Under the pieces are notes generated by a model. That model was given only the letters and a program-made list of their open reading frames with translations, was not told where the DNA came from and made no database searches. DNA of 37,327 nucleotides from Pseudomonadota bacterium (GTDB taxonomy: Bacteria; Pseudomonadota; Gammaproteobacteria; Steroidobacterales; Steroidobacteraceae): the NCBI GenBank assembly GCA_021850555.1, contig JAJZLX010000447.1:1-37327 (forward strand), given 5' to 3'. The position numbers were made by a program, and so were the translations under genes. The stretch's first letter is position 1. The number at the start of each line of letters is the position of its first letter. Positions 1 to 37,327 of the stretch are shown here, piece after piece.

Positions 1-779
1 TCCCCGGCTGCGGCTCGGAGCGGCTGTTCTCGCAGGTCGGGCTCGCCACCCAGGCGATGCTCTGGCACGTGGGGGTGCAGACGGTGCTGCCGCCCGGGTA
101 CCTGTGCTGCGGCTATCCGCAGCGGGGAGCGGGGGAGTTCGACCGCGCGGAGAAGATCACCACCGACAACCGGGTGCTGTTCCACCGTGTGGCCAACACC
201 CTCAACTACCTCGACATCCGCACGGTGGTGGTGAGCTGCGGCACCTGCTACGACCAGCTGCTGGGCTACAAGTTCGAGGAAATCTTCCCCGGCTCGCGCA
301 TCATCGACATCCACGAGTATCTGATGGAAAAAGGCGTGCGGCTGGAAGGCGTCACCGGGACGCGTTATATGTACCACGACCCCTGCCACTCGCCCATGAA
401 GCGCTACGATCCGCTGAAGGTCGTCAACGCGCTGATGAACGAGACGCAAAACGGTCGTATCGAGAAGAACGACCGCTGCTGCGGGGAGTCCGGCACGCTG
501 GCGCTGTCGAGGCCGGATGTGTCCACGCAGGTGCGCTTCCGCAAGGAGGAGGAGATGCGCGCCGGAGCCGAGAAGCTCCGCCTCGCCGGGGCGGGTCAGG
601 TCAAGGTGCTGACCTCCTGCCCCTCGTGCCTGCAGGGCCTGCAACGGTACAACGAGGACGCCGATCTCGATGCGGACTACATCGTGGTCGAGATCGCCCG
701 GCATGTCCTCGGGGAGAACTGGATGTCCGACTACGTCGCCCGCGCCAACGACGGCGGCATCGAGCGGGTGCTGGTCTGA
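1..779 (+). CDS. Fe-S oxidoreductase C-terminal part with tandem CCG domains (partial)
   Basis: Only the last ~258 residues are in the window; the frame is open from base 3 and the start lies upstream. Two cysteine-rich CCG modules (PF02754 type) are visible. The first has PGCGSE at the window edge, then LCCGYP and SCGTC. The second has DPCHSP, RCCGESG and SCPSC. Each module supplies the C / CCG / CxxC ligands used in heterodisulfide-reductase HdrB, glycolate oxidase GlcF and the C-terminal parts of FAD-linked D-lactate or glycolate dehydrogenases. The protein should pass electrons from a flavin dehydrogenase module, probably encoded upstream in the same polypeptide, through Fe-S centres. Which 2-hydroxy acid it oxidises cannot be seen. 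It ends 13 bp before the convergent gene at 793. Confidence 0.85.
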   Translation, partial: PGCGSERLFSQVGLATQAMLWHVGVQTVLPPGYLCCGYPQRGAGEFDRAEKITTDNRVLFHRVANTLNYLDIRTVVVSCGTCYDQLLGYKFEEIFPGSRIIDIHEYLMEKGVRLEGVTGTRYMYHDPCHSPMKRYDPLKVVNALMNETQNGRIEKNDRCCGESGTLALSRPDVSTQVRFRKEEEMRAGAEKLRLAGAGQVKVLTSCPSCLQGLQRYNEDADLDADYIVVEIARHVLGENWMSDYVARANDGGIERVLV

Positions 780-792
780 GACCGGCGCCGCC

Positions 793-1371
793 TCAGGATG
801 CGGGAGGATCGATCGCGATCGGCTTGTTGAACCGGCTGAAGTCGGCGACGATGTTGACGCGCTTGCCCTTGATCATCACCCCGTTCATGACCGCACGCAC
901 CGGCAGCTGATCAGGGCCGATGTACAGGGTCTCGGGCACACCGCGCACGACACAGCTGTAGACGTGCACGCTTTTGCCGTGGAGCGTGCGCGTGCCGAGG
1001 TCACGGGCCGTTTTCTCGAGGTCCGCCTTGGAGGCGCCCGCGAGCGGATCGCTCTTGCTCCTGCTCGCCATCCGCTGCGCAATCAACGTGCCGTAGCGCG
1101 GCGGCAGCTTCACCGCATGGCCGTCGGTGACCATGTAGACGTCCTTGCCGATGATCACCTCCTGAAGGTTGCGGGAGGGCACGAATCGCCAGCGGTCGGG
1201 AGCCGAGTACTCGACGACCAGCGTCCTGCCGCCGGCGAGGTGCTCCTCGATCTGCCAGGAGGTCGCCTTGAAGAAGGCCGCCCGCATCTGGGCAAGGTCG
1301 GCATAGGGGCTGGCGAATGCCGTCGTGGACAAAAGCAGGCCCGCGACCAGGCCGACGCAAACTCTCTTCAT
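793..1371 (-). CDS. Exported LolA-like outer-membrane lipoprotein-sorting-type protein
   Basis: 192 aa. The start at 1371 follows a G-rich Shine-Dalgarno tract and opens with a clean Sec signal peptide: basic MKRVC, a hydrophobic core, and likely cleavage near residue 20 after TAFA. The mature part alternates short beta strands, such as TLVVEYSAPDRWRFVP and DVYMVTDGHAVKLPP, in the pattern of the LolA/LolB/RseB half-barrel fold, which binds lipid chains in the periplasm. A specific role in Lol transport is not shown; the genuine LolA is usually about this size but has a different context. The same frame stays open upstream to about 2259, but the signal peptide and leader hairpin argue for the short form. 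It follows the SpoIIM gene on the same strand after 230 bp that hold no recognisable gene. Confidence 0.65.
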   Translation of the reverse strand: MKRVCVGLVAGLLLSTTAFASPYADLAQMRAAFFKATSWQIEEHLAGGRTLVVEYSAPDRWRFVPSRNLQEVIIGKDVYMVTDGHAVKLPPRYGTLIAQRMASRSKSDPLAGASKADLEKTARDLGTRTLHGKSVHVYSCVVRGVPETLYIGPDQLPVRAVMNGVMIKGKRVNIVADFSRFNKPIAIDPPAS

Positions 1372-1386
1372 GCTCTGAGCCCCCCC

Positions 1387-1405
1387 TTGCCCGTGCTGCG
1401 GGCAA
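1387..1405. repeat. Leader hairpin next to the ribosome binding site
   Basis: Perfect 7-bp inverted repeat TTGCCCG / CGGGCAA around a 5-nt loop. It sits 15 nt upstream of the start codon at 1371, and its base abuts the G-rich Shine-Dalgarno tract. It could affect initiation of the LolA-like gene or be an operator. Only the symmetry is seen. Confidence 0.4.
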
Positions 1406-1601
1406 ACTGTGACCCTTTTAACCGTTTCCCCGCGAGACGGCAAGCCACCCCGGGCCGGGTGACACACCGCGGCTCGTGCGCTTGACGATGAACCCACCAA
1501 ACCGCGCCACATCGAGGCTGCGGCGGGGCCTTTCGCAGCCGGCACCGCAAGCTCGCCGAGCGGACTTTGGCCTGCGCGAGACCGCCGGCACACAGGCGCT
1601 C

Positions 1602-2603
1602 TCAGCGCGTTGTCTTCTTCTCCTTTGCTTTGGGAGCCAGCCGCCCCCCGAGCCACAGGAGCATCAGTGTCCAATATCCAAGCCCCACGGCGAGGCGCAC
1701 GGGAATCGACACCGCCGCGCGGGGCGACAGAAACCCTTCGATCAGGCCTGAGCCCAGCAGCAGCAGCGCGCAGGCGAGCAGCAGGGGTCCGAGCTGCGCG
1801 GCCCGGCGGCGCAGGGACTCCGTGCGGGTGCAATACACGGGTCGGATGACGGCCTCGCCGAGCGCCGTGCCGGCGGCCGCGGCCAGGCACATGACCGACA
1901 ACTCCACCGGGCCGTGTGCGAGCGTGAATTTCACCAGCCCGAGCTCGAGGCCGTGCTGGTGAGTGAAGGCCAGAAGCCCGCCGAGCATCAGTCCGTTGTA
2001 GGCGATCATGTAGAACGCCCCAAGCCCGAACAGGATGCCCGAGCAGAACGCCCCCAGAATCACCATCACGTTGTTGGAAAAGATGCGCGCCGACAGCAGC
2101 GCCGGCGGCCCGAGATTGAGCACCTGGTAGGTCCACAGGTGTCCGCGCTCGACGCCGTCGATCATCCGCGGGCTCGCGATCAGGCTGACCAGCGCCGGAT
2201 AGGTATTGATCAGCCACCAGCCCGCGAGGGCGCTCGCCACGAGCAGCGCCGCGAGCCACAACGCCAGTGTCCTCACGGATGCGGCAGCCGCGGGAATGTC
2301 GTCACGAATCAATTTCAGCCATCTTGAGCCCGTGAGCCGCGGCGCGCGGTTGATCGTCGCGTGCAGCGTCGCGCAGGCGTTCTGCAGTGCGGCGGTCAGG
2401 AAGCCCGCCGGCATGAGCTCGCGCGCGCTCGCCAGATGTTGGGTCAAGACACGGTAGGTCCGCAGGGTGTGCAACGCCTCATCCACCGTGGCACGGGGAC
2501 GCCGCGGCGCCGCAGCAGCCTCCGCCGCGAGCGCCTCCCACCGGGGAGCCCGCGTACGGATCCAGACCGCCGCCGGCGATTCAGTGCCTGGATTCGCCGG
2601 CAA
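1602..2603 (-). CDS. SpoIIM-family (stage II sporulation protein M-like) membrane protein
   Basis: 333 aa. A soluble helical N-terminus of ~105 residues is followed by about five membrane segments: TLALWLAALLVASALAGWW near 110-130, the block around NNVMVILGAFCSGILFGLG, FTLAHGPVELSVMCLAAAA, LGPLLLACALLLLGSG, and a last one before the basic tail KAKEKKTTR. The NN-x-x-V and HGPVEL motifs are typical of the SpoIIM/DUF95 superfamily. In non-sporulating bacteria this family has no established function but travels with RDD, MoxR and DUF58 genes, as here. Its start lies inside the 3' end of the RDD gene (23-bp overlap), so the two are probably translationally coupled. The residues after HGPVEL suggest a buried polar site in the membrane. 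Confidence 0.85.
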   Translation of the reverse strand: MPANPGTESPAAVWIRTRAPRWEALAAEAAAAPRRPRATVDEALHTLRTYRVLTQHLASARELMPAGFLTAALQNACATLHATINRAPRLTGSRWLKLIRDDIPAAAASVRTLALWLAALLVASALAGWWLINTYPALVSLIASPRMIDGVERGHLWTYQVLNLGPPALLSARIFSNNVMVILGAFCSGILFGLGAFYMIAYNGLMLGGLLAFTHQHGLELGLVKFTLAHGPVELSVMCLAAAAGTALGEAVIRPVYCTRTESLRRRAAQLGPLLLACALLLLGSGLIEGFLSPRAAVSIPVRLAVGLGYWTLMLLWLGGRLAPKAKEKKTTR

Positions 2604-3321
2604 GCAGCGCCTCCAGGCGGCCTTGCAGGGCGCGACTGCTCAACGCCGCGCCGCGCCGCGGATCGAATCCGGGATCGAGCTTGCAGAGCAGCTCGCGCGC
2701 CAGCCGGACGCGCCGGTCCTCCTCGAGCGACCGCCAGCGATCGAGCAGATCATGGATCAGCTGCAGCGCCTCGGCCGACAGCGCCGTGCGCTGCATCTGC
2801 GCGCTCAGTCGGCCGAGGGACTTCACGGAATCCGCCTCATCGAGCACCAGCACGGTGCCCGCCACCATGTCCCCGAGCCGCACTCGCTGCTTCGTGAGCA
2901 TGCAGCAAGTGAGCCCGACCACGTAGAAGGCCGGCAGAGCATCGATCAGGCGGAAGACATTGCGGATGAGCAGCGCACCCGTTCCGGGAGTCGCTCCCTC
3001 GAAGGTGGCGATCCGCGCGCCCGCCTTGCGCAGGCCCGGAGTGCGGCCCCGCATGGCCACCTCGAGCACGGGTTGATAGAGAAAGTAGGTCGCCAGCGCG
3101 AGAATGACGGCTGCGACCATCACCGTGTGCGCAAGCGGCGCATCGGCTGCGATCCGCGGCAGCAGTCGCAGCAGCGACCCGGCGAGCAGCCACGCCAGGG
3201 CGAGCAGCAGTCGGATCAGCCAGTCGGTCAGAAAGGCGTAGCTGCGCGTGCCGGGGCCGGCGATCCGGACCCTCATGTCGATGCCCGTCAGGCTGCTGAC
3301 GGTGAGCTCTTCCTCGGCCAT
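2581..3321 (-). CDS. RDD family membrane protein
   Basis: 246 aa. After ~25 soluble residues the RDD domain begins with the signature arginine and aspartate of TRSYAFLTDWLIR leading into transmembrane segment 1. A second segment lies at VMVAAVILALATYFLY and a third near LPAFYVVGLTCCML. The third is followed by KQRVRLGDMVAGTVLV, where the family's second conserved aspartate sits. The ~85-residue C-terminus is soluble and charged. RDD proteins are poorly characterised; some act in ion transport. It is first in a two-gene minus-strand unit with the SpoIIM-like gene and is divergent from the membrane protein at 3426, with a ~100-bp shared promoter region. Confidence 0.85.
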   Translation of the reverse strand: MAEEELTVSSLTGIDMRVRIAGPGTRSYAFLTDWLIRLLLALAWLLAGSLLRLLPRIAADAPLAHTVMVAAVILALATYFLYQPVLEVAMRGRTPGLRKAGARIATFEGATPGTGALLIRNVFRLIDALPAFYVVGLTCCMLTKQRVRLGDMVAGTVLVLDEADSVKSLGRLSAQMQRTALSAEALQLIHDLLDRWRSLEEDRRVRLARELLCKLDPGFDPRRGAALSSRALQGRLEALLAGESRH

Positions 3322-3425
3322 CCGGCAAGATGAAATGGTTGCCCGCCAAGACCGAGCTTAGCTATTCTGCCCGGTCTGGACAAGGCGGGCGGACGCCCGC
3401 ATCCCCACAACTGCGCGGAGCCATC

Positions 3426-4346
3426 ATGAAGTACGTGGCACCATCGGAGCCTCAGCCGGTCGGGGGCGTCCTCGATGACTGGCTGCGCCTGTTCCGCTGC
3501 TCGTTTCGCCGCTGTTGGATCCTGGCCTTGATCGCAGCCGGTGCGGGCATGGCGCTGCAGCTGCTCGCCGTCCCAAGGCCTCCTCGCGCGGGCATGACTC
3601 TGCTGCAGTATTTGCAGCAGACGGCCTCCACGGTGCGTACGCCTCAGGTCATCGTCGGCGACGTCATCTTCTGGCTGATCGTCCTGGTGGTGTACGGGGC
3701 CTTGCTTGCGCAACAGGCGGCCGTGGCTCGCGGCGATGAGTCCCAGTCGGTCGGCGACTCGCTCTGGGCGGGCCTGCGCAGGTTGCCGCGCATGCTGCTC
3801 GGCGGACTGCTGCTCGCGCTGATTCTCGGGGCCATCATCCTGCCGGCGGCAATCAGCGCAGGTCTGCTCATCGGCCTGCATCAGGCGGGCCGCGAGTCCG
3901 TGCCGCTGCTGCTCGGAGCCGCCCTCGGCATGCTTGCGCTGGCGCTCCTGCTGCTCTACGTGTGGGTCCGCCTGGAATTCTGGCTGCCGGTCATCTTCGT
4001 GGAGAACTGCGGCGGGGCGGCCTCCCTCGGCCGCAGCTGGCGCCTGGTCAAGGGGCACTGGTGGCGGGTCACGGCGATCACCTTCGTGGCGGGCATCATC
4101 ATGTGGATCCTGAATCTCGCCATCGGCGGCACACTCGGCCTGATCGGCGGAATCCTCGCCTCGCACGGTCTCGGTCCCGGCGACATCCTCTACCGGATAC
4201 GCATCGGCGCGGCCCTCGCCCTGATCGCCCGGGTGGTCACGATGCCGCTGCTCGCGGCGGTGTGGCTCGCGATCTATCACGACCTCAGGCTGCGCCTCGA
4301 GGGACTGGATCTCACTGCGCGCGCGGAGGCGCTGGGCGGCCGCTGA
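3426..4346 (+). CDS. Polytopic membrane protein, YciC/glycerophosphodiester-phosphodiesterase membrane-domain-like
   Basis: 306 aa. The start at 3426 is chosen because GGAG lies 5 nt upstream; the 32 codons open in frame before it are low quality. About six hydrophobic blocks follow: CWILALIAAGAGMALQLL, the stretch around FWLIVLVVYGALLAQQ, a long LLGGLLLALILGAIILP block, LLGAALGMLALALLLLYVW, ITFVAGIIMWILNLAIGG, and ALIARVVTMPLLAAVWLAIY. It ends in an amphipathic tail, DLRLRLEGLDL. The pattern of large loops, FVENCGGAASLGRSWRLVKG and a terminal YHDLRLR-like segment matches membrane proteins grouped with YciC or GDPD membrane domains. It opens the plus-strand cluster and is followed after 3 bp by the DUF4129 gene. 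Confidence 0.7.
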   Translation: MKYVAPSEPQPVGGVLDDWLRLFRCSFRRCWILALIAAGAGMALQLLAVPRPPRAGMTLLQYLQQTASTVRTPQVIVGDVIFWLIVLVVYGALLAQQAAVARGDESQSVGDSLWAGLRRLPRMLLGGLLLALILGAIILPAAISAGLLIGLHQAGRESVPLLLGAALGMLALALLLLYVWVRLEFWLPVIFVENCGGAASLGRSWRLVKGHWWRVTAITFVAGIIMWILNLAIGGTLGLIGGILASHGLGPGDILYRIRIGAALALIARVVTMPLLAAVWLAIYHDLRLRLEGLDLTARAEALGGR

Positions 4347-4349
4347 ATC

Positions 4350-5291
4350 ATGCTGGCCCGAGGGGTGTTGGGACTGACGGTGCTGGCGCTCTCGCTCGGC
4401 GCGCCGCTCCGGGCCCGGCCGGCGCCCGCCGCCCTGGCCCGGGTTGTTCACTGCGCCTCGCACGCGAAGTCAACGCTCGTGGGCCTGGCGGCGCTGCGGG
4501 CCGCCTGCCCGGGCATCGGCAAAGCGATCGAGGGGCTCGGTCTGACCGCGCTCCTGCCTTTGCAATGGCAAAAAAGCATTACGCCCGGCGCGCTCGCCGG
4601 CCTCGGCGCGCTGGCAAGCCGCTACGGCGGCCGGCCGCTCTCGGCCGCCCCCGAGCCTTCCGCCCTGCGTGCCATCGCCCGGACGCTCCAACCCCCGTTG
4701 CCCCCGCCCGGCTGGTGGGACCGGGCCGAGGCATGGCTATTGCGCCGGACAGGGCCGATCTTTCACCGACTCCAACAGTGGCTGGACTCCGTGGCACGCA
4801 ACCCGGCGCACCGAGCCTTGGCATACGTGCTGCTCTACTCTCTCGGCGGTCTGCTTCTGCTGACCCTCGCCGTCCTCGGGTACATCGAGTTGCGCTCAGC
4901 GGGATTCATCGGCTCCAAGCGCCGCACGGTCCGTCCGCGCCCGCGTGCCGGCGCCGCAGCCCTCTCGATTCCAACCTGCCCCGGCGGCGAGCCGGACTGG
5001 AGCCGTCTGCGCGCCCGGCCGGCTCGCCTGCTGGGAGTGCTCATCGAGGCTCTCACGAGCACACAGCGTATCGAGCGCGACCGGCAGCTCACCCTCCGTG
5101 AGATCTGCGCACGGGCGCGCTTCGACTCCCCGCGGCAACGGGAAGACTTCGACCAAGTCGTGCGGCTCGCCGAGCGCGAGCTCTACGGGCCGGGCGCGCC
5201 GGCGCCCGTACCCGAGGAAACATTGCGTGCGGCAAAGGCCCTGCGTGCCGAGCTGCTGGCGCCGGCCGCAGGCGCGCTCGGCGCGCCATGA
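4350..5291 (+). CDS. DUF4129 domain membrane protein
   Basis: 313 aa. It has an N-terminal signal or anchor (residues ~3-22), a ~125-residue extracytoplasmic region rich in Pro/Leu/Ala, one transmembrane helix at ALAYVLLYSLGGLLLLTLAV (around 151-171), a proline/arginine linker, and a cytoplasmic DUF4129 domain near the C-terminus with LTLREICARARF and REDFDQVVRLAERELYG. DUF4129 is usually found with transglutaminase-like, MoxR and DUF58 proteins. The gene starts 3 bp after its upstream neighbour and overlaps the DUF4350 gene by 4 bp (ATGA), so it is part of one operon. The function is unknown; a role in assembling or sensing an envelope complex is inferred from context only. Confidence 0.8.
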   Translation: MLARGVLGLTVLALSLGAPLRARPAPAALARVVHCASHAKSTLVGLAALRAACPGIGKAIEGLGLTALLPLQWQKSITPGALAGLGALASRYGGRPLSAAPEPSALRAIARTLQPPLPPPGWWDRAEAWLLRRTGPIFHRLQQWLDSVARNPAHRALAYVLLYSLGGLLLLTLAVLGYIELRSAGFIGSKRRTVRPRPRAGAAALSIPTCPGGEPDWSRLRARPARLLGVLIEALTSTQRIERDRQLTLREICARARFDSPRQREDFDQVVRLAERELYGPGAPAPVPEETLRAAKALRAELLAPAAGALGAP

Positions 5292-6529
5292 GAGAGCGGC
5301 TGCTCACACTGCTGTTCGCGGCCGGGGCACTGGCTCTGTTCTACGTGTTGTTCTTCCCCAAGCCGCAGCATCGGACCGCCGCCCAGGGCCTGCCTTTGTC
5401 CACGGACGCCCGCCCGGAAGGGTACCTTGCGATCTGGCGCTGGCTCGGCAGGGAGCACATCCCCCGGCTGAGCCTGCGCCACCGCTACGGCAGGCTTCTC
5501 TCTCTCTCGCCTTCGAAGGGCAACCTGCTCATCATCACGCTGCCGCAGCGGCTGCCGGCGCACCAGATCGAGCGCACCAGGCTGCTGAGGTGGGTGGCTC
5601 GAGGCAACACGCTGCTGATCGCCGCCGCGCTCGATGATGAGCCGCTCTGGGCGCCCGGCATGGACGATGCGGCGATGATTCGCTTCCTCGAAAGCGCCGC
5701 CAGCCTGAAATTCACGCCCGCGCCGGCCGCCACCCTGCTGCATTCGATCACCGCAAGCCGCCTCGAGATCCGCCCGAAGGGCGCGCAGCCGTTGCTCGCC
5801 GGGGTCGGACGGATCACCGCTTTTCTGCCGCTGCCCTCCCGCGCCTGGCACGCACACCTGCGGCACGCGGGATTTCCCGCCGGCGATGCCGACCTGCCTC
5901 TGCAGCTCGCGGCGCGCAGCGACAACGGCGCGCCCGCCCTGTGGCTGGAGCGGCTGGGCGCAGGCCAGATCATCCTCAGCGCCGTTGCGAGCCCGTTCTC
6001 CAACGCGGGATTGACGCTTCCCGGCAACGCGCGGCTCCTGTCCAACATCATCGCATGGTCCCGGGGCCCGGGCGGAGCGGTCGTGTTCGACGACGCGCAC
6101 GAGGGACTCGCGGCTTTCTACGACGCCCGGACATTCTTCGCCGATCCGCGCCTGCACGCCACGCTGGCCTGGATCGTGGGCCTGTGGCTGATATTCGTCG
6201 TGGGCGTGCGGCCCCTGCGGGCAACGTCCCCGGGCCGCCAGCCGCTCGATGAAGCCGCCTACGTCGAGGGCAGCGCTCGCTATCTCGCCGCCGTAGTCGA
6301 TCCCGGCGAGACCGCGCAACGCATGATCGAGGACTTTCTCCGCGATCTGCCCGGGCATCCGCCGCATTGCGCAGCGGACGCCTGGCAATGGCTCGAAACG
6401 CAGCGGAACATTGCCGGCTCCGACCGGGAGGTGCTGCGGACCTGCTACGAGCGCGCCCGTGCCGGCCGGCGAGTCAATCTGGTCCGGTTGCAGAATCTTC
6501 TGGCACAACTACGCAAGGCAACGGCATGA
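5288..6529 (+). CDS. DUF4350 domain membrane protein
   Basis: 413 aa. A short cytoplasmic start (MRERL) leads into a transmembrane helix at TLLFAAGALALFYVLFF, then a ~250-residue globular region, and a second helix near residues 285-305 (TLAWIVGLWLIFVVGVR), followed by ~110 soluble residues. The central part (GYLAIWRWLGRE, NLLIITLPQ, LLRWVARGNTLLIAAAL) has the Rossmann-like, glutamine-amidotransferase-related look of DUF4350. FDDAHEGLAAFYDARTFFADP before the second helix resembles the family's conserved H-E stretch. It is joined to both neighbours by ATGA overlaps (5288-5291 and 6526-6529), which indicates translational coupling. No enzymatic activity is established for the family. Confidence 0.8.
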   Translation: MRERLLTLLFAAGALALFYVLFFPKPQHRTAAQGLPLSTDARPEGYLAIWRWLGREHIPRLSLRHRYGRLLSLSPSKGNLLIITLPQRLPAHQIERTRLLRWVARGNTLLIAAALDDEPLWAPGMDDAAMIRFLESAASLKFTPAPAATLLHSITASRLEIRPKGAQPLLAGVGRITAFLPLPSRAWHAHLRHAGFPAGDADLPLQLAARSDNGAPALWLERLGAGQIILSAVASPFSNAGLTLPGNARLLSNIIAWSRGPGGAVVFDDAHEGLAAFYDARTFFADPRLHATLAWIVGLWLIFVVGVRPLRATSPGRQPLDEAAYVEGSARYLAAVVDPGETAQRMIEDFLRDLPGHPPHCAADAWQWLETQRNIAGSDREVLRTCYERARAGRRVNLVRLQNLLAQLRKATA

Positions 6530-7476
6530 ACGCACTCGAGGATCTCGAACACCGCATCCAGGGGTGTCTGGAGGGCACGGTGATCGGCCTGCGGGAACTG
6601 ATCCGCGCCCTGGTGATCGCCGTGGTCTCGCGCGGACACGTGCTGGTCGAGGGAGCTCCGGGGCTCGGCAAGACCCTGCTCGGCAAGACCCTCGCGGCGG
6701 CGCTCTGCAGCCGCTTCACGCGTATCCAGGGCACGGCGGACTTGATGCCATCGGACATGACCGGCGTGCACGTCCTCGATGAGGCCAGCCGCAAGTTCGT
6801 GCTCCACCCCGGCCCGGTATTCACCGATGTGCTGCTGGTCGATGAGATCAACCGCGCCAGCCCGAAGACGCAGTCCGCCCTGCTGCAAGCGATGGAGGAG
6901 CGCCAGGTCTCCATCGACCGGCAGACCTATCGCCTGCCGGGCGGATTCCTCGTGATCGCCACCCAGAATCCACACGAGTTTGAAGGCACGTTTCCCCTGC
7001 CCGAGTCCCAGCTCGACCGTTTCATGATGCGCGTCGAAGTCGGCTACCCGCAGGTCGGGGATGAGACCCGCCTCCTCGACCGCTACGGCACGATCGCCTC
7101 GGCCACCGCCGCGCCCGAGAGCACGCCCGCGGCGGGCGTCACAGTCGAGCAAATCGAGGCGGCGCGCGAATGCGCCGACCACGTGCACGTTTCAGCCGAG
7201 CTGACGGGCTACGTACTCGCAATCGCGAGAGCCTCGCGCGAGCATAGTCAGATTGCGCTGGGACTGTCCACGCGCGGCGCGCTGGCCTTGATGCGCGCTG
7301 CACGGGTCGCAGCCGGACTGCGCGGCTCGGAGTTCGTCACGCCGGACGATGTGAAACTCGTAGCCCCATGGGTCATCCCGCACCGTCTCAGTCTCACGTC
7401 CGAAGCGGCGCTGGAGGGCCGCACCGATCGTGAGCTCGCGGGCACGTTGCTCGAGCGCGTGCCGGTGCCGCGCTGA
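6526..7476 (+). CDS. MoxR-family AAA+ ATPase
   Basis: 316 aa. The start at 6526 overlaps the preceding stop. All AAA+ landmarks of the MoxR/AAA_3 family are visible: Walker A GAPGLGKT (43-50), Walker B LLVDEINR (103-110), sensor 1 in ATQNP (145-149), the pore or substrate loop region EERQVSID, the arginine-bearing LPESQLDRFMMRV block, and a C-terminal lid with LSTRGALALMRAARVAA. MoxR ATPases act as chaperones that mature or remodel protein complexes together with vWA-domain partners. The partner here is expected to be the DUF58 protein directly downstream (15 bp gap). The ATP-binding residues look complete, so it should be active. Confidence 0.93.
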   Translation: MNALEDLEHRIQGCLEGTVIGLRELIRALVIAVVSRGHVLVEGAPGLGKTLLGKTLAAALCSRFTRIQGTADLMPSDMTGVHVLDEASRKFVLHPGPVFTDVLLVDEINRASPKTQSALLQAMEERQVSIDRQTYRLPGGFLVIATQNPHEFEGTFPLPESQLDRFMMRVEVGYPQVGDETRLLDRYGTIASATAAPESTPAAGVTVEQIEAARECADHVHVSAELTGYVLAIARASREHSQIALGLSTRGALALMRAARVAAGLRGSEFVTPDDVKLVAPWVIPHRLSLTSEAALEGRTDRELAGTLLERVPVPR

Positions 7477-7491
7477 CAGGCGGATCCTGCG

Positions 7492-8784
7492 GTGAGTCTG
7501 CGACGCAACGCCCTGCTGCTGGCCCTGTTGACCGGTGTGCTCGCCATACTCGGTCAGTGGGACCCCGCGCTCGCCCGATGGTGGTGCCTGCCCGCCGGGG
7601 TGTTGCTCTCTGGCCTCGCCTGGGAGGCTGCCGCGAGCGGCCGCTGCCGCGTGCAGCTGCGACTCGCCGGACCCGAGCGCTGGCTGCTTGGACGCCGGCA
7701 AGCGATGCGGCTGGCGTTTGCGCAGAGCGCTCGCGACAGCGCGTGGATCCAGGCCGTTCTGGCGGCGCCTGCGGAATTCGCCGCGGAGCCGCGTGTCGAG
7801 ACGTTGCGCCTCGCCCGGGATCGGGAGACGACGGCCTCGCTCGAGGCCAGCGCGCGCCGCCTGGGCCGGCACGAATGGCCGGCGCCGAGGATACGTCTGT
7901 CGGGACCTCTGCAATTGGCGTGGTGGCCGAAGCGCATTGCCGTCGACTGCCCGGTCACAGTGGTTCCCGACCTCGTCAGCCGCTGCACCAGCGCCAGCGC
8001 CGACACCAGGGGAGGAGAGCAGCGCGCCCATGTTGCCACCGGCGGCGTAGCGGAGATTCTGCAGCTGCGCGAGTACCGGCACGGCGATCCTCTGCGCCTG
8101 CTCGACTGGAAGGCGAGCGCGCGTCGCGGCAGGCTGATCAGCCGCGAGCTCGCCGAGGAGCGGCATCTGGAGATCATGATCGCGATCGACGCCGGAAGAT
8201 CGAGCGGGCTCGCGGCCGGCGAGATCGACCGTCTCGGTCTTTACGTCAATGTCGCCGCGCGTCTGGCGCAGAGGGCCTCGGAAATGGACGATGCCGTGGG
8301 TGTGCTGGTGTTTGCCTCACAGCCTCTCGCGCTGTTGCCGCCCGCCAGAGGCGAAGCATCCGTCGTGCGCATCCGCCGGGCGCTCGCGGCCTGCCGCGTC
8401 CAGCCGGGCATGTCCAACCCCGCCCTCGCCGCCGCCCGCATCCGCGCAACGAGCCATCGGCGAACCCTGGTGGTCTTGCTGACGGACCTGGCGGACGCCT
8501 CGGAAGAGCAGCTCCTGCAGGCAGTGCGGCTGCTCCGCCCCAAGCATTTCACGCTCATCGCGGGACTCGAGAACCCGGGCATCATGGCGTTGCCCCTGGC
8601 GCGTGCGAAGGAGCCGCTGGCCGCGTACCGCACGCTCGCGGCAACCGAGTATCGGCACGCGCTCTCGAGCAATGTGCGCGCTCTGCGCTCGCTCGGCGCC
8701 GCGGCCCTCACCGCACGGCCGGAGAATCTGGACCGGGCCGTGCTCGAGGCTTATCGTGAGGCCCGTCACCGCCGGAGGGCTTGA
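7492..8784 (+). CDS. DUF58 / vWA-like protein, partner of MoxR
   Basis: 430 aa with a GTG start at 7492. Two closely spaced N-terminal membrane helices (LLLALLTGVLAILG and the segment around WWCLPAGVLLSGLAW) anchor a long soluble part. The DUF58 signature LREYRHGDPLRLLDWKASAR lies near residues 186-205. It is followed by a vWA-like beta strand ending in IDAGRSSG, equivalent to a DxSxS MIDAS start in which the second position is glycine. A later strand, TLVVLLTDLAD, is also vWA-like. DUF58 proteins are regularly encoded after MoxR and are taken to be its clients or adaptors. It is the last gene of the operon; a 43-bp gap separates it from the lipoprotein gene. Confidence 0.88.
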   Translation: MSLRRNALLLALLTGVLAILGQWDPALARWWCLPAGVLLSGLAWEAAASGRCRVQLRLAGPERWLLGRRQAMRLAFAQSARDSAWIQAVLAAPAEFAAEPRVETLRLARDRETTASLEASARRLGRHEWPAPRIRLSGPLQLAWWPKRIAVDCPVTVVPDLVSRCTSASADTRGGEQRAHVATGGVAEILQLREYRHGDPLRLLDWKASARRGRLISRELAEERHLEIMIAIDAGRSSGLAAGEIDRLGLYVNVAARLAQRASEMDDAVGVLVFASQPLALLPPARGEASVVRIRRALAACRVQPGMSNPALAAARIRATSHRRTLVVLLTDLADASEEQLLQAVRLLRPKHFTLIAGLENPGIMALPLARAKEPLAAYRTLAATEYRHALSSNVRALRSLGAAALTARPENLDRAVLEAYREARHRRRA

Positions 8785-8827
8785 GCAGACTCGAGCGCCG
8801 ACACCTTCTCCACCCAGAGGTCACACC

Positions 8828-9244
8828 ATGCCCGTCGAGTCGAGGAAACTGAAATCCTCCCTGTTCGCGCTCGCGCTTTTCGCCGCGCTGCCGGCCTGCG
8901 AGGCCGGCACGCCGCCGGCCGCAGACCCTTCGGTTGCGTCCGCCAAGACGTTCATTCAGGCGATGGCGCACGGCCACTTCACCAAGGCGGAAGCGGATTT
9001 CGCCGCACAGATGAAGCAGGACGCGCCGCCGCAGAAGCTGCGGCAACTATGGGACTCGCTGGTTCGACACGGTGGCGCATTTCAGAAGACCGGCGCCACC
9101 CGGACGATACACAAGGAAGGCCACACCATCGTGATCGTCAGGACCGATTTCAAAAGGCGTCCGATCGGCCTGATGGTGGCATTCGATACGGCACATCGCA
9201 TCGTCGGTCTGCATCTGGCTCCACCTCCCGGCGAGCGCTTTTGA
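8828..9244 (+). CDS. Small DUF3887-like putative lipoprotein
   Basis: 138 aa. AGAGG lies 7 nt before the ATG. The N-terminus has a basic region and a hydrophobic stretch (LFALALFAALPAC) ending in a lipobox-like LPAC with Cys near residue 25, so it is probably lipidated or at least exported. The mature part (SAKTFIQAMAHGHFTKAEADF, then LRQLWDSLVRHGGAFQKTG) is a cystatin/NTF2-type alpha+beta domain resembling DUF3887, with later strands HTIVIVRTDF and IGLMVAFD. DUF3887 domains often precede hydrolase domains; here the domain stands alone. No partner is evident; the GST gene follows 14 bp later and may be co-transcribed. Confidence 0.65.
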   Translation: MPVESRKLKSSLFALALFAALPACEAGTPPAADPSVASAKTFIQAMAHGHFTKAEADFAAQMKQDAPPQKLRQLWDSLVRHGGAFQKTGATRTIHKEGHTIVIVRTDFKRRPIGLMVAFDTAHRIVGLHLAPPPGERF

Positions 9245-9258
9245 GACAAGGGAACCCC

Positions 9259-9885
9259 ATGCAACTCATCGGTATGCTTGATTCCCCCTACGTGCGTCGC
9301 ACCGCGGTGTCGTTGCACGCGCTGGGACTTCCGTTCCGACATCGCTCCATGTCGGTGTTTCGCACGTACGACAGATTCCGGGAGGTCAATCCGGTCGTGA
9401 AAGCGCCGACACTCGTGTGCGACGACGGCACGGTACTTATGGATTCGACGCTGATTCTCGATTACGCCGAAGCCCTGGCCGCGCCGAAATCGCTGATGCC
9501 TCGTGGGACCGCCGAGCGGCTCGCGGCCCTGCGTCTGATCGGGCTCGCCCTCGCGGCTTGCGAGAAGACGGTGCAGATCGTCTCCGAGCGCTATCTTCGC
9601 CCCGCGGACAAACAGCACGAGCCCTGGGTCGCGCGCCTCGCCGAGCAATTGCGCTCGGCGTATCAGCAGCTCGAGTCGGATCTCACGACGCGCCCGCGCA
9701 GCTCAGGAGACACGCTCGGCGCGGCCGAGATCACCACCGCCGTTGCCTGGCGCTTCACACAGGAGAAGCTGCCCGGTCTCATTGCCGGTCCGGATCACCC
9801 GCGGCTGCTCGCGCTGTCGTCCTGGGCAGAGCGGCAACCGCCATTGGTTGCTTGGCCGTACGACGAGATCACGCTGCACGTGTGA
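9259..9885 (+). CDS. Glutathione S-transferase family protein
   Basis: 208 aa. The N-terminal thioredoxin-like half shows the GST landmarks: MLDSPYVRRTAVSLHALGL with Ser9 at the usual catalytic position before the Pro-Tyr-Arg-Arg turn, NPVVKAPTLV with the cis-proline, and LMDSTLILDYAEAL corresponding to the glutathione gamma-glutamyl-binding DS/ES pair. The C-terminal all-helical half has the LGAAEITTAVAWRFTQEKLPG block in place of the usual D-x-S/T-x-A-D motif. It is a probable cytosolic detoxification or isomerase enzyme; the substrate is unknown. Its 3' end overlaps the end of the convergent GST remnant by 17 bp, an arrangement best explained by a deletion that fused the two genes tail to tail. 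Confidence 0.85.
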   Translation: MQLIGMLDSPYVRRTAVSLHALGLPFRHRSMSVFRTYDRFREVNPVVKAPTLVCDDGTVLMDSTLILDYAEALAAPKSLMPRGTAERLAALRLIGLALAACEKTVQIVSERYLRPADKQHEPWVARLAEQLRSAYQQLESDLTTRPRSSGDTLGAAEITTAVAWRFTQEKLPGLIAGPDHPRLLALSSWAERQPPLVAWPYDEITLHV

Positions 9886-10162
9886 CGGGAACGCCCGTGA
9901 GTCGCGCCTCGAGCGGATAGAGCGCCTGACCCGGCGTTTTGTCCGCCAGGTACTGCATGATGGCGTGCGACTCCCACAGGATGAAGCCATCGTCCTCGAG
10001 CGCCGGGACCCGGTGGTTGGGATTGAGCTTCAGGAACTGCGGCTGGCGTTGTGCGCCCTTTGGCAGATCGACGAACACCGGCTCGACCGGGACGCCGAGC
10101 TGGATGGCGGCCATGCCGGCGCGGCGGGCATTGAAGGAGAACGGATGGTGATACAGACGCAT
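9869..10162 (-). pseudogene. GST remnant: N-terminal thioredoxin half only
   Basis: 97 codons from an ATG preceded by GAGGG (5-nt spacer). The whole GST N-terminal domain is present: MRLYHHPFSFNARRAGMAA with a serine active site, NPNHRVPALEDDG with the cis-proline, WESHAIMQYLADK with the ES motif, and ALYPLEARL, which normally leads into helix alpha-4. Directly after ALYPLEARL the frame meets unrelated TGVPVTRAA and a stop, so the ~110-residue helical domain is missing. The break coincides with the end of the convergent plus-strand GST gene. I therefore treat it as a 3'-truncated pseudogene. A free-standing thioredoxin-fold protein is possible but less likely. Confidence 0.7.
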
Positions 10163-10226
10163 GGTGGCCCTCACGGTGGCGACGGATCAACGAGCCCATC
10201 GTGCCAGCGGGCCGTGACAGATTCTG

Positions 10227-10410
10227 TCAGCAGTCCTTGCGCTCGCGGCGGATTGCCTCGCGCAGCGTCTGCAACCCCGACACCGGCTCGGCACGCGGCC
10301 CGAAGCGCGGCGCCCACGGACCGGTCCCGGCGATCTGGTCGCTCAGGTCCTTTGGCGAGACGGCCGCGCAACGCCTCGAGCAGCTGCAACAGGCGGGACG
10401 TGCGGCTCAC
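10227..10410 (-). pseudogene. Internally deleted YafY-type (HTH + WYL) regulator remnant
   Basis: A GTG at 10410 overlaps the SDR stop (GTGA) and begins VSRTSRLLQLLEALRGR, the usual first helix of YafY-type HTH/WYL regulators. After about 20 codons the similarity moves to another frame, reading DLSDQIAGTGPWAPR and then GLQTLREAIRRERKDC before a stop at 10227. In intact WYL regulators an LxxxLxxAIRxERK segment starts the WYL domain about 130 residues after the HTH start. The pattern therefore shows a large internal deletion with a frame change, plus loss of the WYL domain itself. The family assignment rests on pattern memory, not alignment. The remnant lies between the truncated GST and an intact SDR, in a zone of gene loss. 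Confidence 0.5.
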
Positions 10411-11252
10411 CCGGACTTGGGCTCCGTGCGATAGCCGCCGCGGGTCGCGGCCATCCGGTACGCCGCGGCGCGCAGCACCCAGGGAGCGAATCGCTCCAGC
10501 GCGACGAACAGCTTGCCGTGGCCGGTGATGATGACTTCCCTGCGCCCCCGCGCGATGGCATGCAGCATCTGGCTCACCGCGTGCCGCCTGTCCGCGACCA
10601 GCCAGCCCGGCATAGGCTCGGCGGCGTCGGCATGCAGTTGCCCCTGGTTGTCGACGCGGCGGATGTTGCTCTCGACGAATCCGGGGCTGATCAGAGTGAC
10701 CCGCACCCCCATGAGCGCAAGCTCCGGCGTGATGGAGTTGGCGAGCGCCCGCACGGCGAACTTGCTCATCGCATACGGCGAGGCGCCGGGCGAAGCGGTC
10801 CACCCCGCCACGCTGCCGACGATCACCAGCTGGCCGCGGGATTTGGCCACCTCGGGCAGGGCTGCGTGCAGCGTGCGCAACACTCCGAATACGTTCGTCT
10901 CGAACTGGCGGCGGTAATCCTCTACGGTCAGCCTGGCGAAATTGCCGACGACCCCGAAACCGGCGTTGGCAATGACGATGTCGAGTCTGCCCCTGCGCAG
11001 AACGGTCTCTGCGACAGCGCGCGGCGGGTCGTCGTCCCGAGTTACGTCGCACTCCATGATCAACGGCTCCACGCCGCCGGCTTCGCGGATCCGGCGGCTG
11101 ACCTGCTCCAGCCGCTCGGTGCGGCGCGCGGCCAGGGTGAGCACGGCTCCCGCCCGGGCGAGCTGGTGGGCCAGCTCTTCTCCGATCCCGGAGGAAGCGC
11201 CGGTGATGAGGACGATCTTGTCGCGAAAGCTCTCTTCTGTACCCGCACGCAT
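10407..11252 (-). CDS. Short-chain dehydrogenase/reductase (SDR)
   Basis: 281 aa. The start at 11252 has GGAGG four bases upstream; the frame is open for 130 further codons, but these are not protein-like. Classical SDR features are present: TGASSGIG (17-24) for NAD(P) binding, a basic AARRTERLE after beta-2 that suggests NADP preference, CDVTRDD, NAG (96-98), Asn120, and the catalytic Ser147/Tyr160/Lys164 in SPYAMSK. The C-terminal RREVIITGHGKLFVALERFAPW resembles SDRs acting on long-chain or lipid-like substrates, but the substrate cannot be assigned. Its stop overlaps the GTG of the WYL regulator remnant. A strong hairpin lies in its 5' leader. Confidence 0.88.
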   Translation of the reverse strand: MRAGTEESFRDKIVLITGASSGIGEELAHQLARAGAVLTLAARRTERLEQVSRRIREAGGVEPLIMECDVTRDDDPPRAVAETVLRRGRLDIVIANAGFGVVGNFARLTVEDYRRQFETNVFGVLRTLHAALPEVAKSRGQLVIVGSVAGWTASPGASPYAMSKFAVRALANSITPELALMGVRVTLISPGFVESNIRRVDNQGQLHADAAEPMPGWLVADRRHAVSQMLHAIARGRREVIITGHGKLFVALERFAPWVLRAAAYRMAATRGGYRTEPKSG

Positions 11253-11288
11253 GGTGCCTCCGTGGGTTCGCAGTTTCGATCGACTTCC

Positions 11289-11312
11289 CGCACCTGCCCG
11301 GGGGCAGGTGCG
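11289..11312 (+). terminator. Strong hairpin with short T run, in the SDR leader region
   Basis: Perfect 10-bp stem CGCACCTGCC / GGCAGGTGCG with a 4-nt loop. On the plus strand it is followed by CGTTTT, the form of an intrinsic terminator, yet no plus-strand gene ends here. On the minus strand it lies 37 nt before the SDR start, so it would be a 5'-leader structure. It may be a leftover terminator or an attenuator for the SDR gene. Confidence 0.5.
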
Positions 11313-11501
11313 CGTTTTCACTGGTGTGGCGGCTCCCTGCCGGCATTCTACCGATGTCGGGCGCGTACACCGGCGGATGGGTCTTCCGCCCCCCGTCCGG
11401 CGCAAGTCACGCCCCGTCCGGGCCCATGACCCTGAACGCGGCTCGGCGATGCGCACTCCGGTATACATAATGCCCCCGCCGCAGCGGGTGCCGCCAGGTG
11501 T

Positions 11502-11530
11502 TTGACGTCGCGGAGGGTTGGGCATATAAG
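11502..11530 (+). promoter_or_regulatory. Sigma70-type promoter of the REC-EAL gene
   Basis: TTGACG (11502-11507), a 17-bp spacer and TATAAG (11525-11530), each one mismatch from consensus. Transcription would begin near 11537 and give a ~57-nt leader before the ATG at 11594, which has GGGGAG in front. The rest of the 341-bp gap (11253-11593) contains the 11289-11312 hairpin and no recognisable gene. Confidence 0.65.
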
Positions 11531-11593
11531 GGAGCTGGTGATCAGGGGGCAATAAGAAAAACGACATTTCCCGGATGCAGGGGAGCGAGCACG

Positions 11594-12706
11594 ATGCGCG
11601 TTCTGATTGTCGAAGATGATGCAAATCTGCGCCCGGCTTTGCGGGCGGCATTGGAGAGGGGAGGCTACGGCGTACAGGAGGCCGAGAGCGGCAGTGAGGC
11701 GCTGCGGAAGATGACCGAAAGCGATTACGACGCCGCGGTCGTGGATTTTCAGTTGCCGCCTCCCGACGGTCTCGAGGTCCTCAAGCAGTTGCGCCGTGTA
11801 CAACCGCGGTGCGTGCGCGTGCTGATGTCAGGAGCGCTCGATCTGCCGGCGGTCATGAGCGCGGTCAACCGGGGCGAGGTCTCGCGCATCATCGCCAAGC
11901 CCTTCCGCCTTGAAGCGATATTGACCACGCTCGAGGAGGCGATCTGCGCGCGCACCCGCCTCGAGGAGCTGTGCGTCGGCGCCCGCCGCGACGGATTCGA
12001 GCTGCAGCGCCGCCATCTGGAGGAATGCTTCAGCGGCGATCTGTTGCGGCTCGCGCTGCAACCGATCGTCGATGCCGATACGGGCGCGGTGCACGGCTAC
12101 GAGGCCCTGCTGCGCAGCCGCCACGCGGTGCTCGACACGCCGATGCGGGTCATCGCCGCCGCGGAATCACACGAGATGCTCGGCCGGCTGGGCGACTGGG
12201 TGACATCGGCCGCCGCGCACTGGCTCGACGTGCTGCCTGCCGACATCAACCTGTTCATCAACGTCCACCCAAACGAGCTGTCCGACCTGGACGCTGTAAA
12301 ACACCGGTTCAAGACCCTGCAGCCGTGGAGCGAGCGGATCGTTCTGGAGATCACCGAGCGCGGCAGCGTGTTGCAGCTCTCCGGCTGGCAGGAAGCGCTC
12401 GGATGGCTGTCGTCGGCCGGGTTCCGCATCGCGGTCGACGATCTGGGCTCAGGATACAACTCACTGTCGGTGCTGGCGGAGTTGCATCCTGCGTTCATGA
12501 AGGTCGACATGAGCATCGTGCATCACATGGACCGCGAGGAGCGCAAGCAACGCCTGGTCGACCTGCTGGCTCGGTTCGCCAGGGCCACCGCGAGCCGCCT
12601 GATACTCGAGGGCATCGAAACCGACGGCGAGGCCGATATCGCCCGGCGCCTCGACGTCGACCTGCTTCAGGGGTATCTGTTCGGCAGGCCTTCCTTTACC
12701 GTTTGA
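11594..12706 (+). CDS. Response regulator with EAL c-di-GMP phosphodiesterase domain
   Basis: 370 aa. An N-terminal REC domain (1-118) has the acidic pocket EDD (7-9), phospho-acceptor Asp51 in AAVVDFQLP, and Lys102 in AKPF. After a short linker the EAL domain (about 145-370) keeps all residues expected for c-di-GMP hydrolysis: Glu170 in YEALLR, Asn223, Glu252 in LEITE, Asp282-Asp283 in VDDLGSGYNS, Lys303, Glu339 in LEGIE and Gln359 in LLQGYLFGRP. It resembles RocR and should be an active phosphodiesterase controlled by phosphorylation. The convergent hybrid kinase next door, 31 bp away tail to tail, is the obvious candidate phosphodonor, though this is inference. It is cytosolic. Confidence 0.93.
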   Translation: MRVLIVEDDANLRPALRAALERGGYGVQEAESGSEALRKMTESDYDAAVVDFQLPPPDGLEVLKQLRRVQPRCVRVLMSGALDLPAVMSAVNRGEVSRIIAKPFRLEAILTTLEEAICARTRLEELCVGARRDGFELQRRHLEECFSGDLLRLALQPIVDADTGAVHGYEALLRSRHAVLDTPMRVIAAAESHEMLGRLGDWVTSAAAHWLDVLPADINLFINVHPNELSDLDAVKHRFKTLQPWSERIVLEITERGSVLQLSGWQEALGWLSSAGFRIAVDDLGSGYNSLSVLAELHPAFMKVDMSIVHHMDREERKQRLVDLLARFARATASRLILEGIETDGEADIARRLDVDLLQGYLFGRPSFTV

Positions 12707-12737
12707 CGCGCAGCGCGCGGCTCCGGCAGGGCCGGGA

Positions 12738-15548
12738 TCAGCCGGGTCGGCCGGGTCGCAGCGCGAGCGCCTCGCGCAGCTCGCGCAGCTTCGGCGGCTT
12801 GGTGAGAACCCGATCGACGTGGGGCGGCACGTCCCCTTCGTCGACCAGCCTTCGGCCCCACCCCGTCAACAGCAGCACCAGGGTCTCGGGTGCCGCCGCC
12901 CGCACGGCCACCGCCACCTGGCGTCCGTCGATCTGCGGCATGCCGAGGTCCGTAATCACCACATCGAAGGGCTCACCGGCCGCCTGCGCGGCGCGGAAGG
13001 CCTCGATGCCCGCCTGTCCGCCATCGGCCGCCGTCACGTCATGGCCATCGATCGCCAAGGCCTCGCGCAGCGACTTGAGAACGATCGGATCGTCATCCAC
13101 CAACAGGATGCGCTTCGCAGAGACGACCTGTATCGGCTGCACACCGGTGGCCACACCGCCGGAGATAGCCGCCATCGGGAAACTGAGCGTCACCCGGGTG
13201 CCGCAGCCCACCACGCTCGTCACTTCGATCTCGCCTCCGTGACGCTCCATCGCGCCGTACACCATCGCCAGTCCAAGGCCGGTGCCCCGCTCTCCCTTGG
13301 TCGTGAAAAACGGCTCCAGGCACCGGCTGCGGGTTTGCTCGTCCATGCCGACGCCGGTGTCGGCCACCGTCAATTGGATGAGCCGGCAAGCTGGCGAGTC
13401 CGACTGCTCCGGCTCGTGCAGCCGGGTCTCGAGCGACAACCGGCCCCCGCGGGGCATCGCGTCCACCGCATTGAACACCAGATTGACCACCGCGTCACGC
13501 AGCTCGGTCTCGATGCCGAAGACCGCGGGCAGACCCGGCGCCAGGCGCGTCTCGAGCTCGATCTGCAGCCCTCGCCGCTGCGGGATGTCGCTCCAGCGGG
13601 CGTGCGTGAGGTCGATCACCTGCTCCACCAGCCGGTTGAGGTCCACGGGCAGGAGCTGCTGCTGCGGCTCGCGTGCGCGGTAGAACTCTCGCATGCGCGC
13701 CACGGTCTGCCCGACCTGCTCGGTGGCGCGCTGGATGACTTCGAGGGATTTCCTGGCGCGCGCATCGATCCCCGGCTCCTCAAGCAGCAGGTCGGTGTAG
13801 AGCATGATCGGGGAGATCGCGTTGTTGATGTCGTGGGCGATGCCGCTCGCCATCGTCCCCAGCGCGAGCAGCCGCTCCTGCTGCAGCACCGCCTGCTGGG
13901 TCTGTCGCAGATCGTCATAGGCGCGCTGCAGCGCCTGATAGAGGTGCGCCTGATGAGCGGCGAGCGCCACGTGCTCGCTCAGTTGGCGCAGGAACTCGCA
14001 TTCGCTGCTGCTGAAGCTCGCAGCCTGGCGCCGGGCGGCGAGCAACACCCCGAACACCCGGCTCTCGAAACGCAGCGGCGCCGCCACCAGCGACCCGAGT
14101 CCCCCTCGCGAGAGGCGCTCTGGAAACGGGAAGCGGATGGCGCCCAGGTCCGGCTCGTAGACAAGCTGGCCGCTCACACAGCGCGACAATCCGTTCTGAT
14201 CGATGTCGATCCGCGCGTGCTCGCTCATCGCCAGCTCGTTGGCCAGGGAAAAGCTTCGCACCCCGACCCGGGCGACGGTCAAGCGCGGACCGTCCGGCTC
14301 GTACAGGCAGATCGAGCAGAACTCGAGCTTCAGATGCTCCTCGAGGGTGCGGATGACGACCTGGAAGATGCTGTCGACATCCTGGCGCTCGCCCATGGCG
14401 CGCGTGATGTTGCCAAGCAGGCTCAGTCGCGCGAGCTGCGACTCGAGCTTCAACCGGCCCTGTTTGCGCTCGGTCACGTCGCTCGCCGCGCCGAACCACT
14501 CGAGGATGCCGCCCTTGCCGTCCTTCAGAGGGACGGCGCGCGAGGAAATCCAGCCGAGCGTGCCGTCCGCCCGGCGCACGCGATGCTCGAGCTGAAACAT
14601 GCTCTGGGTACGGATCGCCTCCTCGATCGCGGCCAGCACACGGGGCTGCTCCTCCGGAGGGATGTACTTGTCGAGCCAGGTCTGGCTCGGGTCGGTCTGA
14701 TCGGCGATGAAGTCACGGCCCGCGAGGTGGCGCATCTCGGTCCAGTCGGGGCTCATCTGGTACACGACTTCCGAGGTGGCATTGACGAATGCGCGGAAGC
14801 GACGCTCGCTGACGGCAAGAGAGGCGTTCACGCGCTCGAGCTCGGCTGCGCGCTCCGAGACGCGTGTCTCGAGCTCGCTGTTCAGCGCGCGCAACGCCTG
14901 CTCGGCACGCCTGCGTCCCGCCAAATCCCGGCGGACCGCGAACAGCGCCAACGCGGCAGCGGCGAAGGCGATGCCCCCTCCAGCCGCCAGTGTGATCCGC
15001 GTCCATGCCGTCACCGACCGGGTCCGTCGGTCGCGCGCAGCGAGCAGCCCGCGCTCGCTCGCCCGCATCTGCCCGATCAGCCGGCCGATCGCCGCCTCGG
15101 TGTGCCGGTTCGCTTCGACGAGGATCTCCTCCCGCCGTGCGTTCGCGAACCCTCGGGTCCGGCGCAGATCGATCAGCCGGTTGCGCTCGCCCATGCGCCG
15201 CTCGATGAGCGGCTCGAGCGCCGCAAGCCGGCGCTGTTCGAGAGCGTTGTCGGCCGTGAGATCCTTCAGACGGCCGAAGGCCCGCGTCACGCGCCGAGTG
15301 GCGATGCGATACGATCCCAGGGCCGCCTCATTGCCTGTGATGAGATAGGCGCGCTCGGCCGATTCGGCATCGGTGACGGCGGCGGCGAGCGCCTGAAGCT
15401 CATCGATCACCGCCTCGGTGTGGGTGGCCCAGCGGGCATCTTCGGTGAGCCGCCGCAGACTGAGGAACGACACCACCGAGATCAGCACCACGCAGGCCAG
15501 CGCGAATGCAAAGCCTGCCTGGGTCTTGCGCTCCGTTGACCTCTCCAT
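12738..15548 (-). CDS. Hybrid sensor histidine kinase (CHASE3-PAS-GAF-HisKA-HATPase-REC)
   Basis: 936 aa, with TAGGAGG before the ATG. Order: membrane helix ~12-32; periplasmic CHASE3-type four-helix region ~35-180 with AESAERAYLITGNEAAL; second helix ~185-205; a coiled-coil ~208-248; PAS ~250-362 ending WFGAASDVTERKQ; GAF ~385-540; HisKA with His572 in GIAHDINN; HATPase_c with N-box Asn689/Asn693, DTGVG (730-734) and GTGLGL (755-760); and a C-terminal receiver with DDD (818-820), Asp867 and Lys917. All catalytic residues are intact. The attached receiver could pass phosphate via a phosphotransfer protein or tune the kinase. It lies convergent to the REC-EAL protein, suggesting a c-di-GMP pathway driven by an extracytoplasmic signal. 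Confidence 0.93.
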   Translation of the reverse strand: MERSTERKTQAGFAFALACVVLISVVSFLSLRRLTEDARWATHTEAVIDELQALAAAVTDAESAERAYLITGNEAALGSYRIATRRVTRAFGRLKDLTADNALEQRRLAALEPLIERRMGERNRLIDLRRTRGFANARREEILVEANRHTEAAIGRLIGQMRASERGLLAARDRRTRSVTAWTRITLAAGGGIAFAAAALALFAVRRDLAGRRRAEQALRALNSELETRVSERAAELERVNASLAVSERRFRAFVNATSEVVYQMSPDWTEMRHLAGRDFIADQTDPSQTWLDKYIPPEEQPRVLAAIEEAIRTQSMFQLEHRVRRADGTLGWISSRAVPLKDGKGGILEWFGAASDVTERKQGRLKLESQLARLSLLGNITRAMGERQDVDSIFQVVIRTLEEHLKLEFCSICLYEPDGPRLTVARVGVRSFSLANELAMSEHARIDIDQNGLSRCVSGQLVYEPDLGAIRFPFPERLSRGGLGSLVAAPLRFESRVFGVLLAARRQAASFSSSECEFLRQLSEHVALAAHQAHLYQALQRAYDDLRQTQQAVLQQERLLALGTMASGIAHDINNAISPIMLYTDLLLEEPGIDARARKSLEVIQRATEQVGQTVARMREFYRAREPQQQLLPVDLNRLVEQVIDLTHARWSDIPQRRGLQIELETRLAPGLPAVFGIETELRDAVVNLVFNAVDAMPRGGRLSLETRLHEPEQSDSPACRLIQLTVADTGVGMDEQTRSRCLEPFFTTKGERGTGLGLAMVYGAMERHGGEIEVTSVVGCGTRVTLSFPMAAISGGVATGVQPIQVVSAKRILLVDDDPIVLKSLREALAIDGHDVTAADGGQAGIEAFRAAQAAGEPFDVVITDLGMPQIDGRQVAVAVRAAAPETLVLLLTGWGRRLVDEGDVPPHVDRVLTKPPKLRELREALALRPGRPG

Positions 15549-15722
15549 GCCCGCCTCCTACATTTGACCTGCCCTCGGACGCTTGGATTTGATTCTTATC
15601 GGCCCTATCGCAATACGATACGCGTAAGACGTCGCCCACGCCAGAGGCCGCCCCCGGTGCAAAAGGGCTCCCCGAGTCGGCAAGAGCACCGCTCTACGGG
15701 ATGCCGAAATCGGGAGAAGCTG

Positions 15723-16676
15723 CTACTCCCGAGCGCCCCGCAGGCGCAGACCCGCGCTGTCCGGAGCGGCTAGGCGGCGTGAAGAGCTGCCCTCGACTTC
15801 CCCGAAATGACGATGCTCGTTCCAGGCGCGGCTCGCCTCTTCGATTTCCCCGGGGTGGCGCGCCACGAAGTTCCACCACAGCAGGATCTGCTCGCCGAAG
15901 GGCTCGCCGCCGATCAGCATCAAACGACTCGCCTCGCGGCACTCGAGGCGCAGATGCCGCCGCCCGGTGCCGAGATACACCAGGGTGTCGGGCCCGAGCG
16001 CCTCGCACTCCACGTGCACCTCGCCGTTCAGCACCAGGACGGCGTGCTCGAAGTGCGGCTCGAGCGGCAGGTCCATGTGGGCGGCGCCGCCGGCCGCGAG
16101 ATCGAGGCCGACGAGGGGCGAGTGAACCTCGGCCGGCGCGCGCCGGCCGAGGTGGGAACCGGCGAGCACGGTCACACGGAACCCGCCATCGCTCATCACC
16201 GGCAGGTCCGGATAGTGTTGGAACGCGGGCGCCCGGCGGCGCTGCGCCTCGGGCAACGCGATCCACAGCTGCACCGCGTGCAGCCTGCCACGCTCCTGCG
16301 ACGCGGTGTCTTCGGAATGGGCGATACCGTCTCCGGCGGTCATCAGATTGACCTGGCCCGGACGGATCGGCTGCGTGCAGCCCAGGCTGTCACGATGCGT
16401 GATCTCCCCTTCGATCATCCAGGTGAAGGTCTGCAGGCCGATGTGCGGATGCGGTCCCACGTGCAGGCCGTGCCCGGCCGAATGCTCGATCGGGCCGATG
16501 TGATCGAGGAAACACCAGGCGCCGACCATGCGGCGCCCGTGGCTGGGCAGGGCCCGATGGATCGGCAGTTCGCCGACTTCGGCGGCGCGCGTATCGAGGC
16601 GCTCCAGCACGGGTCGGCCGGGACAAGGCGTATCGCGGGATTCCGACAGCGCGGCCTGACATTCGGTGTTGCTCAT
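15723..16676 (-). CDS. Pirin family protein
   Basis: 317 aa. The start at 16676 is supported by CGGAGA 7 nt upstream. It is a bicupin with the pirin metal site: His76 and His78 in GPHPHIG, and His120 and Glu122 in GIAHSED, matching the H-x-H...H-x-E iron ligands of human pirin and E. coli YhhW. The preceding FLDHIGP and the following WMIEGEITHRDSLG are also family signatures. Bacterial pirins have quercetinase or redox-linked regulatory roles; which applies here is unknown. The C-terminal RHPGEIEEASRAWNEHRHFG is typical of the longer bacterial pirins. It is divergent from the PfkB kinase with a 243-bp gap in which I see no gene. Confidence 0.92.
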   Translation of the reverse strand: MSNTECQAALSESRDTPCPGRPVLERLDTRAAEVGELPIHRALPSHGRRMVGAWCFLDHIGPIEHSAGHGLHVGPHPHIGLQTFTWMIEGEITHRDSLGCTQPIRPGQVNLMTAGDGIAHSEDTASQERGRLHAVQLWIALPEAQRRRAPAFQHYPDLPVMSDGGFRVTVLAGSHLGRRAPAEVHSPLVGLDLAAGGAAHMDLPLEPHFEHAVLVLNGEVHVECEALGPDTLVYLGTGRRHLRLECREASRLMLIGGEPFGEQILLWWNFVARHPGEIEEASRAWNEHRHFGEVEGSSSRRLAAPDSAGLRLRGARE

Positions 16677-16919
16677 GAATTCATCTCCGTGTGGCGTACG
16701 GCATGACGCCGATCCTCGCGATGACGGTGGAGCCCGGACATGGAGTCTCCCAGGCGGCGGGTGCGGCGCCAAGCATAGCAGCCGCGCGCCGGGGACGGCG
16801 CCACACGGTGATCGAGCGCACCGGCACCCCGGCCATCGGGATGCGCACACATGAATTTCCGGCTGCGCACTTCCCGGGCCGGCTTGCGCCGCGGTATGCC
16901 ACCGGCTACCTTCTCCGAC

Positions 16920-17927
16920 ATGTCCCGCGTGATCTGTTTCGGGGAGTTATTGATCCGCCTGTCCTCGCCGGGACACACCCTCCTCACGCAGGCGCCGGCG
17001 CTGCAGCTGCACGTAGGCGGCGCTGAAGCCAACGTCGCCGTCGCGCTCGCGTGCCTGGGCCACCCGGCACGGATGGTGAGCGCCGTTCCCGACAATCCTC
17101 TCGGCCGGCGTGCCGTCGAGTTCCTCAGGGCTCACGGCGTCGACTGCGATGCGGTCCAGGTCCGCCCGGGCCGCATGGGGCTGTACCTGCATTCCCCGGG
17201 CGCAGGCCTGCGGCCGGCGCAGATCCTCTACGACCGTGCCGGATCGGCTTTTGCGACCGCTCCGCCCGACAGCTTCGACTGGGACCGCGCGCTCGAGGGC
17301 GCCCGCAGACTGCACATCTCGGGGGTCACGGCGGCCGTCGCGGCGGGCCCGGCGCAGGCGGCTCTCCACGCGGCGCGCGCCGCGCAAGCCCGGGGTGTTG
17401 CGCTCTCCTTCGATTGCAACTTCCGCGCGAGCCTCTGGGCTTCCCGCGGCGTGGAGCCACGCTCGGTCCTCACACCACTGATCGAGCCTGCGGATGTGCT
17501 GTTCGGCAACCATCGCGATGCTTCCCTGCTGCTCGGTCGCGCGTTTCCCGGCGAGAATCCGCAGGAGCGCCGCGAAGCGGCGCTCGCGCTGTTCGCCGCC
17601 TTTCCGGGCCTGCGGCTCATCGCCTCGACGCTGCGCCGGGTTGACAGCGCGGACTGTCACAGGATCGCCGCCCGTATCGACACGCGGGACGGGGAGTTCG
17701 AGACGGCGCAGACCCCCCTGAGCGGCATCGTGGAGCGGATCGGCGCGGGAGACGCTTTTGCCGCCGGCGTGCTGCATGCGCTCGCCGCGGATGCCGATCT
17801 CCGGCACATCGCCGAGACCGGGCTCGCGCTCGCGTGCCTGAAGCATTTTCTGCCCGGGGATGCGAGCACCTTGACCGAAGCGGAGCTGCGCTCGGCCTGC
17901 GCGGGCGGACTCGACGTGCGCCGCTGA
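16920..17927 (+). CDS. PfkB-family sugar kinase, 2-keto-3-deoxygluconate kinase-like
   Basis: 335 aa. The start at 16920 gives the canonical opening MSRVICFGELLIRL; an ATG eight codons earlier (16896) is possible and neither has a good Shine-Dalgarno. PfkB signature 1 is GGAEANVAVALACLG (33-47). The C-terminal ATP site ERIGAGDAFAAGVLHAL has the catalytic base Asp278 in GAGD. The near-terminal LKHFLPGDASTLTEAEL is close to the pattern in KdgK proteins. It likely phosphorylates 2-keto-3-deoxygluconate or a related ketose acid, feeding Entner-Doudoroff-type metabolism. No uronate or KDPG aldolase gene is adjacent, so the substrate remains an inference. Confidence 0.8.
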   Translation: MSRVICFGELLIRLSSPGHTLLTQAPALQLHVGGAEANVAVALACLGHPARMVSAVPDNPLGRRAVEFLRAHGVDCDAVQVRPGRMGLYLHSPGAGLRPAQILYDRAGSAFATAPPDSFDWDRALEGARRLHISGVTAAVAAGPAQAALHAARAAQARGVALSFDCNFRASLWASRGVEPRSVLTPLIEPADVLFGNHRDASLLLGRAFPGENPQERREAALALFAAFPGLRLIASTLRRVDSADCHRIAARIDTRDGEFETAQTPLSGIVERIGAGDAFAAGVLHALAADADLRHIAETGLALACLKHFLPGDASTLTEAELRSACAGGLDVRR

Positions 17928-17950
17928 CCGCCCGCCGGCAACGGGATGAG

Positions 17951-20329
17951 TCAGCGCTTGAGCGCGCGCGCCAGCGCCTCGGCCATCACTCCGTTGCTCT
18001 GCGGCTCCGGCTCCCGGCGTCTCGGCGCTCTCGGGTCGTGGCGGGCCGGTGAACGGCCTCCCTCCCGCTGCGCCTCGCGTTGACGACCGGCATCGGACCG
18101 CGCGCCCGGCGGCGCCTCGAGCTTCATGGTGAGCGCGATGCGCCGGCGTTGCAGGTCGATCTCGATCACTTTCACCTTCACGACATCGCCCGCCTTGACC
18201 AGCTCTCGCGGGTCCTTGACGAAACGGTGCGACATCATGGAGATGTGCACCAGCCCATCCTGGTGCACGCCGATGTCGACGAACGCGCCGAAGTTGGTGA
18301 CGTTCGTGACGACCCCCTCGAGCAGCATGCCCGGGGTCAGGTCCTTGAGGTCCTCGACGCCTTCGTGAAACACGGCGGTCTTGAACTCCGGACGTGGATC
18401 GCGCCCGGGCTTCTCGAGCTCGCGCAGGATGTCGCGTATGGTCGGCAGGCCGAAGCGCTCGTCCGTATACCGGCTCGGGTCGATCTGCGCCAGTGCACCC
18501 GTGTTGCCCATCACCTGCGCGAGCGGCTTGCCGATGTCCGCGAGCATGCGCTCCACGACCGCATAGGCCTCCGGATGCACCGCCGAGCGGTCAAGCGGAT
18601 TGTCTCCGGCGATGCGCAGAAATCCCGCCGCCTGCTCGAAGGTCTTGGCTCCGAGCCGCGGCACGTTGCGCAGCCCTTCCCGGCTCGGGAAGGCGCCGTT
18701 CTCGTCGCGGTAGCGCACGATCGCCTCGGCGAGGGAGGCCGAGAGCCCCGAGATGCGCGCAAGCAGAGCCGGGGAAGCGGTGTTGACATCGACTCCCACG
18801 GCATTGACGCAATCCTCCACCACCGCATCGAGCGAGCGAGCGAGCTTCGTCTGGCTGACGTCGTGCTGGTACTGCCCGACGCCGATCGACTTCGGATCGA
18901 TCTTGACGAGCTCGGCGAGCGGATCCTGCAGCCGGCGGGCGATGGATACCGCCCCCCGCAGGCTCACGTCGAGCCCGGGCAGCTCGCTCGAGGCGAGCTC
19001 GGAGGCCGAATACACCGAAGCGCCCGCCTCGGACACCACGATCTTGGTGAGCCCGAGCTCCGGATGTCGCTTGATCAGGTCCGCGGCCAGTTTGTCGGTC
19101 TCCCGCGAGGCGGTTCCGTTGCCGATGCTGATGAGGTCCACCGAGTGTCTCTTGGCCAACACCACCAGCGCGTGCAGCGCCCCGTCCCAGTCGTTGCGCG
19201 GAACATGCGGGTAGATCGTCGCCGTGTCCAGCACCTTGCCGGTGCGGTCGACCACGGCCACCTTGACGCCCGTGCGCAGTCCGGGATCGAGTCCCATGGT
19301 GGCCCGAGGGCCCGCGGGAGCGGCGAGCAGCAGGTCATGCAGATTGCGCGCGAACACGCCGATCGCCTCCTCTTCCGCGCGGGAGCGCAGCTCTGCGAAC
19401 AGCTCGCCCTCGAGCTGCCAGGCGAGTTTCACCTGCCAGGCCCAGCGCACGGTCTGCGACAGCCAGGCATCGGCGGGACGTCCCTGGCTCGACACCTGGA
19501 AGCGCACGGCGATCTTGCGCTCGCAAGCGCTCGCAGCGTCGGCGCAGGCGGGTCTGGCCTGAGCCTCGGGCGCCTCCAGCTCCTCGGGCAGCTTCAGGGC
19601 GAGCTGCAGCATCTCCTCCTTGCGCCCACGGAAAAGCGCCAGGGCGCGGTGCGAGGGAATCGCCTTGATCGGCTCGCGATAGTCGAAGTAATCACGGAAT
19701 TTCCCGCCGGCCTCATCCTTGCCCGCCTCCACTTTGGAGACGACCCAGGCGCTCTCACGCAGATGCTCCCTCAGCTCCCCGACCAGCGCCGCATCCTCGG
19801 CGAACTGCTCCATGAGCACCTGCCGGGCGCCGTCGAGCGCCGCTTTCTCATCCGGTACTCCCGGGTTCTCTCCCTGCTCCGTCGCGAACGGCGCCTTGAG
19901 GTACTTCGCTGCCTCGGCCTGCGGATCCAGACGCGGGTCCGCCAGCAGCGCCGCGGCGAGCACATCGAGGCCCGCCTCGCGGGCGATCTGCGCCTTGGTG
20001 CGGCGCTTGGGCTTGTAGGGCAGGTAGAGATCCTCGAGCCGCTGCTTGGTGTCGGCGGTCTCGATGCTCTGCCTGAGCTCCGGTGTCAGTTTTCCCTGCT
20101 CCTCGATGCTCTTCACGATCGCGGCGCGGCGCTCCTGCAGCTCGCGCAGGTACCCGAGGCGCTCCTGCAGCGTGCGCAGCTGCGCATCGTCGAGCCCACC
20201 GGTGGCTTCCTTGCGGTAGCGCGCGATGAACGGCACGGTGGCCCCACCATCGAGAAGAGCGACGGCGGCGATGACCTGCTGCGGCGTGGCGGCGAGCTCA
20301 GCCGCGATACGGGATTCGATTGAGAGCAT
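17951..20329 (-). CDS. tex: Tex-family RNA-binding transcription accessory protein
   Basis: 792 aa, the usual Tex length. The start at 20329 gives the family N-terminus ([19 protein letters not shown], then [17 protein letters not shown]). The frame is open for another 2.2 kb upstream, but that part is antisense to other genes. Domains in order: N-terminal helical Tex domain with [19 protein letters not shown]; a YqgF/RNase H-like fold near residue 344 starting [17 protein letters not shown]; helix-hairpin-helix motifs around 510-575 ([16 protein letters not shown]); an S1 RNA-binding domain around 660-733 ([20 protein letters not shown]); and a disordered basic tail. Tex binds RNA and affects transcription and, in several pathogens, virulence gene expression. 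It is divergent from the MFS gene. Confidence 0.96.
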
Positions 20330-20470
20330 CGGGAACCGGGAGAGACGAAAGGGAGCGGCACTATGCGCAAACGGCCGGTGGACAACAAGACTTGCGCAAT
20401 GACCGCCGGATGGCCTATGGCGCTTGGACGGATGGCGGGTGCGTCCGGGTTCTAGTAGGCTGCACCCAAG

Positions 20471-21901
20471 ATGGAGACGCGCCGGACGAATGTGACTCCA
20501 TTCGAGGATTCCGGCCGGGGCGACCCCCTGGCGCTGGCGCTGCGTGCCATCGCCACGCCGCGCCGCTATATCCGCCCCTGGTATCTCGCATATCTGCTGC
20601 TCGGGATGGTCACCTCGGGCCTGCTGCCGGTCCTGCTGCCCCTGGCGGTCGAGGGTCTCTCCCACAGCCTCGCCACCGTGGCCTACGTCATGGGGGCATA
20701 CAATTTCGGCCTGTTGACCTCCCCGCTGTGGGGCTTGCTGGCCGAGCGCGCCAAGGCGTACCGCAAACTGTTCCTCGGAGGCTTTCTGCTCACGGCCGCC
20801 GGCACGCTCGGCATGCTTGCGCTGAGAGGTCTTCCATCCTGGCTGGTTGCGGCCTTCGCACTCGGTGCAGGCTCGGGAGGCGCGGCAACGCTGGCGACGC
20901 TTTTCGTCGTCGATTTCGCGCCCCGGACCGAATGGGAGCCGCGCATCGGCTGGCTGCAGACCTTCAATGCCGCCGGCCAGGTTGCGGGGCTGATGCTGGC
21001 CGCGGCGTTCACGGGCGGGGATTTCGCGCCCGCACTGTGGGTCTGCGTCACTTTCCTGCTGTTGGCCATGGCGGTGGGAGGCATCGGCCTGCCGAGCTCG
21101 CCCCGCGCTGCGACCGGCGCCACCGAGCACCCGCACCTGCATCTCAATGTTCGGGCGCTTGCCCTGTTTCCGAAGCTGATCCTGCCTTCCGGCATCGACC
21201 TGCATGTCTACCATCTGAATCTGCACGGGCTGCGCAGTCTCCCGCAGACGCTCGGCACCCCGTTCGGACGGTTCCTGCTTTCGTGGTTCGTGTTCGCCTT
21301 CGCCGTCGCGGCGTTTTTTTCCTATTTCCCCCTCATGCTGGCGGAAGGCTATGGCGTCCCCGCCCACGCAAGTGCGATGATCTACGCCGTGACCGCGGCC
21401 CTGGGCATCGGGCTGTACGTCCTCACCAGTCAACTGACGGCCCGGTACGGTCCCGCCCGCGTCTATCGCGCCGGACTGGTGTTGCGCATCGCCGGCTTCA
21501 GTCTGCTGCTCGCGCCGTTTCTGATTGCAATGGGCGCTCGGTCGCTGCTCGGGATGGCGGGCTTCGCACTGATCGTCATCGCCTGGCCCCTGTTGAGTGT
21601 CTCCGGAACCGACCTGGGCGCGAGCCTGACGACGTTCAGCGAGGGCGCGGCCGTTGGGCTGCTGAACGCCGCCCTGGCGCTTGCCACGGCCCTCGGAATC
21701 GTCGTCAGCGGCCCGCTGGTCGCCCGCTGGGGCTACCAGACCATTCCCGCGACCGCGATAGCGGGACTCGCCGTCTCGCTCTGGCTCGGGATGGACACGC
21801 GCAACCGCGGCACACCCGAGACGGGCCGCCCCGGCCGGCCGGCCGCCGAGGTCCCGGCAGGAGAGGGTGGGAAGAGCGGACTGCGGCTGGTCAGGGGATA
21901 A
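20471..21901 (+). CDS. MFS transporter
   Basis: 476 aa with about twelve membrane helices. The first block has [20 protein letters not shown] and then [19 protein letters not shown], a variant of the MFS loop 2-3 motif (G-x-L-x-E-R/K-x-x-x-R/K). Helices 4-6 run to about residue 210. A ~60-residue cytoplasmic loop follows ([17 protein letters not shown] onward), and then the second half with [22 protein letters not shown] proline/glycine-rich C-terminal tail of ~35 residues is probably disordered. The substrate is unknown; the architecture fits drug or metabolite exporters. It starts 141 bp from the divergent Tex gene, and the ketopantoate-reductase-like gene follows 7 bp after its stop, so the two are probably one operon. 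Confidence 0.88.
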
Positions 21902-21908
21902 CTCGAAC

Positions 21909-22889
21909 ATGACTCGAACCGAATTCGCCATTCTCGGACCCGGAGCGCTCGGCTCCATCCTCGCGGCGCATCTCGCGGCGGCCGGACACTCCGTGGTCGT
22001 GCTGGCGCGCGGAGAGCGCGCAAGAAACATCAAGGAGCAGGGGCTGCGCATCAGGGGTCTTGCACGGATCTCGACCCACGTAGGGGTGATCACGGAGCCA
22101 TCGGAGCTGCGGGCGGCCGAGGTTTTGATCGTGGCCACGAAGACACCCGGCACGGAGGCCGCGCTCGAGCGCCTGCGGCATGTCGAGGTGGCCGTGGCGT
22201 TCTCCGTCCAGAACGGGGTGTTGAAAGACGAACTGCTGGCACGGACATTCGGCGCGGACCGCGTGCTCGGCGCGCTCGCGGACACGAGTGGAGAGCTGCT
22301 TCCCTCCGGTGAGGTGCTGTTCACGCGCAACGTGAGCTTGCCGCTTGGCGAGCTCACGGGCAGCGCCGGCCGCGCGGCACGGATCGCGGCAATGATCGAC
22401 GCCGCGGGCGTCAGGTCCTGCGCCGTGGCCGACATCGTGGCGAGGGAGTGGAGCAAGTTCACCGCCTGGGTGTCGCTCATGAGCCTGGCGGTCGTGACGA
22501 GATCCGCCACCTGGCGCTACCTGAGCGACCCGGATTGCGCGCTCGTACTCGTGCGGATTACCCGTGAGGTCGCCCGGCTCGCCGAGGCGCAGGGGGTGAC
22601 GCTGAGAGAGGAAGGGATTCTGTTCCCCCTGCACACCGTCCTCCATGCCCCGGAGGCGCAGGCCGTACAGGCGGTCCAGGCAACCGGAGAAAGGCTGCGC
22701 CTGGACGCCCCCGACCATCGCATGTCGTCCCTTCAGGACCTCGAAGCGGGCCGCCCGCTCGAAGTCGACGAGACTCTGGGCCATGCGGCGCGCAAGGCGT
22801 CGGAGCTGCGTCTTTCTCTGCCGCTGCTCGAGGCCGCGCATCGCCTGGTCGCGGGGATCGACCGGCTGCGCGCCGCAGGGCGCGCTTGA
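21909..22889 (+). CDS. Ketopantoate reductase family (ApbA/PanE-like) oxidoreductase
   Basis: 326 aa. The start at 21909 leads directly into the Rossmann motif ILGPGALGS (G10-x-G12-x-x-G15) and a beta-2 end [12 protein letters not shown], consistent with NADPH binding. Later landmarks are NGV in [21 protein letters not shown] with the lysine that polarises the keto group in PanE, and [16 protein letters not shown], matching the C-terminal S-x-x-x-D-x-x-x-x-x-x-E motif that contacts the pantoate hydroxyls. It is thus an NADPH-dependent 2-keto acid reductase of the ApbA/PanE superfamily. The EWSKF neighbourhood is not the classical K-x-x-x-N, so pantothenate synthesis itself is uncertain. It is probably co-transcribed with the upstream MFS gene. 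Confidence 0.82.
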
Positions 22890-22931
22890 TGCGGCGTCTC
22901 AGGCCGCGGTCGTATACCGAAATGCGGCCGT

Positions 22932-24125
22932 TCAACCCGCCTGCCGGGAGAGCTTCCGGTTCAACGTGCGATACAGGCTCCGCGGGCCGTCGAGGTCAAT
23001 GTAGCATCCCTGCAGGTGCCGTCGGCCTTCGTTCGGGTCGTAGGCGGTGCGGCCATGCAGGACGCGGCTGTTGTGAAACATCATGAGCTCGCCCGCCTTG
23101 AGCGGGAATCGCAGCTCGAAGCGTGGATCGGCGAACAACTCGCTCAACCGCCGGCGCGCCCGGTGAAAGCGCCGCGTAGCGCCCGCATCGAGCAGCGGCA
23201 GATCGTCGAGTCTCGGACTGTAGTGCACGCCGGTCATCCGGCCGGTCTTGTCCCGGTCCACGATCGGGCGGCGCTCGATGAGCTCCTCGTCCGCGTCGAT
23301 GAAGCGGAACCGGACGGGCGTGCAAGCGAGCAGCTCGAACCCCTCCGGGTCCTCCTCCCGCATCGCCCCGGCCACGCACAGGCTGTCGACCAGCGTCGAC
23401 CATCCGCCGCAGGTCTCGTTGACCAGGCAGTGCAGCAGCTGGATGCCGGGCACCGGCTCGCGGTATGGATTGTCCGTATGCGCGCCCAAGCGTACCGGTC
23501 GATACGCCAGATCGTTCGAGTTCGGCCGCGAGTAGACCTCGAAATACCGGCCGAAATTCGTTTCGCGCACACGCCCGAACCGCCGTGCGACCGTGAGAAT
23601 GCACTCGGGGTCGGTGGGCAGGTCGTGGATGATGAGGAGCCCGTAGGTGAGGAACGTCGTGAGCGCCTTCAGGCGTGCCCCGTCGCGATCGAGATCGCGG
23701 CCGTCCACGCGCACGGCCTCGAGCGGCAGGTCGGCGCGCCATGGAATCGCTTGCGGAAGTCCGTCCTCGAGGTCGAGCTCCTCGGCCAGGCGGCTCAGGT
23801 CATATTCGCCGCAATATCCGTCGCTGAAGGACAGCCGCGCGCGATCGCCACCCACGTCCCGCGCGTCGATCAAGGCGAGATCCTCGGGCAGCCGATGCGG
23901 GTCGAACAGGCGCTGCTGCGTATGCGGGTCGAGATGCTCCGCGTCCTGACATCGCTCGCGCAGCCACAGGGCCTGCAGCTCGAGCAGGCCCTGCCTCGTT
24001 CGGGCAAACACCCGTGCAGGATTGGTTTCGAGCTTGAATTGCACTGCATTGCGAGGCGACATCCCGGCGCCTCGCAATGCGGTCCAGCTGTCGCCGTCCA
24101 GGGCCGTTGCAGACGGTTTTGTCAT
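22932..24125 (-). CDS. TmpA-like / gamma-butyrobetaine-hydroxylase-type Fe(II)/2-oxoglutarate oxygenase
   Basis: 397 aa. I choose the ATG at 24125, after a G-rich tract; an in-frame TTG lies 11 codons upstream. An N-terminal GBBH/DUF971-type domain (~30-130) contains LWLRERCQDAEH, in which the CxCxxC zinc motif of human BBOX1 is reduced to one Cys plus Asp/His. The catalytic TauD-type barrel follows: His216-x-Asp218 in GAHTDNPYR, distal His357 and the 2OG-binding Arg359 in RVLHGRTAY, and PGIQLLHCLVNE as in BBOX1. Relatives hydroxylate gamma-butyrobetaine, trimethyllysine or, for TmpA, 2-(trimethylammonio)ethylphosphonate. The co-encoded TmpB-like HD oxygenase argues for the phosphonate substrate. 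It is last in a four-gene operon, 67 bp after the GntR gene, and convergent with the reductase gene. Confidence 0.82.
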   Translation of the reverse strand: MTKPSATALDGDSWTALRGAGMSPRNAVQFKLETNPARVFARTRQGLLELQALWLRERCQDAEHLDPHTQQRLFDPHRLPEDLALIDARDVGGDRARLSFSDGYCGEYDLSRLAEELDLEDGLPQAIPWRADLPLEAVRVDGRDLDRDGARLKALTTFLTYGLLIIHDLPTDPECILTVARRFGRVRETNFGRYFEVYSRPNSNDLAYRPVRLGAHTDNPYREPVPGIQLLHCLVNETCGGWSTLVDSLCVAGAMREEDPEGFELLACTPVRFRFIDADEELIERRPIVDRDKTGRMTGVHYSPRLDDLPLLDAGATRRFHRARRRLSELFADPRFELRFPLKAGELMMFHNSRVLHGRTAYDPNEGRRHLQGCYIDLDGPRSLYRTLNRKLSRQAG

Positions 24126-24192
24126 CACCCACCCCCCGGCGCCCGATGTCGAGGCCAAATTTCCCGCATGTGCATCACGCGAGGCCCGTAGG

Positions 24193-24879
24193 TCAGTCCG
24201 TCGAGCCGGTCCGCCCGGCGCCGTCCCGCTCGGCCCGCAGGATCTGCTCGGGCGGCAGGATGTTCGCCTCGGCCAGACGCTCCGCGCGCTCGGCCTCCCC
24301 GGCGCAGATGCTGTCGACGAGCTCGCGATGCGAGTCGCAGATCTCCTGCGCGTTCACCTGACGGTTCGAGAGCGCGATGTAGACCCTGAACTGATTCGCG
24401 ACGCGCAGATAGTGCTGCAGCAGCCGCTCGTGACCGGAGAGGCGGATGATGAGCACATGCAGCGAGCGGTCCAGCTGGTCCGCCCTGTCGTGATCCTGCG
24501 ACCGGGCCGCTTCGCACAACGCGTCGAAAGCGGCCCGAAGCTCACGAATGCCCGCCGCGTCGATCCGGCTTGCAGCCAGGCGACTACCCAGCCGCTCGAG
24601 CGCGCCGCGCAGGGTGTAAAGCTCCCACAGATCGTGCTCGCTGAAGTCGATGACCTGGTACCCGGTGTAGGGCACGTGACAGACCAGCCCCTCCTCGACC
24701 AGACGGCGCAGCGCGGCGCGGATCGTGCCGCGCGAGAGCCCGTGCCGATCGGCGAGCGCGGTTTCGATCAGCCGCTCACCGGCGGCCAGCTCGCCGCGAA
24801 CGATCCGCCTGCGCAGCAGATCGGCCGCCCGGGTCTCCAGGCTGCGCCTGTCGATCGACTCGCTGGAGGCATCCGTCAT
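24193..24879 (-). CDS. GntR-family transcriptional regulator, FCD (FadR) subfamily
   Basis: 228 aa. A winged helix-turn-helix at ~12-75 (RIVRGELAAGERLIETALAD, then GLSRGTIRAALRRLVEEGL) is followed by an all-helical FCD ligand domain with conserved metal-site histidines in SLHVLIIRLSGHERLL and SHRELVDSI. FCD regulators usually repress catabolic operons and release DNA on binding an acid or its metabolite. It is encoded inside the TmpB-TmpA operon. Its ATG overlaps the stop of the 49-codon ORF (ATGA), so it is translationally coupled. The perfect dyad GATTGTCAACAATC in front of the operon has the T-G-T/A-C-A symmetry of FadR-subfamily operators and is its likely site, giving autoregulation and substrate induction. 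Confidence 0.9.
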   Translation of the reverse strand: MTDASSESIDRRSLETRAADLLRRRIVRGELAAGERLIETALADRHGLSRGTIRAALRRLVEEGLVCHVPYTGYQVIDFSEHDLWELYTLRGALERLGSRLAASRIDAAGIRELRAAFDALCEAARSQDHDRADQLDRSLHVLIIRLSGHERLLQHYLRVANQFRVYIALSNRQVNAQEICDSHRELVDSICAGEAERAERLAEANILPPEQILRAERDGAGRTGSTD

Positions 24880-25025
24880 GTCAATCCCGGCGCGCGCAGC
24901 CCGACTCCGCACCCGTGCTGCAACGTGCGGATCATGCTCGGCGACAGCGCGCGCACGTCCTCGCGCGAGCGCGTGTCCGCGAGTTTTGAGCCCAGGTTCC
25001 CGAGCGAGATGAGTCCTGCGATCAT
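24876..25025 (-). CDS. 49-aa small protein coupled to the GntR gene
   Basis: ATG at 25025 with a strong GAGGGG five bases upstream, 35 bp after the TmpB-like gene. It starts MIAGLISLGNLGSKLADTR and ends GVGLRAPGLT; the stop overlaps the GntR start by ATGA. It has a short hydrophobic N-terminus, a charged middle (TRSREDVRALSPSMIRTLQ) and a single Cys. I do not recognise a family. The strong ribosome binding site and precise overlaps suggest it is translated, either as a functional small protein or as a leader that couples translation of the regulator to that of the oxygenase. Confidence 0.55.
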   Translation of the reverse strand: MIAGLISLGNLGSKLADTRSREDVRALSPSMIRTLQHGCGVGLRAPGLT

Positions 25026-25060
25026 GAACGCCCCTCTGGATGGCGCGCCGGGAGTGCGGA

Positions 25061-25654
25061 TCAGATTCGGTGTTGGAGAGCGGTCTGCGCGCCGATGACG
25101 GCGGGGTCGAAGGCCGGACGCGACAGAATGCGCCGCACGAGCGGCGCGAAGTGCTCGAGGGACCGCGTCGGGTAATCCGGATCGAAAGCCGCCTGGTCCC
25201 ATCGCTCGCAGAACCGGACACAACTGTCGTAACAGGGGTGGTCACGGTAGGCCGCCCGCAGCTCCGGGTCTTCGCCGAGAAAATGTCCGTAATAGATCTT
25301 CTGGAAGAGGCCGTGATGCTCCACCACCCAGGTCACTTCGGCCCTCACATAGGGGCGAATGATCTCGGCGGCGTAGCGGGAATGATTCTCCGGGGCGAGC
25401 TGGTCGCCCAGGTCGTGCAGCAGCGCCCCGAACACCATCTCCTCGTCAGCGTCATCCGCCTCGGCCCGCGTCGCGGCCTGCAAAGAGTGCTCCAGGCGCG
25501 TGACCTGATAGCCGCCCAGACCGTCATCGAGCCCCTGCAGCGCGGCGAAGATGCGCTCAGGCAGCTGCTCGACATAGCCTCGCTCGAGCCGGCTCAGGAA
25601 GGCGTATTCGGCCTTCGTCCCATCCTTCATCTGTCGGAAACGGACGGCACGCAT
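25061..25654 (-). CDS. TmpB/PhnZ-like HD-domain mixed-valent diiron oxygenase
   Basis: 197 aa with GGGAG 5 nt before the ATG. The HD-domain ligand set of PhnZ/TmpB/MIOX-type oxygenases is visible in order: His56 in LEHSLQ, His80-Asp81 in LLHDLGD, His91 in ENHSRYAAEIIRPYV, His113 or His114 in VEHHGLFQ, and Asp153 in ERWDQAAFDPDY. The H56-H80 spacing of 24 matches PhnZ H34-H58. Where PhnZ has Glu27, which helps bind the 2-aminoethyl group, this protein appears to have Tyr49. That would suit a quaternary ammonium substrate better than a primary amine, but the alignment is by eye. TmpB cleaves (R)-1-hydroxy-2-(trimethylammonio)ethylphosphonate to glycine betaine and phosphate. The gene opens the operon, ahead of the GntR and TmpA-like genes. 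Confidence 0.85.
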   Translation of the reverse strand: MRAVRFRQMKDGTKAEYAFLSRLERGYVEQLPERIFAALQGLDDGLGGYQVTRLEHSLQAATRAEADDADEEMVFGALLHDLGDQLAPENHSRYAAEIIRPYVRAEVTWVVEHHGLFQKIYYGHFLGEDPELRAAYRDHPCYDSCVRFCERWDQAAFDPDYPTRSLEHFAPLVRRILSRPAFDPAVIGAQTALQHRI

Positions 25655-25675
25655 GACGGCTCCCGTGTTTTGGGC

Positions 25676-25709
25676 ATTCCAGCAGGCCAATTGCTGATTG
25701 TCAACAATC
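25676..25709 (-). promoter_or_regulatory. Promoter and operator dyad of the TmpB-GntR-TmpA operon
   Basis: On the minus strand a consensus -35 TTGACA (25704-25699) is followed by a 17-bp spacer and an extended -10, TGC-TGGAAT (hexamer 25681-25676). Transcription should start near 25669, about 15 nt before the tmpB-like ATG. The -35 box lies inside a perfect 14-bp palindrome-like dyad, GATTGT-CA-ACAATC (25696-25709), of the type bound by FadR-subfamily GntR proteins. Binding there would block RNA polymerase, so the GntR protein is predicted to repress its own operon. Confidence 0.65.
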
Positions 25710-25742
25710 TGCGATGCGAAGGTCGATCGATGCCGTCAGCCT

Positions 25743-25780
25743 CTTCGCAGGGCGGACCCGACACGCTTCGACCTGCGAAG
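25743..25780. repeat. Inverted repeat between the Tmp-like operon and the glycosyltransferase gene
   Basis: Perfect 9-bp arms CTTCGCAGG (25743-25751) and CCTGCGAAG (25772-25780) separated by 20 nt; a shorter alternative hairpin GCTTCG/CGAAGC overlaps the right arm. It lies in a divergent intergenic region upstream of both genes, so it is not a terminator of either. It may be a second regulator site or a cruciform. Confidence 0.4.
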
Positions 25781-25896
25781 CGGCCGTTAACCGGACTGCA
25801 ACATGCTCAATTTAAAGTATCCCATTGAATCAGCTCAGGTTAATCGGACGCAGGACCGAATCCGCCTGACCGTGGCCAAAGCAAGCTCTGCGGACG

Positions 25897-27741
25897 GTGC
25901 TCAAGATTCATTCCCTCACTCGCCATGTGCCTCGCGCCCTGTTCGCGGTGAGTTCGCTCGGCCTCGGGCACGCGACTCGCTCGCTCGTGGTCATTCGCGA
26001 ATACCTGAGGCGCGGCTACTCCGTCACTGTCATTTCCGCTGGCAACGCGCTGGCGTTCCTGCGCCTGGAGCTCGAGGGAGAATCCGCCGTGCAGCTCAGG
26101 GACATGCCCGATTATCCCCCGCTCGAGCGCGGCAGCGGCTGGCGCCTGTACTGCTATCTGGCGATAGACCTGCTCAAGACCTGGCGGCTGATCGCGCGCG
26201 AGCATCGAGAAGTGCGCGCGATGGCGGCGGACTATGACTTCATCTTCAGTGACGGCCGCTACGGCTTCCACAGCCCCTGGACACCGTCGTTCATTCTCTC
26301 GCACCAGATCGCCTTCCTGCCGCCCAAGGGGCTGCGCGAGGCCTCCTGGCTGACCGAGCACGTCAATTTAGCCGCCCTGCGCAAATTCGACTGTCTGCTC
26401 ATTCCGGACTATCCGTACCCCAATGCCAATCTGGCCGGCAACCTGGCCCATTCGCACAATCTGCACCGTTGTCCGCACTGCCACGTCGGCATTCTCTCCT
26501 CCTATCCTCACCTCGGCCTGCCGCAAGACATCGACTACCTTTTCATCATCAGCGGCTACCTGCTGGAGCACAAGGACTCGTTCGTGCGCCAGCTGCTCGG
26601 GCAGGCCACCGAATTGCCCGGGCGCAAGGCGTTCATTCTCGGCGACGCGGACGCGGACGCGGCCCTGTACGACACTTTTCGGCGCGACGATCTCGAAATT
26701 CATGCCGTCGCAAGCGGCGCGCTGCGCCAGGAGCTGTTCGAGCGAGCGCGCTGCGTCGTGTCCCGCGCCGGCTATACCACGATCATGGACCTCGTGGAGC
26801 ACGGCAAGCGCGCGTTGCTCGTTCCTACACCCAACCAGACCGAACAGGAGTATCTCGCCTATCACCTGGGCAGTCTCGGGCACTTCGTCAGTCGCGAACA
26901 AAGCGACCGGGATCTGTTGCCGGCGCTGCGCGACTGCGCGCGCACGCGTGCGTTCGAGCCGCCCTGGCGCACGGCGGAATCCGTACGCCGCCTGACGGAA
27001 AGGATCGAGCCGCACCTGCACAAGAATTTCATCAGCGTGATCGTCCCGGCCCACAACGAAGAGAAGGAGCTCGCGCCGACGCTGCGCGCCGTGCTCGATC
27101 AGAGATATCCGGCCGATCGGATGGAAATCATCGTGGTCGAGAACGGCTCGAGCGATGCGACCGCCGAGATCGCCCGGCGCATCGCCAGCGATCCGGCCGC
27201 GGCCGGGAGGCTGCACGTCCTGCACAGCGAGCGCGGGGTCTCACGCGCCAAGAACGCCGGCTTGAGAGCGGTCTCGCCGGATTCCGACTGGGTCGTCCTC
27301 TGCGATGCCGATACCCGCCTCGGCCCGCACTTTCTGCATCACCTCAACACCTGGCTCAACCGGCACGGCCAGGACGGCTTGAGCATCGGCACCACCGCCG
27401 TCCGTCCCCATCCCGGGAACCGCCTGTACGCACGCGCCTGGTTCGTACTCTACGATTGGATCCATCGGCTGACCCGAAGCTCATACTCCATCCAGATCGC
27501 GCGCACACCCATCGCCCGTGGCATCGGCTTTCGCGAGCAGCTGCAATTCGCGGAAGACCTTGAATTCATACATGAGTGCCGCCGCTATGGGCGCTTTTTC
27601 TTCCTGCCCACCGACCAGGTCGGCACCTCGACGCGGCGGTTCGAGGCGCGCGGCTACCTGCGCCAGGGCCTGCGCTGGCTCATCGAGGCAGCGCTGCCGC
27701 TGCGCTACAAGCTGCACCGCACATACGATGTCATCCGCTGA
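25897..27741 (+). CDS. Two-domain glycosyltransferase: GT-B (MurG/MJ1255-like) fused to GT2
   Basis: 614 aa. I use the GTG at 25897; a GTG ten codons later is possible. The first ~360 residues form a GT-B glycosyltransferase of the GT28/MJ1255 type, with a glycine-rich start SSLGLGHATRS, a central CPHCHVGIL, and the nucleotide-sugar-binding half SRAGYTTIMDLVEHGKRALL (around 288-307), followed by PTPNQTEQEYLAYHL. From about residue 375 a GT-A family 2 domain begins (NFISVIVPAHNEEKELAPTL), with VVENGSSDATAEIA and the metal-binding DAD near residue 470 in WVVLCDADTRLG. It likely transfers two sugars or makes a disaccharide on a membrane or secondary-metabolite acceptor. The DedA gene overlaps its end by 14 bp, suggesting a lipid-linked product. 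Confidence 0.82.
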   Translation: MLKIHSLTRHVPRALFAVSSLGLGHATRSLVVIREYLRRGYSVTVISAGNALAFLRLELEGESAVQLRDMPDYPPLERGSGWRLYCYLAIDLLKTWRLIAREHREVRAMAADYDFIFSDGRYGFHSPWTPSFILSHQIAFLPPKGLREASWLTEHVNLAALRKFDCLLIPDYPYPNANLAGNLAHSHNLHRCPHCHVGILSSYPHLGLPQDIDYLFIISGYLLEHKDSFVRQLLGQATELPGRKAFILGDADADAALYDTFRRDDLEIHAVASGALRQELFERARCVVSRAGYTTIMDLVEHGKRALLVPTPNQTEQEYLAYHLGSLGHFVSREQSDRDLLPALRDCARTRAFEPPWRTAESVRRLTERIEPHLHKNFISVIVPAHNEEKELAPTLRAVLDQRYPADRMEIIVVENGSSDATAEIARRIASDPAAAGRLHVLHSERGVSRAKNAGLRAVSPDSDWVVLCDADTRLGPHFLHHLNTWLNRHGQDGLSIGTTAVRPHPGNRLYARAWFVLYDWIHRLTRSSYSIQIARTPIARGIGFREQLQFAEDLEFIHECRRYGRFFFLPTDQVGTSTRRFEARGYLRQGLRWLIEAALPLRYKLHRTYDVIR

Positions 27742-28387
27742 TTACGACTCCGTTCGGCGGCTGCTCGCCTTCCTGGGCGCGCACCGCCAATGGGCCTATC
27801 TGGTGCTCTTTCTCGGTGCGTACTTCGAGACGGTGGTGCCCTTCTCCCTGTTCGTACTGGGCGAAGTTTTCTTTCTGAGCGGCGCGCTGCTCGCCGGCAT
27901 GGGCACCTTGGACCTATGGGCTGTCGCGGCGGCGCTCTTTGGCGGCGGCATCCTCGGCGACAATTCCAGCTACTGGATGGGGCGCCACTGCGGTGCCGGA
28001 CTGTTCGAGCGCCTGGCGCACTGGCCGGTGATCGGGCCCCTGGTGCACCCTGAAAGCTATCAAAAGGGCGTCGAGTTCTTCCGCAGGCGAGGCGCCATGG
28101 CGGTCTTCACCGCCCGGCTGAGCGGTCCGCTCTCGTGGGTCACGCCGGCTCTGGCGGGCATGTTCCGCCTGAACTATCTCACCTTCTTACGCTTCAACAC
28201 GCCCGCCGTCATCATCGGCATCAGCGAGTTCGTGCTCACGGGCTATTTCTTCGGCAGCCACCTCAGCGCCATTGGCGCCTGGCTCGATGATTGCGCTCCG
28301 GCCGCCGCACTCGCCGTCGCGGGCCTGATCGCCTTTGGCCTTCTCGTGCGACTGCGGCGCGGCAGGCCGCAGCGCACCCGAACCTGA
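27728..28387 (+). CDS. DedA family integral membrane protein
   Basis: 219 aa. The ATG at 27728 lies inside the glycosyltransferase gene (14-bp overlap). The DedA/SNARE-associated domain shows the membrane-dipping FETVVPFSLFVLGEVFFL block, GGGILGDNSSYWMGRHCG, an amphipathic FFRRRGAMAVFTARL with the family's conserved arginine, and GPLSWVTPALAGMFRLNYLTF. The C-terminus has one more helix and a basic tail. DedA proteins are flippases or scramblases for undecaprenyl phosphate or phospholipids in several bacteria. Coupling to a two-domain glycosyltransferase makes a lipid-carrier or envelope-glycan role plausible, though this is inference. Confidence 0.88.
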   Translation: MSSADYDSVRRLLAFLGAHRQWAYLVLFLGAYFETVVPFSLFVLGEVFFLSGALLAGMGTLDLWAVAAALFGGGILGDNSSYWMGRHCGAGLFERLAHWPVIGPLVHPESYQKGVEFFRRRGAMAVFTARLSGPLSWVTPALAGMFRLNYLTFLRFNTPAVIIGISEFVLTGYFFGSHLSAIGAWLDDCAPAAALAVAGLIAFGLLVRLRRGRPQRTRT

Positions 28388-28399
28388 GCGCGGCTCCCG

Positions 28400-28537
28400 T
28401 CAGCGCGCCTCGAGCAGCCTGCTGTGAGAGCCGGTCGCCTCAGCCTGCGCGTGCTCATCCTCCTCCCGCTGCCAATCGCGCAGAAATGCCGCGAATTTGG
28501 GCGCCGGCGGACCATCGCGGTGCGCAATGTACCGGCT
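28400..28537 (-). pseudogene. C-terminal fragment of a LysR-type regulator (tentative)
   Basis: An open stretch of about 44 codons with no start codon, bounded upstream by an in-frame TGA. It reads YIAHRDGPPAPKFAAFLRDW and then QREEDEHAQ before a TGA at 28400. The PPAPKFAAFLRDW run resembles the end of GcvA-type LysR proteins, where a Pro-Lys-x-x-A-F-R-D-W segment closes the effector domain. The upstream ~250 codons are absent; the NTF2-like gene occupies that side. I regard it as the tail of a deleted gene. The assignment is weak because the fragment is short. Confidence 0.3.
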
Positions 28538-28547
28538 TCAGGCGCGC

Positions 28548-29030
28548 TCACGAGGCGCCCAGGCGGATGGCCGACAGATAACTTGCCAGCATCTTCGGGT
28601 CCTCGATTGAGCCGTGGTGGTGGATCTGACGCCAGCAGTCGCCGATGCGCCGAAAGATCCGGGTCGTGCGTATCGCAAGATCGAGCCTCTCGTCGCCGCG
28701 ACCGAGATGGCCGCGTTCCCGGCCGACCACCCAGTACACGTCCGCCGCACTGTGCTCGGTATAGTCCCAGAATTCAAAGAAATAGGTCCAGCGAGTCTGG
28801 AACAGGCGCTCGTAGACCGCGCGGATCTCGGGCCACCCCCGCTTGATGCCTCCGAGGGGGTTATCCATCGCCGCCTCCTCGGAATCCTCCCAAGTCCGCG
28901 CCATCAGGGCGAGATCGCGGCAATTGAGCGCGCAATAGAACTGCACGAGCCCGTGACGGGGCTGAGTCGGATCTGCGATCTGTTCGCGGCCGGTCACCGG
29001 CTCTTGAACGGGTGCAATACGGTTTGACAT
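28548..29030 (-). CDS. NTF2-like / SnoaL-fold protein
   Basis: 160 aa. AGGAGG seven bases before the ATG at 29030 gives a very strong ribosome binding site and rejects longer in-frame starts. The sequence has the NTF2-like cone fold pattern: an N-terminal helix QPRHGLVQFYCALNCRDLAL, AMDNPLGGIKRGWPEIRAVY as the second helix region, then strands WTYFFEFWDYTEHSAADVYW, AIRTTRIFRRIGDCWRQIHH and a terminal helix LASYLSAIRLG. The last two strands match the YybH/SnoaL-type ending (R-x-G-x-W-R-I-x-H-x-H). Members are small-molecule isomerases, dehydratases or unclassified. It is divergent from the AraC-type regulator, which may control it. Confidence 0.75.
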   Translation of the reverse strand: MSNRIAPVQEPVTGREQIADPTQPRHGLVQFYCALNCRDLALMARTWEDSEEAAMDNPLGGIKRGWPEIRAVYERLFQTRWTYFFEFWDYTEHSAADVYWVVGRERGHLGRGDERLDLAIRTTRIFRRIGDCWRQIHHHGSIEDPKMLASYLSAIRLGAS

Positions 29031-29117
29031 GAGTCCTCCTTCGCCGAAGTCATCCCGATCAGTGCAGACGGGCAGCTCCTCGGAACTCAGCGTAGCGATT
29101 CCCGGGGAAAGCCTGTA

Positions 29118-30155
29118 GTGGCATACTTGCCTTGTATAAGGTCGTTCCTGCCAAATGTGGAGGCCCCTCTGCGAATCGCGGTGCTGCTGAGCGATGAGTC
29201 TTCTCTTCCCGCGGCCCTGCTGTTCCGGGCTGTCTTCGAGCGTGCGAATCGGATGCTCTCCGGTCACCGCTACCGCATGGAGCTCGTGAGCGCGGCGACC
29301 CTGCGCCCCAGGGCAAAGGATGTCCGGGTGATTACCCGCCGGATGCGCGGCCGGTACGACTATCTGGTTGTGACGCCGTACGATGGAATCGACGAGCACT
29401 GGCGGCCCGATCCGCGCGATGTCGCCCTGGTCAGACGCCAGCATGCGCACGGCGACATCCTCGCCTCCGCTTGCCTCGGCGCCCTGACGCTGGCGGAGGC
29501 GGGCGTGCTCGACGGCCGGGAAGCCACGACGCACTGGAGCTGGGACAGGGAGGTCCGCGCCCGCTACCCGCAGGTCGCCTGGAACACGCGCCGGATCCTC
29601 TGTGATCAGCGAGCGGTGATCACCGCCGGGGGGTATCTCGCAGCCGTGGACCTCGGGTTACACATCGTTGCGGCGACGAGCTCCCCGCAGACCGCCCGCA
29701 GCCTCGGACAGATGATGCTGGCGGACAGCGCACGCCAGCACCAGTCGCTTTACGCTCTCAGGCTCGCCGCCGCCCCGCTCGGGCGCGGCGCTCTGCCCGA
29801 CATCGAGGAGTGGCTCGAGCGCCGGCTGAGGTCGGCGCCTACCTCGACGGACATGGCACGCCACTGCAACATGAGCCTGCGCTCCTTCCACCGCAGGTTC
29901 CGCGAAGCCTACGGCATCACGCCGCGCAAGTTCCTTCAATTGAAGCGGATCGAGGTCGTCCGCAGACAACTTGCCGCAGGCGCTCGAAGCATCGAGCAGA
30001 TCCTGCAGGATGTCGGGGTGGGCGATGCGACCTCATTTCGCCGCATCTTCCATCGAGAGCTCGGGCTGTCACCCGCGGAATATCGCCGGCAGTGCCGGAC
30101 CGCGGCGGCCGCGGCGCACCCCTGGGTGCGCGACACGCACAGGACCGACAGGTAA
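29118..30155 (+). CDS. GlxA-type AraC-family regulator (DJ-1/PfpI + AraC HTH)
   Basis: 345 aa from a GTG at 29118 (GGGGA upstream); a GTG at 29157, which removes 13 residues, is an alternative. The N-terminal DJ-1/PfpI-like domain (~18-200) has the nucleophile-elbow cysteine Cys119 in SACLGALTLAEAGVLDG followed by EATTHW, exactly the GlxA-type pattern. The C-terminal AraC HTH (~240-330) has MARHCNMSLRSFHRRFREAYG and the second helix pair ending SFRRIFHRELGLSPAEYRR. Relatives such as GbdR and CdhR sense quaternary ammonium compounds, but the ligand here is unknown. It sits between a divergent NTF2-like gene and a downstream APC permease, its likely targets. Confidence 0.88.
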   Translation: MAYLPCIRSFLPNVEAPLRIAVLLSDESSLPAALLFRAVFERANRMLSGHRYRMELVSAATLRPRAKDVRVITRRMRGRYDYLVVTPYDGIDEHWRPDPRDVALVRRQHAHGDILASACLGALTLAEAGVLDGREATTHWSWDREVRARYPQVAWNTRRILCDQRAVITAGGYLAAVDLGLHIVAATSSPQTARSLGQMMLADSARQHQSLYALRLAAAPLGRGALPDIEEWLERRLRSAPTSTDMARHCNMSLRSFHRRFREAYGITPRKFLQLKRIEVVRRQLAAGARSIEQILQDVGVGDATSFRRIFHRELGLSPAEYRRQCRTAAAAAHPWVRDTHRTDR

Positions 30156-30295
30156 GATGAGCACAGGCGATCCCTGCGCCTACCCGGGCGGCAGAGTCTG
30201 CACAGCAAACGAACAGATCCCCCATCACGAGCCTGGCCGTGGCCGCCGCCTGTGGCCCCGCGGCCGAACGCCGTCGTGAGCACTTCCAGGTACGT

Positions 30296-31672
30296 ATGAG
30301 CGACAAGCTGAAAGCCAACTCACTCTCGTTCTTCGAATCGATCATCATGGGCGTGGCCGGCAGCGCGCCCGGCTTCTCGATCGCGGTCGCGATCTCGGGC
30401 CTGTTGGCGACTGCCGGCTTCTTCTCGCCGAACGCCGTGCTGGTTTTCGCGCTGCCGATGCTCGGTGTCGCGCTCGCCTACAAGGGTCTCAACCGGAAGT
30501 TCCCGAACGCCGGCGCCGCCTACGAGTGGACCAAGGTCGGCTTCGGCAAGCTTCCCGGTTACTTCTCCGGCTGGGCGCTCCTGGTCGCATCGATGGTCTT
30601 CATGGTCACCGGCAGCGTGCCTCTCGGGACCGCGACGATCGATCTGGTCGATCCTTTTTTGGCGAGCCACGTGCTGCTCACGACCGGCATCGGAGCGATC
30701 TGGTTCGTCGGCATCGGGCTCGTGCTGATCTCCGGAATCGAAATCACCAGCAGAGTGCAGGTCGTCATGAGCGCGGTCGAGCTGCTGATCCTGTTCGCGA
30801 TCTGCCTTGCCGCCTTCGTGCGCACGGCGACCGGGCACGCGGTCAATCCGTTCTCCTGGAGCTGGTTCGGTTTTCAATACTCGCGCGCGAGCTTCGCATC
30901 CTCCGCACTGATCGTCGTGTTCCTTTATTGGGGGTGGGACGTCACCGCGAATCTTTCCGAGGAGACCCGCAACGACCGCCCGAACGCCGCCGGCAACGGC
31001 GGCTTCCTGAGCGTGCTCGTGACGATCGCAGCGTTCGCCGCGTTCACGGCGGCGACGCTGATGTTGTTCTCGCTTCACGACGCCTCGGGCTTTTCCGACA
31101 ATCTGATCTATGACGTCGCCATCGCGGCGGGCCTGGGCAGGATGGGCGGCTACGCCGCTGCGCTTGCGCTGATCCTCTCCAGCATAGCCACGCTGGAGAC
31201 GACGATGTTGCAGTTCTCACGAACGCTGTTTGCAATGGGGCGCGACCGGGCCTTGCCCGGCTACTTTGGGAAGGTACACGCACGCACCGTCACGCCAGTG
31301 CGCACGATGTACCTGCTGCTCGCGGTCGGCCTCGCGGCGATTTTCGCCTCGAGCTTCCTGCCGTCGATCGACTCGATCCTCGCCGATTCGGTCAATGCGA
31401 TCGCCGTCCAGGTTTCCTGCTATTACGGATTCGCGGGCCTCGTCTGCGCCTGGCTGTACAGGGACAGTTATCGGGAATCCCCCGCGACATTCCTGCAATA
31501 CGCGGTTGCGCCCGCTCTCAGCGCGATCGCGCTCGTCACATTGGGGATCTACGCGATCTCGACGTTCAACACGACCACCCGGATCGTCGGCATTGGCGGC
31601 CTGATCGCTGGAATCCTCTTCTTCCGCCCCGGGGGATATCGGCGCGTTGCGGCAGCGGTGTCCGTCTCCTGA
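30296..31672 (+). CDS. APC-superfamily amino acid/amine permease
   Basis: 458 aa. The ATG at 30296 has AGG a few bases upstream. About twelve membrane helices start with SFFESIIMGVAGSAPGFSIA, whose G-S-x-x-G-like unwound helix 1 is characteristic of APC transporters. Next come AGAAYEWTKVGFGKLPGYFS, where family members have the conserved AY-W-x-x-x-x-G pattern, and WGWDVTANLSEETRNDRPNA, the helix 6 and loop signature. It should be a cytoplasmic-membrane proton- or sodium-coupled importer or exchanger for an amino acid or amine. It lies 140 bp downstream of the AraC-type regulator in the same direction and is a natural target of it. Confidence 0.88.
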   Translation: MSDKLKANSLSFFESIIMGVAGSAPGFSIAVAISGLLATAGFFSPNAVLVFALPMLGVALAYKGLNRKFPNAGAAYEWTKVGFGKLPGYFSGWALLVASMVFMVTGSVPLGTATIDLVDPFLASHVLLTTGIGAIWFVGIGLVLISGIEITSRVQVVMSAVELLILFAICLAAFVRTATGHAVNPFSWSWFGFQYSRASFASSALIVVFLYWGWDVTANLSEETRNDRPNAAGNGGFLSVLVTIAAFAAFTAATLMLFSLHDASGFSDNLIYDVAIAAGLGRMGGYAAALALILSSIATLETTMLQFSRTLFAMGRDRALPGYFGKVHARTVTPVRTMYLLLAVGLAAIFASSFLPSIDSILADSVNAIAVQVSCYYGFAGLVCAWLYRDSYRESPATFLQYAVAPALSAIALVTLGIYAISTFNTTTRIVGIGGLIAGILFFRPGGYRRVAAAVSVS

Positions 31673-31734
31673 CACGCGCCGCGGTTCGCAGCGGCGTCCG
31701 GCCCCCGGGGACGCGAGAGCCCAGAGCGGGGGGA

Positions 31735-31766
31735 GGGACCGGCCCGATCACGATCGAGCCGGTCCC
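31735..31766. terminator. Hairpin between convergent APC permease and Dps genes
   Basis: Perfect 9-bp stem GGGACCGGC / GCCGGTCCC with a 14-nt loop that itself contains GATC-AC-GATC. It lies between two convergent genes (stops at 31672 and 31806). No U tract follows on either strand, so it could act only as a weak or Rho-assisted bidirectional terminator. Confidence 0.5.
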
Positions 31767-31805
31767 TTCGCAACCACCAACGGGAAAACGCGCGGGACGG
31801 CCAGA

Positions 31806-32315
31806 CTACTCCGCGTGGCGCGTCGCCTCGAAGAGAAACCACGTTCGGCGCTCCGCCTCGTCAATCCATACCTCGAGCAGGCTGGCCGTGGCGACGTCCC
31901 CATGCTCCTCGCAAACGCCATGGAGTTGACGCATGGAAGAAGCGAGCTGCTTGTTGTCATCCCGCAGCTCCGACAGCATGTCTCGAGGCGTGACGAACGC
32001 CGCGTCATTGTCACGCAACCGCTGCAGCTTCGTGATGTGTCCGATCGAGCGCAACGTCGTACCGCCGATCTTGCGCGCGCGCTCCGCGATGGAATCAGTG
32101 ATCTCGTAAATCTGTGTCGCCTGCTCGTCGAGCAGCAGATGATAGTCGCGAAAATGCGGGCCTGACATGTGCCAGTGGAAATTCTTCGTCTTGATATACA
32201 GCGCGAACACATCCGCGAGCAACGCAGTGAGGGCCGGCGGAATATCCCTGATCGCCTCCGGCGAAAGGCCGGATGGCGTATCGAGAGCGGCAGTCTTTCT
32301 GGCTTCTTTGTCCAT
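31806..32315 (-). CDS. dps: Dps-family DNA-protecting ferritin-like protein
   Basis: 169 aa. The inter-subunit ferroxidase site is complete and correctly spaced: His47 in NFHWHMSG, His59, Asp63, Asp74 and Glu78 (E. coli Dps H51, H63, D67, D78, E82). The N-terminal MDKEARKTAALDTP tail contains three lysine or arginine residues that may contact DNA. Dps forms 12-mers that oxidise and store iron with hydrogen peroxide and protect DNA in stress or stationary phase. AGGA lies 8 nt before the start. The OsmC-type gene is 75 bp upstream on the same strand, making a small peroxide-defence group. Confidence 0.95.
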   Translation of the reverse strand: MDKEARKTAALDTPSGLSPEAIRDIPPALTALLADVFALYIKTKNFHWHMSGPHFRDYHLLLDEQATQIYEITDSIAERARKIGGTTLRSIGHITKLQRLRDNDAAFVTPRDMLSELRDDNKQLASSMRQLHGVCEEHGDVATASLLEVWIDEAERRTWFLFEATRHAE

Positions 32316-32390
32316 CGCGAGGATCCTCTCGGTTGATTGGCTCAGCGCTTGTATGGATGCTGGCGGAGCATCTTAGCGCGGCAGGCATTT

Positions 32391-32813
32391 TCAGACGAGC
32401 ACCGCATCGAGCGTGATCTGTGCCTTGAGGAGCTTCGACACCGGACAGGTCCTTTCCGCTTCGCCGGCCAGCCGAGCGAACGTTTCGGCGTCCACGCCGG
32501 GGACTTTCGCGCGCAGCGTCAGCGCCGAGCGACTGATCCGGAATCCCTCGCCCTCGGACTGCAGCGCGACCGCGGCTTCGGTGGCAAGCTCCGTGGCCGA
32601 ATATCCCGCCTGCTCGAGCTGAAAGGCGAGCGCCATGGTGAAACAGCCGGCGTGCGCCGCCGCGATCAACTCTTCGGGGTTCGTGCCCTTCTCGTTCTCG
32701 AAGCGGGTCTTGAACGAATACGGCGTGGCGGCGAGGACACCGGAGTCGCTGGACAACTCGCCTGTGCCTGCGCGGCCGCTGCCGCGCCAGATTGCCTTGG
32801 CTTTGCGGATCAT
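32391..32813 (-). CDS. osmC: OsmC-family peroxiredoxin
   Basis: 140 aa, the typical OsmC length. AGGAGA six bases before the ATG at 32813 supports this start. The two redox cysteines are Cys57 in AAHAGCFTMALAF and Cys123 in RTCPVSKLL, with the catalytic Glu in TNPEELIAAAH and an arginine in FKTRFENEKG. OsmC subfamily members, as opposed to Ohr, carry exactly the ENEKGTNPEEL and RTCPVSKLL patterns and reduce organic and inorganic hydroperoxides using lipoylated or thiol donors. It is upstream of Dps on the same strand. Confidence 0.92.
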   Translation of the reverse strand: MIRKAKAIWRGSGRAGTGELSSDSGVLAATPYSFKTRFENEKGTNPEELIAAAHAGCFTMALAFQLEQAGYSATELATEAAVALQSEGEGFRISRSALTLRAKVPGVDAETFARLAGEAERTCPVSKLLKAQITLDAVLV

Positions 32814-33155
32814 GTGGGCTCTCCTCTTCGTCGGAAGCGGACGGGGCGGGAATGCGAGCGACAGTCTACTACGGGACGAAGCCGCTCCCGATGTCGGGCT
32901 CAGGGCGCTGTGACGCACGGGCAAGGCCAACTCGGGCGTTTTGCCGCGCTACCGATGCGGGCAAGTGCGGGACATTGCACACGGACGCTCGCCGACCTCG
33001 GGACTCCGCGTCGTTTGTTCCCGCAAGGACCGCCAGATGTTCGCCCGACTTCCCGGGCGGGCGCGCTCGATAAGCCGGCGGCACGGATGTCTTTCAGATG
33101 CCGCCCGCTCGCTCGAGAATCACTTCAGACGCGCCGCGCCCGCGCTTGCGGGCCG
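32814..33155. other. Intergenic stretch with a hairpin, no gene seen
   Basis: 342 bp between the FlhC-like gene and the OsmC gene. I find no protein-like frame on either strand. A perfect 7-bp inverted repeat GGCGGCA (33077-33083) / TGCCGCC (33099-33105) with a 15-nt loop lies ~50 bp beyond the FlhC-like stop and may end that transcript, although no T run follows. The part nearest 32813 should carry the osmC promoter, but I could not identify hexamers with confidence. Confidence 0.4.
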
Positions 33156-33716
33156 TCACTTCGAGCCACGCGTCTCCGCTCTCTCGCGCCGGCACAGGCC
33201 GCATGTCGGCTGGCGCGAGTCCAACCGATCGATGAGCACCGTGGCGCCGCAGAACGCGCACTGGCCGAGTCCGATGATCTCGTTGTCCGCCAGCCCGAGA
33301 ACGAAGTTGAGCAGATCCTCGAATTGAAGTCTGCCTTGGGGGAAGGACGCGCAGAAGGCCTCATAGGCCTGGCACAGACGCTCGGCGAGATCCAGGCTCA
33401 AGGGTCCCCGGCGGGAGATCTCTGCGAGCGCTTGCGGCAGCAGCACGCCGTAGGCACGGCAAATCGCCGCGAGCGATGCGCCTTCGCTTCGCGCCCGCTT
33501 CGAGCAGGTGAATCGGGACAAAGAGACCGGGGAGGATCCCCTGGGGCGCATCCGCTCGGTAATGCCCCAGCGCTGGCGCAGCTTTCTTTGCTGTTCGCGC
33601 GAAAGGCCCGTCATTGCCGAGATCGTTCGCGTGCGCACTTTGTGCGCCATCAGTTTGTATGCGAGTTGGTGGCGCCTCGAGTCGCGAAGCGCATCGTCAA
33701 CGGCCGTGATGTCCAT
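33156..33716 (-). CDS. FlhC-like transcriptional activator
   Basis: 186 aa, near E. coli FlhC (192 aa), with AAGGA six bases before the ATG. The N-terminal helical part reads RHQLAYKLMAHKVRTRTISA followed by MTGLSREQQRKLRQRWGI, corresponding to the FlhC HTH-like region. The C-terminal part LNFVLGLADNEIIGLGQCAF leads into a zinc ribbon with Cys153, Cys156, Cys172 and Cys175 (CxxC-x15-CxxC), the four-cysteine Zn site that defines FlhC. It is therefore probably a FlhC-family DNA-binding protein. Unlike canonical flhDC, the potential FlhD partner is encoded divergently, and no flagellar gene lies in the window, so a non-flagellar regulon is possible. Downstream genes are osmC and dps. Confidence 0.7.
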   Translation of the reverse strand: MDITAVDDALRDSRRHQLAYKLMAHKVRTRTISAMTGLSREQQRKLRQRWGITERMRPRGSSPVSLSRFTCSKRARSEGASLAAICRAYGVLLPQALAEISRRGPLSLDLAERLCQAYEAFCASFPQGRLQFEDLLNFVLGLADNEIIGLGQCAFCGATVLIDRLDSRQPTCGLCRRERAETRGSK

Positions 33717-33747
33717 TGTTTTCCTTCCTCATTGTCCGCGATGTGTG

Positions 33748-33764
33748 TCAAACCGGAGTTTTGA
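33748..33764. promoter_or_regulatory. Dyad in the FlhC-like/FlhD-like divergent promoter region
   Basis: TCAAA-N7-TTTGA, perfect arms, in the middle of the 89-bp intergenic region. Directly to its right, TAGAAT (33767-33772) is a good -10 for the plus-strand FlhD-like gene (start 33806), but its -35 is poor. On the minus strand TTGACA occurs at 33751-33746 without a matching -10. A shared operator for both genes is plausible. Confidence 0.35.
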
Positions 33765-33805
33765 TCTAGAATCGCGAAAGGCCGGCACATTGCGATTGCC
33801 GCGCC

Positions 33806-34537
33806 GTGACGGGAAATGCTTCCCCCCATCCAGGACGGCCGAATGTGTCCAGGCAATCCAGAAGACGGTCGGGCTTTGCAGCGTCCCCCTCAATTTCGGC
33901 CCCTTCGTGGATCGGCGCACCCTGCCTCGAGCTCGTTCGGGAATTCAACGAACGGCTCATCGAGGCGGTGTCTGAGGCGGCGCGTGAAGGCGACCGGCAC
34001 AGAGCGCCCGAGATGGTGCGGGCGCACCGGAATCTGTGGGTGAATCTGGATCCCGCGGCCCGCCGGCGCGCTAGCCGCTTCCCGTTTCTGCTCGCGGACA
34101 TCCGGTTCCACGACGCGACATGGTGGCAGCGAGCGCGGAGCGAGTGCGCGTGGCAGGACGGCCCGCCCGGCCCGACGCGCCTGTTCGTGCGCAGGCGTGC
34201 GGCAGAGCTGACGCGGGACGCGCTCATTGTTGCCTGGAGAACCGCTCAGCAGGACCCCGGCTTCGCCGTAATCCTGCTGGCGATGTCCGGTGAGGTCGCG
34301 AGGATCGTGGCCACACTCGGTCTGGGCCATCTGCGGCGCATTGCGGATCTGCACCCTTGGCATCTGCGCCCGCGATGGGATCACTCGGACTTGTTCTGGG
34401 GCCGGTTTCTGAGTGCGGCGAGCCGCGATGACCGCCGTGCGCTGCGCGGCCTGCATATGCACGCATTGCAGCTTGCGGATTCCGACAGCAGGTCCGCAGC
34501 TTCCCCGACAGCTACCAGCGCGTTGGTCCATGATTGA
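33806..34537 (+). CDS. FlhD-like protein with long N-terminal extension
   Basis: 243 aa from a GTG at 33806; a GTG at 33845 would trim 13 residues of poorly ordered sequence. The region up to ~130 is of unknown type, helical and charged (CLELVREFNERLIEAVSEAA, AHRNLWVNLD). Residues ~136-225 resemble FlhD in order and spacing: DALIVAWRTAQQDPGFAVIL as the long first helices, LAMSGEVARIVATLGLGHLR (FlhD: LGINEEMATTLAALTLPQMV), then IADLHPWHLRPRWDHSDLFW (FlhD: LAETNQLVCHFRFD...), and a terminal helical segment. This was judged by eye and is remote. Divergent placement next to a FlhC-like gene strengthens it. If correct, it is more than twice the usual FlhD length (~115 aa). Otherwise it is a protein of unknown function. 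Confidence 0.5.
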   Translation: MTGNASPHPGRPNVSRQSRRRSGFAASPSISAPSWIGAPCLELVREFNERLIEAVSEAAREGDRHRAPEMVRAHRNLWVNLDPAARRRASRFPFLLADIRFHDATWWQRARSECAWQDGPPGPTRLFVRRRAAELTRDALIVAWRTAQQDPGFAVILLAMSGEVARIVATLGLGHLRRIADLHPWHLRPRWDHSDLFWGRFLSAASRDDRRALRGLHMHALQLADSDSRSAASPTATSALVHD

Positions 34538-35088
34538 TGAATGCCGACTCATGTCCTTTGTCGCGATCTTGCGAAACCCGGACCAACACCGCGGCAAATT
34601 TCCCGGGAGTCCCTTGCAAGGCGACCCTCCGGCGCCGGCGGCATCAGACACTCTTCATCTCGCACTTGCTCTGTGCGGCCGCGCTCATACCCAAGGTCGG
34701 TCAATGGGAATGAATCGCCAGGTCCCACGCATCGCAAACACGAGACGGCCGCTATCATAGCCCGCGTGTCGCGCAAGCACGACATTTGTCTCGAAGTATT
34801 TAGACAATCGTTATATTTTAGTCAATACTGTTCCGTATCCGGACAATATGTCCCATATCCACCGATCGCGCGGAATTCTCGGCGAATGGCCCCTCGCTTA
34901 ATGTGCGAATTCCGCTCATGACGGACTTGATTGAGCTTCTCGTGTCCGGGAACGGCTCTTCCCCCCGGCACCGTGCCGCTGGCCGACGGCCTTCTCGGAC
35001 GCACCGGCAAGGGCCCGGATCGTGCCTCGCTCGCTTTGAGCTCGACCCGCTTTGGGCATAGCGCCCGGCGTGCCGCGGGAACCGACGC
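34538..35088. other. AT-richer intergenic region with clustered dyads
   Basis: 551 bp with no convincing gene; short frames on both strands are not protein-like. Around 34760-34860 the base composition drops sharply in G+C compared with the rest of the window. It contains overlapping dyads TGTCG-N8-CGACA (34767-34784) and GACA-TT-TGTC (34781-34790), a TAGACAAT at 34801, and GGACA-ATA-TGTCC (34841-34853). The repeated GACA/TGTC half-sites suggest binding sites for one regulator. A weak minus-strand promoter (TTGACT, 17 bp, TAAATA) can be drawn across 34795-34826. Confidence 0.4.
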
Positions 35089-35994
35089 TCAGGCCCGCGC
35101 GGCGTCGATGAATGCGCGCAGCTTCGGTGCCAGTGCCGCTCTCTTCGGAAAGTAAAGAAAGAGCCCCTCTTCCCGTAACGCGGTCTGCGGAAGGATCCGC
35201 AACAGGCGCCTCGCACGGATGTCTTCACGCACGAGCGGCTCGAAGATGTAGGCAATCCCGATGCCCGCCAGGGCAAGGTCACGCGCCAGCGTCGCGTCGG
35301 TGATCACGGCCGTGCCGCTCGTCTTTACGGACACCTCGCGGGCGCCGTCCATCAGGTCCCACTCGTAAAGAGTGCCCCCACCGGGCAGCCGAATCCCGAT
35401 GCAGTTGTGGTGCCCCAGATCGGCCAGTAACACCGGCGTGCCGCGAGAGACGAGGTATTCCGGTGCGGCCACGAGAATGGCTTCGAAGGGTGGCATGATC
35501 CGGACGGCCACCATGTCCTGCTGCACGGCCTCTCCGAGTCTGACCCCGACATCGAACCCTTCGGCCACGATGTCCACGAAGGCGTCATTCGTATGGACTT
35601 CGACCACCAGACGCGGATGGATCTGCGCAAGGCGCGCCAGGATAGGTGCCAGAGCCATGAGGACGGCGAGGCGGGAGGCGTTGACCCGCAACACGCCGGT
35701 GATCTCCCCGCGCCGTGCGGTGAGCGTCTCGACGGCCTTTTCAATGTCTTCCAGGGCCGGCCCGACGCCGGCAAGAAACCACCGCCCGGCTTCCGTCAGC
35801 GAGACACTGCGGGTGGTCCGAGCGAAGAGCGGCTCGCCAAGGTGGTCCTCGACGGTGCGAACAGCATGGCTGACGGCCGAAGCACTCATGTTGAGGGATG
35901 CGGCAGCCGCGGCGAAGCCGCCCAGCCGGGCAACGCTCGCGACCACGGGCAGATGGATCAGGATATCCCGCCGCATTGATGAATCATATTGCAT
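35089..35994 (-). CDS. LysR-family transcriptional regulator
   Basis: 301 aa. The N-terminal winged HTH reads VVASVARLGGFAAAAASLNM, SASAVSHAVRTVEDHLGEPL and FARTTRSVSLTEAG, the classical LysR DNA-binding signature. The effector domain follows with LAVLMALAPILARLAQIHPR, EGFDVGVRLGEAVQQDMV and ALAGIGIAYIFEPLV, all of the CrgA-like branch, which often controls a divergent SDR or oxidoreductase gene. Two starts are possible (35994, or 35976 six codons later); neither has a clear Shine-Dalgarno. It is divergent from the SDR gene at 36096. The AT-rich gap contains ATTGCAT-AAATA-ATGCGAAT, an imperfect dyad of LysR-box style, starting at the LysR start codon. Confidence 0.93.
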   Translation of the reverse strand: MQYDSSMRRDILIHLPVVASVARLGGFAAAAASLNMSASAVSHAVRTVEDHLGEPLFARTTRSVSLTEAGRWFLAGVGPALEDIEKAVETLTARRGEITGVLRVNASRLAVLMALAPILARLAQIHPRLVVEVHTNDAFVDIVAEGFDVGVRLGEAVQQDMVAVRIMPPFEAILVAAPEYLVSRGTPVLLADLGHHNCIGIRLPGGGTLYEWDLMDGAREVSVKTSGTAVITDATLARDLALAGIGIAYIFEPLVREDIRARRLLRILPQTALREEGLFLYFPKRAALAPKLRAFIDAARA

Positions 35995-36095
35995 AAATAA
36001 TGCGAATGGAGGTGTATTATCAGTTTCTATGGCAGATCAGAGAATGGCGACACTGCGGAAGCGGATCCGCCAAGCGCCTTTACGGGAGAACTGCC

Positions 36096-36935
36096 ATGGC
36101 TACCGCTACTTGGTTCATCACGGGCACCTCGTCCGGCTTCGGGATGGCCTTCGCCCGGTACGCCGTCGAGCGCGGCTACAACGTAGTCGCCACGGCCCGA
36201 ACGCCGGCGAAGCTCGAGCAGCTGCGCCGGACGGCACCCGATCGCATACTGGTGCAGAAACTGGAAGTGACGGTTCCCGGGGACGCCGAGCGGGCGGTGG
36301 CGGCCGCCCGGGAGCGCTTCGGTCGCATCGATGTGCTGATCAATAACGCCGGCTACGGCATCGTGGGTGCGGTCGAGGAGACCCCGGAGGCGGAGTGGCG
36401 CGCGCTGATGGAGACCAACTTCTTCGGCGCGATGAGCGTCATCCGTGCCGCGCTGCCGACGCTGCGAGCACAGAGAGGCGGCGCAATAGTGAACATCTCG
36501 AGCCTCGGCGGACAGCTTTCCGTCGCCGGCTTCGGTGCTTATTCGGCGACGAAGTTTGCACTGGAAGGCGCGAGCGAAGCGCTGGCGCAGGAGCTGAAGC
36601 CCTTCGGCCTCAAGGTGCTGATCGTGGAGCCCGGCCAGTTCCGGACCGGCTTCGCAGGCGCGGCTCTGCGCCATATGCCTGCGATCGACGCCTATCGGGA
36701 GTCCGTTGCCGGCACTCGTGAATTTGCTCGCGGCATGGACGGCGCACAATTCGGGGATCCGGCAAAGGCGCCAGCCGCGATCGAGGCGGCCCTCGAGGCG
36801 CCCAGCACGCCGCTCAGGCTGCAGCTCGGAGCCGACTCAGTCGACGCCATCCGCAACCATGCCGAGGCGCTGCTCGAGGACCTCGAGGCTTGGGAGGCGC
36901 TTGCGCGCAGCACCGCCTTTGAGCAGGGCGCCTGA
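36096..36935 (+). CDS. Short-chain dehydrogenase/reductase controlled by divergent LysR
   Basis: 279 aa, with GGGAGA before the ATG at 36096. It is a classical SDR: TGTSSGFG (9-16), a basic ATARTPAKLEQL after beta-2 suggesting NADP(H), NNAG (83-86), Asn108, and the catalytic Ser136/Tyr149/Lys153 in AYSATKFALEG. EPGQFRTGF follows the active site as in many proteins of this branch annotated as SDRs or oxidoreductases with unknown substrates. The divergent LysR gene is its likely regulator. A nitrile hydratase remnant and an IS end follow downstream, so any further operon genes may have been lost. Confidence 0.92.
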   Translation: MATATWFITGTSSGFGMAFARYAVERGYNVVATARTPAKLEQLRRTAPDRILVQKLEVTVPGDAERAVAAARERFGRIDVLINNAGYGIVGAVEETPEAEWRALMETNFFGAMSVIRAALPTLRAQRGGAIVNISSLGGQLSVAGFGAYSATKFALEGASEALAQELKPFGLKVLIVEPGQFRTGFAGAALRHMPAIDAYRESVAGTREFARGMDGAQFGDPAKAPAAIEAALEAPSTPLRLQLGADSVDAIRNHAEALLEDLEAWEALARSTAFEQGA

Positions 36936-36999
36936 CCGGCAGTCCATCCCGGTGCGGCGACTTGCGGACAGCCGGCTCGACCGGGGTGAGCGCGGCGGC

Positions 37000-37167
37000 G
37001 GTCGCACTTCGAACCTCCATCCCAAAGCCCACTCCCGCCTGCCGCGCCATGCCCGCGACAAGACGGGGGTGATCGAGGCGGTTCGCGCACGCCACGTCTT
37101 CCCCGATACCGCTGAGATGGGCGCCAGTGAGAATCCGCAGTGGCTGTACACCGTCGGGTTTTCCGGC
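37000..37167 (+). pseudogene. Nitrile hydratase beta-subunit C-terminal remnant
   Basis: About 56 codons reading GRTSNLHPKAHSRLPRHARD, then KTGVIEAVRARHVFPDTAEM and ENPQWLYTVGFSG. This is the SH3-like C-terminal domain of nitrile hydratase beta subunits, whose family pattern is HTRLPRYxRGKxGxI...HVFPDTNAHG...PQWLYTVxF. No start or N-terminal domain is present upstream, where the SDR gene ends at 36935. The expected ending after the WLYTVxFxG motif is replaced by unrelated sequence before the IS end at 37223. It is a decayed fragment; a metal-dependent nitrile-to-amide hydratase once lay here or was brought in by transposition. Confidence 0.65.
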
Positions 37168-37222
37168 CTGCACAGGATCCGGTCTGACGCCATCTTGTGC
37201 GCGCGAGCGAAGCACGGCTCGC

Positions 37223-37327
37223 TAGTGTCCTGATTCAATAATTCGTCGAACGTTTATGCGCCCTCGATGTCCAACGGTAGACTGGATTTCGAGGGAGAAT
37301 CGATGCGACGTGGTCCGAAACTCAAGC
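37223..37327 (+). mobile_element. Left end of a putative IS630-type insertion sequence (cut by window edge)
   Basis: From a TA dinucleotide at 37223 the sequence reads GTGTCCTGATTCAATAATTC, a terminal-inverted-repeat-like start of the kind seen in IS630-family elements, which duplicate TA. At 37303 an ATG preceded by GAGGGAG opens MRRGPKLK and runs off the window, resembling the N-terminus of IS630-type transposases. Only 8 codons are visible, so the family is tentative. The element adjoins the truncated nitrile hydratase remnant. Confidence 0.45.

Follow-up and report, generated by a model that had tools for sequence, protein, structure and literature searches.

Gene content of the locus

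The window, that is, the whole 37,327-nucleotide stretch of DNA analysed, carries on its minus strand, between positions 22932 and 25654, an HD-domain protein gene, a 49-aa ORF, a GntR/FCD regulator gene and a gene for a TmpA-like Fe(II)/2-oxoglutarate (Fe/2OG) oxygenase, in that order (Table 1). This arrangement, like the idea that a regulator accompanies two non-haem iron oxygenases, had been put forward in the initial annotation; all four ORFs are present, and Pfam matches and metal-ligand motifs agree. Since both flanking genes lie on the plus strand, the four ORFs form a separate minus-strand group, and they probably share one transcript. The 376-aa start of the TmpA-like gene matches that of the homologue P0121, though translation may instead begin further upstream, at 24158. 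Elsewhere in the window, a 1519-aa open frame occupies 17951-22510 (minus strand); its C-terminal part looks Tex-type-like by eye, and its N-terminal part, opposite other genes, is probably non-coding.

Table 1. Coordinates of the genes at the locus, its flanking genes and the type II pairs of halomonad genomes
Feature	Position	Strand	Remarks
HD-domain protein, HDxGD type, predicted diiron oxygenase	25061..25654	-	197 aa counted from inner ATG; Pfam HD 28.4 bits
49-aa ORF, shrunken remnant of 3-hydroxyisobutyrate-dehydrogenase-like gene	24876..25025	-	partial alignment to L002 protein
GntR/FCD transcriptional regulator, 228 aa	24193..24879	-	Pfam GntR 50.1 bits, FCD 73.8 bits
TmpA-like Fe(II)/2-oxoglutarate oxygenase, 376 aa	22932..24062	-	Pfam TauD 149 bits, GBBH-like_N 23.4 bits; NF049936 341.9
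Glycosyltransferase, flanking gene	25897-27741	+	
Ketopantoate-reductase-like, flanking gene	21906-22889	+	
Type II Fe/2OG + HDxGD pair	L141 3523-5444		
Type II Fe/2OG + HDxGD pair	L142 4860-6595		
Type II Fe/2OG + HDxGD pair	L143 3536-5265		
Type II Fe/2OG + HDxGD pair	L144 5902-7790		
Type II Fe/2OG + HDxGD pair	L147 5886-7600		
Type II Fe/2OG + HDxGD pair	L148 4061-5775		

In the closest relative, L001, the HD, GntR and TmpA-like genes are found in identical order, with protein identities of 91-95%. The dN/dS values against this locus were about 0.19 for the HD and GntR genes and about 0.21 for the TmpA-like gene, and all three are under purifying selection. The best NCBIfam match of the regulator is the phosphonate-regulator model phnR_burk, at a score (105.8 bits) far under the cut-off of 271.5.

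The 49-aa ORF had been counted as a small gene belonging to the architecture. When we compared it with locus L002, where the gap between the HD gene and gntR holds an intact 323-aa gene of 3-hydroxyisobutyrate-dehydrogenase type (a family name that rests on the L036 homologue, HIBADH 170.5 bits, cut-off 291.6), we found that it aligns to the first 16 residues of the L002 protein and then to a stretch of about 33 residues close to the C-terminus. As in L002, the stop codon of the ORF runs into the start of gntR, here with a 4-base overlap, and in L001 the gap retains a different fragment of 41 residues, from the C-terminal end of an L002-type dehydrogenase. A small protein gene was rejected because the ORF matches pieces of this dehydrogenase; it is a relic of a hydroxyacid-dehydrogenase gene. 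Related dehydrogenases occur in 9 and related ALDH genes in 8 of 81 loci (the window together with the 80 top-ranked of 307 matches, a sample that favours close kin for that reason).

Relationships of the HD protein

The diiron ligands H56, H80, D81, H91, H114 and D153 are invariant among 61 aligned members, whereas H113, listed with them in the initial annotation, varies. Structure prediction, suggested there as a check, gave a model (pLDDT 94.4) whose top structural matches are PhnZ and TmpB, with MIOX less close; hydrolases all scored 8.9 or less, which does not exclude them, since helical models get middling Z by chance.

Membership of the PhnZ/TmpB group, as originally assigned, did not hold; clustering outside PhnZ/TmpB, the result observed, was the outcome that the initial annotation had itself named as refuting its reading. 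In the HD tree (which omits L011, L012, L072, L021 and the second HD of L015, as well as L089 and L117, where no ORF was found) the window protein falls outside 15 PhnZ/TmpB-type proteins with 100/100 support, and it scored 42.8 bits on the NCBIfam TmpB model (cut-off 300) and 45.5 bits on Phn-HD (cut-off 214.6). All 15 of these proteins carry both HDxGH and HVxAKR, 14 have the Y.GE pattern, and HVxAKR is found in 0 of the 92 other rows. The window protein has neither HDxGH nor HVxAKR, and its YxxE loop is absent, L46 and Y49 being at the two positions. An Asp at HD+3 is present in all 81 loci of the sample described above (the window and the 80 top-ranked matches), in L048 as HDISD.

Two residues called for a different reading. 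Y49, invariant in the 61 members, does occupy the position of PhnZ E27 (TmpB E33), as had been noticed. However, we rejected it as a marker of a quaternary-ammonium substrate, since TmpB, which takes such a substrate, retains Glu there according to the portion of PMC8177086 consulted. Likewise, PhnZ His62 was dropped as a phosphonate ligand: in the consulted portion of PMC7916636 it touches the hydroxyl, not the phosphonate, so that its loss alone does not exclude phosphonates.

The family is widespread, with members in Steroidobacteraceae, Halomonadaceae, Actinomycetota, roseobacters and Pelagibacteraceae, and a database search with the window protein returned 3303 protein clusters at E <=0.001, some perhaps from neighbouring HD families. 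HDxGK variants also occur within it (second HD of L015/L016, L124), with a Lys that we take to recall MIOX. In two Pelagibacteraceae loci (L065 10001-10558, L070 10001-10558), the HD gene lies directly behind a purF-like gene, by eye, with no Fe/2OG partner nearby. A single bacterial ORF in L095 (709-2028, minus strand) joins a PhnZ-type HD half to an apparent PhyH-type oxygenase half (by eye); it is possibly a fusion resembling fungal PhoF.

Could the HD protein be a hydrolase, or have some other role, with the Fe/2OG enzyme working alone? We consider this improbable, even though many HD relatives have no Fe/2OG gene, some of them behind purF (L065, L070), and public records name the homologues HD phosphohydrolase. 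The six-ligand oxygenase motif, a predicted model closer to PhnZ, TmpB and MIOX than to hydrolases, and the 4-base overlaps with oxygenase genes that recur in relatives all speak against it.

The Fe/2OG enzyme and its partners

The H-x-D...H triad noted earlier corresponds to H195/D197/H336 in 376-aa numbering and, together with the 2OG Arg R348, is invariant in 32 window-type rows, in which the aromatic cage residues for quaternary ammonium are also kept. The predicted model has a pLDDT of 93.1. The initial description as a TmpA/TmpB pair stands in one half: TmpA is the nearest relative of the Fe/2OG enzyme both by score (341.9 bits on the TmpA model NF049936) and in trees, but the score is below the cut-off of 400 and the HD partner clusters outside the PhnZ/TmpB-type proteins. 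In the 64-row tree, a 40-row clade including the window (100/98) adjoins 14 TmpB-linked rows (97/87) through a weak fork (88/67), one TmpB-linked row, L093, lying outside its group; support for the TmpB-linked rows as a group is only 73/80 in the 45-row tree. These trees include five database proteins (P rows) without neighbour information and omit L012. They place the window enzyme near TmpB-linked TmpA and apart from the three BBOX-type rows.

Homologues are named gamma-butyrobetaine dioxygenase in their source records, and a genuine gamma-butyrobetaine hydroxylase for carnitine synthesis with an unrelated HD neighbour would fit that name. We regard this as very improbable given the BBOX score of 226.9 bits (cut-off 414.75; TMLH 158.6), the separate branching of BBOX-type rows and the Asp at the position of BBOX Asn191, which holds the carboxylate in the portion of PMC13257696 consulted. 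The degenerate N-terminal zinc motif, earlier seen as an oddity, is not one, since the aligned solved TmpA lacks Cys in that stretch.

The phosphonate contacts of TmpA are N187, N287 and R288 in the consulted portion of PMC9296572. Without exception in the 32 window-type rows, the N187 position is Asp184, the N287 position is P283 and R288 is retained as R284; the second Asn is missing also in 2 of 4 TmpA-true rows. A zwitterionic group, or one that donates hydrogen bonds, would fit well with D184 and R284.

Residue 184 co-varies with the HD partner where both genes were in view. Asp184 goes with an HD+3 Asp partner in 34 of 37 pairs, the three with Asn being BBOX-type enzymes of Halieaceae (L027, L048, L049), and Asn goes with HDxGH in 14 of 15, the single Asp being L093; the second Fe/2OG enzyme of L002 has a cut-off, incomplete HD partner that carries HDxGH. 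Since Asp184 arose essentially once, this co-variation represents one co-inherited split. The two proteins are a co-inherited family apart from TmpA/TmpB, with complete metal ligands and under purifying selection, and the separation of the pair from TmpA/TmpB is strongly supported by sequence comparison.

The pair as such, whose architecture had earlier been called unusual, is not rare. Of the 81 loci (the window and the 80 top-ranked of 307 matches), 30, window included, have a TmpA/BBOX-family gene no more than 3 kb from the HD gene (27 of window type and 3 of BBOX type). In 5 loci the HD gene shares a 4-base overlap with a PhyH-type Fe/2OG gene, in 4 a GMC choline-dehydrogenase-like gene sits immediately upstream of it, and 42 lack all of these partners, as do many alphaproteobacteria.

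TmpB/PhnZ-type proteins separate from the window type (above 120 bits on the TmpB model, and above its cut-off in 2 genomes) occur in 15 of 34 carrier genomes, where window-type HD proteins score 21-35 bits. Four genomes (G006, G007, G025, G027) have, in addition to the window-type HD, a separate TmpA/TmpB pair (TmpB scores of 254.7-335.8 bits), and in L003 a distance of about 4-6 kb separates the window-type HD from a TmpA2/TmpB2 pair; that both types are kept together argues for different substrates. The original proposal, a divergent TmpA/TmpB pair with 2-(trimethylammonio)ethylphosphonate (TMAEP) as its substrate, is unlikely: the top-scoring model, the cage and R284 would favour it, but both proteins are under cut-off, the HD protein lies outside the PhnZ/TmpB-type group, N187 has become Asp, and those four genomes own the other pair as well.

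If the pair instead cleaved the C-P bond of some other phosphonate, such as one that has another amine or whose tail is zwitterionic, this would agree with R284, the phnR-like regulator and an OPA/UhpC-like transporter within the L002/L003 cluster. We still find it unlikely, as the transporter adjoins the second pair, TmpA2/TmpB2, and the order transporter-TmpA2-TmpB2 recurs without a window-type pair in L149-L152 (L149, L151 and L152 judged by ORF starts). The C-P lyase protein PhnI was found in only 7 of 29 carrier genomes (genome-level presence), and for that reason a C-P lyase link was discarded too. The row of UhpC-like transporter, TmpA-type and TmpB-type genes (L002 13344-16313, L003 13377-16447, L149 5521-8501, L150-L152) is itself a candidate TMAEP uptake and cleavage unit.

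A second, type II pair was observed in Halomonas (L141-L144, L147, L148; Table 1). Its HDxGD proteins are 45-49% identical to the window HD, its Fe/2OG enzymes score 423-453 bits, above the TmpA cut-off, and the genes overlap by 4 bases in five of six cases; in L146 the two genes are oppositely oriented and the TmpA-like score is 401.5 bits. The type II Fe/2OG enzymes belong to the same clade as the window's and keep Asp184, with W/A/M at the cage places. This clade has therefore probably spread to further substrates, and quaternary ammonium is not assured for all of it. Enzymes over the TmpA cut-off with an altered cage and a partner that is not TmpB-like are likely misannotations by sequence, and counts of phosphonate degraders may be inflated.

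Genes for N-methyl compounds are neighbours in a minority of the relatives' loci, gene picks having been scored by coding use, an imperfect measure. They include sarcosine oxidase subunits (L002/L003), a carnitine 3-dehydrogenase-like gene (L003, 563.2 bits, cut-off 592), a GbcA-like Rieske gene (L036, 164.7 bits, cut-off 670), PotF-like genes (L063, L039) and, on plasmid pF045_1, a choline transporter protein, choline dehydrogenase and aldehyde dehydrogenase near the HD gene. Rieske genes occur in 11 of 81 loci, but we dropped them as a sign of enrichment, because the background of 107 matches in about 71 Mb comes from 20 genomes partly selected for carrying such genes.

Proposed reaction and known systems

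The reading towards which we lean, if slightly, is a distinct Fe/2OG and HD-diiron pair, closely related to TmpA/TmpB, in which hydroxylation of a non-phosphonate quaternary-ammonium compound is followed by its oxidative cleavage. Beta-alanine betaine, homocholine and diamino-acid betaines were considered as substrates, but we put none of them forward. Since the phosphonate- or carboxylate-holding Asn has become Asp and the partner is without HDxGH, HVxAKR and YxxE, the leaving group is probably something other than a phosphonate. The retained R284 and the regulator's nearest model count against a non-phosphonate substrate, and further points against the reading are the altered type II cage, the 42 of 81 partnerless HD loci and the single-event origin of the Asp184 co-variation.

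In this two-step reaction, the aromatic cage of the Fe/2OG enzyme would hold the quaternary-ammonium compound for hydroxylation at the carbon two bonds from the nitrogen, as in TmpA and BBOX. The carbinol would then be bound by the HD enzyme, which would use a mixed-valent Fe(II)/Fe(III) site to take the C-H hydrogen and add oxygen. The bond to the neighbouring atom would be split, and a betaine carboxylate, for instance glycine betaine, set free. The likeliest chemistry of this step would be C-C cleavage of the MIOX kind, and the hydroxyacid dehydrogenase, intact in relatives and lost in the window, probably handled the other fragment. More tentatively, these genes could represent a third two-enzyme class, in which a TmpA-like hydroxylase (PhyH-like in some marine bacteria) precedes an HD+3-Asp diiron oxygenase and C-C rather than C-P cleavage turns an abundant N-methylated metabolite into glycine betaine.

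Few HD proteins are proven oxygenases; the portion of PMC8177086 consulted names three, and further PhnZ variants are reported in that of PMC10574752. Titles and abstract openings revealed no published account of an HDxGD-type pair, nor did titles on beta-alanine betaine degradation mention one. If the window family are oxygenases with a different pocket, this chemistry extends beyond phosphonates and inositol and the names would need correction; if the C-C cleaving reading is true, the family would be a general carbon and nitrogen turnover route hidden under carnitine biosynthesis and HD phosphohydrolase names. Pairs could be sorted by residue 184, Asp with HD+3 Asp and Asn with HDxGH.

The closest known system is TmpA/TmpB of Leisingera caerulea, which converts TMAEP to glycine betaine and phosphate. 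As there, a Fe/2OG hydroxylase adjoins an HD diiron protein, with iron, 2OG and cage residues in the one and the HD fold with six metal ligands in the other. In contrast, the window proteins lie in separate clades and under both cut-offs, with Asp for Asn187 in the Fe/2OG enzyme and an HD protein without YxxE, HDxGH and HVxAKR. The same three motifs distinguish the window HD from PhnZ of PhnY/PhnZ, whose substrate is 2-aminoethylphosphonate, and the window's Fe/2OG partner is of TmpA/BBOX type. With BBOX the window enzyme shares the fold family, the Fe and 2OG ligands and the cation cage, but it has Asp for Asn191, lacks the Cys zinc motif and belongs to a separate clade. MIOX (myo-inositol oxygenase), likewise a diiron HD oxygenase, breaks a C-C bond, which is what we propose for the window pair.
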